Positions 1-64,000 of a DNA stretch of 64,000 nucleotides are shown piece after piece; the stretch's first letter is position 1; the number at the start of each line of letters is the position of its first letter. Source of the DNA: Pseudomonadota bacterium. GTDB taxonomy: Bacteria > Pseudomonadota > Gammaproteobacteria > Burkholderiales > JABEVD01. The stretch lies in the NCBI GenBank assembly GCA_021806605.1, contig JAJZQY010000001.1, positions 80,937 through 144,936 on the forward strand, written 5' to 3'. The translations under genes and the position numbers were made by a program. A model generated the notes under the pieces. It saw nothing but the letters and a program-made list of their open reading frames with translations. It ran no database searches and had not been told where the DNA came from.

Positions 1-1445
1 TTGACCTCGATCCAGCCCTTGTCAGGGCTCGTCGCAGCCATGCCCATCATGGCGCGCTCGAAATAGGCGCGGAAATGGCGCTCGCTGTAGGAAAGCGCTT
101 GCTGTGCCAGCCTGATCTGCGATTGCCGGTCGAAGCTGTCCAGCGCAAAAGATATGTCCCGCGCCATTTCGTCGAGAAGATCGATCATTTCCGCGTCGAA
201 GGCGCCCTTGCTGCCATGGTAGACCGTCAGTACGGCGAAGGAATTTCCGCCGCGGGGAACGGGGAAAGTGCCGCTCGAACCCCAGCCATAACGCGCACCT
301 TGCTCATGCCATGGCTTGGTCAGTTCGCTGCCTGGAAAATCGTTTACGACGACATTGCGATTTTCCCTGAAAGCGGTCCCCGTGGGCCCCAGCCCTTCGG
401 GCATGTCCCGGCTCGCCGAAATGGCAATTTCCTGCAGGTATTCAACGCCCTCCCCGTAGCTCACCACAGGCTCGATTCTGCCGGTCGCCTCATTCATCCG
501 GCCTATCCATGCCATTTTCACGCCGCCGAAGTCCACCGCCATTTTGCAAACCGTGGGAAAAAGCCCCGACTCTTCGTCCATGCGCACGATGGCCTGGTTG
601 ACTTCGCTGAGCGCCTTGTAAAGATTGGTAAGGCGCTCGATGCGCGCCTCTGCGGCCTTCCTCTCGGTGATGTCGATCATGCTGGCCCGAATCAGTTTGC
701 GATCGACCGAGGGCAGCCTGACCAGGCGAATTTCGCAGGGAACGAGGCGTCCGTCGCGACTCCTGATGATCCTTTCGAACGCCACTTCCTCTCCGGCCAG
801 CGCCTGTTCCTTGTGGGAAAGAATGCTCTTTTCGAGCGGCAATCCATCAGGCTGCTCGGCTGGATAGAATTCGGAGGGCGAGTGCTTCAGCAATTCTTCC
901 CTGCCGCACCCGTAGAGACGTTCCGCATTGGGATTGGCATCGACGAAGCGGTCAAGCTCGACATCCAGCACGGTAATCGCTTCAGGCGCCATCTCGATCA
1001 GGACCCGGTAGAGCGCTTCTGAAGCTCTGCGCTCGGAAATGTCGTACAGGACGACGAGGTGAACGCCCTCGAAGCCTTTTCCCAAAGGGGCGGGGCTCAC
1101 CAGAAAGGTTCCGACCCTGCCGTCCTTGCAGGCAATCCTGACTTCTATCGGGGCGAAGGGCTGGCCGGTCCGCTTGGCATCAGCCATGCTTTTTTGCCAG
1201 CCGTCGGCCACCCACTGCCGGTATTGCGGATCAGGATAGGCTAGAAGCCACCAGCTTGCCAAATCGGGAATATCGGCAAGAGTGTAGCCGAATGTACGGA
1301 CGAAAGCGCCGTTCAGGTAGGTGATCTTTTCCCCGCCATCGTTCAGGGCAAGCGGAACGGGAGTAGCCTCGATGATGGCACGGAAGAGCGCCTCGCTATC
1401 CGACGATTCATGCGCCTCTTCGTGGATGCCGCTGGAGTCGGTCAT
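1..1445 (-). CDS. PAS/PAS/GAF/PAS sensor protein, 3' end cut by window edge
   Basis: I translated about 481 codons on the minus strand from ATG at 1445 to the left edge with no stop. Two PAS domains are visible at about residues 17-137 and 142-262; each ends in a PAC-like stretch (YDISERR, IDITERK). A GAF domain follows at about 275-440, and a third PAS opens near the edge (HFRAYFERAMMGMA). There is no transmembrane segment in the visible part, so this half is cytosolic. The output domain (histidine kinase, GGDEF or EAL) lies outside the window, so only 'multi-PAS sensor' is supported. Transcription probably starts at the promoter-like pair at 1490-1519, divergent from the memo operon. Confidence 0.85.
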   Translation of the reverse strand, partial: MTDSSGIHEEAHESSDSEALFRAIIEATPVPLALNDGGEKITYLNGAFVRTFGYTLADIPDLASWWLLAYPDPQYRQWVADGWQKSMADAKRTGQPFAPIEVRIACKDGRVGTFLVSPAPLGKGFEGVHLVVLYDISERRASEALYRVLIEMAPEAITVLDVELDRFVDANPNAERLYGCGREELLKHSPSEFYPAEQPDGLPLEKSILSHKEQALAGEEVAFERIIRSRDGRLVPCEIRLVRLPSVDRKLIRASMIDITERKAAEARIERLTNLYKALSEVNQAIVRMDEESGLFPTVCKMAVDFGGVKMAWIGRMNEATGRIEPVVSYGEGVEYLQEIAISASRDMPEGLGPTGTAFRENRNVVVNDFPGSELTKPWHEQGARYGWGSSGTFPVPRGGNSFAVLTVYHGSKGAFDAEMIDLLDEMARDISFALDSFDRQSQIRLAQQALSYSERHFRAYFERAMMGMAATSPDKGWIEV

Positions 1446-1489
1446 GTGGGTTTCCGTAGGATCGACAGCTTTCTGCCCAGAGTTTTCCT

Positions 1490-1519
1490 ATCATACTTCA
1501 GTTCGAAGGAGGGTGTAAA
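1490..1519 (-). promoter_or_regulatory. putative sigma-70 promoter of the PAS/GAF sensor
   Basis: On the minus strand TTTACA (1519-1514) and TATGAT (1495-1490) are separated by 18 bp, about 45 bp upstream of the sensor ATG at 1445. The match to the sigma-70 consensus is fair but was found by eye only. Confidence 0.4.
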
Positions 1520-1585
1520 TTTTGCAGGCATCGGGATTGAATCTATTCCATAAATTCTTGTCCAACCTTCCATTTGGAGAGAACT

Positions 1586-2371
1586 ATGCAGAGTATGAGG
1601 CCCGCAGCCTGCGCCGGATCATTTTATCCGGGAAACAGGCTGGAGCTTGAGGCTTCCCTCGACGCCCTTCTGGAAAATGCGGGAGGGCAATCCGCTTCCT
1701 TTGCGAAAGCGCTGATCGTCCCTCACGCGGGGTATGTCTATTCCGGGGAAGTGGCAGCTCGCGCCTACGCGCGCTTAGCGAGCGACGGATACCGCCGAGT
1801 GGTTCTACTGGGACCGGCACATCGCCACAGTTTCTATGGAGTCGCCCTTCCCGCCGCTTCCCTGTTCGAAACGCCGCTGGGGCCAGTCCCGCTCGATCCG
1901 GTTTGCCGGGAACTCGCCCTTCTTCCCGATTTCGTCGAAAGCGAAGCAGCGCACCGGATGGAGCATGCCATCGAAGTCCAGCTTCCCTTCCTGCAGCGCG
2001 TTCTCGAAAAATTTTCCATCGTTCCCCTGCTGGTGGGAAACGCGAGCCCCGCAGCGGTCTCCAGAATCATCGACAGATTCATCGGCGAACCAGGAACCCT
2101 GGTACTGGTCAGCTCCGATCTTTCCCACTTTCATGCTTACGACGAGGCCAGAGCGCTGGATGCAGTCACTGCAGAGTCGATCATGGCCCTCGATCCGGTT
2201 CTGGACCATGAACAGGCCTGCGGCGCAACACCGGTCAACGCGCTGCTGCTCTCGGCAAGGCGTCGCGATCTCTTTCCCCGGCTGATCGACATCAGAAACT
2301 CCGGCGACACTCATGGAAGCCGCGAGCGTGTGGTGGGTTACGCCTCGTTTTCCTTCGGAGCTGCCTCGTGA
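1586..2371 (+). CDS. AmmeMemoRadiSam system protein B (MEMO1 family)
   Basis: 261-aa MEMO-family protein; the RPAACAGSFYPG opening is typical. By alignment from memory, H47 (VPHAGYVYSG), H81 (GPAHRHSF) and C212 (ACGATP) fall at the metal-ligand positions of human MEMO1 (H49, H81, C244). The family has an extradiol-dioxygenase-like fold. Human MEMO1 binds iron or copper and is linked to redox control; the bacterial role is unknown. I chose ATG 1586 because GGAGAG lies 4 bp upstream; a TTG at 1574 is in frame but overlaps that ribosome site. It heads an operon with the AMMECR1 and radical SAM genes; its stop overlaps the next start by 4 bp. Confidence 0.92.
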   Translation: MQSMRPAACAGSFYPGNRLELEASLDALLENAGGQSASFAKALIVPHAGYVYSGEVAARAYARLASDGYRRVVLLGPAHRHSFYGVALPAASLFETPLGPVPLDPVCRELALLPDFVESEAAHRMEHAIEVQLPFLQRVLEKFSIVPLLVGNASPAAVSRIIDRFIGEPGTLVLVSSDLSHFHAYDEARALDAVTAESIMALDPVLDHEQACGATPVNALLLSARRRDLFPRLIDIRNSGDTHGSRERVVGYASFSFGAAS

Positions 2372-2901
2372 GCGATACACTCCTGAAAATTGCCAGAGCC
2401 TCCATCTCGAACCGGCTGGGCATCGAATTTCCGGAGCCCGATTGCCCGCCGGAGCTGAACGAACCGGGCGCCACATTCGTCACGCTCACCCTGGATGGCA
2501 ATTTGCGCGGCTGCATCGGCACGCTGGAAGCGCATCGCCCCCTCTTTCTCGACACCAGGCAAAATGCCATTGCGGCAGCCTTTTCGGACCCGCGGTTTCC
2601 TCCCCTGAGCATGGCGGAGCATGCGCATATCAGAATCGAGGTTTCGCTGCTTTCACAAGCTGCACCGCTCGTCTTTTCCGGCGAGGAGGAGGCGCTGCGA
2701 CAACTCTCGCCCGGCATCGACGGCATCATTTTCGAGTGCGGCCGCAGCAGAAGCACTTTCCTGCCCCAGGTCTGGGAAAGCCTTCCGGAACCCGCCTCCT
2801 TTCTCGCGCAGCTGAAGCTGAAAGCGGGACTTTCCGGCAGTTTCTGGTCCGACGAGGTCAAGCTGTCGCGTTACACTGTCTCCAAATGGCAGGAACAATG
2901 A
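2368..2901 (+). CDS. AmmeMemoRadiSam system protein A (AMMECR1 domain)
   Basis: 177-aa protein made of a single AMMECR1 domain. The family signature NLRGCIGTL sits at residues 45-53 with invariant Cys49, followed by the conserved A-x-SDPRFPPL stretch. Human AMMECR1 is a disease gene product with no settled biochemical function. The GTG start at 2368 forms a GTGA overlap with the memo stop, and its own stop overlaps the radical SAM start (ATGA at 2898), so all three are translationally coupled and probably made in matched amounts. Confidence 0.93.
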   Translation: MSDTLLKIARASISNRLGIEFPEPDCPPELNEPGATFVTLTLDGNLRGCIGTLEAHRPLFLDTRQNAIAAAFSDPRFPPLSMAEHAHIRIEVSLLSQAAPLVFSGEEEALRQLSPGIDGIIFECGRSRSTFLPQVWESLPEPASFLAQLKLKAGLSGSFWSDEVKLSRYTVSKWQEQ

Positions 2902-3965
2902 CGATGTATCCTGGACGCTACTGGCACGTCATCGAGGACGGGCGCATCCAGTGCGACCTGTGTCCGCGCGACTGCAAGCTGCGCGAAGGGCAGCGCGGCG
3001 CCTGCTTCGTCAGGCAGAGACTGGACGACGGCATCGTTCTCACCACCTACGGGCGCTCCTCGGGATTCTGCATCGACCCCATCGAGAAGAAGCCGCTCCA
3101 CCACTTCCTTCCCGGGTCCGGCGTGCTCTCTTTCGGAACCGCCGGATGCAACCTCGCCTGCAAGTTCTGCCAGAACTGGGACATCAGCAAGGCAGCCGAC
3201 ATGGACCGCCTGATGGATCGGGCATCCCCCGAGGAAATCGCACAGGCGGCCAGAAACAGCGGGTGCGAGAGCGTGGCTTTCACCTACAACGATCCGGTAG
3301 TTTTCGCCGAATATGCGATGGACGTAGCCGATGCCTGCCACCAGCTCGGAATCAAGACGGTCGCGGTGACCGCAGGCTACATGCACGATCAGCCCAGGCG
3401 AGACTTCTACGCCAGAATGGATGCCGCAAATGTGGATCTGAAGGCCTTCACCGATGCGTTCTATTTCAAGCTGACAGGCGCAAATCTTCAGCCGGTTCTC
3501 GATACTCTCGTCTACCTGAAACGCGAAACCGATGTGTGGCTCGAAATCACGACGCTGTTGATTCCCGGAATGAACGATTCCGACGGGGAAATTCTGGCGA
3601 TGTCGGACTGGATCCTGGAAAATCTTGGCGGCGAGGTCCCGCTCCACTTCACGGCATTCCATCCTGACTACAAGCTCAAGGACATCGCTTCCACGCCCCA
3701 GGATACGCTGATCCGCGCAAGAAAGGTCGCTCAAGCCGCCGGCCTCAAATTCGTCTACACTGGAAACGTCCACGACACCGATGGCGGCACGACTGCCTGC
3801 CCTTCATGCAGAGCGCCGCTCATCGTGCGCGACTGGCATGAGCTCCTCGATTACAGGATTTCCGCGGGACTATGCCCGGATTGCGGCGCCAAAATCCCGG
3901 GAAAATTCGGAATGAGCGCAGGCGGGTTCGGCAGCAGGCGAATCCCGATCAGGATTGGAACATGA
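2898..3965 (+). CDS. AmmeMemoRadiSam system radical SAM enzyme
   Basis: 355-aa radical SAM protein related to pyruvate-formate-lyase activating enzyme. The 4Fe-4S motif is C84-x3-C88-x2-C91 (GCNLACKFCQNW). An N-terminal CDLCPRDC region and two C-terminal CxxC pairs (C301/C304 and C326/C329) look like extra metal-binding ribbons. The enzyme should cleave S-adenosylmethionine to a 5'-deoxyadenosyl radical; its substrate is not known. ATG 2898 overlaps the AMMECR1 stop; ATG 2904 is an alternative with better spacing from AGGA at 2891. The combination with MEMO and AMMECR1 proteins is the recognised AmmeMemoRadiSam set. Confidence 0.93.
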   Translation: MTMYPGRYWHVIEDGRIQCDLCPRDCKLREGQRGACFVRQRLDDGIVLTTYGRSSGFCIDPIEKKPLHHFLPGSGVLSFGTAGCNLACKFCQNWDISKAADMDRLMDRASPEEIAQAARNSGCESVAFTYNDPVVFAEYAMDVADACHQLGIKTVAVTAGYMHDQPRRDFYARMDAANVDLKAFTDAFYFKLTGANLQPVLDTLVYLKRETDVWLEITTLLIPGMNDSDGEILAMSDWILENLGGEVPLHFTAFHPDYKLKDIASTPQDTLIRARKVAQAAGLKFVYTGNVHDTDGGTTACPSCRAPLIVRDWHELLDYRISAGLCPDCGAKIPGKFGMSAGGFGSRRIPIRIGT

Positions 3966-3966
3966 A

Positions 3967-4593
3967 ATGGAAGTGGTCGTTGACGCGAAAGATGCGAACC
4001 TCGAAGGGACGCTGATTCTGCCCGAAAATGCGGGAGGGGTGGTGCTGTTCGCCCATGGCAGCGACAGCAGCCGCTTCAGCCCGCGCAACAACTACGTTGC
4101 CGAAATCCTCAACGATGCCGGATTCGCCACCCTGCTCCTCGATCTTCTGACGCGGCAGGAAGACCTCGATTACGAAATGCGCTTCGACATCGAACTCCTG
4201 ACCGGAAGGCTGCTGGAGGCGACCTCCTGGCTGCAATCTGAAAACCGGACTAGGCAGCTGAAGATCGGCTATTTCGGCGCGAGTACCGGCGCCGCATCTG
4301 CGCTGAAGGCAGCAGCGAAGCTCGGGAAAAGCATATCGGCCGTGGTCAGCCGAGGAGGACGCCCCGACCTCGCAAGCCCGGAGGAGCTTGCGCATGTCGT
4401 CTCCCCGACACTCCTCATCGTCGGGAGCCGCGACGGCACCGTCGTCGAACTCAATCGGGAGGCTTTTCTGTATCTTGCCTGCGAAAAGAAAATGAAGATC
4501 ATCCCGGGAGCATCGCACCTATTCGAGGAGCCCGGAAAGCTCGAACAGGTGGCAACTGCGGCGAAAGACTGGTTCAGACGTTATCTTGACTGA
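3967..4593 (+). CDS. alpha/beta hydrolase, dienelactone-hydrolase type
   Basis: 208-aa cytosolic alpha/beta hydrolase without signal peptide. The nucleophile elbow GASTG places the catalytic serine at 106; Asp156 (VGSRDG) and His184 (GASHLFEE) complete a plausible triad, and FAHGSDSS near residue 28 is the oxyanion region. The family hydrolyses esters or lactones, but the substrate cannot be read from sequence. The start ATG 3967 has GGAA 6 bp upstream and directly follows the radical SAM stop, so the gene probably belongs to that operon. Its 3' end overlaps the convergent hypothetical gene by 20 bp. Confidence 0.85.
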   Translation: MEVVVDAKDANLEGTLILPENAGGVVLFAHGSDSSRFSPRNNYVAEILNDAGFATLLLDLLTRQEDLDYEMRFDIELLTGRLLEATSWLQSENRTRQLKIGYFGASTGAASALKAAAKLGKSISAVVSRGGRPDLASPEELAHVVSPTLLIVGSRDGTVVELNREAFLYLACEKKMKIIPGASHLFEEPGKLEQVATAAKDWFRRYLD

Positions 4594-5059
4594 CTTCTCC
4601 AGCCCGCATCGCGCGCTCGTATTCCTCCCAGGAAACCTCCCCGATGTCGTAGTGAGGATCTTCGGTCTTGGCTTTCGATACGGCATGAGCGGGACCTGCA
4701 TGCGAGGCATCGGTCAGCTTGTCCACCATGGGGAAACGCCAGAAAACCTCCACCAGTTGCCGTCCTGTGATGCGTCTGATCTGTTCCTTCAGGGTTTGCT
4801 CGATGACGTAGGAGCTTCTGAACCTGACCTGGGGATCCACCTCGATCAGCGCGACCAGCCCCTTGCCTTCCACGATCACGCAATCCACCTTCGCATCGAC
4901 ATCGCTCTCCCTGAAGTAGGCAGAAGTGACCTCCGCCACCCGCTTCAAGTCTCCCGACCCTTGCGGCTTCTTCCTGAACAACTTTGCCCCCGCAATATAG
5001 ACGATGCCGGCAATTGCGACGGCTATGCCGAGAAACATGATGATGGTGTTGATATCCAT
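4574..5059 (-). CDS. hypothetical membrane-anchored protein
   Basis: 161 aa with one N-terminal transmembrane helix (about residues 6-27) followed by FRKK, so the rest is predicted cytosolic. The soluble part holds a compact alpha/beta-looking region (VDCVIVEGKGLVALIEVD) and an acidic C-terminus. I do not recognise a family. It is divergent from mfd across an AT-rich gap (5060-5145) that includes TATAAT on the plus strand at 5088-5093, but no convincing -35 accompanies it. Confidence 0.75.
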   Translation of the reverse strand: MDINTIIMFLGIAVAIAGIVYIAGAKLFRKKPQGSGDLKRVAEVTSAYFRESDVDAKVDCVIVEGKGLVALIEVDPQVRFRSSYVIEQTLKEQIRRITGRQLVEVFWRFPMVDKLTDASHAGPAHAVSKAKTEDPHYDIGEVSWEEYERAMRAGEVSQDNV

Positions 5060-5145
5060 GGCCGATACGCAAGGCTGCGAAATATTTTATAATAAACCAA
5101 TTTATGCGTGGATTGACGCTCTGACGCAAAAATCCACAACCAGAC

Positions 5146-8100
5146 ATGCCACCAGCCGTTAAAGCCAAATATGCCGCCCCGAGCGGGTCGAGCGACTCGC
5201 TCCTGCTTTCGAGAATCGCCGCAAAATCCGAGCCACTCGTCATCGTCACGGAAAAAGCGCTGGATGCCCAGCGCCTTCTCGACGAAATTCGCTATTTTCG
5301 CCCCGAACTCGAAATAGGCCTTTTCCCCGACTGGGAAACATTGCCCTACGACAATTTCTCGCCGCATCAGGACCTGATCTCGGAGCGCCTTTCCACCCTG
5401 TACAGGATCATGAAGCGGAACCTGGATGTCGTCATCGTACCGACAAGCACCGCGCTTTACCAGCTTCCGCCCGTCGAATTCCTCGCAGCCTACACTTTCT
5501 TTCTCGAACAGAAGACGAGCATCGATGCGAACCAATTAAGGCATCAGCTCAACATCGCGGGGTACTCTAACGTGAGCCAGGTCGTGAGTCCGGGCGAATA
5601 CAGTTTCAGAGGCGGCCTGATCGACCTCTTTCCCATGGGCAGCCCCCTTCCCTATCGGATCGATCTTTTCGACAACGAAATCGACAATATCAGAACATTC
5701 GACGTCGACACCCAGCGCAGCATCTATCCGGTGAAGGAAATCAAGCTGCTTCCCGCCCGCGAATTTCCCATGGACGAAGAAGGAAGGAGCCGGTTTCGCC
5801 GCAACTTCAGGGAAAAGTTCGAGGGCGACCCCTCGAAAACGCGCCTCTACAAGGATGTCAGCAACGGTCTCGCGCCTGCCGGAATAGAATATTACCTTCC
5901 CCTCTTTTTCGACAAAGCGGCGACGATTTTCGATTATCTTCCTGAAAACGCGACCCTTTGCCTGCACCGCGACGTGCGAGGGGCGATCGAAGAATTCTGG
6001 CAGGAAACAAAATCGCGTCACGCACTTCTGCGCGGCAACAAGTCGAGCCCCGTCCTTCCCCCCGAAGACATTTTCCTGACCTTCGACGCCTTCTTTGCCG
6101 CGATCTCCCCCTATTCCAGGATCGAGATCCAGGCGGAAGAAGGCGATGCCGGCATTGCCAGCGCGCCGCTTCCCGAAGTCCGAGTGGAGCGGCGGGCAGA
6201 AAATCCGCTTTTCAAGTTCGAAGCCCTCCTGAGCACATTCGGCGGCAGGGTTCTGGTACTCGCCGAAAGCCTGGGAAGACGCGAAATCATGGCGGATTAT
6301 TTCAGGGAATACGGTCTTAAGCCCGCAACTTGCGAGAGCTTTTCCGAGTTTCTCGCAGGCAGCGCGCGCTTCATGCTGGGCCACGCGCCGGTTCTGAACG
6401 GCTTTCTGCTGGCAGATGAAAGAATTGCGGTAGTCACGGAGACCGAACTCTATGCCACCCATTCCCGAGGCAGAACCGAAAGATCCAGAAAATCCCTCTC
6501 CGACAATGTGCTGCGCGACCTGTCCGAAATTGGCCAGAACGATCCTGTCGTCCACGAACAGCACGGCGTGGGGCGCTACCTCGGTCTCATCACGCTCGAC
6601 CTCGGGGAAGGGGAAACCGAATTTCTGATGCTGGGTTATGCGGACGACGACAAACTCTATGTCCCGGTTTCCCAACTCCACCTCATCAGCCGCTACAGCG
6701 GCGCATCCATCGAAAATGCGCCGCTTTTCAAACTCGGCAGCGGCCAATGGGAAAAGGCGAAAAGGCGCGCGCTGGAGCAGGTCAGAGACACCGCGGCAGA
6801 ACTCCTCAATCTCTACGCCCAGCGCGCCATCCGCAAGGGACATCGCTTCGACTTCAGCCAGCACGACCTGGATGCCTTCGCGGAAGGTTTCGGTTTCGAC
6901 GAAACGCCCGACCAGGCGGAAGCCATCCGTGCGGTCATCGACGACATGCGTTCCGGCAAGCCCATGGATCGCCTCATCTGCGGAGACGTCGGCTTCGGCA
7001 AGACGGAAGTTGCGCTGCGCGCCGCCTTCGTCGCCGTGTCGGGCGGAAAGCAGGTCGCGCTGCTCGTCCCGACCACGCTGCTCGCCGAACAGCACTACCA
7101 GAATTTTTCGGCAAGATTCGCGCAGTGGCCGGTCAAGGTCGCCGAGCTTTCACGCTTCCGCTCGGGCAAGGAGCAGTCGGATGCGCTGAAGGGATTGAAA
7201 GACGGCAGGATCGACATCATCATCGGCACGCACAAGCTGCTGCAGAAGGAGGTTTCCTTCAAGAATCTCGGTCTCATCATCATAGACGAGGAGCACCGCT
7301 TCGGCGTGCGCCAGAAGGAGCAGATCAAATCCCTGCGCGCCGAAACGGACGTGCTGACCCTCACCGCAACCCCCATACCGAGAACCCTCGCCATGTCCCT
7401 AGAAGGCCTGAGGGATTTTTCGATGATCGCCACCGCTCCTGCCCGCAGGCTTGCGATCAAAACCTTCGTGTGCAGCTACAGCGAAGGCATCCTCAGGGAA
7501 GCCTGCTCGCGGGAACTGAAGCGCGGCGGACAGGTCTATTTCCTGCACAACCAGATCGAAACCATCGAGGCAATGCACGAGAAGCTCAAAAAGCTTCTGC
7601 CCGAAGCGCGCATCCAGGTGGCGCACGGACAAATGCCGGAGCGGGATCTGGAGCGGGTCATGCGCGATTTCTATCACCAGCGCTTCAACATCCTGCTGTG
7701 CACCACCATCATCGAAACGGGGATCGACGTGCCCACGGCGAACACGATACTGATCAACCGGGCGGACCGCTTCGGCCTTGCGCAGCTACACCAGTTGCGC
7801 GGCAGAATAGGACGATCCCATCACCAGGCCTATGCCTATCTCCTGACGCCAGAGGAAGAAGCGCTGTCTGCGCAGGCGAAAAAAAGGCTGGATGCGATCA
7901 GGCAGATGGGGGCGCTCGGCGCGGGATTCTTCCTCGCCATGCACGACCTGGAAATACGCGGGGCGGGGGAACTCCTGGGCGAATCGCAAAGCGGGGAAAT
8001 GCAGAAAATCGGATTCCCCCTCTACAACGCGATGCTCGATGCCGCGGTCAAATCGCTGCAGCAGGGCATCGAACCCGACATGTCCAATCCTCTTGGAGTC

Positions 8101-8538
8101 GCAACCGAAATCAACCTGCATGCCCCTGCCCTGCTTCCCCAGGACTACTGCGAAGGCATCCATGAGCGCCTCGTCCTCTACAAGCGCCTCGCAAGCTGCG
8201 AAAGCCAGGATGAAATCGACGAACTGCATCGGGAACTGGTGGACCGCTTCGGCCTGCTGCCGCCCCCGGCAAGAACGCTGGTCGATTCACACCGGCTGAG
8301 AATTCAGGGAAAATCCCTGGGCATTTCCAAGATCGACGCGAGCGAGACATCGGTCATCCTCCAGTTCGTGCCCAAGCCCCCCATCGATCCGGGGCGGATC
8401 ATCGGCCTCGTCCAGGAGGACCGCAACATCAAGCTGAGCGGACCAGACAGGCTCAAAATCGAAGGCCGTTTCCAGGATATGGAAACCAGGATCAGCAGGA
8501 TCAAACAGTTATTCAACTCATTGCAGGAGAAACCATGA
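5146..8538 (+). CDS. mfd: transcription-repair coupling factor Mfd
   Basis: 1130 aa, the normal length. Mfd removes RNA polymerase stalled at DNA lesions and recruits UvrA. The N-terminal UvrB-homology region (FPDWETLPYDNFSPH) is followed by the RNA-polymerase-interaction domain (VVHEQHGVGRYLGL). The RecG-like translocase has Walker A GDVGFGKTE near residue 612 and the DEEH box at 714-717, and the TRCF C-terminal domain binds UvrA. It is the first gene of a coupled set; its TGA overlaps the ATG of the HAD gene (ATGA at 8535). Confidence 0.98.
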   Translation: MPPAVKAKYAAPSGSSDSLLLSRIAAKSEPLVIVTEKALDAQRLLDEIRYFRPELEIGLFPDWETLPYDNFSPHQDLISERLSTLYRIMKRNLDVVIVPTSTALYQLPPVEFLAAYTFFLEQKTSIDANQLRHQLNIAGYSNVSQVVSPGEYSFRGGLIDLFPMGSPLPYRIDLFDNEIDNIRTFDVDTQRSIYPVKEIKLLPAREFPMDEEGRSRFRRNFREKFEGDPSKTRLYKDVSNGLAPAGIEYYLPLFFDKAATIFDYLPENATLCLHRDVRGAIEEFWQETKSRHALLRGNKSSPVLPPEDIFLTFDAFFAAISPYSRIEIQAEEGDAGIASAPLPEVRVERRAENPLFKFEALLSTFGGRVLVLAESLGRREIMADYFREYGLKPATCESFSEFLAGSARFMLGHAPVLNGFLLADERIAVVTETELYATHSRGRTERSRKSLSDNVLRDLSEIGQNDPVVHEQHGVGRYLGLITLDLGEGETEFLMLGYADDDKLYVPVSQLHLISRYSGASIENAPLFKLGSGQWEKAKRRALEQVRDTAAELLNLYAQRAIRKGHRFDFSQHDLDAFAEGFGFDETPDQAEAIRAVIDDMRSGKPMDRLICGDVGFGKTEVALRAAFVAVSGGKQVALLVPTTLLAEQHYQNFSARFAQWPVKVAELSRFRSGKEQSDALKGLKDGRIDIIIGTHKLLQKEVSFKNLGLIIIDEEHRFGVRQKEQIKSLRAETDVLTLTATPIPRTLAMSLEGLRDFSMIATAPARRLAIKTFVCSYSEGILREACSRELKRGGQVYFLHNQIETIEAMHEKLKKLLPEARIQVAHGQMPERDLERVMRDFYHQRFNILLCTTIIETGIDVPTANTILINRADRFGLAQLHQLRGRIGRSHHQAYAYLLTPEEEALSAQAKKRLDAIRQMGALGAGFFLAMHDLEIRGAGELLGESQSGEMQKIGFPLYNAMLDAAVKSLQQGIEPDMSNPLGVATEINLHAPALLPQDYCEGIHERLVLYKRLASCESQDEIDELHRELVDRFGLLPPPARTLVDSHRLRIQGKSLGISKIDASETSVILQFVPKPPIDPGRIIGLVQEDRNIKLSGPDRLKIEGRFQDMETRISRIKQLFNSLQEKP

Positions 8539-9290
8539 CCTTGTCGGCAATTCTTTTCGATGTGGACGGCACGCTGGCAGACACCGAGCGCGACGGGCAC
8601 AGGATCGCATTCAACCGCACTTTCGACCAATTCGGCCTGAACTGGCACTGGGATGTCGAGCTCTACGGCAAGCTCCTTGCCGTAACCGGCGGCAAGGAGC
8701 GCATCAGGCATTATGTCGACCATTACCGAAGCGACTTCTCGAAACCGGCGAATTTCGACGATCTCGTGGCCGAGCTTCACCGCGAAAAAACCAGAATCTA
8801 CAACGAGATCCTGGAATCCGGAAAAATCCCGATGCGCCCCGGCGTCAAGCGCCTCCTGCAGGAGGCCAAGGACCGGGGGCTGAAGCTTGCCATCGTCACC
8901 ACCACGACCCCGGAAAACGTGACCACGCTGCTCAAATGCAGTCTGGATCCGGACGCCGCGCAATGGTTCGACGTCATCGCGGCAGGAGACATCGTTCCCG
9001 CGAAAAAGCCTGCGCCCGACATCTATTTCTGGGCGATGGAGCGGCTTGGATTGCAGCCCCGGGACTGCATCGCGCTGGAAGACTCCGAAAACGGGATTCG
9101 CGCCAGCCTTTCGGCAGGAGTGAAGACCGTGATCACGGTAACGGATTACACGAAGGACCAGGATTTCTCGGGCGCAGTCGCTGTCCTTTCTGACCTCGGC
9201 GAACCTGCATCCCCTTTCAGCGCTCTCAAGGGACAGGATTACGGCAAGACTTTCGCCGATGTCGATCTTTTCGAAAGATGGCACGCATGA
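8535..9290 (+). CDS. HAD-superfamily phosphatase, CbbY-like
   Basis: 251-aa subfamily IA haloacid dehalogenase. The nucleophile motif FDVDGTLADTE gives Asp9 and Asp11, a cap domain follows, then VTTTTPENV, KKPAPDIYFWAMERL and the acidic EDSENGIRAS motif. It resembles CbbY-type phosphatases (in some autotrophs these act on xylulose-1,5-bisphosphate), but the substrate is not fixed by sequence and no Calvin-cycle gene is nearby. The ATGA overlaps at both ends place it between mfd and serB in one transcript. Confidence 0.88.
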   Translation: MTLSAILFDVDGTLADTERDGHRIAFNRTFDQFGLNWHWDVELYGKLLAVTGGKERIRHYVDHYRSDFSKPANFDDLVAELHREKTRIYNEILESGKIPMRPGVKRLLQEAKDRGLKLAIVTTTTPENVTTLLKCSLDPDAAQWFDVIAAGDIVPAKKPAPDIYFWAMERLGLQPRDCIALEDSENGIRASLSAGVKTVITVTDYTKDQDFSGAVAVLSDLGEPASPFSALKGQDYGKTFADVDLFERWHA

Positions 9291-10120
9291 ATCTGATCAT
9301 ACAGGGCAAGGCCATCGACGAGACCGATCTCGGATCCATCGAAAAGCTCGCCGGATCGAGCAGGATCGAGCGCATCGGCGCAGGGGCCTGCCGGCTGAAA
9401 AATGCGGCATTCTCGGAAGCTATCCCCCTGCTTTGCGAAAGCGCCAGCCTCGACTGGGCATTCGTTCCGGAATCGAGAAAACTCTCCGATTTCGGACTCG
9501 TCGTGATGGACATGGATTCGACGCTGATCACCATAGAATGCATCGATGAAATCGCAGACATGCTCGGGATCAAACCCCTGATCGCCGCCATCACGGAAGC
9601 TGCCATGCGCGGCGAAATCGATTTCTCGGAAAGCCTGAGGCGCCGCGTCGCCCTGCTTTCCGGACTCGAACAATCGGCCCTCGACAGGGTCTACGCCGAG
9701 CGCCTGAAATTGAGCCCTGGCGCAGAGAACATGCTGGAGAAGCTGAAATCGACGGGCATCAAAACGCTGCTGGTGTCGGGCGGATTCACCTTCTTCACGG
9801 ACCGGCTGAAGGCGCGTCTCGGGCTCGATTTCACCGCATCCAACACGCTGGAAATCGTCAACGGCAAGCTTACCGGACGGGTGCTCGGGGACATCGTAGA
9901 TGCTCAGGGGAAGGCCGACTGGCTGAACAGGATCAGGAACGAACTGAATCTTTCGAAAGAACAGGTCATCGCAATCGGAGACGGCGCGAACGATCTCAAG
10001 ATGCTGGGGGAAGCCGGAATCGGCATCGCCTATCACGCCAAACCCGTGGTCCGGGAAAAAGCCACCTACGCATTCAATCACGTCGGGCTGGACGGACTGG
10101 TCAATCTGTTCCCCGATTGA
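9287..10120 (+). CDS. serB: phosphoserine phosphatase SerB
   Basis: 277-aa HAD phosphatase that makes L-serine from phosphoserine. The N-terminal ACT-like region is followed by MDMDSTLITIECIDE (Asp75 nucleophile, Asp77 acid/base), LVSGGFTFF with the conserved Ser-Gly, and GDGANDLKMLGEAGIGIAYHAKP with the magnesium-binding aspartate. I prefer ATG 9287 because it overlaps the preceding stop (ATGA); ATG 9278 is also in frame and would add three residues. Confidence 0.95.
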   Translation: MNLIIQGKAIDETDLGSIEKLAGSSRIERIGAGACRLKNAAFSEAIPLLCESASLDWAFVPESRKLSDFGLVVMDMDSTLITIECIDEIADMLGIKPLIAAITEAAMRGEIDFSESLRRRVALLSGLEQSALDRVYAERLKLSPGAENMLEKLKSTGIKTLLVSGGFTFFTDRLKARLGLDFTASNTLEIVNGKLTGRVLGDIVDAQGKADWLNRIRNELNLSKEQVIAIGDGANDLKMLGEAGIGIAYHAKPVVREKATYAFNHVGLDGLVNLFPD

Positions 10121-10134
10121 CGGCGCGTTCGCGA

Positions 10135-10140
10135 TATAAT
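10135..10140 (+). promoter_or_regulatory. consensus -10 hexamer before the small lipoprotein gene
   Basis: TATAAT at 10135-10140 lies 22 bp before the lipoprotein ATG. A TTGACG at 10117-10122 is only 12 bp upstream, too close to be its -35, so the promoter is uncertain. Confidence 0.3.
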
Positions 10141-10162
10141 GGGATTCAACGAGGACCGCACC

Positions 10163-10489
10163 ATGAAAAACATCTTTCTCACATCCTTGCTGGCCGCGGC
10201 GCTGGCGCTCTCCGCCTGCGATCAGGTCAGCAACACGGATGCCTCCGCACCGAAAGTGCAAGCGCAGAAACTGTCCCGCGATGCATTCACCAAGCTCGTC
10301 ATGGGCAAACCCGACACTGTCGTCATCGAAAAATTCGGCCAGCCCTATCTCAACAACAACTATGCCGGACAGTTCGGCATTTTGTGGACTTACAAGAACA
10401 TCACCTTCGACCCCGCATCCGGCAAACCCGACCAGTTCGCAACGGTGGTTTTCGAAAACGGCGTCGTCGCCAAGGTCGTGTTCAAGTAA
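10163..10489 (+). CDS. small predicted lipoprotein
   Basis: 108 aa. A classical lipoprotein signal (MKNIFLTSLLAAALALSAC) ends in lipobox LSAC with Cys19 as the lipidation site. The mature part has VMGKPDTVVIEKFGQP, which recalls the turn of small BamE/SmpA-like envelope lipoproteins, but the match is too short to name the family. The start ATG follows GAGGA. The neighbouring glycosyltransferase-like gene is convergent with an 8-bp overlap. Confidence 0.8.
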   Translation: MKNIFLTSLLAAALALSACDQVSNTDASAPKVQAQKLSRDAFTKLVMGKPDTVVIEKFGQPYLNNNYAGQFGILWTYKNITFDPASGKPDQFATVVFENGVVAKVVFK

Positions 10490-11555
10490 GCAGGGATTTC
10501 AGAAAATCCGCAGCCTGCGCGGCTCCCGTTGCGGCAGGCTTCGATTTTTCAGGCATGGCGACGAGCCCGTCCAGCGCACCGGCGATTTCCCCTTTTTCAA
10601 GCAACTCCCGGCCCACTTCCAGGCATCTCGCATGGCTTTTCAGCCAATCGACCAGGAAAGGCTGTTCAGGCCAATCCCCTCTCGAAACATACAAAACCGA
10701 AACGCCGGATGCAGCGGCTTCGACGAAGCTGCCATAGCCCGGCTTCATGACCATCGCATCGCATGAGGCGATCAAATCGCCGAAAGGCATGCAGAGCGAT
10801 TCGAAACAGGTCATGTCGGGTCGGGCAACACGCTCCGGAACCAGCCAGTGCATTGCTTTGAAGCGCGGCCATTTCCCGAAGGGAATCGAATAAGGCATTC
10901 CCCCCATGGAAACCAGCCCGATTCGCTCTCCAGGCTTCAACCCGAGGCGGTCTCTGATCTGCGCTGCCCTGTTCCTGCCGACTTCGGCTATTGGGCCGAC
11001 CTGCCTGGCAATGCCTCCCAGATCCGTCATCGGCATGGAGGGTTCGATCTTGAGAAAGGCCGTGGCGCTCGAATAGGCCTCCAGTATCTCGCGATGGACG
11101 GCTTCGCTGCCCGGAAACCCGAGGCAATAATGGCGATAAAGATCGGCCCAGTTGAGGGAACAAAGGGCGACAGCGGGGATGCCTGCCAGGGATGCCGCCT
11201 TCAGGGGAAGATAGGACACGTTGGCCAGAACGAGATCGAAGGAAGCCGCCTTGAGCCATGCAGATTCGCTTGCCACCCGGCTTTCCCAGTCCGCGTGAAA
11301 TGCCGCGTAGCTTGCTGCCGTGGCAGCGGCATCGACATCGATCGCATTTTTCATCCTGATCCCGAAATCGGACGATTCCGGGACCAGTTCGAAGGAATAA
11401 CCGATGCGGCTTTGCAGCAGTCTTTCAGGAACGCCCGAGCGGACCGTCAGTTCGAGGTCGGGAAAGCTTCCGAGAAGCGCGTTGATGACAGGGGCTGTCT
11501 GGGAAACATGGCCGAAGCCATGGGACGAAATGTCGATCAAAACACGCTTTTTCAT
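10482..11555 (-). CDS. GT-B glycosyltransferase-like protein
   Basis: 357-aa protein with the N-terminal DISSHGFGHVSQTAPV pattern and the C-terminal VMKPGYGSFVEAAASG pattern of MurG-like GT-B proteins, where the second element normally holds the nucleotide-sugar donor. No signal peptide or membrane segment is seen, so it should work in the cytosol or on the inner face of the membrane. Neither donor nor acceptor can be inferred. It stands alone on the minus strand. Confidence 0.75.
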   Translation of the reverse strand: MKKRVLIDISSHGFGHVSQTAPVINALLGSFPDLELTVRSGVPERLLQSRIGYSFELVPESSDFGIRMKNAIDVDAAATAASYAAFHADWESRVASESAWLKAASFDLVLANVSYLPLKAASLAGIPAVALCSLNWADLYRHYCLGFPGSEAVHREILEAYSSATAFLKIEPSMPMTDLGGIARQVGPIAEVGRNRAAQIRDRLGLKPGERIGLVSMGGMPYSIPFGKWPRFKAMHWLVPERVARPDMTCFESLCMPFGDLIASCDAMVMKPGYGSFVEAAASGVSVLYVSRGDWPEQPFLVDWLKSHARCLEVGRELLEKGEIAGALDGLVAMPEKSKPAATGAAQAADFLKSLLT

Positions 11556-11673
11556 CTCACTTTCCAGATCCGGGACGGCGAATTATAGCTCACCTTGATC
11601 CGTGCCCAAATTCCCCTAAACTTTTTTCTTTCCAGTCCGTTATACTAGCTACAATCCGTCAAGGGAGGCGATC

Positions 11674-11850
11674 ATGGTCAGGACAATGTGCATGGATTCC
11701 CTGGAATGGCAGCAGGAACCCTGCAGCGAGATGGAGTTGCTCCACCGGACTCCTCAACCTTCAGGTCGGCAGTCGCCCATTCCGCCAGATCTGGCTGATG
11801 CCGATGTGGATGCATTTCTTCGCAGGATGTATGCGTTGCAGCAATGCTGA
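11674..11850 (+). CDS. small unrecognised protein, 58 aa
   Basis: ATG at 11674 preceded by an excellent ribosome site (AAGGGAGG at 11661-11668), then 58 codons ending MYALQQC and TGA at 11850. TATACT at 11641-11646 is a possible -10 without a clear -35. The protein is acidic in the middle (LADADVDAF), has no membrane segment and two other cysteines (residues 6 and 17). I do not recognise it. It sits just upstream of the chemotaxis operon and may be its first gene. Confidence 0.5.
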   Translation: MVRTMCMDSLEWQQEPCSEMELLHRTPQPSGRQSPIPPDLADADVDAFLRRMYALQQC

Positions 11851-11918
11851 TGCAAGGTTAGAATTGGACTTGACGAACATCGCAGATCCGTACTGAACTC
11901 AAAACAAAGGCGAGCGGC

Positions 11919-12857
11919 ATGTCCGAACTCTTAAAAAACATCGACGCACGCACCAAGCTGGCGGGCACGAACAAGCTTGAAATCCTGCTTTTTTCGCTGG
12001 GAACGGACATCAGAAGCGGAAGGACCGAGTGTTTCGGCATCAACGTGTTCAAGGTGCGCGAAGTCATGCGGACACCTGAAATCACCCGCGCCCCCGACAT
12101 GCCTTCCGCCGTGGAAGGCATGGTGAGCCTGCGCGGCGTACTGGTTCCGGTCGTCGATATCGCAAAATATGCCGGGATCGAAACAGGAAAGAAACCCGAA
12201 ATCCTGATCGTGACCGAATACAACGGGCACACCCAGGGATTCCTGGTCGAGTCGGTGGACATCATCCTGCGTCTCGACTGGTCGGCCATGAAAGTCCCTC
12301 CCGAAATGCTGACGGCAAAAATGGGCGGACTGGTCACGGCAGTGACGGAACTGGACGACGGACGGCTCGTGATGCTGCTTGACGTGGAAAAGATCCTTTC
12401 CGAAACCAGCCGGTTCGACGACAGTCACCTGTTCGTCGGAATCAAGCCGCTGGAAGCCAAGCGCACGATCTTCTTCGCCGACGATTCCTCGGTCGCGAGA
12501 AAGCAGATCGAAAACACCCTCAATGTGATGAACATCGACTTCATGAGCGCGGTGAACGGCAAGCAGGCCTGGGACGAACTCCAGATACTCGCAGCCCGTG
12601 CGGAAGCGACCCATACGCCATTGAGGAACATCATCCAGCTGATCCTCACCGACGTCGAGATGCCGGAAATGGACGGCTATCTCCTGACCAAGAAGATCAA
12701 GAGCGACCCGAGATTCGCCGGAATTCCGGTCATCATGCACTCCTCCCTATCCGGAACTTCCAACCAGCAGCTCGGACAATCGGTGGGCGTGGACGAATAC
12801 GTATCGAAATTCGAGCCGCACAAGCTCGCAGCGACGCTGACGCGCCGGCTCGCATAG
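11919..12857 (+). CDS. cheV: chemotaxis coupling protein CheV (first copy)
   Basis: 312 aa: an N-terminal CheW-like domain (about 20-170; SLRGVLVPVVDIAKY) and a C-terminal receiver domain (about 185-312) with acidic pocket FFADDSS and phospho-acceptor Asp245 (LTDVEMPEMDG). CheV couples receptors to CheA and is thought to act in adaptation through phosphorylation of the receiver. Relative to the second copy it has a small insertion near residue 30 (GTDIRSGRTE). It starts the run cheV-cheV-cheY-cheZ-cheA-mcp. Confidence 0.95.
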   Translation: MSELLKNIDARTKLAGTNKLEILLFSLGTDIRSGRTECFGINVFKVREVMRTPEITRAPDMPSAVEGMVSLRGVLVPVVDIAKYAGIETGKKPEILIVTEYNGHTQGFLVESVDIILRLDWSAMKVPPEMLTAKMGGLVTAVTELDDGRLVMLLDVEKILSETSRFDDSHLFVGIKPLEAKRTIFFADDSSVARKQIENTLNVMNIDFMSAVNGKQAWDELQILAARAEATHTPLRNIIQLILTDVEMPEMDGYLLTKKIKSDPRFAGIPVIMHSSLSGTSNQQLGQSVGVDEYVSKFEPHKLAATLTRRLA

Positions 12858-12866
12858 GAGAAACAG

Positions 12867-13802
12867 ATGGAATTGAGCGCAGACAACGGCAACGCCCTTC
12901 TCGCGAGCATAGACGCCCGCACCACACTGGCCGGATCGAACAAGATGGAGATCCTGCTGTTTTCTCTCGGCACGAACGAGATCTTCGGGATCAACGTCTT
13001 CAAGATCCGGGAAGTGACCAGGACGCCGCCGATTACCAAAACGCCCAACATGCATGCCGGGGTTGTCGGGATCATTTCCTTGCGCGGCAACATCATTCCC
13101 GTCCTCAATCTGGCGAGCTTTCTCAACATCGACAAGCGCGCAATCATCGGGGAAACCATGATGGTGACCGAATACAGCCGCCAGACTCAGGGTTTTCTGG
13201 TGGAAAGCGTCGACCGAATCATTCGCGTCGACTGGGAAAAGATGCGGTCTCCGGAAGTCATGCTGACCGGGAACGAGGGCCTGATCACGTCCGTCACCGA
13301 ACTCGAAGACGGCAGGCTGGTTTCCATCCTGGATGTCGAACAGATCCTGGTTCAGGCCTTCGGCGAAGTCGATATTCCCGGAATCGCCCCGGTCCAGGTC
13401 GAAGGCGAATCGACGGTATTCTTCGCAGACGATTCCATGGTCGCGCGCAAGGAAATCATGCAGGTGCTCGACGGGCTAGGCGTCAAGTACTTCCAGGCGA
13501 ACAACGGCAGGGAGGCCTGGGACAAGCTCCAGGGCATGGCTGCCCAGGAAACGGATGGGCCGCTGCACAACAAGCTCAAGCTGATTCTGGTCGATGCCGA
13601 AATGCCCGAAATGGACGGGTACGTCCTGACCCGGAACATCAAGTCGGATAACCGTTTTTCCGGAATTCCCGTGGTGATGCATTCCTCCCTATCTTCAGAG
13701 GCCAACCGGGCCATGGGCAAAACCGTTGGGGTCGACGACTATGTTTCGAAATTCAACCCGGGGATTCTCGCCGAAACCATGCGACAGTATCTGGAAAGAT
13801 AA
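12867..13802 (+). CDS. cheV: chemotaxis coupling protein CheV (second copy)
   Basis: 311-aa paralogue of the upstream gene with the same CheW-receiver layout. The CheW part reads [15 protein letters not shown] and the phospho-acceptor is Asp243 ([11 protein letters not shown]). AGGAG lies shortly before the ATG, 9 bp after the first copy stops. The two copies are similar along their whole length, which points to tandem duplication followed by divergence. No cheW gene is present in this window, so these may be the coupling proteins used with the adjacent CheA. Confidence 0.95.
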
Positions 13803-13885
13803 TTGACCAAACGGGCCCTATTCGGAATAATCCCCCAGTTGCGCAGCCTTCGCTGCATTTGGACGGGTTGATTTATGGAGAAGTT

Positions 13886-14275
13886 ATGGCGAATGCCGAT
13901 TTGAAAATTCTGGTGGTTGACGATTTCTCGACGATGCGCAGGATTATCCGCAACCTGCTCAAGGAGCTGGGCTTTCCCAATGTAACAGAAGCCGAAGACG
14001 GAATGGATGCGCTGAAGAAGCTGCAGGGCGGGAACTTCGAGTTCGTCGTTTCCGACTGGAACATGCCCAACATGAGCGGAATAGAACTGCTGAGAGCAAT
14101 CAGAAAGGATCCCACCCTCAAGCATCTTCCGGTGCTCATGGTAACGGCGGAAGCCAAGAAGGAGAACATCATCGAGGCGGCCCAGGCGGGCGCGAGCGGT
14201 TATGTCGTCAAGCCCTTCACTGCTGCCGTGCTGGACGAAAAGCTCAACAAGATATTCAAGACTATGGGGATTTGA
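13886..14275 (+). CDS. cheY: chemotaxis response regulator CheY
   Basis: 129-aa single receiver domain, the length of E. coli CheY. The diagnostic residues are at identical numbers: Asp12/Asp13 near the start ([10 protein letters not shown]), phospho-acceptor Asp57 ([11 protein letters not shown]), Thr87, Tyr106 and Lys109. Phospho-CheY binds FliM at the flagellar switch. I chose ATG 13886, which has GGAGA about 5 bp upstream; an upstream in-frame TTG (13859) would add nine residues not seen in the family. Confidence 0.97.
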
Positions 14276-14277
14276 TC

Positions 14278-15072
14278 GTGGGTGATTCCGAAGACCTGGA
14301 AGCGTTATTCGACTCCATCGTGCAGGCGGGCAGCGAGGAACCGGCGGCAGTTCCGGAAGCCAAGCCTGCTGCGGCATCCTCAGAAGGAGACGATTCGGAA
14401 GAACTGGAAGCCCTGTTCGACTCGATCGCCCAGGAAAAGGAAAAGAAGCCTGCGCAGAAAAGCGCCGACGAATCCGCCCCGGTTTTCGCCCAGATCGGCC
14501 AGCTGACGCGCAGCCTTTACGATGCGCTGCGCGAACTGGGCTACGACAAGTCGATCGAGAAAGTCGTCAATTCGGTACCGGATGCCAATGATCGCCTCGC
14601 CTACATCGCCAACCTGACCCAGCAGGCGGCCGAGCGCGTGCTGAGTGCGACCGAAGTTGCAAGGCCGATCCAGGACAGAATCGGCGACCGCGCCCACCTG
14701 CTTTCCGAGCAATGGCAGAAGGTGTTCGACAACAAGCTGTCCGTCGAGGAATTCAAGGAACTCGCTATGCAGACGCGGGATTATCTGAAAGACGTGCCCC
14801 ATCAGGTAAAAGCCACCAATGACCAGCTCACCGAGATCATGATGGCTCAGGATTTCCAGGATCTGACCGGGCAGGTCATCAAGAAGGTGGTGGATATCGT
14901 GAGATCGGTGGAGTCCCAGCTCGTCAGCCTGCTGATCGAAAATTCTCCCCAGGGCGAAGTTGCCGTACCGGAAGGATTGATGAATGGGCCGGTGATCAGG
15001 GCGGATGGCCGGGTGGATGTCGTGACCAACCAGGCCCAGGTGGACGAACTGCTGGAAAGTCTGGGATTTTGA
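14278..15072 (+). CDS. cheZ: CheY-P phosphatase CheZ with duplicated N-terminal motif
   Basis: 264 aa, about 50 longer than E. coli CheZ. The helical hairpin carries MMAQDFQDLTGQVIKKV, which holds the catalytic Gln and its Asp partner, and the C-terminal tail ends VDELLESLGF, the CheY-binding helix. The extra length is N-terminal: two copies of an acidic LEALFDSI motif (about residues 3-16 and 39-52) joined by an Ala/Pro linker. The GTG start is 7 bp after GGGGA; a TTG at 14272 lies too close to that site. Confidence 0.93.
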   Translation: MGDSEDLEALFDSIVQAGSEEPAAVPEAKPAAASSEGDDSEELEALFDSIAQEKEKKPAQKSADESAPVFAQIGQLTRSLYDALRELGYDKSIEKVVNSVPDANDRLAYIANLTQQAAERVLSATEVARPIQDRIGDRAHLLSEQWQKVFDNKLSVEEFKELAMQTRDYLKDVPHQVKATNDQLTEIMMAQDFQDLTGQVIKKVVDIVRSVESQLVSLLIENSPQGEVAVPEGLMNGPVIRADGRVDVVTNQAQVDELLESLGF

Positions 15073-15088
15073 GAACGGGGGGAGCGAA

Positions 15089-16918
15089 ATGAACGACTTT
15101 GCTGGCAACGAGGAAATGCTGCAGGATTTCCTCCAGGAAGCTGGGGATCTGCTGTCGGATGTCGACAACAAGCTGGTCGATCTCGAAAAGGATCCCGGCG
15201 ACAAGAAACTGCTCAACGACATATTCAGGAATTTCCACACCATCAAGGGCGGCGCGGGATTTCTCAATGCCACCGAGATGGTCAAGCTTTGCCATCTCAC
15301 CGAAAACCTGTTTGACAAGCTCAGAAACGAAGAATTGACCATGACCCCCGTGATCATGGATGCAATTTTCGCGGCGACAGGCGTGGTGCGCGACATGTTC
15401 GGCTCCCTTTCCCATTTTACCCAGCCTGCTCCCGCCGACGCTTCCCTGATCGCCACCCTCACGGCCGTAGTCAGCGGCGAGTCCGTAGCCCCGGCTCCCG
15501 CGCCGCAACCGGCTTCATCCGGCGGGCCGGATTGGGCCGTGCTCCATCAGAGCGTCAGCGGCGCTCCCGCACTTGAGGCACCGGCCCCTGCCAAGGCTGC
15601 AGTCGCGGAAGCCGCGCCGAAACGCGAACCGGCGCATGAACCCGCCAAGGCAGCCCCCCGCCGCGATGGCGAAAAACCTCCCGTGGAGAAGGAAACCACG
15701 ATCAGGATCGATACGGCAAGGCTCGATCAGGTGCTCAATCTTTCCGGGGAAATCGGGCTGACCAAAAACCGCCTGAACTGCCTGAGGAACAATGTCCTTC
15801 AGGGGAAGACCGATCAGCATACCCTGCGCGATCTGGATGAAGCGGTCAACGAGCTCGATCTCCTGGTCGGGGTGCTGCAGAACGCGGTCATGAAGACACG
15901 CATGCAGCCCGTCGGGCGGCTTTTCCAGAAATATCCGCGCATGGCGCGCGACCTGGCCCGTCAACTCGGCAAGGATCTCGAACTCGAAATCACCGGCGAA
16001 GAGACCGAGCTCGACAAAACCATGATCGAAGAGCTTTCCGATCCGCTCGTGCACTTGATCAGAAATGCGGTGGACCATGGCATCGAAACGCCCGAGGAGC
16101 GAATCGCGGCAGGAAAGCCGGAAAAGAGCATCGTTCGCCTCTCCGCCATACAGGCCGGGGACCACATCGTGATCGAAATTTCCGACGATGGGCGCGGCAT
16201 GAATGCTGCAGTGCTGCGGCGCAAGGCCCTCGAAAAGAAGATCGTCGACGAAGAAACGCTCAACAACATGGATGAGCAGCAGAGCCTGGGGATCATCTTC
16301 ATGCCGGGATTCTCGACCAAGGACCAGATTTCCAATGTTTCCGGCAGAGGCGTCGGCATGGATGTCGTCAAAACCAACATCCAGAAGCTCAACGGCAGGA
16401 TAGAAATATCTTCTGTGCAGGGACAGGGCTCGACCTTCTCGATCTACCTGCCGCTCACCCTCGCCATATTGCCTGTCCTGATCGTCCGGGTCGGCGAGCA
16501 GTCCTTCGCCGTGCCGCTTGCCATGGTGAGGGAAATCATTCCGATCAGGCCGGAAGATGTACAGTCGGTTTCCGGCCGGGCGACCATGGTGGTAAGGGAC
16601 GAAGTGCTTCCGGTCCGGGCGCTCGCCGAAATGATAGGCTGGCCGCAGGATTCGCCTCCTGCCTACGGCGTACTCATGAAATCCGGCTCCAAATCCTTCA
16701 TCCTCGCCGTGAACAATTTCGTGGGCAGAGAAGATGTCGTCATCAAGCCGCTCAAGGGAATCAAGCCGAAGGGGGTGGCAGGGGCGACGCTTTCCGGAGA
16801 CGGATCGATCGTGCTGATTCTGGACATGGCCGAACTGCTCTCCGGCGAATCGGCCACAAAATCCTCATTATTCACTCAATCCATAAAAAAACAGGAAGCC
16901 GGATTGGCAGCTGCCTGA
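15089..16918 (+). CDS. cheA: chemotaxis histidine kinase CheA
   Basis: 609 aa. The P1 Hpt domain has phospho-accepting His50 ([11 protein letters not shown]). An Ala/Pro-rich linker (about 130-205) stands where a P2 CheY-binding domain would be, then P3 dimerisation, P4 ATPase with N-box [10 protein letters not shown] and G-boxes DDGRGM and GRGVGMDVV, and a CheW-like P5. Cytosolic, array-forming. The lack of an obvious P2 domain fits the shortness compared with E. coli CheA (654 aa). It is 16 bp downstream of cheZ and 19 bp upstream of the receptor gene. Confidence 0.96.
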
Positions 16919-16937
16919 TCGCAACAAGGGGGAAAAT

Positions 16938-18566
16938 GTGAAAAAATTATGGAACTCGCTGAGCATCCAGGCCAAACTGCAGATCCTGATCCAGGGATTC
17001 CTGATCGTGGTGCTGGCCGCATCGCAACGCTGGACCATGGACAACTTCGAGAAAAGGATGCTCGCAGAGGCCAGGATCCGAGCCTCAATATCGGCCGACG
17101 GTCTGCTCAACGGCATGAACATGCTGATGGTTACCGGGATGATCTCGGACCCTGCGAACAGGACGCTGATGGTCAAGAAAATGGGAGACTCTGCGGGGGT
17201 TGCCGAACTCAGGATCATCCGCGCGAAGCAGGTTTCCGACCAGTTCGGGCCGGGACTTCCTGAAGAACAGGCGAAAGACGATCTGGATCGTCAGGCCCTC
17301 GCAACCGAGAAGCCCATCTTCATGAAGACCACCCTGGCGGGCGGCAAACCCGGCCTCAGAGCGGTCATCCCCTTCATCGAGAGCACCAATTTCCGCGGAA
17401 CGAACTGCCTGATGTGCCACCATGTCAAGGTCGGCAGCTCCAACGGCGCGGCCAATATCGTGCTCGATCTTTCGGACGATTACGAGGGCCTCAGGAAAGT
17501 CGACATGGGCCTCTGGATCGGCCAGCTTATCCTTCAGGTTCTGCTCTTTTTCGTCATAGGCTGGTTCATTCGCACCATCATCAAGCCGGTCAAGCATCTC
17601 CAGGCGGTGATCACGAACATGCAGCATGACAACGACCTGACCAAGCGGGTCGAAGTCGAAAGCAACGACGAGATCGGGCAGGCTGCCAAAGCCTTCAACG
17701 CGCTCGCGACAAGCTTCCAGAAGATCGTCCACCAGGTGCACGGCTATGCCGATGAAGTATCGCAATCCGCCACCCAGCTTGCCAGCACTTCCTCGAAAAT
17801 TTCCGAGGGTTCGCAGCAGCAAAGCTCTGCAGCTTTCTCGACTTCCGCAAGCGTGGAAGAAATCAGCACGAAAATCAGGGAAGTGGCAAAAAGCGCCGCG
17901 GAAACGGAAGGCATCGCCAATACCGCCCAGGAACTGTCGAAAGCGGGTCAGTCGGTCGCGATCAATGCCGCCCAGGAACTGACGAAAGTGGCAGGCTCGG
18001 TCAGCGAATCGGCCAGACTCATTTCCTCTCTGGAGCATCGATCCAACGAGATCGGGAAAATCGTCATGGTCATCAAGGAAATCGCCGACCAGACCAATCT
18101 TCTCGCACTCAATGCGGCAATCGAGGCAGCGCGTGCCGGCGAACAGGGCAGAGGCTTCGCGGTGGTGGCGGACGAAGTCAGAAAGCTTGCCGAGCGCACC
18201 GCCAATGCGACGACCGATATCGCCGTGATGATCGAGGAATTCTGCAAGGAGATCGAACAGGCTGTATCCATCATGGACCTGAGCAGCCGCGAAGTCTCCA
18301 CAGGCGTCAGTCTTACCAACGAAGCAGCAGAGTCGCTGGCCAAGATCAACGAAGGTGCGCTCAACACGCTCGAAAAAATCCGCTCCATGGTCAGCGCAAC
18401 CCAGGAGCAGAGCGCTGCCAGCCACGAGATTGCGCAGAGCGTCGAAAAAATCGCGGGATTCGCCCAGGAAAATTCCTCTTCCATCAGCGAGACTTCGCAG
18501 GCCCTGCATCATCTGGAGATGCTCGCTGCGAAACTGCAGGAATCGGTTGCGAGATTCAAGATCTGA
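16938..18566 (+). CDS. methyl-accepting chemotaxis protein with CxxCH haem-c motif
   Basis: 542 aa, GTG start after GGGGGA. TM1 at about 11-30, periplasmic domain about 31-188, TM2 about 192-212, HAMP, then the signalling domain with the hairpin tip [20 protein letters not shown]. In the periplasmic domain C157-L-M-C160-H161 is a canonical c-type haem attachment motif followed by a second His. Geobacter receptors GSU0582 and GSU0935 have haem-c sensor domains, so a redox or gas-ligand sensor is plausible here. There is no C-terminal NWETF-type tether for CheR/CheB. It is the last gene of the che operon and so probably a main input of this CheA. Confidence 0.93.
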
Positions 18567-18639
18567 CCAGCCTGTTTCATTTGGAGCAGCTGTTCATTAA
18601 AATGGCGGATTTCGTCTGAATAGGCTACATTTGTTTTCT

Positions 18640-19878
18640 ATGCGCCCCGGATTTCGCATGCTCGATTTGAAGACAGGAAGCGCTTGGATCCTGGTCATGG
18701 CGGCTTTCGCCGGCAAGGCCTCGGCCATGGGAATCGGCATTCTGAAAGTCGACTCCCATCTCGGAGAACCCTTCAGGGCTTCGGTGAAGATCGTCGCCTC
18801 CCCCGATGAAACCGTCGATGCCTCCTGTATTTTTCTGGATCCGTCCGCTTCCGACAATGGCATTTTCCAACTGGGCAGCGCAAGACTCGGGGTCGTGGCA
18901 TCGGACGGAGGGCGGATCGTCAGAATAGCGACGGATCAGAAAATCAACGAGCCCATCGTGACGATCAAGCTGCGCGTCAATTGCGGCAATCAGGGCGCGA
19001 TCGAGAAAGCCTTCACCGTATTTCTCGATCCTCCCACGACCTCCCCCGAAGTTCCGGATGCTGCGGCACCGATCGGGAAAGCCCTGCCCGAAAAACCGCC
19101 TGTGGCGAAGGCCCGTACGGCAAGAGCGTCCGTGGAGCAATTCACCGGAAATCTTTTCAGGATCAAACCCAACGATACGCTTTCCGGCATAGCACACGAT
19201 TTCTTCCCGAACAGCACGATGGCGCAAAGGCGTTTCATGGCCGCCGTGCTGAGGGAGAATCCGGAACTCTCGCCTAATCATCTCGAAGCAGGATCGCAAA
19301 TCAGGATTCCCGATATCGGGCCCAAGGGACCGCTAGCCAAGCCGGCAAAGCCTGCGCCTAAGGCCTCCGCAGAAAAAAAGGCAGCGGCGGTTCCAGCGGC
19401 AAAAGCGGCAGCGAAACCCGCATTCCATCTGGATATCGTCTCAAGCGTGCCCAAGTCGCAAACCAGGCCTGACAACCCAGCCGAGGAACTGAAGCGCACC
19501 GAAACGCAGCAGCTGATTGCCCGAGCGGACGACCAGACTGTCCAGATGCTGCAGCTGCAGGGGCAGGTCAAGACGCTGGAAGATAAGCTGGCCGAGCTGC
19601 AGAGCAGAATCGCCGTTGCCGACAGACTGCTCGCCAGGATCAATGCCGCGAAAGTCCAGCCTCCTCCGCCGCCAGCAGCTTTTCCGAAATGGGCATGGGC
19701 GGCAGCCGCCCTGCTCGCACTGCTGGCGGCAGCCGCCGGAATCTTCCGGTACTTGCAGACAAGGCAAGCCGCAGAACGGAGCCTGCGGATGGATCATTAC
19801 TTCGATCCGAAACCGGCGCGGTCTTCCCTGATCGATCCCCTGGATTATTTCGAATCCGATTCGCCCGGCGAGCGGTAG
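18640..19878 (+). CDS. short FimV/HubP-like LysM membrane protein
   Basis: About 412 aa. A signal peptide is followed by a FimV-type N-terminal domain (GIGILKVDSHLGEPFRASVK), a LysM-like peptidoglycan-binding segment (about 170-235; FRIKPNDTLSGIAHDFF), an Ala/Lys/Pro linker, a coiled coil (about 285-335), a transmembrane helix (about 345-365) and a short cytosolic tail. Full FimV/HubP proteins are 700-1000+ aa with a long acidic TPR-containing cytosolic part that is absent here. The start is uncertain (TTG 18631, ATG 18640 or ATG 18658; no clear ribosome site). FimV/HubP organise cell poles, including chemotaxis arrays, which suits its place after mcp. Confidence 0.75.
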   Translation: MRPGFRMLDLKTGSAWILVMAAFAGKASAMGIGILKVDSHLGEPFRASVKIVASPDETVDASCIFLDPSASDNGIFQLGSARLGVVASDGGRIVRIATDQKINEPIVTIKLRVNCGNQGAIEKAFTVFLDPPTTSPEVPDAAAPIGKALPEKPPVAKARTARASVEQFTGNLFRIKPNDTLSGIAHDFFPNSTMAQRRFMAAVLRENPELSPNHLEAGSQIRIPDIGPKGPLAKPAKPAPKASAEKKAAAVPAAKAAAKPAFHLDIVSSVPKSQTRPDNPAEELKRTETQQLIARADDQTVQMLQLQGQVKTLEDKLAELQSRIAVADRLLARINAAKVQPPPPPAAFPKWAWAAAALLALLAAAAGIFRYLQTRQAAERSLRMDHYFDPKPARSSLIDPLDYFESDSPGER

Positions 19879-19889
19879 CCTAGGCAGCT

Positions 19890-21725
19890 CTAAACCTGCT
19901 TGCGCCTTTCGACGAAAAGACTGCTGCCTGCAGTTTTCTTCGCGTTCTTCTTCGCAACCGCCGCAGCTTCGGAAATCTCGTGATGCGATCCGTAGGTGCC
20001 GGGAAATACCGGCACTGCGCCAATGGAAAGACTGGTGAGCGGAGCGAACACCCTCTCCCCGCGTCTATCCTGGGTCGTGACTCCCCCTTCCCTGCGGTGC
20101 TCCTCAGAAAAAAATCCGCTGCTCGCCGCATCGAAGCGGGCCAGCGCATCCAGACAGCGTGTCTGCCAGTCCTGGCTCTGGAACAGAATGATGAAATCGT
20201 CCCCGCCGATATGGCCGATGAAATCCCGCTCGATATCGCAGGCATCCGAGAGGATCTCGCCGCAAAGCTGGATCATGTCGTCGCCCCTCCTGTAGCCATA
20301 AACATCGTTGAAGGGCTTGAAATTGTCCAGGTCGCAATAGCAGGCGCAAAACGGAATGTTGGCTTCGATCAGCATGTCCATATGCTCGTTGATCGGAACA
20401 TTCCCCGGAAGCAGCGTCAAAGGATTCGCATACCTCGCGATATTGATCTGAATTTCGGTGATTTCACGCATCAGATCGTGCGCGCTGCCCATTCCGGCAT
20501 ACTTGCCGTGGCTGGTGATGATGAACCCGTCGAGAAGATGGTGCCGGCCGGACGAAACGATCAGATTGCTCAAGTCGTGCAGGCTGATGTTCTGGTCGAC
20601 GATCATGGGCGACGCATCCATCATCACGGAGCAGTGCTTTCTGCCGAAAAGCTCCTGGACGAATGGCTTCGCGAAATTCTCGATGACATGGTGACGCTTC
20701 AGGAGTCCAACCGGCCTCATGGCATCTACCACGGGAAGGGAATGCAATTCCGGGTCATCCGTGAATATCTGGAAAACCGCCTGGTTGGATGTGTCTGGCG
20801 AAACCGGCGCGATCTTCCTGAGAACTTTCATGGCAGTCGCATTCTTCTGCAGTTGCCCCCTTGCCGGAGCGGACTCATTCAAGGCCTTGACGATAGCCGT
20901 TCCGACGGAAATCACCGGATTGGCATTGGGTCTTCCGATCAGGTAACCCTGCCCCAGAGCAATCCCCAGATTCTTGATGACGGCAAGCTCGGCGAAGGTT
21001 TCTATGCCTTCCGCGATCACGCGGGTTTCCGTTTTTTCGGCGATCTGCTGGATCGAGCTGACGAACTGATGCTTGACTGAGTCCTGATTGATGCCCTGAA
21101 CGAAGTGCATGTCGATCTTGACGAAATCCGGCCTGAGTTCGGACCACAGTCTGAGGTTGGAAAAGCCCTCCCCCAGGTCGTCGATCGCCACCCTGAACCC
21201 CATTTCCCGGTAATGGTTCACGGCGTCCCTGAGCAGGGAATAATCGTAGGTGGGCTGCGTCTCGGTGAGCTCGATGATGATTCTGTCCGGATTGATGCCC
21301 AGGCTGTGAATCAGCCTGAGGGTTTCGCCGTCCCTGAAAAGCGGTTCGATCAGGCATTCCGGGCTGATGTTGAGGAAAAGCCTGCCGGAAAGATTCAGCT
21401 TCACGAAGCACTCGAGCGTCACCTTGCGGCACAGCCGCTCTATCTCGAACAGCCTGCCGCAGGCTTCGGCCGCCCTCAGCAGCGCAACAGGGGCATGCAA
21501 GGGGCTGTCGGAGGGCCCCCGGATCAACCCCTCGTACCCCATGATCGTGCCGCTCTTCATCTCGATGATGGGCTGGAATACCGCAGTCAGCGAGCAGTTC
21601 TCGATGATGTCGTCGAGCAGTTCCAGCTTTCTGCTCCGCTCGACATCGCCTCCTCTCAGGAGCGACTCCATGCCGTGAAAGGCGGGACGGCTCGCGTATT
21701 CCACTTCGATCTGCTGCTCGCTCAT
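19890..21725 (-). CDS. EAL-CBS-GGDEF protein (c-di-GMP phosphodiesterase candidate)
   Basis: 611 aa, soluble. The N-terminal EAL domain has GYEGLIRG in place of EAL but keeps the expected residues (LNISPE, IELTETQ, DDLGEGFSNL, VKID, IAEGIET), so it should cleave c-di-GMP. A CBS pair lies at about 305-430. The C-terminal GGDEF domain reads GGDDF and lacks the RxxD inhibitory site, so cyclase activity is doubtful. I chose ATG 21725 with GGAAAG upstream rather than an in-frame ATG at 21773. It is convergent with the FimV-like gene. Confidence 0.88.
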   Translation of the reverse strand: MSEQQIEVEYASRPAFHGMESLLRGGDVERSRKLELLDDIIENCSLTAVFQPIIEMKSGTIMGYEGLIRGPSDSPLHAPVALLRAAEACGRLFEIERLCRKVTLECFVKLNLSGRLFLNISPECLIEPLFRDGETLRLIHSLGINPDRIIIELTETQPTYDYSLLRDAVNHYREMGFRVAIDDLGEGFSNLRLWSELRPDFVKIDMHFVQGINQDSVKHQFVSSIQQIAEKTETRVIAEGIETFAELAVIKNLGIALGQGYLIGRPNANPVISVGTAIVKALNESAPARGQLQKNATAMKVLRKIAPVSPDTSNQAVFQIFTDDPELHSLPVVDAMRPVGLLKRHHVIENFAKPFVQELFGRKHCSVMMDASPMIVDQNISLHDLSNLIVSSGRHHLLDGFIITSHGKYAGMGSAHDLMREITEIQINIARYANPLTLLPGNVPINEHMDMLIEANIPFCACYCDLDNFKPFNDVYGYRRGDDMIQLCGEILSDACDIERDFIGHIGGDDFIILFQSQDWQTRCLDALARFDAASSGFFSEEHRREGGVTTQDRRGERVFAPLTSLSIGAVPVFPGTYGSHHEISEAAAVAKKNAKKTAGSSLFVERRKQV

Positions 21726-21892
21726 TTTGCGCTTTCCGAATTTCTGGCTTGAATTAGCCGTCCACCCGAGCATACAGAGACATTGTTAATGTTTTGTGAA
21801 GCGAACCTGGATTCATCCGTGACAGGCCGGGGCAAGCCCGAGGACTCGCCAGATGAGGCGAAAGATGAGCCCTGAGACCCGGAATCCATTCT

Positions 21893-22927
21893 TCAAGCAG
21901 CATGGCGCGACCAGTTCTGCACCAGACCGAACCCCACCGCCAGCAAAGTCGGCCCCAGGAAAATGCCGACGAAGCCGAAGGCGGACAGCCCGCCCATCAC
22001 GCCGAACAAAACCAGGATAAACGGCAGATTGCTGCCGCGGCTGATCAGCATGGGCTTCACCACATTGTCCACGCCGCTGATCAGGACTCCCCAGAGCAGC
22101 ATGAAAATCCCCCATCCGACGCTCCCCTGATAGAACAGCCAGATGGCCACCCCGCCCCATATCAGGGGCGGCCCCACCGGGAGCAGGGACAGGATTGCAG
22201 TCGCGACCCCGAGCAGCAGCGCCGCAGGAATTCCTGCAATGAGAAATCCGATTGCGGCAACTGAACCCTGAGCCAGCGCGGTCCCCAACAGCCCGTACAT
22301 GACTCCCCGTATCGTATTGTCGACGGTATCGAGAACATTTGCCGCATGGTCACCGACAACGCGGCTCGCCGCCCTGTCGAGAAAGCGCGCCAGGGCTTCG
22401 CCGTCCCGATAGACGAAGAAGCTGATGAATGCGGCCAGGCTCATTTCAATCACGCCCCGCCCGAGCATCATCCCTCCCGCCAGCAGAAAATGCCTGGCGG
22501 GCTCCAGCAGGCGCTTCACCAGGGCATCCATTTCCTCACGGCTGGTAGCGACCCGCTGCCAGTACTCCGAAAGCGACTGGCCGAATATCGGCACATCCTT
22601 CAGCCACAGCGGCGGCGCAGGCGGACCTGCCTCTGCGGCCTGCTTGATCTGGTTGTAAAAGGCGGTGATGTTGTCGCTGAGATTATAGGCCGAGATTGCC
22701 AGCGGCAAAATCAGCACTAGAGCCAATGAGAGCGTCATGGTGAGCGCGGCAACATTTTCCCGGCCATTCATGCTGCGCAGCAGCCGGACATAAAGCGGCC
22801 ATGTCGAGATGCACACCACGGCGGCGAGCATCGCCGCCGCCAGAAAGGGCCTCAGTACCAGAAAGCAGCCTGCCACCAGAATGAATGCGGCTGCCAGTTG
22901 AGTCGCCTGTTCGAAGCGTTTTTCCAT
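21893..22927 (-). CDS. AI-2E family transporter (PerM-like permease)
   Basis: 344-aa inner-membrane protein with about eight predicted helices: a pair at residues 10-45, one at about 60-85, a soluble middle part, and a dense C-terminal bundle with LLPVGPPLIWGGVAIWL and GVMGGLSAFGFVGIFLGP, hallmarks of the AI-2E transporter/PerM family. Members export AI-2, act as Na+/H+ antiporters or are uncharacterised, so the substrate is open. It stands alone, 167 bp from the EAL gene. Confidence 0.88.
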   Translation of the reverse strand: MEKRFEQATQLAAAFILVAGCFLVLRPFLAAAMLAAVVCISTWPLYVRLLRSMNGRENVAALTMTLSLALVLILPLAISAYNLSDNITAFYNQIKQAAEAGPPAPPLWLKDVPIFGQSLSEYWQRVATSREEMDALVKRLLEPARHFLLAGGMMLGRGVIEMSLAAFISFFVYRDGEALARFLDRAASRVVGDHAANVLDTVDNTIRGVMYGLLGTALAQGSVAAIGFLIAGIPAALLLGVATAILSLLPVGPPLIWGGVAIWLFYQGSVGWGIFMLLWGVLISGVDNVVKPMLISRGSNLPFILVLFGVMGGLSAFGFVGIFLGPTLLAVGFGLVQNWSRHAA

Positions 22928-23016
22928 CGGGTTGCCCCTTTTTCAGAATCGCCGCTTCCCGTTCGGCTCGCGGCGATTACGACATCATGGTCACTGTCTG
23001 GATTCAGCAACAGCGG

Positions 23017-23331
23017 CTATTCGCGCCCGGATTCGGCAGCGCCCATAATTTCCTTCACCGCCGCGACGATGCGCGGCCCGGCGTTCCCGTAGGTCTGGAA
23101 GATGAAGGGAAGCTGTCCGTGATCCTTGTAATGGACGATCACGTTGTCCGCGCCGAAGCGGTTCTCTGCGAGCTCGATGCCGGCCATCACTTCGTAGCCT
23201 ATGGTCTTCGTGACCGCCGCCGGGCTGAAGAAGCCCTTCGGGCCGTAGAAATTCATCCCGGTCGCGCAGACATCCATTGCCGAATAGCCCACGATGTCCC
23301 CCTTGATGCTGAACGGGATGCTTTCCGCCAT
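23017..23331 (-). CDS. hypothetical protein, 104 aa
   Basis: Starts at ATG 23331 after AGGAAGAC. There is no signal peptide or membrane segment. Features are a single Cys (VCATGMNFYG), VIVHYKDHGQLPFIFQ and a C-terminal helix (RIVAAVKEIMGAAE). I do not recognise the family. It is divergent from the haemerythrin gene, with a 14-bp palindrome (23372-23385) between them. Confidence 0.65.
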   Translation of the reverse strand: MAESIPFSIKGDIVGYSAMDVCATGMNFYGPKGFFSPAAVTKTIGYEVMAGIELAENRFGADNVIVHYKDHGQLPFIFQTYGNAGPRIVAAVKEIMGAAESGRE

Positions 23332-23371
23332 TTCGTCTTCCTGAAGTTAAAAGGATATTGTACCCTGCCCA

Positions 23372-23385
23372 GCATCTTTAGATGC
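23372..23385. promoter_or_regulatory. perfect 14-bp dyad between divergent genes
   Basis: GCATCTTTAGATGC; CCC and GGG flank it one base out on each side, extending the dyad. It lies 41 bp upstream of the 104-aa gene and 122 bp upstream of the haemerythrin start. It could be an operator or a small hairpin; no T-run follows on either strand. Confidence 0.3.
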
Positions 23386-23506
23386 GGGGATGATTCGATT
23401 CAAGGCAGGAAATGCCATGAATGCGCGAACTTATTGTATATTATCGATAGTCCGGCATAGAACCGGGATAATTGCGAACGCCTGCCCGAAGATTCCGGGG
23501 AACGAT

Positions 23507-23983
23507 ATGTACATCCATTGGGAAAAAAAGCTGGAGCTGAACAACGATCTGATCGATACACAGCATCGCATCCTGATCCTGCTCTGCCGCAAGCTGGATA
23601 TCGCAATCAAGACCGGAGAACCGGAGCAGCGAGTGCGCTGGATAATGGTGGAACTGAAGAAATTCACCGAATTCCATTTCATCAGCGAAGAGAACCTGAT
23701 GCACGAGATCGGCTACCCCGGGGTGCACGAACACGCACTCGTCCATACCGAATTATTGATGCAGCTGAACACGATGCTGGCGAAGATCAGCCGCCGCAGA
23801 GAATCCCCCGAAGATCTGCTGTATTTTCTCAACAAGTGGCTCGGCCAGCATGTGGCGCATGAGGATCTGAAGATTGCGGAATATGCCAGAACGAGCGACA
23901 GGGGCCCCATCGGCAAAAACCTGTACTCGGAGTACCTCCTGTCGAGCGAAGCGAACGAAAAATCAGGATCGCGAACCCCATGA
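23507..23983 (+). CDS. bacteriohaemerythrin
   Basis: 158 aa with the full haemerythrin di-iron ligand pattern: His20 (DTQHR), FHFISEENLMH, HEHALVH and GQHVAHEDLKIAEY. The family binds O2 reversibly at a non-haem di-iron centre and serves oxygen storage, delivery or sensing. I chose ATG 23507, 5 bp after GGGGA, because the domain begins at once (MYIHWEKKLELNNDLID); the in-frame upstream extension has no family resemblance. Next downstream is a GGDEF/EAL protein with a 34-bp gap. Confidence 0.92.
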   Translation: MYIHWEKKLELNNDLIDTQHRILILLCRKLDIAIKTGEPEQRVRWIMVELKKFTEFHFISEENLMHEIGYPGVHEHALVHTELLMQLNTMLAKISRRRESPEDLLYFLNKWLGQHVAHEDLKIAEYARTSDRGPIGKNLYSEYLLSSEANEKSGSRTP

Positions 23984-24017
23984 AAACCCGATTCGGGCCT
24001 GATGCGGATATTCAGAC

Positions 24018-26129
24018 ATGATGTTCATGGCGAACAATTCTGAATTGAAAACCTCGCTCGTAAAAGCGATCAATGAGGCATTGCCCGAAGCGATTCTTGT
24101 CGTCAACGACCAAGGAATCATCGTTTCTCACAACCGTCATTTTGTCGAAATATGGAAAATCCCGGATGACCATTTATCCGGATTCGAGTCCGGAACTGCC
24201 ATCGGGATCAAAAACACGCAGATACTCGCCAAGATTGTCGAAAGCGTGAAAGATCCTGAAAGCTTTCTTGCGCGTGTCCGGGAATTATATGAAAACCCCC
24301 ATTTGAATGACCATTGCGAAATAGCGCTGTCGGATGGCAGAACCTTGGAGCGCCATTCGACCACGCTGCGCAGCAACGATGGGCAATACCTGGGGCGGGT
24401 CTGGTTTTTTCGCGATATCACCGAACGCAAGCAGGCTGAGGAGAACCTCCTTCTTACCCGATTTGTCAGCGATCACGGGCCTGACAGCATCTTCTGGATC
24501 GACGAACAGGCGCGCATCGTCTACGTCAACGAAGCTGCCTGTCGCGAACGCGGTTATACAAAATCCGAACTGTTGGCGATGTCCATTCCCGAGATCGATG
24601 CGAACTGTCCGGTCGACGTGTGGATTGCTCACTGGCAGGAGCTGAAGCAGAAAGGCAGCCTCACCTTCGAAGTGAGGCATAGACGCAAGGATGGATCCAT
24701 TTTTCCAGTCGAGATTTCAGCCAATTTCGTCGATTTCGGGGGCAAGGAATTCAACATCGCATTCAGCAGGGACATAACCATGCGCAAGCAGGCGGAAGAT
24801 GAAATACAGCTGCTGGCGTTCTACGATCCGCTCACCCGCCTTCCCAATCGGCGCTTGCTGATGGACCGGCTGCAGCATGCAGTAGCTTCCAGCATGCGCA
24901 GCTGTCGAAACGGCGCGCTGCTGTTTATTGACCTCGATCATTTCAAGACGCTCAACGACACGCTCGGCCACGATACCGGAGACTTGCTGCTGCAAGATGT
25001 CGCACAACGTCTCCAAGCCTGTGTGCGCCAGGGGGATACCGTTGCCCGGCTGGGCGGTGACGAATTTGTGGTCATACTGGAAAATCTGAGCGAAAATGAC
25101 CTCGAAGCAGCAACTCAGACCGAAAATATCGGCGAAAAGATATTGGCTGCCCTCAATGAGCCTTACCAGCTCAACCAGCATGAATCACGCAGTTCGCCCA
25201 GCATTGGCGCGACGCTTTTCGGCGGGCGCCAGCAGGCCATAGATGAGTTGCTGAAGCAGGCCGACATCGCCATGTACCAGGCCAAGAAATCCGGACGCAA
25301 CACCCTGCGCTTCTTCGATCCGAAGATGCAGGAGGCCATCAATGCGCATGCAGCGCTTGAGGGCGAATTGCGCAAGGCGCTCGAGAAGCGGCAATTTCAT
25401 TTGCATTATCAAATTCAAGTGGATAGCTTGCGCCGCCCGGTTGGCGCCGAAGCACTGATCCGTTGGCTGCATCCCGAGCGCGGCCTGGTGTCTCCTGCGC
25501 AATTCATTCCACTGGCTGAGGAAACCGGGGTGATCCTGCCCATGGGACTTTGGGTGCTGGAAACGGCCTGCGCACAAATCAAGTCATGGGAGAGCATTGA
25601 ATCGACACGAAACCTTGTCCTGTCGGTCAACGTCAGTGCAAAACAGTTCCACCAGGCCGATTTTGTGTCACAAGTCCAGGCTGCGGTGCGGAATCATGCC
25701 ATCAACCCCGACCTGCTCAAGCTGGAACTGACCGAAAGCATGTTGCTGGAAAACATTGAAGACACCATTGGCATCATGAACGCATTGAAAGGGATCGGCG
25801 TCGGGTTCTCGCTGGACGATTTCGGCACCGGCTATTCCTCCTTGCAATACCTCAAGCGACTCCCCCTCAGTCAGCTCAAGATCGATCAGTCGTTCATCCG
25901 CGACCTGGCTGTCGACAGCAGCGACAGGGCAATTGTCAGCACGATCATTGCCATGGCGCAAAGCCTGGGACTGGACGTCATTGCCGAAGGGGTGGAAACA
26001 GCAGAGCAATGGCGATTCCTTCAGGAGAGCGGCTGCAATCACTACCAGGGATTCCTCTTCGGCAAACCGGCTCCCATTGAGCAACTCGAATCCATTCTAG
26101 GCTGCGAGGCCTCGCCCCCCCATTTCTGA
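24018..26129 (+). CDS. PAS-PAS-GGDEF-EAL c-di-GMP protein
   Basis: 703 aa with no membrane segment. Two PAS domains (about 10-140 and 145-260, each ending in a RDIT-type PAC: FRDITERKQAEE, SRDITMRKQAED) precede a GGDEF domain (about 265-435) with intact RLGGDEFVV and an RxxD inhibitory site (RQGD) five residues before it. The EAL domain (about 445-695) has GAEALIRW, ELTES and DDFGTGYSSL. Both catalytic sites look intact, so it may be bifunctional. PAS suggests redox, O2 or ligand control; with haemerythrin upstream, oxygen is an attractive but unproven input. ATG 24027 is an alternative start. Confidence 0.94.
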   Translation: MMFMANNSELKTSLVKAINEALPEAILVVNDQGIIVSHNRHFVEIWKIPDDHLSGFESGTAIGIKNTQILAKIVESVKDPESFLARVRELYENPHLNDHCEIALSDGRTLERHSTTLRSNDGQYLGRVWFFRDITERKQAEENLLLTRFVSDHGPDSIFWIDEQARIVYVNEAACRERGYTKSELLAMSIPEIDANCPVDVWIAHWQELKQKGSLTFEVRHRRKDGSIFPVEISANFVDFGGKEFNIAFSRDITMRKQAEDEIQLLAFYDPLTRLPNRRLLMDRLQHAVASSMRSCRNGALLFIDLDHFKTLNDTLGHDTGDLLLQDVAQRLQACVRQGDTVARLGGDEFVVILENLSENDLEAATQTENIGEKILAALNEPYQLNQHESRSSPSIGATLFGGRQQAIDELLKQADIAMYQAKKSGRNTLRFFDPKMQEAINAHAALEGELRKALEKRQFHLHYQIQVDSLRRPVGAEALIRWLHPERGLVSPAQFIPLAEETGVILPMGLWVLETACAQIKSWESIESTRNLVLSVNVSAKQFHQADFVSQVQAAVRNHAINPDLLKLELTESMLLENIEDTIGIMNALKGIGVGFSLDDFGTGYSSLQYLKRLPLSQLKIDQSFIRDLAVDSSDRAIVSTIIAMAQSLGLDVIAEGVETAEQWRFLQESGCNHYQGFLFGKPAPIEQLESILGCEASPPHF

Positions 26130-26138
26130 CCAGAGCGA

Positions 26139-26638
26139 ATGCGCAAATTTCCCATTATTGCGACGGGCAGAGCCAAATGGCTGCTCGCGCTGCTGCCGTT
26201 CACCTGGCTGCCCTGCAAAACCCAGCCATTGCAGCTTTCCGAGCCATGGTACCGAGTGCCGGGATACTCGCATTGCGCCGAAGAGGCGCAGCTGCCATGC
26301 GCCGGAGCGACGCCCATCGACAGGCTCGACAGAACCGGAGGGCGGTTTTTCTGGCAGGGGAATTTCGAGATCAAGCAAACAACTCAGCTGGTGGGGGATT
26401 TCAAGAATTCCAGCGAGATCGGCCGGTTTCATCACAATATCTTCGACGATCAGAGCCGGCTGATTGCGGAAGCTGCAGGGGCTTGCAGGATTTCCCGCCT
26501 GTTACCGCAAGCATCGGCGTCATACGGTTTGCCAGGGTATCCTCGACGTTCCCCGACATCATGAACATGGCGGACGAACTGATGAACGAAGTCAAGAAAA
26601 CCGGCAAAAACGACGTGCGCTTCCGGCATTACGACTGA
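26139..26638 (+). pseudogene. remnant of a membrane GGDEF protein with internal deletion
   Basis: Two pieces of one protein type lie in different frames. From ATG 26139 a signal peptide and periplasmic segment (LSEPWYRVPGYSHCAEEA, GNFEIKQTTQLVGDFKNSS) resemble, from memory, the N-termini of betaproteobacterial 7TM-type diguanylate cyclases. From about 26490, in another frame, comes the end of a GGDEF domain (TASIGVIRF, MADELMNEVKKTGKNDVRF) to TGA at 26638. The transmembrane bundle and the GGDEF core, which I judge to be about 1 kb or more, are missing. The junction is near 26470-26495. Confidence 0.65.
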
Positions 26639-26669
26639 CCGAGACGAATTGCCGGAACGGAAAATCTTT

Positions 26670-27245
26670 TCAACCGCCAAAGTCGGAAATTGCCCTCTCG
26701 GGAAGCATTCTTTTCAAGACACCATCCCTGAGAACATAATGATGCATCAATGCCGCAGCGGCATGCAGGCCGGCCAGCACGATGATGCTCCAGGCAGCGA
26801 CGTCGTGTAGATCGCCCAAGATATGACTCATGGCGCGATCCTTGACCGTTGCGAACTGCACCGGAAATAGCCCGAAAAACATGAAGGCTTCCGCCTGCGC
26901 CCACCTCCACAGGAAGCCCAGCACGATCTGGACTGCCAGCAGCAAATACAGCGCGTGGTGAACGGCTTTCCCGGCAAACGCCATCAAACCGGCGGATACC
27001 GAAGCCAAGCGCCTGCCGCGGGTGACGCGCCACCCCAGACGCACCGTCATGACCAATGCCAGCACGATCCCCAGCGAAATATGAATTGAGTGCAATTCCT
27101 TCCTGAGCGGAGAACCGTGCCGAAGGAAATCCCAGCTTTCCGCCAGGGCAAACAGCGCGACGACAAGGACGGCCGTCAGCCAGTGCAGCAAAATCGTGAC
27201 TCGATCGTAACTCGATTCCCTTGTCAATTCCTTCTGTGATGCCAT
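26670..27245 (-). CDS. cytochrome b561 family protein
   Basis: 191-aa inner-membrane protein with four predicted helices. Histidines suited to bis-His b-haem ligation lie in the helices: TILLHWLTAVLV, LHSIHISLGIV, KAVHHALYLLLAV and VLAGLHAAAALMHHY. The family moves electrons between quinone and partner proteins or oxidants. ATG 27245 has GGAG 8 bp upstream; an in-frame ATG at 27278 would only add hydrophilic residues. It is the last of four minus-strand genes (barrel, YfdX, 59-aa, b561). Confidence 0.88.
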   Translation of the reverse strand: MASQKELTRESSYDRVTILLHWLTAVLVVALFALAESWDFLRHGSPLRKELHSIHISLGIVLALVMTVRLGWRVTRGRRLASVSAGLMAFAGKAVHHALYLLLAVQIVLGFLWRWAQAEAFMFFGLFPVQFATVKDRAMSHILGDLHDVAAWSIIVLAGLHAAAALMHHYVLRDGVLKRMLPERAISDFGG

Positions 27246-27353
27246 CGCGTTGCTCCAAGAATTCGAACAGCGGCGCAATGCCGCGCCCGGAAAAAGTCCG
27301 GACTCCGGATCGGCACCTTCTGCGACCGCTTGCTGTTTTGGTCATTTCACAGC

Positions 27354-27369
27354 ACCGGCATCATGCCGG
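27354..27369. repeat. intergenic hairpin downstream of the 59-aa gene
   Basis: CCGGCAT and ATGCCGG flank a single base, a near-perfect dyad about 30 bp beyond the 59-aa gene stop on the minus strand. No T-run follows, so it is not a typical Rho-independent terminator. Confidence 0.3.
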
Positions 27370-27400
27370 GGGCTGCCCACGCTTCCAACACTCAGCCTTT

Positions 27401-27580
27401 TCAGACAATATCGGGATCGTCCCCGGAAGGCAAGGTGGTCAGCGCCAATTCAATGCTCGTGGCGACGTCCCTGGCATATCTGGCAGCTTCAGCCAGATGC
27501 AGCGACTCATAGTAATCGGCTTTCAATCTGAACTTATCGACATCGTCCAGCAAGATCCGCCTTGTTTCTACAATTGACAT
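27401..27580 (-). CDS. hypothetical protein, 59 aa
   Basis: ATG 27580 is preceded by GGGGGA. The predicted protein is mostly helical (LDDVDKFRLKADYYESLHLAEAARYARDV on inspection, two amphipathic helices), soluble and acidic. I do not recognise it. It lies 75 bp downstream of the YfdX gene on the same strand and may share its transcript. Confidence 0.55.
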   Translation of the reverse strand: MSIVETRRILLDDVDKFRLKADYYESLHLAEAARYARDVATSIELALTTLPSGDDPDIV

Positions 27581-27655
27581 GAAGAATCCCCCTAAAATGG
27601 ATAGCTGCGCAAGACCCAGCACGGAAAACCCGCGCCGCTCATTGTATCAGGCACA

Positions 27656-28564
27656 TCAACCTTTCTTTTCATGCATGATTTCGCGAAAGAGTCCTTTTAT
27701 CCGCTCGAACAGATCGGGCTTGGCTTCCCCGCCCTTCACCCTGGTCTTGATGGAGGCAATTTCATTGCGGATGGTTTGGTACTTTCCATATCCGAGCGCC
27801 TCGGATTCAGCCAGGTGTCTGTCGGCACTATCCAGCAATGACAACACCTTGCTTTTGTTGTTGACCTTGTCCTTGTTGAGGAGTTGCTGCGCCTTGAGCA
27901 CATCCCCTTCTGCTTTCAGCGGAGGCAATGGAATGACCTCCTGGGAAGTTATGATCGAGCTCAATGCGTCAGCCAGCGTGGATTCTGCCTCGTCGAGCCT
28001 GGATGCCTGAATTTCCCTGCTGGCCTGCTTGATGGCATTCGGATAGATGCCCAGCGGCAGAAAATCGGTGTCAATGTGCATTTCGCTGACCAGCGGGGCG
28101 AGCAGGACGCGTGCTGCCTGGATATGCCCATTGTCGAGTTCGGATTTTGCATCCCCCACTGCATTGTGAATCTTGTCTGAAGAAATTTCCAGGTCCAGAA
28201 CATTCGCCCGGACATCGATGGGCGCCAGCTTGAGATTGGGATCCCGCGCCAGCAGGATATTAAGCTGGCCGTCGGCTTTCGTGAGCATCGTGTAAGCCTG
28301 CCTGGTGTCCTTTTTTTCCAGGAAGAATATGGCATGGACAATTTCATCGTTGGCGACAACAGCCTCTTTCATCAATGATTGACGGCGATTGCTCAGCTCC
28401 TGCCTTGCGATATCCTTGACATGGTCTTCCCTTGCCGCAGTTGCCGGAACCGGCATTGTCGCTGCGGACGCAGGTACCTCGCCAGCGCCGAAAGCACTGC
28501 AAGACATGCCCAGAATGGCCATCGAAATCAAGCCAAGAGAAGATTTTTTTGCAGCTTCTTTCAT
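27656..28564 (-). CDS. YfdX-family periplasmic protein
   Basis: 302 aa. A signal peptide (MKEAAKKSSLGLISMAILGM to AFGAG) is followed by the YfdX domain: ARQELSNRRQSLMKEAVVAN, AYTMLTKADGQLNILLARDP, LPLGIYPNAIKQASREI. The family is helical and periplasmic; enteric members are linked to acid or multidrug stress regulons, with no settled function. There is a C-terminal extension of about 60 residues with charged helices. ATG 28564 has GGGGGA upstream. A stem-loop (28589-28611) lies between it and the barrel gene. Confidence 0.87.
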   Translation of the reverse strand: MKEAAKKSSLGLISMAILGMSCSAFGAGEVPASAATMPVPATAAREDHVKDIARQELSNRRQSLMKEAVVANDEIVHAIFFLEKKDTRQAYTMLTKADGQLNILLARDPNLKLAPIDVRANVLDLEISSDKIHNAVGDAKSELDNGHIQAARVLLAPLVSEMHIDTDFLPLGIYPNAIKQASREIQASRLDEAESTLADALSSIITSQEVIPLPPLKAEGDVLKAQQLLNKDKVNNKSKVLSLLDSADRHLAESEALGYGKYQTIRNEIASIKTRVKGGEAKPDLFERIKGLFREIMHEKKG

Positions 28565-28588
28565 GATTCCCCCGAGTAGACTGAAATT

Positions 28589-28619
28589 GGCGGGTGCGTG
28601 CTGCTCCCGCCCGGTTTTT
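28589..28619 (+). terminator. terminator-like hairpin on the plus strand
   Basis: GGCGGG (28589-28594) pairs with CCCGCC (28606-28611) across an 11-nt loop, and CGGTTTTT follows. Read on the plus strand it looks like a weak Rho-independent terminator, yet no plus-strand gene precedes it. On the minus strand it would be an intercistronic stem-loop between the barrel and YfdX genes. Confidence 0.35.
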
Positions 28620-28682
28620 ATTGGCAGCCACGGCCACGGCAAGCAACACCGAAGCCGCGGCTATCGGCATCGTCGCCTGCAA

Positions 28683-29210
28683 TTAGAAATGATAAATTGC
28701 GCCGACCGAATAGCTGTTGATGCTCGTTTGCGCCACGTTGACGTTGTTCCCGATGGATACACGGTCATAGCCGGCTCGAAGATCGAACTGGGAATTGATC
28801 GCGTACTGGACACCCGCGCCATACGCCAGATTGCTGCGATTCGCGGAACTGCCGGCATCGACTGCAGTATGAACCCGAGCCATGCCCAGCTTGCCATAGA
28901 GAGAAACCGCATCTGAAATGGTCGGAAGCGGCAGGAATCCGACTGCATAAATGCCCCAGGAAGTGTTCTTGTTCGTCAGGCCAGCAGCATCGATCTGATT
29001 GCCGTAGTCGGCGTAGTTGCCTTCCACCGCGAAATACTGGTTGATCTGATATCCCGCAAGCAGCGAATAGTCCGTGTCGGAACTCTTGCTCAGCGTGGCG
29101 CTGTTGTCGTAGGCCTTGCCAATGGTTCCGCCGGCATAGAAGCCGGTGGCAGCATGTGCGGTTGCAATCGATGCAGCGATTATTGCAATGGTCGATAAGC
29201 TCTTTTTCAT
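28683..29210 (-). CDS. small outer-membrane beta-barrel protein
   Basis: 175 aa with a signal peptide (MKKSLSTIAIIAASIATAHA) and alternating strands of an eight-stranded OmpA/opacity-type barrel (GFYAGGTIGKAYDN, YSLLAGYQINQYFAVEGNY, AGYDRVSIGNNV) ending in phenylalanine (YSVGAIYHF), the signal for BAM-dependent assembly. ATG 29210 follows GGAGACTCGAA. Likely surface adhesion or stress barrel. Its upstream region holds several TGAAAC-type dyads. Confidence 0.87.
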   Translation of the reverse strand: MKKSLSTIAIIAASIATAHAATGFYAGGTIGKAYDNSATLSKSSDTDYSLLAGYQINQYFAVEGNYADYGNQIDAAGLTNKNTSWGIYAVGFLPLPTISDAVSLYGKLGMARVHTAVDAGSSANRSNLAYGAGVQYAINSQFDLRAGYDRVSIGNNVNVAQTSINSYSVGAIYHF

Positions 29211-29627
29211 TTCGAGTCTCCTCTTCAGAAATTGCCTCGCCGAAACGCTCGGCAGACACGTCGTCTGACTAGAGCACCGAAAATAGGTTCCTGGTGAAAC
29301 AGTTTCAGTCCAGGCGCAAAGGCCGCTGCCGCGCCACGCTGAAACAGCGAATCTGCGAAGACCTGAATCGTCCCAATGCCGCATCGTTGGCGGGTTTCAA
29401 GCAATTTCCCAAGACCGGATCTGACTTGGCATGGGGCAGGACTACATGGTTGCATGAAACATATTTAATGATTGTTTCTGCGCGAATCCACGAACTATTG
29501 TGGATGCCCTCTTGTCAGTAGGGCTGAGCGACTCGAGGCCCCCGGTAAGACCGGATCTGCCCGAACTTAACATTTTGCCGAGCTTGCATCCAGCCAGCCA
29601 GTTAGCCCATCATTGGAGATATATTGC
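29211..29627. promoter_or_regulatory. 417-bp divergent intergenic region with three TGAAAC dyads
   Basis: No convincing gene. Three inverted repeats share the core GAAAC: TGAAAC-A-GTTTCA at 29295-29307, CGCTG-AAA-CAGCG at 29337-29349, and GAAACA-N11-TGTTTC at 29456-29478. They lie between the barrel gene (minus) and the lyase gene (plus), so one regulator could control both. No clean -35/-10 pair was found. Confidence 0.4.
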
Positions 29628-30503
29628 ATGACGAACCATCCCGGATCATTGTTGCGCAAGGAAATTCATGACCGCCAAACCATCGCGCCCTTCATCGGCA
29701 TTTTCGATGCCTTTTCGGCAACCATTGCATCGAAGCATTCTCCCAACCTTTTTTACAGCGGCTTTGGCTTTGCCGCCAGCCAATACGGCTTGCCCGACAT
29801 CGGTTACATTGCGTGGAGCGACATGGTTCAGGCAGCATGGCGCATTCGCCAGATTCTTCCGCAACACAAGCTGCTGGTGGACGTGGACGACGGCTATGTG
29901 GACGCATCGGTCGCCTGCCATGTCAGCGCCCAGCTCGAACGCATGGGGGTGGCCATGATCATGCTTGAGGATCAAAAGCGCCCGCGCCGCTGCGGGCACT
30001 TCGATGGCAAACTGCTGCTGCCGCTCGAAGAGTATATGGAAAAGCTGGAAATGGTTCTCGCGCAGCGCACCGAATTGTGCGTGCTCGCGCGCACCGACGC
30101 TTCCGGAGACGAAATTTACCGGCGACTGGAGCGCATTTCGGAAACCGATGTCGATGTGATCATGGTCGATGGGGTGCGTTCCATCGAAACTTTGCGGGAA
30201 GTGCGCAAAATTACCGACAAGCCCCTCCTGTTCAACCAGATAGCCGGGGGCAAAAGTCCCCGCGCGACCCTGTCCGAATTGCGGGCGGCCGGAGCCAGCA
30301 TGGCCCTGTATTCGACCCCCTGCCTCTTCGCAGCACAGGCTGCCATCGACGACTCCCTATCTGCCATCTTCTCCGATGATGGGCGGCTCCCCGACACAGG
30401 CTGCAGCGGATCGATCGGCGTTGCCGAATGCAGCTCCATGCTGCAGGAAAACATGACCCATCACTTGCCTGAAGTCGATTTGGCAAAATTCGTGCAAGCC
30501 TGA
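29628..30503 (+). CDS. isocitrate lyase/PEP mutase superfamily enzyme
   Basis: 291-aa TIM-barrel enzyme. It has the substrate-loop start GIFDAFSATIA, the metal-binding stretch VDVDDGYVDA, the catalytic loop PRRCGH (compare K[KR]CGH with the catalytic Cys of isocitrate and methylisocitrate lyases) and ARTDAS. The cysteine favours C-C lyase chemistry over PEP mutase, but the substrate is unknown; it is much shorter than true isocitrate lyase. ATG 29628 is about 9 bp after GGAG. The next gene, a TSUP exporter, starts 2 bp after its stop. Confidence 0.83.
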   Translation: MTNHPGSLLRKEIHDRQTIAPFIGIFDAFSATIASKHSPNLFYSGFGFAASQYGLPDIGYIAWSDMVQAAWRIRQILPQHKLLVDVDDGYVDASVACHVSAQLERMGVAMIMLEDQKRPRRCGHFDGKLLLPLEEYMEKLEMVLAQRTELCVLARTDASGDEIYRRLERISETDVDVIMVDGVRSIETLREVRKITDKPLLFNQIAGGKSPRATLSELRAAGASMALYSTPCLFAAQAAIDDSLSAIFSDDGRLPDTGCSGSIGVAECSSMLQENMTHHLPEVDLAKFVQA

Positions 30504-30505
30504 TC

Positions 30506-31318
30506 GTGTTGCACCAGATTCCGCTGTACCTCATAACCGGTTGCGCGGCGGGCTACCTGGCGGGGCTGTTCGGCGTCGGCGGGGGCATCATCATCGTGCC
30601 GATACTGGTTATCCTGTTCAAGGCATCGGGGATGTCCCCGACCGTGCTGATGCCCTTGGCCATCGGCACGTCGATGGCTATCGTATCCGTGACATCGCTG
30701 ATGGGCGCCCGCGCCCATCACGCCAACGGCAACGTGGACTGGAGAAACACCAGGCAGCTCTTGCCCGTGGTTCTGCTCGGCGTGGTGGCGGGTGCATTGC
30801 TCGGCTCGTACATCCCGCACGGATTTTTGACAGGATGCGTCATAAGCTTCGAACTGGGCGTGGCAGCGCTGTTCCTTTCCCAGGCCGTGCGCAAGAGCGG
30901 CCACGAAGAGACTTCCTCGAAAACCGCAATGCCTCAAGCCAGGATGCTCGCCATTTCCAGCATCCTCGGCCTGGTGTCCAGCGTAGTCGGCATTGCAGGC
31001 GGCACCCTGTTCGTACCGTTTCTGAGTTTCTGCGGAGTCGGCCTGCGCAAGGCGATCGGCACAGCAACTGCGCTCGGCGCGCCCCTGAGTCTGGTGGCCG
31101 CTTTCGTATACGTCATGACCGGATCGCTGGGAAGCCAGGCGTTGCCGCCCTATTCTCTGGGATATGTCTATCTTCCGGCCTTTCTGGGTTGCGTGATCGG
31201 CGGGATATGGACCACCAAGCATGGCGCAATGCTGGGCCTGAAACTGCGGCTGCGAATGCTGAAACTTTCCTTTGCGCTGATCCTGCTTGGAGCCGCAGGA
31301 AAAATGCTTTTCATATGA
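30506..31318 (+). CDS. TSUP (TauE/SafE) family anion exporter
   Basis: 270-aa inner-membrane protein with about eight helices and two family repeats: GYLAGLFGVGGGIIIVP near residue 15 and SSVVGIAGGTLFVPFLSF near residue 160. The family exports sulfite, sulfoacetate or other organic anions. GTG start 2 bp after the lyase stop, so the two are translationally coupled; the exporter may handle the lyase substrate or product. Confidence 0.9.
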   Translation: MLHQIPLYLITGCAAGYLAGLFGVGGGIIIVPILVILFKASGMSPTVLMPLAIGTSMAIVSVTSLMGARAHHANGNVDWRNTRQLLPVVLLGVVAGALLGSYIPHGFLTGCVISFELGVAALFLSQAVRKSGHEETSSKTAMPQARMLAISSILGLVSSVVGIAGGTLFVPFLSFCGVGLRKAIGTATALGAPLSLVAAFVYVMTGSLGSQALPPYSLGYVYLPAFLGCVIGGIWTTKHGAMLGLKLRLRMLKLSFALILLGAAGKMLFI

Positions 31319-31393
31319 GCGGTTGCCGCGAGGCTCTGTGCCTGGAATAGGGTTGTCGCAATACCGGACAACTTCGGCAAAAGCGCTTCTCGA

Positions 31394-31426
31394 CAAAAAA
31401 TCCGCCCCGCAGAATCCAGGGGCGGG
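31394..31426 (-). terminator. Rho-independent terminator, minus strand
   Basis: On the minus strand CCGCCCC (31425-31419) pairs with GGGGCGG (31408-31402) across a 10-nt loop, then ATTTTTTG (31401-31394). Seven consecutive G-C pairs and six T residues make it strong. No minus-strand protein gene ends near it, so it most likely ends the candidate sRNA. Confidence 0.55.
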
Positions 31427-31519
31427 AAACTCCGCTGTGCTGCTTGCCTCGATGCGCGTCAATCTGCTGAAGTCGTGATGTATGGCGCGCATTGATGTTG
31501 ACCCCATGACGCGCAAAGG
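31395..31519 (-). ncRNA. candidate small RNA, about 125 nt
   Basis: A minus-strand transcript is predicted from a sigma-70-like promoter (TTGAAT, 17 bp, TACAAT; 31554-31526), with start expected near 31519, to a strong Rho-independent terminator (31426-31394). Nothing on the minus strand between them codes convincingly. The terminal GC hairpin plus U-run is the kind of 3' end bound by Hfq, and hfq is encoded in this window at 40421-40660. No known sRNA family was recognised. Confidence 0.4.
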
Positions 31520-31525
31520 TTTCGT

Positions 31526-31554
31526 ATTGTATAAACTTGTTTCATTAAATTCAA
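31526..31554 (-). promoter_or_regulatory. sigma-70-like promoter of the candidate sRNA
   Basis: Minus strand: -35 TTGAAT (31554-31549), 17-bp spacer, -10 TACAAT (31531-31526). Four and five of six bases match consensus at optimal spacing. Confidence 0.45.
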
Positions 31555-31561
31555 TATAAAA

Positions 31562-31581
31562 ACAGTTTTGCGCAAAACTGT
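31562..31581. promoter_or_regulatory. perfect 20-bp palindrome, possible operator
   Basis: ACAGTTTTGCGCAAAACTGT is perfectly self-complementary. It starts 8 bp upstream of the sRNA -35 and ends 5 bp before a plus-strand TATGAT (31587-31592) that suits the 123-aa gene, so a bound dimer could control both directions. The MarR regulator at 32129 is a candidate binder. Confidence 0.5.
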
Positions 31582-31626
31582 CATGCTATGATATATCTAC
31601 GATGTCACCTTTTGGGAGGAAGGAAA

Positions 31627-31998
31627 ATGCTGCCTTTTGCCGTCACCGAACAAACCGAAGAAAAGGATATCGAAAAATTGGCTGCAATCGTCGACGAAGC
31701 GATCGAATTGATCTCATCCAAGACAGGTTTGACGAAGGAAGAGGCGCTCGGAATTCTGGAAGAGTTCAGCATCGCTGAACTCAGATCCGAAGCCCCTCTG
31801 TCCGAAAAAGGTTTCAGTGCTTCGAAATTCGTCAAGGCACTCGACAAAGGCGTCAAGGCGATAGCCTTTGCAACCGGCCTGAATTCAACGGAGATCAGCG
31901 CGATCTTCACACAGGAAAAGCATGCTCCGGCTATAAACGTTGTCCATCGGCTTCGCGAGAAATCGAAGCAAAACCGCTGGAGTCTAAGCCACTATTGA
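31627..31998 (+). CDS. hypothetical protein, 123 aa
   Basis: ATG 31627 is preceded by GGGAGGAAGGAAA. The protein is soluble, acidic in the first half and predicted mostly helical (KDIEKLAAIVDEAIELISSK, TGLTKEEALGILEEFS), with a basic C-terminal tail (RLREKSKQNRW). There are no cysteines. I do not recognise a family. It is 130 bp upstream of the MarR gene. Confidence 0.65.
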   Translation: MLPFAVTEQTEEKDIEKLAAIVDEAIELISSKTGLTKEEALGILEEFSIAELRSEAPLSEKGFSASKFVKALDKGVKAIAFATGLNSTEISAIFTQEKHAPAINVVHRLREKSKQNRWSLSHY

Positions 31999-32128
31999 CA
32001 TCCCCCCGGCGCCTCCTCGCACCCGGGTATCGGGGCGACACGCTTTGAACGAAGGCCGATGGCGTGAGAGAATTATCGCATTCTCAGAAAACAACCGAAT
32101 GCGGGAGATCATCATAGCACCTGTGAAA

Positions 32129-32626
32129 ATGTCGGACACAACCGCACAGCCTGAATCCGTAAGGGATGGCGCACGCGCGCATGAAGTTTTGAGGAAATTC
32201 CGGGTTGTGTTCAGCACCGTGAAGAACCATTTCAGGGACGTCGAGTTGAAATGCGGCGTGAGCGGCGCCCAGCTTTGGGCCATCTCGGAAATCGCGGAGA
32301 ATCCGGGGCTGCGTGTTTCCCAACTGGCTCAGGCCATGTCGGTACATCTGTCGACTGCCAGCAATCTTGTGGGCGCACTGGAAAAGAAGGGACTTGTCAG
32401 AAAAGAGCGCGGAATGGATCAGCGCGTCGTCTTTCTGCACCTTACCCAACAAGGCATCGAAACGGTATCTAGGGCGCCCAAGCCGATGATCGGCGTATTG
32501 CCCGACGCCCTTCAAAGACTGCCGAAAGACGAACTCGATGCACTTGGCGACAGCATGGACAAACTGATTGTGATGATGCTGGTCAAGGACGAGACTGCCG
32601 CCGCCAAGCCCCTTTCCGAAATCTAA
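32129..32626 (+). CDS. MarR-family transcriptional regulator
   Basis: About 165 aa with a winged helix: GAQLWAISEIAENPGLRVSQLAQAM (helices 2-3), recognition helix VHLSTASNLVGALEKKGLV and wing RKERGMDQRVVFLHLT, then a C-terminal dimerisation helix. MarR dimers bind palindromes of about 16-20 bp and usually repress. The start is uncertain: ATG 32129, ATG 32099 and TTG 32045 are in frame and none has a strong ribosome site. The stop is 6 bp before the next gene, so the regulator and the Tgl-like protein form one unit. Confidence 0.88.
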   Translation: MSDTTAQPESVRDGARAHEVLRKFRVVFSTVKNHFRDVELKCGVSGAQLWAISEIAENPGLRVSQLAQAMSVHLSTASNLVGALEKKGLVRKERGMDQRVVFLHLTQQGIETVSRAPKPMIGVLPDALQRLPKDELDALGDSMDKLIVMMLVKDETAAAKPLSEI

Positions 32627-32632
32627 AAATTT

Positions 32633-33769
32633 ATGGACGATTTGGATTATTCCCCGGGGGGAATTCTGCTTCGCGGGGAAGCCGCTGCGGATAGCGAGGC
32701 AGCACGGCGAAAATTCCAGCGCCATCTTGGTCAAATCGGCCTTGACTGGTGCGTTTCGATGTCCAGTGCGCCGCATGGCGGTGACGGCATCGTCAACTTT
32801 CGGCTCCGCAAGGACCTTGCCAAAGAATATACGCCTGACAGCGATACCACGAAGCTTCATCTGAAGCTCGATCTCGACACCCAAGGCAATCCCGGCGATC
32901 TCGAGAAGGAGATACTGCTTTCCATGCTGGCATCCCCCGTGGCATTCGGGTTCCCGAGCTACGAAGAGCTCGCTTCGTCCGTTCGCATCAGAAGAAATAT
33001 CGTCGAATCCGCCAGAAAAACCGTGCTGGCCTTCGATACGGAAGAGGCCGAACGTCCTGCGGATTGCTGGACCTATGCGGAAGATTCGGGCTTCACCATC
33101 CTGCCAGGAGCATCCCTCATTTCAGCGCTGCAGAAGGCAACCCAACCCTCCATTTCCGGAAGCCTTTACTCGTTTTCCTGCTACCGTGCGACTGAGTACG
33201 TCATTCTGCTCGCCATCGCCCAGGAACTAGAAACCTGCAATCCGGATCTGTACCGGCAGCTGCAAAAGCAGTGGGAAGTTCGGGCAATCAAGTCGGGAGA
33301 ATTCCACGACGTGTTTCTGCGCGAATACGGTTCCATGGACGCACCCCTGCCGCCGAAATATTATGTTCCCGGCGATCGTCTCTGGTTCAGGAACCCGGAC
33401 CAGCACTCATCTGACGTCAAGGGTTACGAAGGGTCTTGGGTATTCTATCTGGGAAGCGGGTTGTTCACTAATTTCTGGAAGAAAGGTCAGGATTACACAC
33501 TGACTTCGAAATGCCTGGAGCTCTTCCACTGGCGGAATGCTACTTGCCGGGACGAGGAAGGAAAGCTGCAAATCGACGAGGCGACTGTCGAAGAACTCGT
33601 CGCGGCCTCGATGAGCGATCAGGCCGAGGCCGAGCGCATCCTGCAGGAGATGGTGCGGCTCCGGGAGCCTCAGGGCGTTTATATCGACGGCGGCTGCATC
33701 GACACTTCTCGCGAATATCCGCGCCTTGTCTGCCCGGGCACGTCCGATCTCGTGCTCCCGACTACCTAG
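32633..33769 (+). CDS. protein resembling Bacillus transglutaminase Tgl
   Basis: 378 aa, no signal peptide. From memory of B. subtilis Tgl (245 aa) I can align several blocks: SPVAFGFPSYEELASSVRIR with Tgl TPVQFDYHSIAEL and following, RRNIVESARKT with MNIVAAAKT, GSLYSFSCYRATEYV with GPFYAFECATAIV, and PGDRLWFRNPD with LGDCLYFKNPE. Catalytic Cys116 of Tgl corresponds to Cys183 here. Tgl Glu187 and His200 do not align with Glu and His (Ser268 and about Asn280/Phe281 instead). So the fold is suggested, but activity is unproven. N-terminal 95 and C-terminal 80 residues are extra, with Cys355 and Cys370. Coupled to marR. Confidence 0.55.
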   Translation: MDDLDYSPGGILLRGEAAADSEAARRKFQRHLGQIGLDWCVSMSSAPHGGDGIVNFRLRKDLAKEYTPDSDTTKLHLKLDLDTQGNPGDLEKEILLSMLASPVAFGFPSYEELASSVRIRRNIVESARKTVLAFDTEEAERPADCWTYAEDSGFTILPGASLISALQKATQPSISGSLYSFSCYRATEYVILLAIAQELETCNPDLYRQLQKQWEVRAIKSGEFHDVFLREYGSMDAPLPPKYYVPGDRLWFRNPDQHSSDVKGYEGSWVFYLGSGLFTNFWKKGQDYTLTSKCLELFHWRNATCRDEEGKLQIDEATVEELVAASMSDQAEAERILQEMVRLREPQGVYIDGGCIDTSREYPRLVCPGTSDLVLPTT

Positions 33770-33850
33770 CCGAGAATCCGGGCAACCCGAAGAGCATGCA
33801 ACAGGATTACCTCATCGAGCAAATCTCAGCTTGCTGAATCCCAATAGCCG

Positions 33851-34606
33851 TCACGAAGCCCACCAATGTCGCGCCAGGCTCTGCATCAACAACACCATCC
33901 CGATGACGATAAGTCCAATATGCACGAACCGAATGAAAGATGTGCCCTGCATGCGTTGATTCGCCATTCTCCCAAGCAGGATCGCCAGCAAGGCGCCAGG
34001 CAACGACAGCCAGTACAGGTGGGTTATCTCGGAAGTCAAAAGCCCTGTTTTCCAAAACCCGCCCATGACGACGGTGCTTGCAGGGAGAAAATATCCCTGC
34101 AAAGTCGCGCGAAAATGCTGGGGAGACCATCGCTTCAGCGTTCCGTATACGATAAGCGGCGGTCCGTTCATTCCATAGGCTCCCCCCAGAATGCCGGCGC
34201 CGAAGCCGAAAAGCCAGTCGAGCCTGTTGCTGCTGAGGAGAGGCGGTCTTTCGGAAATCAGCAAATAGGATGAAAACATGATGATTACGCAGGCGAGCAG
34301 ACCCTTCACGATCGATTCCCTCACCATGGTCAGCAGCAACAGACCGAAGGGTATGCCCACAAGCGTCGCCAGGAATAATGAAATGGCGTTTCGAACATGG
34401 ATGTGGCGCCAGTCCTGCAATACGATGAGACCTGCAATGGTGATCGAAAGCAGGACGGCAACCGGCGCAGCATCCCTGACGGGAATGACTAGCGACAGCA
34501 GGGGTACCGCAATCAATGCCTCGCCGAACCCGAATGCCGACCGGATGAAAGAAGCTCCGAAAAGGATAACCACCACCAGAAACGATGTCCAATCGGATAC
34601 GTGCAT
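33851..34606 (-). CDS. second TSUP (TauE/SafE) family exporter
   Basis: 251-aa inner-membrane protein with about eight helices and the family repeats (IRSAFGFGEALIAVPLLSLV near residue 20; FGAGILGGAYGMNGPPLIVY near 135). Only distantly similar to the TSUP protein at 30506-31318. Substrate unknown. The start at 34606 is the first ATG that gives a membrane-type N-terminus. Convergent with the Tgl-like gene across 81 bp that hold nothing recognisable. Confidence 0.88.
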   Translation of the reverse strand: MHVSDWTSFLVVVILFGASFIRSAFGFGEALIAVPLLSLVIPVRDAAPVAVLLSITIAGLIVLQDWRHIHVRNAISLFLATLVGIPFGLLLLTMVRESIVKGLLACVIIMFSSYLLISERPPLLSSNRLDWLFGFGAGILGGAYGMNGPPLIVYGTLKRWSPQHFRATLQGYFLPASTVVMGGFWKTGLLTSEITHLYWLSLPGALLAILLGRMANQRMQGTSFIRFVHIGLIVIGMVLLMQSLARHWWAS

Positions 34607-34724
34607 ATTTTACGGATTCCGAGTGCCCAATTTGCAGACATGCCCATTGGCGCAAATAAAGCCGTCGGTTCGAGGCCTAATCCTGAAATTACCCACAATC
34701 CCGCAAATCAGGAAAATCTGAAGC

Positions 34725-36041
<1,317 letters not shown>

Positions 36042-37175
36042 TTATTCCACTACCCACTTCCCACCCCGGAATGCCAGTCTTCTCCCGGCTTCCGGTTCGT
36101 GTCCCGGCAGCTCGACCGCCACCCGCTTTCCCTGCCCGCGCAGCCTCGCAATTTCCTGCAGGAGCGCAGGATCCTTCGAATGGGGCGCAAATATGCAGTC
36201 CTCGTCGCGCGCGGCCGGCAAAATTTGCGCGACCTCCCTCAGGTCCATGCTGAAACCAGTCGCCGGGCGCGCCCTGCCGAAGGCGCGCCCGACTTCGTCG
36301 TAGCGCCCGCCGAGCGCCACCGCATTCGGACAGTTTTCCGCATAGACCGCGAATACCATGCCGCTGTGGTAATGATACCCGCGCAATTCCGCAAGGTCGA
36401 AGGAAAGGTCGGAAACGCTTCCGGCAAGCTCGACGGCGACGGCTTCCAGTTCGGCGAGCGCATCGGGCACACCGGAAAATCCCGAAAGTGCTTCTTTCGC
36501 CCGGGCCAGCACTTCCACTCCGCCATAGAGTTCGGGCAAGAGGCAGAGCGCGTCCCTCACCTTCGCATCCAGATGCGATGAAAGCTCCGCTATTCCCGGC
36601 AAATCCTTCGCCTGAAGCACCTGGAAAAGCTCGGACTCGAGATCCGGATCCATCCCGGAAACCCGGGCGATGCTCCTGAATACGCCGACATGCCCGAGAT
36701 CGAAATGGGGTTTTTTCACCCCGAGCAGGGAAAGGGCGTCGAGCATCAGCTTCTGGATTTCGATGTCGCTCTCGATGCCGGCATGGCCGTAAATGTCCGC
36801 GCCGATCTGCAACGGCTCGCGGGTCCGGGTGAGCCCGAGGGGAAGGGTATGCAGCACGCTTCCCGCATAGCAGAGCCTCGCAACGCCCTGACGGTTCAGA
36901 AGCTGCGCATCGATCCGGGCGACCTGAGGAGTGATGTCGGCCCTCAAACCGAGCAGTCTTCCGCTCATCTGGTCGACCAGCTTGAAGGTCCGGAGGTCCA
37001 TGTCGCTGCCGGTGCCGCTTCTCAGGGATTCGACGTATTCGATGAGGGGGGGCATCACGAGATCGTAGCCGTGGCCTCTGAAAAGGTCGAGCACCTGTCT
37101 GCGCATCGCCTCGATGCGGTGCGCATCCGGAGGCAAGATATCCTCGATATGTTCGGGAAGGATCCAGTTCTGCAT
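36042..37175 (-). CDS. hisZ: ATP phosphoribosyltransferase regulatory subunit HisZ
   Basis: 377 aa, a histidyl-tRNA-synthetase paralogue without aminoacylation function. It keeps class II synthetase features (ILPEHIEDILPPDAHRIEAM, RADITPQVARIDAQ) but has diverged in the HisRS substrate loops. HisZ is needed with the short form of HisG for the first step of histidine synthesis; hisG is not in the window. The place between hflC and purA is typical of Betaproteobacteria. Confidence 0.94.
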   Translation of the reverse strand: MQNWILPEHIEDILPPDAHRIEAMRRQVLDLFRGHGYDLVMPPLIEYVESLRSGTGSDMDLRTFKLVDQMSGRLLGLRADITPQVARIDAQLLNRQGVARLCYAGSVLHTLPLGLTRTREPLQIGADIYGHAGIESDIEIQKLMLDALSLLGVKKPHFDLGHVGVFRSIARVSGMDPDLESELFQVLQAKDLPGIAELSSHLDAKVRDALCLLPELYGGVEVLARAKEALSGFSGVPDALAELEAVAVELAGSVSDLSFDLAELRGYHYHSGMVFAVYAENCPNAVALGGRYDEVGRAFGRARPATGFSMDLREVAQILPAARDEDCIFAPHSKDPALLQEIARLRGQGKRVAVELPGHEPEAGRRLAFRGGKWVVE

Positions 37176-37258
37176 CGTGTTCTTCTTGGGGTGTGTCAGG
37201 CGGGGAAGTCTTCCGCAGCCGTCAGGACGGGAACCCGCAGCATGGCGCGGGCGCTACC

Positions 37259-38122
37259 CTATTTCGCCTTTCCCCCGCCATTCCTGAAATATTTGAAGAA
37301 TTCGGAGTCGGGCGAAATGACCAGCGTGCTGTTCTTTCCGTCGAAACTCCTGCGGTAGGCTTCCAGACTTCTGTAGAAGGCGTAGAATTCCGGGTTCTTG
37401 GAGAAGGCCTTGGCGTAGATCGCGGTCGCTGCCGCATCCCCCTCGCCCTTGACCTTCTGCGCGTCCCGGTAGGCGTTCGCGATGATGACTTCGCGCTGCC
37501 GGTCCGCATCCGCCCTGATCTGCTCCGATTCCGCAGCGCCTGTGGAGCGCAGTTCGTTGGCGACACGCTTCCTTTCCGCTTCCATCCGCCTGTAGACGGA
37601 ATCGCTGACCTGCTGCGGCAGGTCGACCCGCTTGAGGCGCACATCGACCACCTGGACGCCGATCTTGCGCGCATCCAGATCGCTTTTTTCGCGCATCAAG
37701 GCCATGATCATGTCGCGCTGCCCGGAAATGACGTCATGCACCGTCCGGTTGCCGAATTCGGCGCGCAGACTGGAATTGATCGTCTGAGAAAGACGCAGCT
37801 GCGCCCTCGCCTCGTCTCCGCCGGTGCTGATGTAGTACTGCCTCGGGTCAACGATGCGCCACTTGACGAAGGAATCGACGAGCACGTTCTTCTTCTCGGA
37901 AGTGATGTAGCGCTCGGGCTCGGGAGATTCGAAAGTCAGTATCCTGTTATCGAAATAGCGCACGTTCTGGATGAGCGGAATCTTCCAGTAGAGTCCCGGA
38001 GCGGTCTTGACCGAAACGATCTCGCCAAGCTGGAGCACCAGCGCGCTCTGCCTCTGGTCCACGGTGTACAGGCTGGAACTCAGCAGCACCAGGGCAATGA
38101 CAATGGAAACGATGTATTTCAT
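37259..38122 (-). CDS. hflC: FtsH-protease modulator HflC
   Basis: 287 aa, an SPFH/band-7 protein with an N-terminal signal-anchor (YIVSIVIALVLLSSSLYTV) and periplasmic band-7 domain (QRQSALVLQLGEIV). HflC and HflK form a cage around the membrane protease FtsH. The ATG overlaps the hflK stop (ATGA), so the pair is made together. Confidence 0.96.
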   Translation of the reverse strand: MKYIVSIVIALVLLSSSLYTVDQRQSALVLQLGEIVSVKTAPGLYWKIPLIQNVRYFDNRILTFESPEPERYITSEKKNVLVDSFVKWRIVDPRQYYISTGGDEARAQLRLSQTINSSLRAEFGNRTVHDVISGQRDMIMALMREKSDLDARKIGVQVVDVRLKRVDLPQQVSDSVYRRMEAERKRVANELRSTGAAESEQIRADADRQREVIIANAYRDAQKVKGEGDAAATAIYAKAFSKNPEFYAFYRSLEAYRRSFDGKNSTLVISPDSEFFKYFRNGGGKAK

Positions 38123-39285
38123 GGCCTGTCCTCCCGGTCGCGGTTGCGGAAGACGTCCCTCGATCGGTTATCCTGGGTAACAGGCGCTTTTGCGGCAGCC
38201 GCATCGTCCGGTTGAGGCGTAGGTGCGGCAGCAGTCGTCGCCTGCATCAGCTTGTCGAGCGGCAGATAAAGCAGATTCCCGCCCTTCTTCTGGTCGACCA
38301 GTACCTTGTTGGTGTTGCTCAGCACTTCCTGCATCGTCTCCAGATACATCCTCTCCCGGGTGACCCCGGGGGCCTTGTCGTATTCGGCCAGTATCTGCTG
38401 GAAGCGGCTCGCATCCCCTTCGGCATTGGCGATCACGCGCTGCTTGTATCCCAGGGCTTCCTGGGAAAGCCTCGCCGCAGCACCGGCTGCGCGCGGCACG
38501 ACATCGTTGGCATAGGCCTGCCCCTCGTTCTTCATGCGCTCCCTGTCCTGGTTCGCCTTGACCGCATCGTCGAAGGCAGCCTGGACCTGCTCGGGAGGCT
38601 GGGCATTCTGCATCGTGACCTTGCTGATGGCGATCCCCGCCTTGTAGCGGTCGAGTATTTTCTGCATCAGGACGGAAGCCTGGTCGGCGACCTGCTCGCG
38701 CCCTTCGTAGAGAACGAAATTCATCTTGCTCTTGCCAACCACCTCGCGAATGGCCGTTTCCGCAACCTGCTTCACCGCATCTTCGGGCGCACGGTTATTG
38801 AAAAGATACGCTTCCGGGTTCTTGATGATGTACTGGACGGCGAACTGGATGTCGACGATATTCTCGTCGTCGGTGAGCATCAGGGATTCCTGCGGAATCT
38901 TGCTCTTGACGTTGTTCCTGTAGCCGATCTCGACTGTCCTGACCGTTGAAACATCGACGATCTCGGCGCTCTCAATGGGATAGGGCAGATGCCAGCGCGG
39001 ACCGGGCATGGTCGTCTCGATATATTTGCCGAAGCGCAGCACGACGCCGCGCTGACTCGCATCGACGATGTAAAACCCACTCGCGAGCCAGATCAGGAAG
39101 GCGATCGCGACAAATATCCAGAGTCCTCCTCCCAGGCTGAAGCCGAGCTTCGGACCCATCGGGGCACCGCCGCCCTTCTTTCCGGAAAAAAGCGATTCGA
39201 GCTTCTGGTTGAAATTGCGCCAAAGCTCGTCGAGATCGGGAGGCCCCGACTTGCCGCCCCCCCATTGTGGATCGTTTAATCCCAT
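38119..39285 (-). CDS. hflK: FtsH-protease modulator HflK
   Basis: 388 aa. A cytosolic Gly/Pro-rich N-terminus (about 1-50) precedes one membrane helix (LWIFVAIAFLIWLASGFYIV) and the band-7 domain (ASQRGVVLRFGKYIETTMPG); the Ala/Pro C-terminal tail is variable in the family. Partner of HflC. It lies 14 bp downstream of hflX. Confidence 0.96.
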   Translation of the reverse strand: MGLNDPQWGGGKSGPPDLDELWRNFNQKLESLFSGKKGGGAPMGPKLGFSLGGGLWIFVAIAFLIWLASGFYIVDASQRGVVLRFGKYIETTMPGPRWHLPYPIESAEIVDVSTVRTVEIGYRNNVKSKIPQESLMLTDDENIVDIQFAVQYIIKNPEAYLFNNRAPEDAVKQVAETAIREVVGKSKMNFVLYEGREQVADQASVLMQKILDRYKAGIAISKVTMQNAQPPEQVQAAFDDAVKANQDRERMKNEGQAYANDVVPRAAGAAARLSQEALGYKQRVIANAEGDASRFQQILAEYDKAPGVTRERMYLETMQEVLSNTNKVLVDQKKGGNLLYLPLDKLMQATTAAAPTPQPDDAAAAKAPVTQDNRSRDVFRNRDREDRP

Positions 39286-39299
39286 TTTTCAAAAACCCG

Positions 39300-40424
39300 T
39301 CATATAGATGCCGCAGCAAGCCGCCCGGCCCCGAAATCATGGCGTTCGCCAAGGAATTCAGCGAGACATTGCCTGACCAGATCCAACCCCTCGCCGGTTC
39401 CGGCGCTCAGGTGAATTTTTTCGATTCTACCATATTCGTCTCGATCCCACCCCGCAGACCGGCCATTAATGTCTATCTTGTTGTAAACAAGAATCTGGGG
39501 AACGCTATCGGCCCCGATTTCCGCCAGAACACGGTTGACTTCCCTGATCTGATCGTCCCTTGCCGGATTGCTCGAATCCACCACATGCAGAAGCAGATCG
39601 GCATGAATGGTTTCTTCCAGCGTGGCGCAGAAGGAGGCGACGAGGGTGTGGGGCAGCTGCCTGATGAAGCCCACCGTATCGGACAGCACGACCTGGCCGC
39701 AGTCCGGGACGAACATGCGCCGCGAAGTGGTGTCCAGGGTGGCAAAAAGCTGGTTTGCCGCGTAGGCGTCCGACCGGGTCAGCGCATTGAACAGCGTGGA
39801 TTTTCCGGCATTGGTATAGCCGACTATGGATATCGAGGTGACATGGCCGCGCGCCCGCGAACGCCGCTGCACTTCGCGCTGCTGCCTGAGCTTCTTCAGC
39901 CGTTCCTTGAGCAGCTTGACCCTTTTGCCGATAAGCCTGCGGTCGGTCTCGAGCTGCGTTTCGCCGGGGCCCCGCAATCCTATCCCGCCCTTCTGGCGCT
40001 CCAGGTGGGTCCATCCGCGTATCAGCCGGGTGGAAAGATGCTCGAGCTGGGCGAGCTCTACCTGAAGCTTGCCTTCGAAGCTCTTCGCTCTCTGGGAAAA
40101 AATGTCTAGAATCAGGCTAGTGCGGTCGATCACGCGGCATTTCAACCTGCTTTCGAGGTTGCGCTGCTGCGCAGCGGATAGCTCGTGGTTGAAGACGACG
40201 AGGCTGGCGCCGGTTTCAGCAAGCGCCGCAGCCACTTCCTCGACTTTTCCGCTGCCTGCAAAGGTCGCGGAATCCGGGAATGCGCGCCTGCCCGTCACGG
40301 TGGCGAGCACCTGCGCTTTCGCACTGGAAGCGAGTTCCCTCAGCTCTTGCAGGCTCTCAAGGAAGCCGGGGTCGCCGAAATCCAGGGCGACAAGAACGGC
40401 CTCGTTGCCGTTTCTTTCACTCAT
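39300..40424 (-). CDS. hflX: ribosome-splitting GTPase HflX
   Basis: 374 aa. N-terminal HflX domain, the Gly-rich [18 protein letters not shown] segment, then a G domain with [13 protein letters not shown] (G1), DTVGF (G3) and YNKIDI (G4). HflX dissociates stalled 70S ribosomes after stress. The start overlaps nothing, but hfq ends 4 bp into its ATG (ATGA at 40421), so translation is coupled to hfq. Confidence 0.96.
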
Positions 40425-40660
40425 CCAGCCGCAGGGGGTTCGAACGGAATGGTTACCGGACGGGAGGGAACTACCGTCGATATGGCATGCTTGTAGACCA
40501 TTTGCGTGACCGTGTTCTTCAGGAGGATCACGTACTGATCGAAAGACTCGATCAACCCCTGAAGCTTGATGCCATTGACAAGATAAATCGAAACCGACAC
40601 ATGCTCCTTACGCAGCGTATTCAGGAACGGGTCTTGTAACATTTGCCCTTTTGCACTCAT
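40421..40660 (-). CDS. hfq: RNA chaperone Hfq
   Basis: 79 aa. Sm1 region ([20 protein letters not shown]) and Sm2 motif ([20 protein letters not shown] is the usual hallmark). Forms a hexamer that pairs small RNAs with mRNAs. The short C-terminus (IPFEPPAAG) is typical of Betaproteobacteria. The 118-bp gap to der (40661-40778) should hold its promoter; on the minus strand TAAAAT is a possible -10 but no good -35 is visible. Confidence 0.98.
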
Positions 40661-40778
40661 AAAACTTCTCCGATGTTATTGTCAACCTTTCCACATTTTA
40701 GACTAGTGTACAGGTTTGTGTTGAAAAACTTTGGAAACGCATTCAGGGGATTGGACAGGGCAGCCCTGAATAGGTTCA

Positions 40779-42176
40779 TCAGCCGTATCTTTTTCTGCCG
40801 AGAATTCGTTTGCGATGGGCGGCCCGTTTTTCGCTTTCGGTGGGAGGAGCGGGCTTCTTTCCCGAAAACGGATTCTTGCCTTTCTTGAATTCCACCTTGA
40901 GCGGCGCCCCCTTCAGTTCGAAGGCCTCCCTGAAGGTCTTTTCCAGGTAGCGCCGGTAGCTCTCCGGAATATGGTCCAGGGAAGTGCCGTGGATGATGAT
41001 GAGGGGGGGATTCATCCCGCCCTGATGCGCATAGCGCAGCTTCGGACGGAACGTCCCGGTACGCGGCGGCGCCTGCTTTTCGACTGCCGCGATCAGGAGC
41101 CGAGTGAGCTTGGGCGTGGAAAGCTTCGCCATGGCTGCGGCATGGGCTTCGTCCACCGACTTCATGAAAGCGTCCAGCCCAGTCTTGTAAAGGGCGGAAA
41201 TGTAATGGACGGAAGCGAAGCCGGTGAAATTGAGCTTCCTGGCGATATCCCTTTTCACGGTTTCCCGGGCGAACGGATCGAGACCGTCCCACTTGTTGAC
41301 CGCGATCACCAGCGAGCGCCCCGCTTCGAGAATGAAGCCGGCAATATGCGCATCCTGGTCGGAAATTTCAGCCCTGGCATCGAGCACCAGCACGACCACA
41401 TTGGCATCTTCCACGGCCTGCAGGGTCTTGACCACTGAAAATTTCTCCACCGCCTCGAACACCTTGCCGCGCCGCCTGATCCCGGCAGTATCGATCAGGG
41501 TATAGTGCCGGCCGCCGCGCTCGAACTCGACATGGATGCTGTCTCTCGTGGTGCCGGGCTGATCGAAGGCGATGACGCGCTCCTCGCCAAGCAGGGCATT
41601 GACCAGGGTCGACTTGCCTGCATTGGGCCTGCCCACGATGGCGATCCTCGGTCCTTCGACCAGGGAATGATCGGACTCCTCCTGGGGAAAGGAGGCAAGG
41701 GCGATCTCGACGAGATCGCGCACGTTGTCTCCGTGCGCCGAAGAAATGGGCAAAGGCTCGCCCAGCCCCAGCTCGTGGAACTCGGCCGAGACCACATGGC
41801 GCATCATGCCTTCGGTCTTGTTCACCACCAAGAAAACCGGACGCCCGGTTTTGCGCAGCTGCTCGCCGATGATCCTGTCCTGGGCAGTCAACCCGTCCCT
41901 GCCGTCGACCATGAACAGGATCACATCGGCTTCGTCTATCGCCTGCAGGGTCTGGCGCGCCATCTCGTGCAAAATACCGTCCTTCGCAACGGGCTCGAAC
42001 CCCCCGGTATCGACCACGAGGAAGGGTTTCTCGCCTATCCTGCCATGGCCGTAATGCCTGTCTCGCGTAAGCCCGGGAAAGTCGGCGACGATCGCATCAC
42101 GGCTTCGGGTGAGCCTGTTGAAAAGGGTCGATTTGCCGACATTGGGTCTGCCGACGATGACCAGGGTAGGCTTCAT
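40779..42176 (-). CDS. der: ribosome-assembly GTPase Der (EngA)
   Basis: 465 aa with two tandem G domains: [12 protein letters not shown] near residue 8 and [12 protein letters not shown] near 185, with DTGGF and DTAGI as G3 motifs, then a KH-like domain and a basic C-terminal tail ([24 protein letters not shown]). Needed for 50S assembly. It ends the bamB-side operon and starts 3 bp after bamB stops. Confidence 0.98.
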
Positions 42177-42179
42177 CGA

Positions 42180-43313
42180 TCAGGGCACCGCCATCGCATA
42201 CAGATGCCCTTTTTGGGTCTGCACCAGGAACATGTCGCTGTTGAGGCGGACCGGCTGGAAGCGGATGGGGCTGCCGTCAGTATCGATCCTGGCGACAAGA
42301 TCGCCGTCGCTACGCCTCATGAAATGGACATAACCCTGCACATCCCCGACGACCACATAGCTGTCCTGGACATAGGGCGCCGTGATCCCTCGGCCTTCCA
42401 GTTCGGACTGCTTCCAGTAGGATGCGCCGGAAGCGCTGTCGAGGCTGAGGACATCCCCCTGGTCGCTGCTCACGAAGAAATTGCGCTTGTCGACGATCAT
42501 TCCGGCATAGCTGGAAACATCGGTCGACCAGATCAGTTCGCCCTTGGCGATATCGAAGCAGGCCAGTCTTCCCTGATAGGCAATCGCACATACCTGGAGC
42601 TCGTCGACGATCGGCAGGCTGGTGACGTCGGCTATCCTTTCGAGTTCCGTGGTGCCGTGGGATCGGGCCACCGCGCTCTCCCAGCTGACGGCGCCGGTCT
42701 GGATGTCGACCGAGACCAGCTTGCCGCCCGCAAATCCGGCATAAACCATGCCCTGCGATACCACAACTCCGGCGTAGCTGCGAATCGAAAGCGCAGGATT
42801 GGCATGCTGATAGACCCAAAGCTGCTTGCCGGTCTTTTCGTCCAGCCCGAAGATCCTACCGTCTGCCACACGGACGACCACGACCCCGTCGGCTATCTCC
42901 GGCACGCTCAAAAGCTCGCCGATCACATGATAATGCCACATCGCCTTGCCGGATTCATCATAAGCCAGCACCTCGCCGTCCTCGCTGCACACGACGACCA
43001 GTCCCTCCCCGGCCCCAACGCCCGCAGAAAGTTTGTGACCGGTATCGATCCTCCAGATCCTCCTGCCCTTGAGGCTCTCGAATCTGTACAGCTTGCCAGC
43101 ACGGGATGCGGCGAAAATCGCGCCGCCATCGACTGCAGGGATGAAAACGGAATCGTCCGCTGAACCGACATCGTCATCCCAGAGAATCAGTGGCTTGAAT
43201 GCTTGATGGATCTTCGGCAGTTTGGGTACCGTGGATTTCGAGCCGAAAAGATTGTGAATCGAAGCGCATCCCGAAATCGACGCAAGAAGGATAATAAAGA
43301 GCAGTTTTTTCAT
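42180..43313 (-). CDS. bamB: outer-membrane assembly lipoprotein BamB
   Basis: 377 aa. Lipoprotein signal with lipobox ISGC near residue 16 (LLASISGCASIH) followed by a PQQ-type beta-propeller with repeated W-x-D/G-R-Y-type blades (LYRFESLKGRRIWRIDTG, VLAYDESGKAMWHYHV, FGLDEKTGKQLWVYQ). BamB supports BamA in barrel insertion. Its ATG overlaps the yfgM stop, a common arrangement next to der. Confidence 0.96.
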   Translation of the reverse strand: MKKLLFIILLASISGCASIHNLFGSKSTVPKLPKIHQAFKPLILWDDDVGSADDSVFIPAVDGGAIFAASRAGKLYRFESLKGRRIWRIDTGHKLSAGVGAGEGLVVVCSEDGEVLAYDESGKAMWHYHVIGELLSVPEIADGVVVVRVADGRIFGLDEKTGKQLWVYQHANPALSIRSYAGVVVSQGMVYAGFAGGKLVSVDIQTGAVSWESAVARSHGTTELERIADVTSLPIVDELQVCAIAYQGRLACFDIAKGELIWSTDVSSYAGMIVDKRNFFVSSDQGDVLSLDSASGASYWKQSELEGRGITAPYVQDSYVVVGDVQGYVHFMRRSDGDLVARIDTDGSPIRFQPVRLNSDMFLVQTQKGHLYAMAVP

Positions 43314-43942
43314 TTTTCGCCTCCCGCCGAATCGAGCTTGATGCTCACGATATCGCGATAGGGGCTGGCCTTGTCGATCTTGTTGAGGGCAACCAGATAA
43401 GCGCTTCTCGCCTGTTCCTTGTTGCCCTGCGCGGTAAAGATATCTCCCTTAAGGTCGGAATAAAGTCCGTCGAAAGCTTCCCCGTGCTGTCCGTCGAGCA
43501 TGGCTATCGCATCCGGATATTTCTTGTCGTCGAACAGGATCCCGGCAAGCCGCAGCCGCGCAATATCCCTGAGCTCGGGTTCCTTGCTGTGGTCGAGAAC
43601 CCACTGCAGCTGCAGCTTGGCGTCGTTGGCCTCCCCTGCCTCGAAATCGCGCCCCGCGATGATCATGGCCGCTCTTGCCGCATAGGGGGTATCGGGAAAG
43701 GATTCCACGATGTTCGAAGCAGCGAGCCGGACTTTCTTGAGATCGGCATCGCCGCCCATTTTGGCGAGCGTATCGTACAAGGCGGACGCCTTTTCAGCCT
43801 GGCCATGCTGGTAGTGGCGATATCCCATGAAAGATGCCGCTGCGATCGAAGCTGCCACGATCCCTATCGTCAGCTTCTTTCCATGGCGCGTCAACCAGGC
43901 TTTGATGATTTCCAACTGCTGCTGTTCGTCCAGATCGTACAT
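43310..43942 (-). CDS. yfgM: YfgM-like tetratricopeptide membrane protein
   Basis: 210 aa. Short cytosolic N-terminus, one membrane helix (LTIGIVAASIAAASFMGY) and a periplasmic TPR domain (ARLRLAGILFDDKKYPDAI). E. coli YfgM (AncA) works with PpiD at the Sec translocon. I chose ATG 43942, which has GAGGGA 5 bp upstream; a TTG overlapping the hisS stop would add four residues. Confidence 0.9.
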   Translation of the reverse strand: MYDLDEQQQLEIIKAWLTRHGKKLTIGIVAASIAAASFMGYRHYQHGQAEKASALYDTLAKMGGDADLKKVRLAASNIVESFPDTPYAARAAMIIAGRDFEAGEANDAKLQLQWVLDHSKEPELRDIARLRLAGILFDDKKYPDAIAMLDGQHGEAFDGLYSDLKGDIFTAQGNKEQARSAYLVALNKIDKASPYRDIVSIKLDSAGGEK

Positions 43943-43950
43943 AGTTTCCC

Positions 43951-45215
43951 TCAAATTGATTGTGAGCGCAGCCAGGCTACGGCCTCTCCGAGGCCCATCC
44001 TGAACTGTCCCGCCTCTTCGCGCAAAGGCTTCAGCGTGATTTCGCCGGCAATCGCCTCGTCATCTCCGACGATCGCGGCAAAGCGCGACCCGCTGGCATC
44101 GGCCTTTTTCATCTGCGACTTGAAACTTCCCCCGCCGCAGTGGAGGATGACCGAAAAATCGTTGTCGCGCAAAAATTCCGCAGCGGTCACCGCGAACTTC
44201 GAGGCTGCCTGCCCCTGATGCACGAGATAGACATCCCCTGCTTCCGGAGAAACGCCGGAATTTTCTTCCTGAATCAGCGTCAGGATGCGCTCTATCCCGA
44301 TCGCGAAACCGCAAGCCGGCGTCGGCTTGCCGCCGATCTGCGAAACCAGTCCGTCGTATCTGCCGCCCGCGCAGACGGTTCCCTGCGCCCCGAGACGGTC
44401 GGTGACCCACTCGAACACCGTGCGATTGTAGTAGTCGAGCCCCCTGACTAGTCGGGCATTGATCTCGTAGCCAATGCCGAGCTCCCCCAGGATCACCTGC
44501 AGGCTTTCGAAATGGGCACGGGAGGCTTCGTCCAGTTCGTCGAGCAGCTTCGGCGCGCATTCCAGCATCTCGCGCATGGCGGGGTTCTTGCTATCCAGTA
44601 TCCTCAGGGGATTGCTGTGCAGCCGCCTTTTGGCATCCTCGTCGAGGATATCCTGGTGCTGCTCGAAATGCCTGATCAGCTTGCCCCTGTGCCTTGCCCT
44701 GGAAGCCGAGTCCCCGAGCGAATTGATCTCGAGCCTCACTCCGGAAATCCCCAGCTTGCGCCAGAGCCTCGCCGCCATGGCGATCTGTTCCGCATCGATA
44801 TCCGCCCCTTCGAACCCGAGCGCTTCCACCCCGACCTGATGGAACTGGCGGTAGCGGCCCTTTTGCGGACGCTCGTGGCGGAACATCGGTCCGCTGTAGG
44901 CAAGGCGCAACGGCCCCGGGTAGAGCAGGTTGTGCTGCAATACCGCGCGCACGCAGGAGGCGGTTCCTTCCGGCCTCAGGGTGAGGTGCTCGCCGTTAAG
45001 GTGATCCTCGAAGGTATACATTTCCTTTTCGACGATGTCGGTCACTTCCCCTATCGAACGCCTGAACAGGGCGGTCTGCTCCACGATGGGAAGGCGGATG
45101 GTGCGGTAGCCGTAAGCCGCCAGCCAATCCCGCACGGTTTCCTCGAAGAAATCCCACCAGTGCGCATGCTCGGGCAAGACATCGTTCATCCCCCTGATTG
45201 CTTGAATCTTTTCGC

Positions 45216-45219
<4 letters not shown>
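43951..45219 (-). CDS. hisS: histidyl-tRNA synthetase HisS
   Basis: 422 aa. Class II motifs: motif 1 region at the N-terminus ([17 protein letters not shown]), motif 2 ([19 protein letters not shown]), the HisA loop [14 protein letters not shown] and motif 3 (GFAIGIERI), then the anticodon-binding domain. It overlaps ispG by ATGA at 45216. Confidence 0.98.
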
Positions 45220-46433
<1,214 letters not shown>

Positions 46434-46436
46434 GGC

Positions 46437-47279
46437 CTATTTGAGCGTCAGGCGCGCCACTTCGACTTTGATGTAGGGAGCAAGATCGACAGGCCTGCCC
46501 TGATAGAACAGCCCGACGCCATGCGCATTGCCGATGACCAGGGTAAACGGCGCAGCGCCCGAAACGAACTGCTCCGAGCCTGCGGGATTGAGCTTCGAGA
46601 AAACTATCTTGCCGCCCGCATCCCTGATCTCGACCCAGGAAGCAACCCCGAAGACCAAGTGGATGGGGCCCGATGCTGCGGCAACTGCAGCAGGCTGCGA
46701 TGCCGGGGCGGGCAGAGGCCTCGGCACTTCGGCGGTAACGGGCGCGGGCTTCGGCGCCACAATAGGCGCAGCGGGCTGCTGCAATGGCTCGACAGGTGCT
46801 TTCGGAGCAACGGGCGCAGCAGGCGGTTGAGTCGCTCCAGTGGGCGCCGGTTTAGCCGGAACACCTGGTTTCGATTTGAGCTGCTGAGCAGGCGGCCTGG
46901 GAAGATGATTTTCCCGGTATATCTGGAATGCCAGAAGCAGAAACGCCAGCACCACGAACCCTATCGCATAGTGCACCCAGCTACTCTTCTGCCCTGTAGG
47001 GAAGGGAATGCCCTCGACCTTGGGCGGCACGATCGATTCCTCGGGCCGAGCCATGGTATCGAGCAGGGGCTCCGGATCGATTTGCAGCAGCTTCGCATAA
47101 TTCCTGACGAACCCTCGCACGAAGATGGCGCCGGGAAGCGCATCGTAATCCCCCCTCTCCAGCGCTTCGACCTGGTGGCGCGACAGCCTCATCTGGCTTG
47201 CGACCTCTTCCACCTTAAGCCCGCGCTTTTCACGCTCGGCCCGAAGAACGGGACCGGGGCTTGCTTCGTCGTTCGTCAT
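46437..47279 (-). CDS. RodZ-like helix-turn-helix membrane protein
   Basis: 280 aa. N-terminal XRE-type HTH (LRAEREKRGLKVEEVASQM, HQVEALERGDYDALPGAIFV), one membrane helix near residues 102-120 (IGFVVLAFLLLAFQIY), a long Pro/Ala linker (about 128-210) and a periplasmic DUF4115-type beta domain (SWVEIRDAGGKIVFSKLN). RodZ binds MreB and supports rod shape. The place between pilF and ispG is the usual one. I chose ATG 47279, which overlaps the pilF stop; the longer in-frame reading runs antisense to no domain match. Confidence 0.88.
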   Translation of the reverse strand: MTNDEASPGPVLRAEREKRGLKVEEVASQMRLSRHQVEALERGDYDALPGAIFVRGFVRNYAKLLQIDPEPLLDTMARPEESIVPPKVEGIPFPTGQKSSWVHYAIGFVVLAFLLLAFQIYRENHLPRPPAQQLKSKPGVPAKPAPTGATQPPAAPVAPKAPVEPLQQPAAPIVAPKPAPVTAEVPRPLPAPASQPAAVAAASGPIHLVFGVASWVEIRDAGGKIVFSKLNPAGSEQFVSGAAPFTLVIGNAHGVGLFYQGRPVDLAPYIKVEVARLTLK

Positions 47280-48025
47280 TTGAATTTCCCGTCCATGAGA
47301 TCCTGCGCCTCCCTGGAATCGGGGAAGCGATCTTTCAGCTGCGCCGCATAGTCCGCTTCGGCATCCGAACCGCCCGCCGCATGCTCTATCCTGATGCCGA
47401 GCCACAGACTTTCTGCAGTGGGCTCGGCCAGTTGCATGTAATTCGAGAGAAATCGCCTTGCGAGACTGTAATTCCCGGCCTGAAAATAAATCCCGGCGAG
47501 ACCGAGATTAGCCTGGGGAAGCCCGGAACGAATTTGCAGCGCTTCACGGTAGTAATTCTCCGCATCCTTGAAGCGATTCATGCGCTGAGAGCAGATTCCC
47601 GCATTGAGATAGGCTTTTTCCGGGGTCGCATAAAGCGGATTCAAAAATGCGGTTCTGAAATGCTTGATGGATTCCTCCTCCCGCTTCGTCTGGCAGAGGA
47701 ACCAGCCGTAGTTGTTGTTGATGTCGGCATCCCGGGGGCTAAAATCCAAGGCGCGCTCGAAATTCTGCTCCGCCTTGTCGTTCTCTCGCAGGGTCATGTA
47801 AACGAGCCCGCGCACATTGTAGGCCGGAGCATAGGTAGGATCCGCTTTGACTGCCGCATCGAGTTCCTGCAGGGCGACCGCATATTGCCCGCGGCTGAAA
47901 TAGCCCGCGCCGAGTTCGGTATGTACGGTTGCGCTGTCCCTTTTCTTCTGAGTGACGTCGACATGCGTCGGCTGGGAAGAGCATCCCGCCAGGACGACCA
48001 GAATCAGAAGCAATACCCTTTTCAT
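47276..48025 (-). CDS. pilF: type IV pilus assembly lipoprotein PilF (PilW)
   Basis: 249 aa. Lipobox LAGC ([10 protein letters not shown]) and six TPR units ([38 protein letters not shown]). The outer-membrane lipoprotein pilotin helps the PilQ secretin assemble. ATG 48025 overlaps the rlmN stop (ATGA). No other pilus gene is in the window, as is usual for this position. Confidence 0.93.
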
Positions 48026-49092
48026 GCGGCAGCCCCGCTGCGCCGGGTCTTGTCCATCACCTTCCCGGCAAGCTGGCCGCAGGCCGCATCGATGTCGTCT
48101 CCGCGCGTCCTCCTGGTCGTGACGACGAGTCCGGCATCCATCAGAACAGCCTTGAAAGCCTCTATGGCGGCATCCTTGGAACGCCCATATCCCGAATGGG
48201 GAAAGGGGTTGAAGGGAATGAGATTGAATTTGGAAGGCACGTCCTTCACCAGTTTCACCAGCTCCCTGGCGTGGGAAAGCGTATCGTTCACGCCATCCAG
48301 CATCACGTATTCGAAAGTGACGAAATCCCGCGGGGCGTGCTCGATATAGCGGCGACATGCCGCCATCAATTCCTTCAACGGATATTTTTTGTTGATCGGC
48401 ACCAGAACGTCGCGCAACGCATCGTTGGGGGCATGCAACGAAACCGCAAGCGCGACGGGGCAACGCTCCCCCAGCCTGTCCATCGCAGGAACAATCCCGG
48501 AAGTGCTGACCGTCACGCGGCGTCGCGACAGACCGTAGGCAGAATCGTCGAGCATCAGGTTGAGGGAAGTCACGACGTTCTCGAAATTGAGCAATGGCTC
48601 GCCCATTCCCATCATCACGACATTGCTGATGATGCGCTCGCCCCCCGGCTCACGACCCAGGGCGCGATTTGCCCACCAGAGCTGACCGATGATTTCGGCA
48701 ACGGAAAGGTTCCTGTTGAAGCCCTGCCTGCCCGTGGAACAGAAGCTACACTCCAGCGCGCATCCCACCTGGCTAGATATGCAAAGCGTCCCCCGATTCG
48801 CTTCCGGAATGAACACGGTCTCGACGGCATTGCCTTCGTCGACAGCGAGCAGCCATTTGCGCGTTCCGTCGAAGGCATCGAGCTCCCGCATCAGATCTGG
48901 AGCGCGTATCTCGGCCTTTTCCCCGAGCTTTTCCCGGAGGCTTTTTGCAAGATCGCTCATGTTGGAAAAGTCGTCTTCCCCGAAGCGATGCATCCATTTC
49001 ATCACCTGCCCGGCGCGAAAAGGTTTCTCCCCGATTTCAGAAAAAAAACCGGCGAGCTTTTCGGCGTCGAAGTCGAGCAGGTTTACCGTCAT
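48022..49092 (-). CDS. rlmN: dual-specificity RNA methyltransferase RlmN
   Basis: 356 aa radical SAM enzyme that methylates A2503 of 23S rRNA and A37 of some tRNAs. N-terminal helical domain, then [14 protein letters not shown] with the CxxxCxxC cluster, and a C-terminal Cys near residue 339 (DAACGQLAG) as the methyl-carrying cysteine. ndk ends on its first base (TGATG at 49092). Confidence 0.97.
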
Positions 49093-49517
49093 CAGCGGGA
49101 ATATACGGCCAGGGCAGGGAAGAAGTAGGCGATCTCATGCGCCGCCGTCTCGGGCGCGTCCGATCCGTGCACCGCATTGGCATCGATGCTGTCGGCGAAG
49201 TCGGCGCGTATCGTACCCTTTTCAGCCTTCTTCGGATCGGTCGCCCCCATCAGGTTGCGGTTCTTGGCGATCGCATTCTCGCCTTCGAGCACCATGATCA
49301 TCACCGGACCAGAAATCATGAATTTCACCAGATCGTTGAAGAACGGGCGCTCGCGATGCACGGCATAGAAGCCCTCGGCTTCGCGCTGGGAAAGCAGCTG
49401 CATGCGCGCAGCGACGATCTTGAGGCCATTGTCCTCGAAACGGGAAATGATTTTCCCGATGACATTCTTGGCCACAGCATCGGGCTTGATGATGGAAAGG
49501 GTACGTTCGACAGCCAT
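49092..49517 (-). CDS. ndk: nucleoside diphosphate kinase Ndk
   Basis: 141 aa. [15 protein letters not shown] is the standard start, and [12 protein letters not shown] carries the phospho-accepting His near residue 117. Exchanges gamma-phosphate among nucleoside triphosphates. The stop and the rlmN start share a base (TGATG). Confidence 0.98.
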
Positions 49518-49582
49518 GCAAATCTCCAAAAGCATTGAAATAGTCCGATATTTTATCAGGCTTTGCACGCCATGTCGCAGTT

Positions 49583-50914
49583 TTAGGACAAAATCGGCTC
49601 CCAGCGGGGAAGCCATCCCTTTTGCGCACGATACTGGGGATCGAGCCCTATTCCCGGCACCCAGACAAGGCGCTCGCCGCAATACAGCAGGGGGAGCCGA
49701 CTCCTCTGCCACGGCGGAATGCCGCATTCCTGGAAAAGATTCTTGAGGCTTTTTTCAGGCCGGTTTTGCGCGGAACGAAAGCGCTCTCCACCTTCCCTCA
49801 CCCTGACTGTCACGGGTTCAACGAGCTTGGCCGGATCGAGCCCATCGACTCCTTGCTCGAACAGAAGCTCCCCGCCAAGTTCCGGGACAGGCATCCGGGA
49901 TTCCCCATGCCAAACCCTGCAAAGCCCGGAACAGGAAGAGAACGGTTCGACGATGCAAACCTGCCCCCTGTAGCACTTGATCTCCAAACCGTCATGAGCC
50001 ATCGATATGGCGGCATCCTGCCTTGCCGCTGAAAACTGCTTCAGCATCTCCTCAAGACGGCTGGCAGAAGGCATCCTGACATGGTTTTCGGCAAGATAAT
50101 GACGCAACAGGTTTTTCGCCCGCTCTTTGGAGAGTTCGCGCAATCTCGATGCATTCAGCGTTTTCCCGATTATCGCTCCCGCAGCATCGATTGCCGCGAG
50201 TTCGTCGAGCAGCAGAGCCGCTTCCGAAAAATGCCGGCTCGATCGGGCGAGCGTTTCCCTGAATCCAGGGAAACGCTCCCCGATCAGGGGAAAGAGGCTG
50301 TGGCGCACGAAGTTCCTGTCGAAACGCTGATCGGAATTGCTCTCGTCAGAGATCCATTCGAGCTGGTTTTCCCGAGCATAGGCTTCCAGGGTCTTGCGCG
50401 AAATGCCGAGCAACGGCCTCAAAACAGTCCTACCCTCGAATCGCGTCGATTCCCCCATGGCAGAAAGCCCTTTCGGACCCGCCCCCCTGAAAAGCTGCAG
50501 CAGCAAGGTTTCAGCCTGGTCGTCCTGATGCTGGGCGAGCACGACATGCTCAGCCGCGACCTTTTCGAATGCGGCATAGCGCGCGATGCGTGCGGCAGCT
50601 TCCATTCCTGACGAAAGATGCGGCGATATGTCTACTTCCACGACTTTCAGGGGAACATGCCATTTTTCGCAAAGCTCCGAACAAAATCCTGCCCAGGTCG
50701 AAGCATTCGGGCTGATCTTGTGGTTGACATGGAGGCAGGAGAAGCTTGAGTTCGCCACAGGCGAGATTCTCTTCAGGACATGCAGCAGGACGACCGAATC
50801 GAGTCCGCCGCTCAAGCCCAGAACGAGACGCTCACCGGGAAGGACCGTCCTTTTCAGGATCGATTCGACGACCGCAACAAGATCAGGGGACTGCGACTTC
50901 CTTGAATTTGCCAT
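49583..50914 (-). CDS. tilS: tRNA(Ile)-lysidine synthetase TilS
   Basis: 443 aa. PP-loop ATPase signature [14 protein letters not shown] near residue 33, then [21 protein letters not shown]. The C-terminal substrate-binding domains end in [20 protein letters not shown]. It changes C34 of tRNA-Ile(CAU) to lysidine. The start lies inside the end of accA (32-bp overlap); no later in-frame ATG keeps the PP-loop, so the overlap looks real. Confidence 0.95.
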
Positions 50915-51851
50915 AATTCATCAGCCGCTCGTAGCGGGCCTTGAGCATGGCATCGATGGATTTCGACTGAACCTGGCTCAACGACTCCTGCAGGGCAGAT
51001 TTGAGGGAACGCATCATGGCCTGATAATCGCGATGCGCGCCGCCCAGCGGTTCAGGAACAACTCTGTCGACGAGCCCCAGCGTTTTCAGGCGGGTCGCGG
51101 TAATGCCCAGGGTTTCGGCGGCCTCGGAGGCCTTGTCCGCGCTTTTCCAGAGGATGGATGCACAACCTTCGGGAGAAATCACGGAATAAGTCGAATACTG
51201 CAGCATCAAAAGCACGTCTCCCACGGCAATGGCGAGCGCCCCGCCCGAGCCGCCTTCCCCGATCACCGTGCAAATCACGGGCACTTTCAATTCCGCCATC
51301 ACATAGAGATTGCGCCCTATCGCCTCGGATTGGCCCCGCTCCTCCGCGCCGATGCCGGGATAGGCGCCCGGCGTATCGATGAAAGTAAAAATCGGCAGTC
51401 CGAATTTCTCGGCAAGACGCATCAGCCTCAGGGCTTTCCTGTAGCCCTCCGGGCGAGGCATGCCGAAATTGCGGAAAATCTTTTCCTTGGTGTCTCTGCC
51501 CTTCTGGTGGCCGATGACCATGACAGGCTGTCCGTTGAACCTAGCCAGCCCCCCCACGATCGCATGGTCGTCCGCAAACGCGCGGTCGCCGTGAAGCTCC
51601 TCGTAATCTGTGAAAAGATGCTGGATGTAATCCTGTGCGTAGGGGCGCTGGGGATGCCTTGCAACCTGGGAAATCTGCCATGCACTGAGCTTGGAATAGA
51701 TCTCCTTGGTCAGCCCCAGATTCTTTTTCTGCAGGCGATCGATTTCTTCGGAAATATCGACAGCCGAATCGTCCTGCACAAAACGCAACTCCTCGATCTT
51801 GGTTTCAAGTTCTGCGATGGGCTGCTCGAAGTCAAGAAAGGTAATCTTCAT
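50883..51851 (-). CDS. accA: acetyl-CoA carboxylase carboxyltransferase alpha subunit AccA
   Basis: 322 aa. Crotonase-like fold with [20 protein letters not shown]-type oxyanion region (written [18 protein letters not shown] here) and [15 protein letters not shown]. With AccD (not in the window) it moves carboxyl from carboxybiotin to acetyl-CoA, the first step of fatty acid synthesis. Followed by tilS, as in many Betaproteobacteria. Confidence 0.98.
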
Positions 51852-51891
51852 ATACGGGATCGGAATGAAATGGCGTAATCATACCCGATTT

Positions 51892-52572
51892 TCATGCCGA
51901 TTGGTGCCATATACAGGCACCCTGACTGGCCTTGTCGATCTGCTCGAGCTGCTCGGCATGTGCGGCAAGTTCATCCGGATCCGCGCGCTGTACTACCAGC
52001 CGACGCTCGAACGATCCGACCTCGCCGAAGGAATCCGCACCATCGAGTTCGATGACCAGGCTTTCCTGGCCGCGCGTCATGGCGAGATAAACTTCCGCCA
52101 GCAATTCGGCATCCAGTAGCGCACCGTGCAGAATGCGCTTGGAATTGTTGACCGCATAGCGTTCGCATAGCGCATCGAGATTGTTCCGCTTGCCGGGATG
52201 GAGCTCTTTCGCCAGCACCAGGGTATCGATCACGGGCAAGTCGAGCGCTGGCAAATCGAGCAGCCCGAGCTCCATATTGAGAAAGGAAAGATCGAAAGGG
52301 GCGTTATGGATGATGAGCTCCGCGCCGCTCACGAAATCCAGGAATTCGGGAGCGACATCCCTGAATTTCGGCTTGTCCTCCAGGAACTCCAGGCTCAGGC
52401 CGTGGATTTCCTGCGCCTTGCCGTCAATCTCGCGCTCCGGATTCAGGTAGCGATGAAAGCGGCTGCCCGTCAATCTGCGGCTCCTCATTTCCACTGCAGC
52501 GAGCTCGACAAGCCTGTGTCCAAATTTCGGGTCAAGTCCGGTCGTTTCGGTATCGAGCACGATCTGCCTCAT
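51892..52572 (-). CDS. dnaQ: DNA polymerase III epsilon subunit DnaQ
   Basis: 226 aa 3'-5' proofreading exonuclease. Exo [12 protein letters not shown], Exo [16 protein letters not shown] and Exo [18 protein letters not shown] supply the DEDDh residues. I chose ATG 52572, which overlaps the rnhA stop (ATGA). The C-terminal tail should bind the polymerase alpha subunit. Confidence 0.96.
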
Positions 52573-53018
52573 ATCATTTTCCCTCCGAGCACGCTCTGAA
52601 CTCCCCTGTTCGCCAGCTTGTCGGCCATCTCGTTGCCGTCGTGTCCGCTGTGTCCCTTCACCCAATGCCACTCGATCTCGTGCCTTGCAGCAAGATCGTC
52701 AAGTTCCCGCCACAAATCCTCGTTCTTGACCGGCTGCCTGCTGGAAGTTTTCCAGCCGCGGCGCTTCCAGTCGTGGATCCAGGTGCTGATCCCCTGCTGC
52801 ACATATTTGGAGTCAGTATAGATTTTGACCCTGACATGGCGCTTCAAGGCTTCCAGCGCCCGGATCACCGCCAGCAATTCCATGCGGTTGTTGGTAGTGT
52901 CCAGCTCCCCGCCGAACAATTCGCGCTGATGCACGCCGTGGCGCAGCAACGCGCCCCACCCTCCGACACCCGGGTTTCCCTTGCACGCGCCGTCCGTATA
53001 AATCTCGACCACTTCCAT
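52569..53018 (-). CDS. rnhA: ribonuclease HI
   Basis: 149 aa. Catalytic acidic residues are in [11 protein letters not shown] (Asp10), NRMELLAVI (Glu), YTDSKYV (Asp) and [11 protein letters not shown] (Asp). Cleaves RNA in RNA-DNA hybrids. I chose ATG 53018 with GGAAAG upstream; it shares a base with the methyltransferase stop (TGATG). The in-frame ATG at 53036 is inside that gene. Confidence 0.97.
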
Positions 53019-53725
53019 CACTTCACTTTCCTGCATGGAGGTTTATTGAATTTCCTGACTGCCGGGGCCAGCGAATTCTGCGCCGAAAGCTCCCAGCTTG
53101 GCCGGATCAGCCTGACTCCCCTGACCCGCTTGATCGCGACCAGAAAGTACACCCCCCCGGAGACCGGCCACCAGCGGTCTCCAGCCTTTTCCATGAAGCC
53201 GAACCGGCTCAGCCATTTTTCCTGATCGAAAGGCGGAACATAGCAGCATAGCTTTCCTGCCGCGACCTCGAAACCAAGAAGCGCGAGCCAGTCCTTCAGG
53301 CGCGACAGCGAAATGAAATTGCCGCACCATGGGGCCGCAATCGATCGTCCCGCCAGGCGCCGCACCCCCCACAGGCTGAAGGGATTGAATCCGCTCAGCA
53401 TGATCCTGCCTTCGGGGCGCATCACGCGCTCCGCTTCCCGCAAAATCTGGTGCGGATTGCTGCTGAATTCGAGAAGGTGGGGCAAAATCGCCAGATCAAT
53501 GCTGCCCGAATCGAAGGGCAGGTTGAAAAAATCCATCGCGACGTCCAATCCGCTCCTCACCTTGAGCTGCATGCGGCTCGTCCTGAGAAAATCCATGCGT
53601 GAAAGACCGAGCTGGACGGCATGGTAACCGAACACATCCCCCACGCCCTGGTCGAAGTAGGCATGCTCCCGCTCGAGCAGGTATTGCCCGACAGGCGTTT
53701 CAAACCACTCTTCCAAACCGGTCAT
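53018..53725 (-). CDS. SAM-dependent methyltransferase, class I
   Basis: 235 aa. A Rossmann-type methyltransferase core with motif-IV-like [18 protein letters not shown] and the post-motif [20 protein letters not shown]; motif I is degenerate. The gene usually sits between gloB and rnhA in Proteobacteria; its substrate is not established. Divergent from gloB across 41 bp, which include TATAAT at 53737-53742 on the plus strand. Confidence 0.85.
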
Positions 53726-53766
53726 ATCTGCTAAGCTATAATCTCAATTTTGCACGGGGTTGCTGC

Positions 53767-54531
53767 ATGCTCTCGATCGAACCGATCCCCGCATTCAGGG
53801 ACAATTATATCTGGGTAGCCAGAAATAACCAGCACGCTGCCGCCATCGATCCGGGAGATGCTGCCCCCCTGCTGCGTTACCTCGAATCGGAAAACCTCGA
53901 ACTCGTCGCGATACTCAACACCCACCACCATGCCGATCATGTCGGCGGAAATCTCGAACTGAAGTTGCGCTTCTCCTGCAAAATCTACGGCCCTGCAGGA
54001 GAATCCATTCCCGGATTGACCCATCCAGCCAGGGAAGGAGACAGGATTTCGCTCCCCGAGATCGGCATGACGCTGGACATACTCGACATTCCAGGCCATA
54101 CGCTGGGGCATATTGCCTACTATGAAGAAGGCGCGCTTTTCTGCGGAGACACCCTGTTCGGATGCGGGTGCGGCAGAGTATTCGAAGGCACCATGGCCCA
54201 AATGCATGCTTCACTGGAAAAATTGTCGCAGCTTCCCGGGGATACGCGCGTTTACTGCGCCCACGAATACACGCTGGCCAACATCCAGTTCGCGAAGGCA
54301 GTGGAACCGGAGAACGAGGCCCTGCTTGGGCGCGAAGCCGAAGCACTGGGCCTGCGAAAAAAACACCTGCCCACCCTTCCTTCGACCATGGGTATCGAAA
54401 GGCAAACCAATCCCTTCCTGCGCTGCGGCATACCCCGCGTTGCAGAAGCCGCCTCAAGGCATTCCGGTTCGAGCCTGACAAGTCCGCTTGAAGTCTTCAC
54501 GGCGCTCAGGAAATGGAAAAACGACTTCTGA
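53767..54531 (+). CDS. gloB: hydroxyacylglutathione hydrolase (glyoxalase II) GloB
   Basis: 254 aa metallo-beta-lactamase-fold enzyme. Metal motif THHHADHVGG near residue 53, FCGDTLFGCGCGR, and AHEYTLANIQFA; the C-terminal domain has the glutathione-binding PTLPSTMGIERQTNPFLR pattern. Hydrolyses S-lactoylglutathione. ATG 53767 follows the short promoter gap; the in-frame upstream reading is antisense to the methyltransferase. Confidence 0.96.
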   Translation: MLSIEPIPAFRDNYIWVARNNQHAAAIDPGDAAPLLRYLESENLELVAILNTHHHADHVGGNLELKLRFSCKIYGPAGESIPGLTHPAREGDRISLPEIGMTLDILDIPGHTLGHIAYYEEGALFCGDTLFGCGCGRVFEGTMAQMHASLEKLSQLPGDTRVYCAHEYTLANIQFAKAVEPENEALLGREAEALGLRKKHLPTLPSTMGIERQTNPFLRCGIPRVAEAASRHSGSSLTSPLEVFTALRKWKNDF

Positions 54532-55625
54532 GTTTGATGAAATTGCGGCTGCTCATTTCATTGCTCATGGCAGGCTGGCTGATCCAGGCCCATGCGGCAG
54601 ATGTCCCGGCACCCATCTTACCCGACGATCCGACGGCGCCTTCCGACCTGTGGGATCGCCTCAGAAACGGCTTTTCCCTCTCCCAGCAGGAAGACTCGGG
54701 CAATGTCCAGCAGATGGAAACCTGGTACGAGGACCACCCGAAAAGCATCGAAACCCTGGCAGAGCGCAGCAAGCGTTATCTCTATTATATTGTCGGCGAA
54801 GTCGAGGATCGGGGCATGCCAGCGGAAATCGCGCTCGTCCCCATGATCGAAAGCGGGTTCAACCCGCTCGTCTATTCGCGCTATCATGCAGCGGGATTGT
54901 GGCAGCTGCTTCCGGGAACGGGAAGACACTTCGGGCTGCGCTCGGACAAGGGATACGACGGGAGGCGCGACATCATCGCCGCAACGAATGCCGCACTCAA
55001 GTATCTCACTTATTTGCATACGCTGTTCGGAGACTGGGCACTGGCCCTTGCCGCCTACAATGCCGGCGAAGGCACTGTTTCCAAGGCCCTGCACAAAAAC
55101 CAGGAAAACGGCCTCGAAACCGACTTCGCCAGCCTAGACCTGCCCGCTGAAACCAGAAATTTCTACACCAGGCTGATCGCACTCAGGAACATTCTGAACG
55201 ATCCCGCAAAATTCGGACTGGATCTCGCACCCATACCGGACAAACCCTATTTTTCGGAAATCAGGACGCGCCAGAATATCGACATCCGGCTGGCGGCCCA
55301 TCTTGCCGAGATTCCCGTGGCCGAATTTGTCGCCCTCAACCCCGGCGCGACGAAGCAGGTATGGCCGGCCAAAGAAGCCCAATCCATCCTGCTTCCCTCG
55401 GACAATGCCGCCATATTCGCAAGCAATCTGGAAGCGATGCCTCCCGCCTCTTCCCCGAAGCAGGGGAAGGGGCGCATGCTCTACCGCATACGCAAAAACG
55501 ACACCCTGCTCGGCATCGCCCACCGTTTCGGAGTCAGCGCCGCCGACATCGAACGCTGGAACAGCTCGGTCTCGGCACGAAACCTGCGCATCGGCGCAAA
55601 AATCGTCCTGTTTCCGGAAAAATAG
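54513..55625 (+). CDS. mltD: membrane-bound lytic murein transglycosylase D
   Basis: 370 aa. Signal peptide (LLISLLMAGWLIQAHA), an SLT domain with catalytic Glu in MIESGFNPLVYSRYHAAGLW, NAGEGTVSKAL, then one clear C-terminal LysM (YRIRKNDTLLGIAHRFGV) and a diverged one before it (ALNPGATKQVWP). The protein is shorter than E. coli MltD (452 aa), which has two LysM repeats. No lipobox is visible. It overlaps gloB by 19 bp from ATG 54513; ATG 54537 is an alternative. Confidence 0.9.
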   Translation: MEKRLLSLMKLRLLISLLMAGWLIQAHAADVPAPILPDDPTAPSDLWDRLRNGFSLSQQEDSGNVQQMETWYEDHPKSIETLAERSKRYLYYIVGEVEDRGMPAEIALVPMIESGFNPLVYSRYHAAGLWQLLPGTGRHFGLRSDKGYDGRRDIIAATNAALKYLTYLHTLFGDWALALAAYNAGEGTVSKALHKNQENGLETDFASLDLPAETRNFYTRLIALRNILNDPAKFGLDLAPIPDKPYFSEIRTRQNIDIRLAAHLAEIPVAEFVALNPGATKQVWPAKEAQSILLPSDNAAIFASNLEAMPPASSPKQGKGRMLYRIRKNDTLLGIAHRFGVSAADIERWNSSVSARNLRIGAKIVLFPEK

Positions 55626-55628
55626 CGC

Positions 55629-56960
55629 TCACCTGCCCACGCCGTAGTAGGTGAAGCCGAGTTTCTGCACCTTCTCCGGTTCGTAGACATTGCGCCCGTC
55701 GAAAATCACTTTCTGCCGCATCACCTGCTCCATGAAGGAGAAATCCGGGGTCCTGAAAGCCTTCCATTCCGTCACCAACACCAGCGCATCTGCCCCCACC
55801 AGGGCATCATACTGGTGAGAAACCAGTTCGAGCTTCCCGCTTTCTAACCACTTCGAAGGCAACTCCCTTTTCGCAACTTCCATCGCAACCGGGTCGTATG
55901 CCCTGACTTTCGCGCCTTTTTCCATCAGGTATTCCAGCAGCACGATGCTGGAAGCTTCCCGCATGTCATCTGTCTTCGGCTTGAAGGCAAGCCCCCACAA
56001 GGCAAAGGTTTTCCCTGAAAGATTCTCCCCGAAATGCATGGCGATCTTTCTCGAAAGATACCGCTTCTGCTGCGCATTCCGCTCTTCCACCGCATTCAGC
56101 ACCACAGGATCCAGACCGCTGTCCTTCGCCATCTGGATGATCGCCTTGACGTCCTTGGGAAAGCACGAACCCCCATAGCCGCACCCCGGATAGATGAAGG
56201 CATAGCCGATCCGCGCATCGGACCCTATTCCCAGCCTCACCTTCTCCACGTCCACCCCCATCCTGTCGCACAGATTGGCGATCTCGTTCATGAAGGAAAT
56301 CTTGGTGGCCAGCATCGCATTCGCTGCATACTTGGTCATCTCGGCTTCCTTGATGCCCATGAGGACCAGGCGCTCGTGGTTCCTCACGAAAGGCCCGTAA
56401 AGCTCGCGCATCACTTCCAGCGACCGCTCGCTGTCGCAGCCCACCACGATCCTGTCGGGCCTCGTGAAGTCCTCGACCGCCGCCCCCTCCTTCAGAAACT
56501 CGGGATTGCTCACCACGTCGAAAGGAACCGAGACTCCGCGCGCATCCAGCTCCGCCTGAACCGCTTCCCTCACCTTCTCCGCCGTGCCCACCGGAACCGT
56601 CGACTTGTCCACTATCGCGCAATAATCCTTCAGGTTCTGGCCGATCTCGCGGGCAACCGCCAGAACATGCTTGAGGTCCGCAGAGCCGTCTTCATCGGGA
56701 GGGGTGCCCACTGCGATGAAGCAGGCCTGCGCCCCCTCCAGGGAATCGGGAAGGGAAGTGGTGAATTTCAGCCTGCCTTCCCGGTAATTGTTCCTCACGA
56801 TCTCGTCAAGCCCCGGCTCGTAGATCGGCAGAATTCCCTGCTTCAGATTCTCGATCTTGGCCTTGTCGATATCCACGCAGGTCACGATATTGCCCATCTC
56901 CGCGAAGCACGCCCCGGTCACCAGCCCCACGTAGCCCGTTCCCACTACCGATAATTTCAT
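55629..56960 (-). CDS. ugd: UDP-glucose 6-dehydrogenase
   Basis: 443 aa. NAD-binding VVGTGYVGLVTGACFAEMG, catalytic Cys in GYGGSCFPKDVKAI, and KTDDMREASSIVLLEYL in the C-terminal domain. Oxidises UDP-glucose to UDP-glucuronate for the exopolysaccharide. ATG 56960. It ends 3 bp before the convergent mltD stop and is the last gene of the exopolysaccharide locus. Confidence 0.97.
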   Translation of the reverse strand: MKLSVVGTGYVGLVTGACFAEMGNIVTCVDIDKAKIENLKQGILPIYEPGLDEIVRNNYREGRLKFTTSLPDSLEGAQACFIAVGTPPDEDGSADLKHVLAVAREIGQNLKDYCAIVDKSTVPVGTAEKVREAVQAELDARGVSVPFDVVSNPEFLKEGAAVEDFTRPDRIVVGCDSERSLEVMRELYGPFVRNHERLVLMGIKEAEMTKYAANAMLATKISFMNEIANLCDRMGVDVEKVRLGIGSDARIGYAFIYPGCGYGGSCFPKDVKAIIQMAKDSGLDPVVLNAVEERNAQQKRYLSRKIAMHFGENLSGKTFALWGLAFKPKTDDMREASSIVLLEYLMEKGAKVRAYDPVAMEVAKRELPSKWLESGKLELVSHQYDALVGADALVLVTEWKAFRTPDFSFMEQVMRQKVIFDGRNVYEPEKVQKLGFTYYGVGR

Positions 56961-57037
56961 CCGTCCGATCCCAAAAATGTTGATGTCATGGTCAATTCTA
57001 CCCCGAATATCTGCCGGGGATGAAACACGAAGAATGT

Positions 57038-58495
57038 TCAGGCGCCATGCGTATCGAGATGCAGGGAAATCCACCCCAATGAGAGGACGATCATGAATGT
57101 CGCCGCATTCGCAGGAATCTGGAGGTTGAAATCGACGGAGCTGTGGATCAGCAGCGCAATGATTCCCATCGTGGAAGAAAAAGCCATTCCTCTCTTCAAC
57201 GGATCGCGCCCTTCCTGTTGCGCACGCAGCGCCGCCGCAAACGATGAAAGGACAACGCCGCCCAGAAGCAGCATCCCGACAATACCGTATTCCGACGCGA
57301 ACTCGACATAATCGTCATGCGCATGGTCGTAATAGTTTCCGATGTCACCGCTGCGATATCGCGGAAAAACGTCGTAGAAGCTTCCGCCTCCGGATCCGAC
57401 AAGGAAATAGTGCCGCCATTGGCTCAAAGCATTCTCGCTGACATCGACCCTGTCGGCATCGCTCGCGACGGAAGTGTTCTCGATTCTCGCCACCACCTTT
57501 TCGACTCCGAACCAGGTTCCCACAATGAAAATGTCGATCACGACCAGGCTGACCAGGAGCACAACCGTGGCCCGCGACGCATTCCTGGACAAGGCGAGGC
57601 CGATGACCCCTGCGGCGATCATGCTCGAAAAAAATGCCGTGTTTCCCATCCTCGAATGAGTGAGCACCAGAGCAATCACCATCACTGCGAGATAGAGTCT
57701 CAGGCGGAGCTTTTTTCCCAGCAGGAGCGCAACGAAATTCCTCAATTTTTGCCGCCTAGTCATGGCCGGTTTCCCCCCGAGACTGGAGATCATCAGCCCG
57801 ATTCCGACAGCCAGGCACATTTCGAGGTAGCCTGCAAAATGGTTGCGATTGACGAAAGTGCCCGTGGCATTGCCGACATAGGCGAACTTCTGGATGAAGA
57901 ATCCGTATTCCAAACCCGAAAGCGTCATCAGGCTGCCGTAAAAAGCCTGCAGAAGTCCGCTGAAAACGAGCGTCCGGGCCAGCAACTCGAGGCGTCTCCG
58001 GCTTGCCACAATCAGCAGCGAGAGCCCAAAAACCAATACATAGGCGAGGCTCTTGAGCCACGCCACGGTGCTGGCATAGGGATCCACGGAAAGCGGAATC
58101 CATCCCGGCTGACGGGCCAATGCATGCATTTTCGCGGACTCTGGAGAGATCAGCGAAACCAGGGAAACCGGCAACGGAACGATCTGGAGCAAGGTGTAAA
58201 TCAGCCAGCAGCCCAGCAGGGCCAGAACCGTCCTCCCGTTCCTGAAGGCGGGAGACAGATCAAGCTTTCCCTTGTAGAAACCCCAGAGCCACGCCATTGC
58301 CAGCGCATAGGCCCCCATTTCCAGAAGTGCCCATGCCCAGGGCCGGTTGCTTCCCATGGGAAGCGGTATCCACACGATATAGGCCAGAAAAGAGCGGAAC
58401 AAATAGTCCCCGAAACTCGCCTTACCGGGTTCAACTTCAGTTGCAGGCATACTTCCCGGAACGCCTGACGCATCCGGCCCGATTTTGAATCGCAA
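57038..58495 (-). CDS. O-antigen ligase/polymerase family membrane protein
   Basis: 485 aa with about 11-12 predicted helices. The large periplasmic loop and the SRMGNTAFFSSM and DHAHDDYVEFASEYGIVGML motifs (the HxDY region is typical of the WaaL/Wzy family) mark it as a polymerase or ligase of the exopolysaccharide. ATG 58495 overlaps the upstream gene by 59 bp; ATG 58450 is an alternative, but GGGAAG there is too close to be a normal ribosome site. Confidence 0.87.
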   Translation of the reverse strand: MRFKIGPDASGVPGSMPATEVEPGKASFGDYLFRSFLAYIVWIPLPMGSNRPWAWALLEMGAYALAMAWLWGFYKGKLDLSPAFRNGRTVLALLGCWLIYTLLQIVPLPVSLVSLISPESAKMHALARQPGWIPLSVDPYASTVAWLKSLAYVLVFGLSLLIVASRRRLELLARTLVFSGLLQAFYGSLMTLSGLEYGFFIQKFAYVGNATGTFVNRNHFAGYLEMCLAVGIGLMISSLGGKPAMTRRQKLRNFVALLLGKKLRLRLYLAVMVIALVLTHSRMGNTAFFSSMIAAGVIGLALSRNASRATVVLLVSLVVIDIFIVGTWFGVEKVVARIENTSVASDADRVDVSENALSQWRHYFLVGSGGGSFYDVFPRYRSGDIGNYYDHAHDDYVEFASEYGIVGMLLLGGVVLSSFAAALRAQQEGRDPLKRGMAFSSTMGIIALLIHSSVDFNLQIPANAATFMIVLSLGWISLHLDTHGA

Positions 58496-59018
58496 TGCTA
58501 ACCATATCGGCAGACTGGCGCGTCATTCCCCTCTTGATATCTTGGAGAATTTTCCCTTTCTGCGAATCGTTCAGCAAGGCCCAGACATTCAGTCCGGCAT
58601 CGGCAACAGCACGCTGAATTTCAGGCTCCCATGGGCCCAGCATCAAAGCATTGTCCAGGGCATCCAGGTACTCCGGATCGATTTCCCCGAGACCCATTTT
58701 TACCTGCATCAATGTCGACCAGGCGTAGGGAGAAACAGGCCTGAGCCCGATCGCTTTCCTGATCTGGAATAGCGCATCGTCGAGCAGTTCGGCCTTGCGC
58801 GCGCCCCCAGACCGCTCCGCTTCCAGATAATCCAGGCGGCTCCTTTCTTCCCTGTAATTTGGGTTCTCAGGATCGAGCCTCAAAGCAATATTCAGCGCCG
58901 CGAGCGCATCGTTCAGACTGGATGCATCCACTTTTTGAACAGGCCGCTCGTCCATTGCGCCGGATGGACGCAGCGAATAAAGGTCGGCTGCGCCCATTCC
59001 GGCTGCGCAGAGCGTCAT
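58437..59018 (-). CDS. TPR-like protein of the exopolysaccharide locus
   Basis: About 193 aa from ATG 59018. The N-terminus looks like the tail of a signal peptide; hydrophobic codons (PVLLPLAFLAA) continue upstream in frame but without an ATG/GTG/TTG start, so the true start is unclear (a CTG at about 59048 is possible). TPR-like helices follow (DALAALNIALRLDPENPNY; ELLDDALFQIRKAIGLRP), and two cysteines close the C-terminus. Probably periplasmic. Function unknown; it sits between polymerase and PHP phosphatase. Confidence 0.6.
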   Translation of the reverse strand: MTLCAAGMGAADLYSLRPSGAMDERPVQKVDASSLNDALAALNIALRLDPENPNYREERSRLDYLEAERSGGARKAELLDDALFQIRKAIGLRPVSPYAWSTLMQVKMGLGEIDPEYLDALDNALMLGPWEPEIQRAVADAGLNVWALLNDSQKGKILQDIKRGMTRQSADMVSIAIQNRAGCVRRSGKYACN

Positions 59019-59055
59019 GGCAGCCAGAAAGGCGAGCGGCAGCAGGACAGGTTTG

Positions 59056-59781
59056 CTAGGCAGGATGACTCTCCAGAATGGATGCAGGGTTGTCGCGCAC
59101 CATCGCCCATGATGCCGCGCTTCCAATGATTTTCTCGGCCGCAGCCCGCCCCGCTTCAAGTTCGGGAGGGCGATGCGACAGATTGTGCGCATCCGATGCC
59201 ATGGCCCAGCCCCACCCCGATTCCAGCAGCTTGATGCATGCCGAACGGCAAAACGGGCCGAAGTTTCCCGCCATCGATCCTGCCGTAACCTGAAGCAGGC
59301 AACCCATCTCGATGAAAGGCAGGATTCTCGAAAGATTCCGCATGACATCCTTGTTTCTTTCAGGGTGGGCAATCACCGGACGAATTTTCCTCAACAGCAG
59401 CCAGCTCACCATCTTATCGCTCCCCAGCGGAATGTGGCTATGGGGGAATTCCAGAAGCAGCATCCTGCACCCGTCCCGCATCCCGAGGAAGGGAAGCCTT
59501 TCGCTTTCGGCCAATTCGATGATCTCGGGGCCAATCCTCACTTCCGCCGCAAAATCGAGCCTGACCGGGACATCTCTGGCTTTCAACTCCCTGGAAAACA
59601 TTTCGAAGACGGGCAGTATCGAATTCAGATCGTTTTCATATCGTCCGCAGTGGATGTGCGGCGTCACCACCACCCTGCCGATTCCGTTTGCGGCAGCCTT
59701 GCGTGCCAGAGCAACGGCCTCTTCCAGAGTCGCAGGACCGTCGTCGATCCCCGGGAGGAAGTGGCAATGCAGATCGACCAT
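59056..59781 (-). CDS. CpsB/YwqE-type PHP protein-tyrosine phosphatase
   Basis: 241 aa. PHP metal-site motifs: VDLHCHFLPGIDDGP at the very start, VTPHIHCGRYEN, RPVIAHPERNKDV and MASDAHNLSHRP. CpsB-type enzymes dephosphorylate the tyrosine tail of the cognate autokinase; here the Wzc-type kinase gene ends 13 bp upstream. I chose ATG 59781 because the domain starts there, as in its homologues; ATG 59829 would overlap the kinase gene by 35 bp. Confidence 0.9.
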   Translation of the reverse strand: MVDLHCHFLPGIDDGPATLEEAVALARKAAANGIGRVVVTPHIHCGRYENDLNSILPVFEMFSRELKARDVPVRLDFAAEVRIGPEIIELAESERLPFLGMRDGCRMLLLEFPHSHIPLGSDKMVSWLLLRKIRPVIAHPERNKDVMRNLSRILPFIEMGCLLQVTAGSMAGNFGPFCRSACIKLLESGWGWAMASDAHNLSHRPPELEAGRAAAEKIIGSAASWAMVRDNPASILESHPA

Positions 59782-59794
59782 GGATGCATCGCGC

Positions 59795-61936
59795 TCAGGC
59801 CGCTGCGTAACCGTATCGGTAAGCGCCATATTGTTCCGATTTTCTCAAGTCGACCTGATTCAGCACCACACCCAGCAAGGGCGCATTGATTTCGCGCAGG
59901 CGCTTGATTCCGGAAAGCGCCAGTTGATAGGGTGTCTCATCCGCCTTGACGACATAAATCACGGCATTGGCATGCCTGGAAAGCACCAGGGCATCGCTGA
60001 CCGCAGCCACAGGCGGACAATCGATCACGACCATTTCGAACATTTCGCCAAGTTTTTCGATGAGCTCCCCGAAGCGCCTGGAGGAAAGCAGCTCGAGCGG
60101 ATTGGTCATCACTCTTCCGGAAGGAATCAGGGAGACATTGGGTTCAATGGTCTCGTGAATGCAATCGGCAATCTCTGCATTTCCGGCAAGGTAATCCAAG
60201 AGCCCCGGAGCCGAAGCATCATCGCTCAACAGTTTCCCCAGGGAGGGTCGCCTCAGATCGGCGTCGATCAGCAGCACTTTCTTCATCTGGCCGAGCGAGA
60301 ACGCCAGATTCATGCAAATGGTCGATTTCCCTTCCTGGGGTGCGCTGGAAGTGACCATCACCACCTTGTGCGGCGCGTCGAGCGCAGAAAGGATGACGCT
60401 GGTGCGAATGGAGCGAATCGATTCCGAAAACCCGGAATTCGGCTCTTCGATGAAGGCCCGAGCCGGCTCTTGCCCGTCGAGTATTCCCACTGCACCGAGC
60501 ATATTGAGCCCGAGCTTGTTTTCCACGTCCTCGCCGTCCTTCACCGTGTTATCCAGATATTCGAGCAGGAAGGCGAGCAGTGTTCCCAAAAACAGTCCTA
60601 CCACGACGGCAAGCAATACGATCAGGCCTTTCTTCGGCTTGTACGGCGCATCGGAAACAATGGCCGAATCGACAACGCGCGCTATCGTGGACTGAAGATT
60701 GGCGCCGATATTGGTTTCCTTTGCGCGATTCATGAAAAGATCGTAAATCTGCCTGTTGCTGTCCACATCCCTTTGCAGCACGTTCAGCTGGAACTCCTTT
60801 TTGCTGATGTTCTGGATGTCAGATCTGACCTGGCCCTGGGCGCGCTCTGCCGCGATCTCGTTGGCCTTCGCCATTTCATACTCATTCTGGATCGCGCCGA
60901 CCACCGCATTGATCTGTCTCCCGAGATTCTCCTTTGCGGACTTCAAGTCGGATTGCGCCGCGATCATTTTCGGATGCAGGTTGCCATAGCGCTGGCTCAA
61001 TTCAGCCACCTTCTGCTCGGCTCTGGATTCGCTTTCCTTCGCCTGCTGAAAAAGAACATTCTTGAGCACGGCCGGAACCGCTTCGTAGGCGGAAAGGGGT
61101 TCCCCCTGAAGCCCTCTGACCTGGCTGTAGGCTGTTTCCGCTTCGGCGAGGCGCTGCCTGGACGCTATCAGATCGACGGATATCTGATCTAACTGCTTCC
61201 CAGCACCGTTCAACGCGATTCCCTTGGTGTCCACGATGTTCGCCTGCTCGCGGTATGCCTGAAGGGCCTGTTCCGACTCCTCAAGCTTCTGGCGCAACCC
61301 CACCATTCTTTCGGTAAGCCAGGCATTCGCCTTCTGGGTCATCTGCACCCTCGCCTCCAGATCGTTGTCGATATAGGCGTCGGCAAACGCATTGGGAACT
61401 ACGGCAGCAAGCTTCCTGTCGACAGAATCGAAGCTGATCTTGATGATCTGGCTGTTCCTCACCAGCTCGATATTCAGTCCGCTGCGCAGTTCTGCCACCA
61501 CGTTTTTGAGCACCTGGTCATCGGAAGGTGGGCTTTGCGCAGATCCAAACCATTTCTTCCAGAAAGGCTGCTTCTGCTGTCTCGGATCCATGACCGGATT
61601 GTGTACAAGGTCGAGCTTTCTGGCCACTTTCTCCGCGATCCCCCTGGATTTCAGTATCTCGGACTGGGTTTGATAAAAGTCGGTAAGCGACCCTTGCTGG
61701 GCATTGTACATATCGTCCACGGAAAGCATTTTCGGCCTTTCCGTCTGAATCATGATCGTGGCTGTGGAGCGATAAACGGGCGTCATGTTGAAAACGACGA
61801 GAATTGCCAGGGCCCCTGACACGAGGGAAAGCCCGGCAATGCTGCGTTTATGCTTGACCACCGTGCGCCAGTAATCCAGGAGATCGACTTCTTCCTGATC
61901 CGGTTGGTTTTCCTGATTGAATACGAATTCGTTCAT
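59795..61936 (-). CDS. Wzc-type polysaccharide co-polymerase and tyrosine autokinase
   Basis: 713 aa. Wzz domain with TM1 near residue 35 and TM2 near 442 (LIVLLAVVVGLFLGTLLAF), a periplasmic coiled coil between them, then a BY-kinase domain: Walker A SSAPQEGKST, A' VLLIDADLRRPS and B VVIDCPP. The C-terminal tail has four tyrosines (EQYGAYRYGYAAA) as autophosphorylation sites. It controls polymer length and export with the Wza-like protein upstream. Confidence 0.95.
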   Translation of the reverse strand: MNEFVFNQENQPDQEEVDLLDYWRTVVKHKRSIAGLSLVSGALAILVVFNMTPVYRSTATIMIQTERPKMLSVDDMYNAQQGSLTDFYQTQSEILKSRGIAEKVARKLDLVHNPVMDPRQQKQPFWKKWFGSAQSPPSDDQVLKNVVAELRSGLNIELVRNSQIIKISFDSVDRKLAAVVPNAFADAYIDNDLEARVQMTQKANAWLTERMVGLRQKLEESEQALQAYREQANIVDTKGIALNGAGKQLDQISVDLIASRQRLAEAETAYSQVRGLQGEPLSAYEAVPAVLKNVLFQQAKESESRAEQKVAELSQRYGNLHPKMIAAQSDLKSAKENLGRQINAVVGAIQNEYEMAKANEIAAERAQGQVRSDIQNISKKEFQLNVLQRDVDSNRQIYDLFMNRAKETNIGANLQSTIARVVDSAIVSDAPYKPKKGLIVLLAVVVGLFLGTLLAFLLEYLDNTVKDGEDVENKLGLNMLGAVGILDGQEPARAFIEEPNSGFSESIRSIRTSVILSALDAPHKVVMVTSSAPQEGKSTICMNLAFSLGQMKKVLLIDADLRRPSLGKLLSDDASAPGLLDYLAGNAEIADCIHETIEPNVSLIPSGRVMTNPLELLSSRRFGELIEKLGEMFEMVVIDCPPVAAVSDALVLSRHANAVIYVVKADETPYQLALSGIKRLREINAPLLGVVLNQVDLRKSEQYGAYRYGYAAA

Positions 61937-61938
61937 GG

Positions 61939-62478
61939 CTAAAAAAAGCTTTCCTCGACGGTTATCGTATCTCCCGGTTGCACCGGCGTGCCGAGCCTCT
62001 CATTGTGGGGCGCTTTGTCATTGTCATGAATGACCGCGATCTTGTCGCGATCGGCCCGATCCTGGAAACCGCCCGCAAGGGAAACAGCCTGGCGTATGGT
62101 CAATCCCGGCTGGTAGGGAAACCCGCCAGGACTCTTGACCATGCCGTTCACGAAGAACTGCCTGTATTCGTCGATGGTTACGGTTACCTTGGGGTCGACC
62201 AGATAACGCCCCTTCAACTGGTTCGTGATCAGCTTCTCCAATTGAGACACCGTCAGTCCCATGATCCTGATTTCTCCCAACATCGGGTAGGAGATGGTGC
62301 CCGCATCGCTCAGGCGGATCTTTTCCAGGCTGAGTTCCTTCTCGTCGAAAACGGTGATGCTGATCTTGTCTCCAGATCCCAGCCGGTAATTGGAAAGGCC
62401 TTCATCGGAAGCCTGGACGCTCAATTGAAAACCGGCCAGGACAAGGATCCAAAGCAGCCTGCGGCAGCGATATAGCAT
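61939..62478 (-). CDS. Wza-like polysaccharide export protein
   Basis: 179 aa. Signal peptide (LLWILVLAGFQLSVQA), Poly_export domain (YRLGSGDKISITVFDEKELS, GEIRIMGLTVSQLE, TVTIDEYRQFFVNGMVKSPGG) and one SLBB-like segment (LTIRQAVSLAGGF). It is about half the length of E. coli Wza (379 aa), and no lipobox is present. Short soluble forms like this are common in betaproteobacterial exopolysaccharide loci; the outer-membrane pore may be supplied by the beta-barrel gene at 62512-63705. It lies 2 bp upstream of the Wzc gene. Confidence 0.92.
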   Translation of the reverse strand: MLYRCRRLLWILVLAGFQLSVQASDEGLSNYRLGSGDKISITVFDEKELSLEKIRLSDAGTISYPMLGEIRIMGLTVSQLEKLITNQLKGRYLVDPKVTVTIDEYRQFFVNGMVKSPGGFPYQPGLTIRQAVSLAGGFQDRADRDKIAVIHDNDKAPHNERLGTPVQPGDTITVEESFF

Positions 62479-62511
62479 TTCTTTTCTCTAAATTGGCCTG
62501 ACCAGAAAAAC

Positions 62512-63705
62512 TCAGAGTGTCCCCGTGAGGGTCAGCATCACGACATTGCGGTTGTAATCGAAGAAGCTGCTGTAGGCTGCCTGATTCGCTGCCTTTGCCC
62601 AACTGGTCCAGCTCAATGCACCTTTCAGCCAGCGGCGAATCCGGTAATCCGCCTCGAGGCCATAGCTGTTGTTCCTGGTGGAAAGCGCCAGCCCTCCGAA
62701 ATTTTCCGTAATCCGGGCGAGGTTCACATGGGAAGTGAAGCGGCTGTTCCAGTCGTAAGCCCAGTCTGCGGAACTCGATGTCACGACATATGAACTCGAA
62801 CCGGCAAGCGTTGTTTGTTCGGGCTGCTTGGTGAGATCAAGCTTCACTCTCGAATACTCCCTAGGGCGCCACTGGATGGTCCCGTTCCATCCGGTTCCAG
62901 TGAAGTTGGGAACCGTTCCGTTGTCATATCTCTGCTGGATTTGACCAATCCTGACGTCGCCCGTGGTCTTTGCCGTGGCTTCCCATTTCGCACCGACCAT
63001 ATAATTCCTCACCGTGTTGTTCGGAACCAGGCTGCCGGCATTGTCGTAGGCATAGCGGGTGTTTGATGCCTGAAAAAGCAGAGAAGTTTTGGGCATCACG
63101 CGGTAAAAGAATGTGCCGCCGAAATCGGTAGTGTTCTTGTCGTAAGCATAGGTCAGGTAGCGGTTGTTCAGATATTTTGTACCCAGAAATCCCGCGGAAA
63201 TCTCTATCCTTCCCTTCGCTCCTTCCGATCCGTATCCATATACGCCGGAAGCTCCGGCATTGCGCCATCTGTTGGGAACGGGAGTGAATATGCCGTAGGT
63301 CGTCCCCCTCGGATCATGCCCCAGGGTATATTCCGGCCTGACCTTGAGCGACGCCCGGCTCGAAATGGCCGTATCCGCCTGCCCGACAAGGCTCTGGTCG
63401 TTATAGTCATCCGGAGAACTGTTGTTGTATCGACCCAGGTCGGCATGATAGGTCAGCGCATAAATATCGCCGCGGTGCTGCGCTTCGAACCTGGCTTGCG
63501 GACTCAGCACCTCGAATGAAGTAGATAGCCGGTTGGCGTTGCTCAGCAACAAATTGTCGTCGTTTCCCACGGTAAGACCGACGCTGGGGTAAACGGAAAC
63601 GGGCCCCCAGGGGATGCCAGCCCCACCGGCATCGTCTGCCCAGGATTGCCCGCCAAACATCGCAAGCGAACAGGCAATAACGGATTTCAGAAAAGGTTTC
63701 GGCAT
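62512..63705 (-). CDS. outer-membrane beta-barrel protein of the exopolysaccharide locus
   Basis: 397 aa. Signal peptide ending GGQSWADD, a ladder of amphipathic strands rich in Tyr/Asn/Ser (ALTYHADLGRYNN, GKWEATAKT-type and SHVNLARITENFGG), and a C-terminal hydrophobic strand (VVMLTLTGTL). It resembles the EpsL-type barrels found next to Wza/Wzc genes in Betaproteobacteria, but I cannot name a family with certainty. Likely an export pore or assembly partner. Confidence 0.82.
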   Translation of the reverse strand: MPKPFLKSVIACSLAMFGGQSWADDAGGAGIPWGPVSVYPSVGLTVGNDDNLLLSNANRLSTSFEVLSPQARFEAQHRGDIYALTYHADLGRYNNSSPDDYNDQSLVGQADTAISSRASLKVRPEYTLGHDPRGTTYGIFTPVPNRWRNAGASGVYGYGSEGAKGRIEISAGFLGTKYLNNRYLTYAYDKNTTDFGGTFFYRVMPKTSLLFQASNTRYAYDNAGSLVPNNTVRNYMVGAKWEATAKTTGDVRIGQIQQRYDNGTVPNFTGTGWNGTIQWRPREYSRVKLDLTKQPEQTTLAGSSSYVVTSSSADWAYDWNSRFTSHVNLARITENFGGLALSTRNNSYGLEADYRIRRWLKGALSWTSWAKAANQAAYSSFFDYNRNVVMLTLTGTL

Positions 63706-63719
63706 CTGGAATGCTCAGA

Positions 63720-64000
63720 TCAGGCCGGGCTCGCCACACCACCGCCACCGCCGCCCCCTGCCCCTCCACCTGGAGCTGCAGCGGCTGCAGTCAGTGCGGC
63801 GATCGTGCCTGCAGCGGCGGGACCAGCCGCCGTTGCCGCCAGCACAGTCGCAGGATCCACTCCGGGAACGGCCAGTGCAGCCGTAGTGATGGCCTGGGTC
63901 TGTTCGGGCGCCAGGGCATTCGCCACCCTGATCACTTCCGAAACTGCGCTGGGGGCAGCTGCGATCGCTGCAGCAGCGATCGCAGGCGCATCCGCCTGGC
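63720..64000 (-). CDS. Ala/Gly-rich protein, 5' end cut by window edge
   Basis: The C-terminal 93 codons are visible, open to the right edge (a GTG at 63935 is inside the frame, not necessarily the start). The visible part is over one third alanine, with AVSEVIRVANALAPEQTQAI then a Gly/Ala tail ending GGGGGGVASPA. No domain is recognisable. It is 14 bp upstream of the barrel gene on the same strand, so it belongs to the exopolysaccharide locus. Confidence 0.65.
   Translation of the reverse strand, partial: QADAPAIAAAAIAAAPSAVSEVIRVANALAPEQTQAITTAALAVPGVDPATVLAATAAGPAAAGTIAALTAAAAAPGGGAGGGGGGGVASPA

What the first reader, a model, noticed from the sequence alone, without database searches (positions are those of the whole stretch)
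31394..31554. Candidate intergenic small RNA with promoter and strong terminator
A 17-bp-spaced TTGAAT/TACAAT promoter and a GC-hairpin plus T6 terminator, both on the minus strand, bound about 125 nt that carry no convincing minus-strand protein gene. I know of no described RNA here. Hfq is present in the genome.
Basis: partly seen in the sequence, partly recalled or inferred. Interest (0 to 1): 0.6.

Follow-up and report, generated by a model that had tools for sequence, protein, structure and literature searches.

The report
Probable lineage-specific intergenic small RNA gene
Between two protein genes of an uncultured Burkholderiales bacterium there is probably a short gene for a roughly 120-nucleotide regulatory RNA, with its own start and stop signals, found in only one other sequenced species and with an unknown target.

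Summary
The described elements are present: a minus-strand TTGAAT-N17-TACAAT (31554-31526) and, about 100 nt downstream, a 7-GC-pair hairpin with T6 (31425-31395), giving a predicted transcript of about 120-125 nt. A 9/12 promoter match alone is chance level (1 found, 1.1 expected). The terminator is stronger evidence: it is one of ten strict terminators on the 220-kb contig and the only one with a qualifying promoter 60-250 nt upstream. No minus-strand protein gene feeds it. One related species (G006) keeps the same neighbours, all 12 promoter bases, the spacing, and an identical 32-nt terminator core, while flanking spacer and RNA body drift to 81-83% identity. Frame-breaking indels and rapid drift of the overlapping shadow ORF argue against a protein. 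No Rfam match, no second copy, no homologue in the other 7 genomes of the genus or in about 390 sampled Burkholderiales. Best reading: a young, lineage-specific, independently transcribed sRNA divergent from an uncharacterised small-protein gene, probably a trans-acting base-pairing RNA. Transcription, Hfq binding and targets are undemonstrated. It is an ordinary kind of object in an obscure lineage.

The parts
31549..31554 (-). -35 hexamer TTGAAT
   Evidence: identical in G006
31526..31531 (-). -10 hexamer TACAAT, 17-nt spacer
   Evidence: identical in G006
31395..31519 (-). predicted sRNA, about 120-125 nt, TSS inferred about 7 nt after the -10
   Evidence: sequence; single-copy homologue in G006 at 86% over 206 nt; covariance model matches only these two
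31426..31519 (-). sRNA body; imperfect long hairpin predicted, not more stable than shuffles (z -0.83); 83% identical to G006 with 1-nt and 6-nt indels
31395..31425 (-). intrinsic terminator: 7 G-C pairs, 10-nt loop, A, then T6
   Evidence: part of a 32-nt run identical in G006
31588..31998 (+). divergently transcribed uncharacterised small protein gene (likely start ATG 31627 after GGGAGG; 123 aa); adjacent to the sRNA promoter
30506..31318 (+). TSUP (TauE/SafE) permease gene, convergent with the sRNA

Best explanation
The minus strand of 31519-31395 is an independent small RNA gene, transcribed from a sigma-70-type promoter and ended by an intrinsic terminator, with its promoter region back to back with that of a small protein gene (31627-31998, +). 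Shown: the anatomy, its preservation in a second species at the same place, and the absence of a minus-strand gene that would need the terminator. Inferred: that it is transcribed, and that it acts in trans by base pairing, possibly with Hfq, which the genome encodes. Because no plus-strand terminator was found between TSUP and the small protein gene, it could also pair in cis with read-through TSUP mRNA. It was gained, or is retained, together with the small-protein and MarR genes in a sublineage.
For: Promoter and terminator present on the same strand; only promoter-terminator pair of its kind on 220 kb; another well-formed terminator on the contig without a same-strand ORF follows a tRNA-Asp/tRNA-Val pair, so orphan terminators can mark RNA genes here; the same promoter and terminator are found in G006; identities: hexamers 100%, terminator 97% (32-nt identical core), versus 81% for the adjacent spacer and 83% for the body; the longest two identical runs in the intergenic region (33 and 32 nt) coincide with the -35/upstream block and the terminator, permutation p about 0.04; Hfq encoded nearby.
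Against: No expression data. Only two species, so conservation statistics are weak. The body folds no better than shuffles (z -0.83) and shows no compensatory changes. The promoter match alone is at chance level, and the conserved AT-rich block also serves the divergent plus-strand promoter. Absent from 7 other genomes of the genus.
Confidence: 0.68

Rival explanations
1. Only the terminator is functional: it is a roadblock that stops antisense transcription (from spurious promoters or from the minus-strand TSUP2 gene 33851-34606) from entering the TSUP gene; the promoter match is accidental.
For: Terminator conserved more strongly than the body; promoter match is at chance level.
Against: In G006 MarR is followed directly by the purA end and TSUP2 is absent from the spot, yet the terminator is kept; the only promoter-like pair on the strand sits about 100 nt upstream and its hexamers are kept base for base.
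Confidence: 0.14
2. The hairpin serves the plus strand, as a 3' end stabiliser or Rho-associated hairpin of TSUP mRNA; nothing is transcribed from the minus strand.
For: It lies 84 nt after the TSUP stop, and no plus-strand terminator is found there.
Against: The T tract is only on the minus strand and is conserved; orthologous TSUP genes in G001, G004 and G008 are not followed by this hairpin in the sequence available.
Confidence: 0.1
3. A minus-strand protein gene (ORF 30461-31516, 351 aa, or a short leader peptide).
For: The frame is open in the window and in G006.
Against: Shadow-frame amino acid identity falls much faster than TSUP's (85 vs 95%, 80 vs 90%, 53 vs 79%, 41 vs 72%) and has a stop in G001; a 1-nt indel breaks the frame in the first third; the terminator would cut it.
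Confidence: 0.03
4. All matches are chance in an AT-rich divergent promoter region; the region is just the small-protein gene's promoter plus a non-functional spacer.
For: About 0.45 promoter-terminator pairs expected per 220 kb by chance (my arithmetic from the counts).
Against: Conservation of the terminator core and hexamers amid drift.
Confidence: 0.05

Closest known systems
Hfq-associated trans-acting intergenic sRNAs of proteobacteria (general class, from established knowledge)
   Same: about 120 nt, own sigma-70-type promoter, GC hairpin plus U tract, intergenic, Hfq gene present
   Different: No demonstrated transcript, Hfq binding or target; no sequence or covariance similarity to any Rfam family
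RF02837 anti-hemB (Burkholderia RNA 7)
   Same: Burkholderiales sRNA; weak sub-threshold alignment over 31393-31491
   Different: 10.8 bits against a gathering score of 49.5, E 6.5: chance level

Membership tests
independently transcribed intergenic sRNA (class) | own promoter | tested here: inconclusive
   9/12 consensus, chance-level alone, but hexamers and spacing conserved in the one relative
independently transcribed intergenic sRNA (class) | own intrinsic terminator on the same strand | tested here: met
   7 GC pairs + T6, conserved; a sequence test, termination itself not assayed
independently transcribed intergenic sRNA (class) | no protein-coding function | tested here: met
   indels; shadow ORF drifts faster than TSUP
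independently transcribed intergenic sRNA (class) | detected transcript of matching size | not testable with these tools
   no RNA data held
Hfq-dependent trans-acting sRNA | Hfq in genome | tested here: met
Hfq-dependent trans-acting sRNA | Hfq binding and a conserved mRNA target | tested here: inconclusive
   duplex energies with 185 start regions gave no outlier for TSUP, MarR, barrel or small protein; binding not testable
any Rfam family | score at or above the gathering threshold | tested here: not met
RF02837 anti-hemB | score at or above 49.5 bits | tested here: not met
   10.8 bits

The most novel reading that the evidence does not exclude
A new sRNA family restricted to one sublineage of this uncultured Burkholderiales genus, that arrived together with the divergent small-protein gene and the MarR gene and regulates, or is regulated with, that small-protein family.
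Probability: 0.25. Interest if true: 0.35.

Novelty: new member of a known kind. Interest (0 to 1): 0.25.

Why it matters
If transcribed, it would be an undescribed sRNA in an uncultured lineage and a small example of a young regulatory RNA gene appearing in a gene cassette between TSUP and purA. It does not change a general picture: bacterial genomes contain many such lineage-specific sRNAs.

Tried and rejected
Rfam at gathering and permissive thresholds: nothing. Homologues in about 390 other sampled Burkholderiales: only chance hits; the two weak ones and the G001 hit are short (21-28 nt), and the G001 one lies inside an ORF; the G172 one looks coding too. Covariance model from the two sequences against the genus: only the two founders are significant, next best E 0.26. 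Second copy in own genome: none. sRNA beside paralogues of the small protein: upstream regions, read by eye where printed on the coding strand, show no comparable terminator. Target prediction by duplex energy: no outlier; ignores accessibility and uses only one contig. One pair alignment used a truncated G006 segment and was replaced. A 16S search in the own assembly found none. Literature searches gave nothing on this RNA.

Full report
Observation. The minus strand of 31554-31395 reads TTGAAT-17 nt-TACAAT, then about 125 nt ending in CCGCCCCTGGATTCTGCGGGGCGGATTTTTT. The consensus scan finds the promoter (9 of 12) but expects 1.1 in the shuffled region, so the promoter alone says nothing. The terminator hairpin has seven G-C pairs, -15.4 kcal/mol, z -2.5. 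On the 219,782-base contig a strict scan finds ten terminators and 103 promoter-like sites on both strands; only this terminator has a promoter 60-250 nt upstream on its strand. From those counts about 0.45 such pairs would be expected by chance, so the pairing by itself is suggestive, not proof.

Context. The flanking genes TSUP (30506-31318), small protein (start probably 31627) and MarR (32045-32626) are all on the plus strand, so no minus-strand protein gene feeds the terminator. Another well-formed terminator on the contig without a same-strand ORF (C82:180160) follows a tRNA-Asp/tRNA-Val pair.

Relatives. BLAST of the region over 41 and then 399 genomes of the order gives one real homologue, G006, at 84-86%; the named-genome collection holds a matching contig (same length, 60,524 bases) of MAG DS3.bin61, JAKBJU010000015.1. 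It lies at the same place between TSUP and the small protein. Promoter hexamers and spacing are identical, the terminator 31394-31425 is identical over 32 nt, whereas the TSUP-terminator spacer is 81% and the RNA body 83% identical. In the aligned intergenic region the two longest identical runs (33 and 32 nt) fall on the -35/upstream block and the terminator; shuffled columns give as long a pair in about 4% of trials. The upstream block is shared with the presumed divergent promoter of the small protein, which weakens that half of the evidence. The two RNAs keep the predicted pairs but without compensatory changes.

Distribution. G001, the next relative by TSUP identity (90%), has TSUP followed after about 200 nt by the purA end, and G004 has a GGDEF/EAL-like gene there; G006 has TSUP-sRNA-small protein-MarR-purA, and the window has two further genes (32633-34606) before purA. 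A covariance model of the pair finds nothing else significant in the genus. The sRNA therefore belongs to an accessory stretch.

Not a protein. The long minus-strand ORF is a shadow of TSUP: its identity drops to 41% where TSUP holds 72%, and it has a stop in G001. The RNA body has a 1-nt and a 6-nt indel between the two species.

Function. Hfq is encoded about 9 kb away, so a trans-acting base-pairing RNA is the default reading by established knowledge of proteobacterial sRNAs; a cis effect on read-through TSUP mRNA is possible because no plus-strand terminator was found between TSUP and the next gene. Duplex energies against 185 start regions of the contig do not single out TSUP, MarR, the barrel gene or the small protein. 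Target and role remain undetermined.

Verdict. Observation confirmed; the sRNA interpretation is likely but unproven; ordinary kind, lineage-specific member.

Noticed in passing
31564-31583: Perfect 20-bp palindrome ACAGTTTTGCGCAAAACTGT between the two divergent promoters; degenerate in G006 (ACAGTTTTGTTAAAAACGGT), but a similar TTTTGCACAAAA precedes a homologue of the small protein in G002 (L031). Possibly an operator of the small-protein gene.
   Followed up: partly
31588-31998: Uncharacterised small protein without a Pfam or NCBIfam match above cut-off; homologues in 8 of 9 genomes of the genus, with a second copy (57%) in both the window's genome and G006.
   Followed up: partly
32633-34606: Protein-glutamine gamma-glutamyltransferase-like gene (PF20085) and a second putative permease gene on the minus strand, absent at this place in G006, where MarR is followed directly by purA.
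   Followed up: partly
48449-48518: ARAGORN calls a 70-nt tRNA-Arg(gcg), but Rfam's tRNA model does not reach its threshold anywhere in the window; probably a false call.
   Followed up: no
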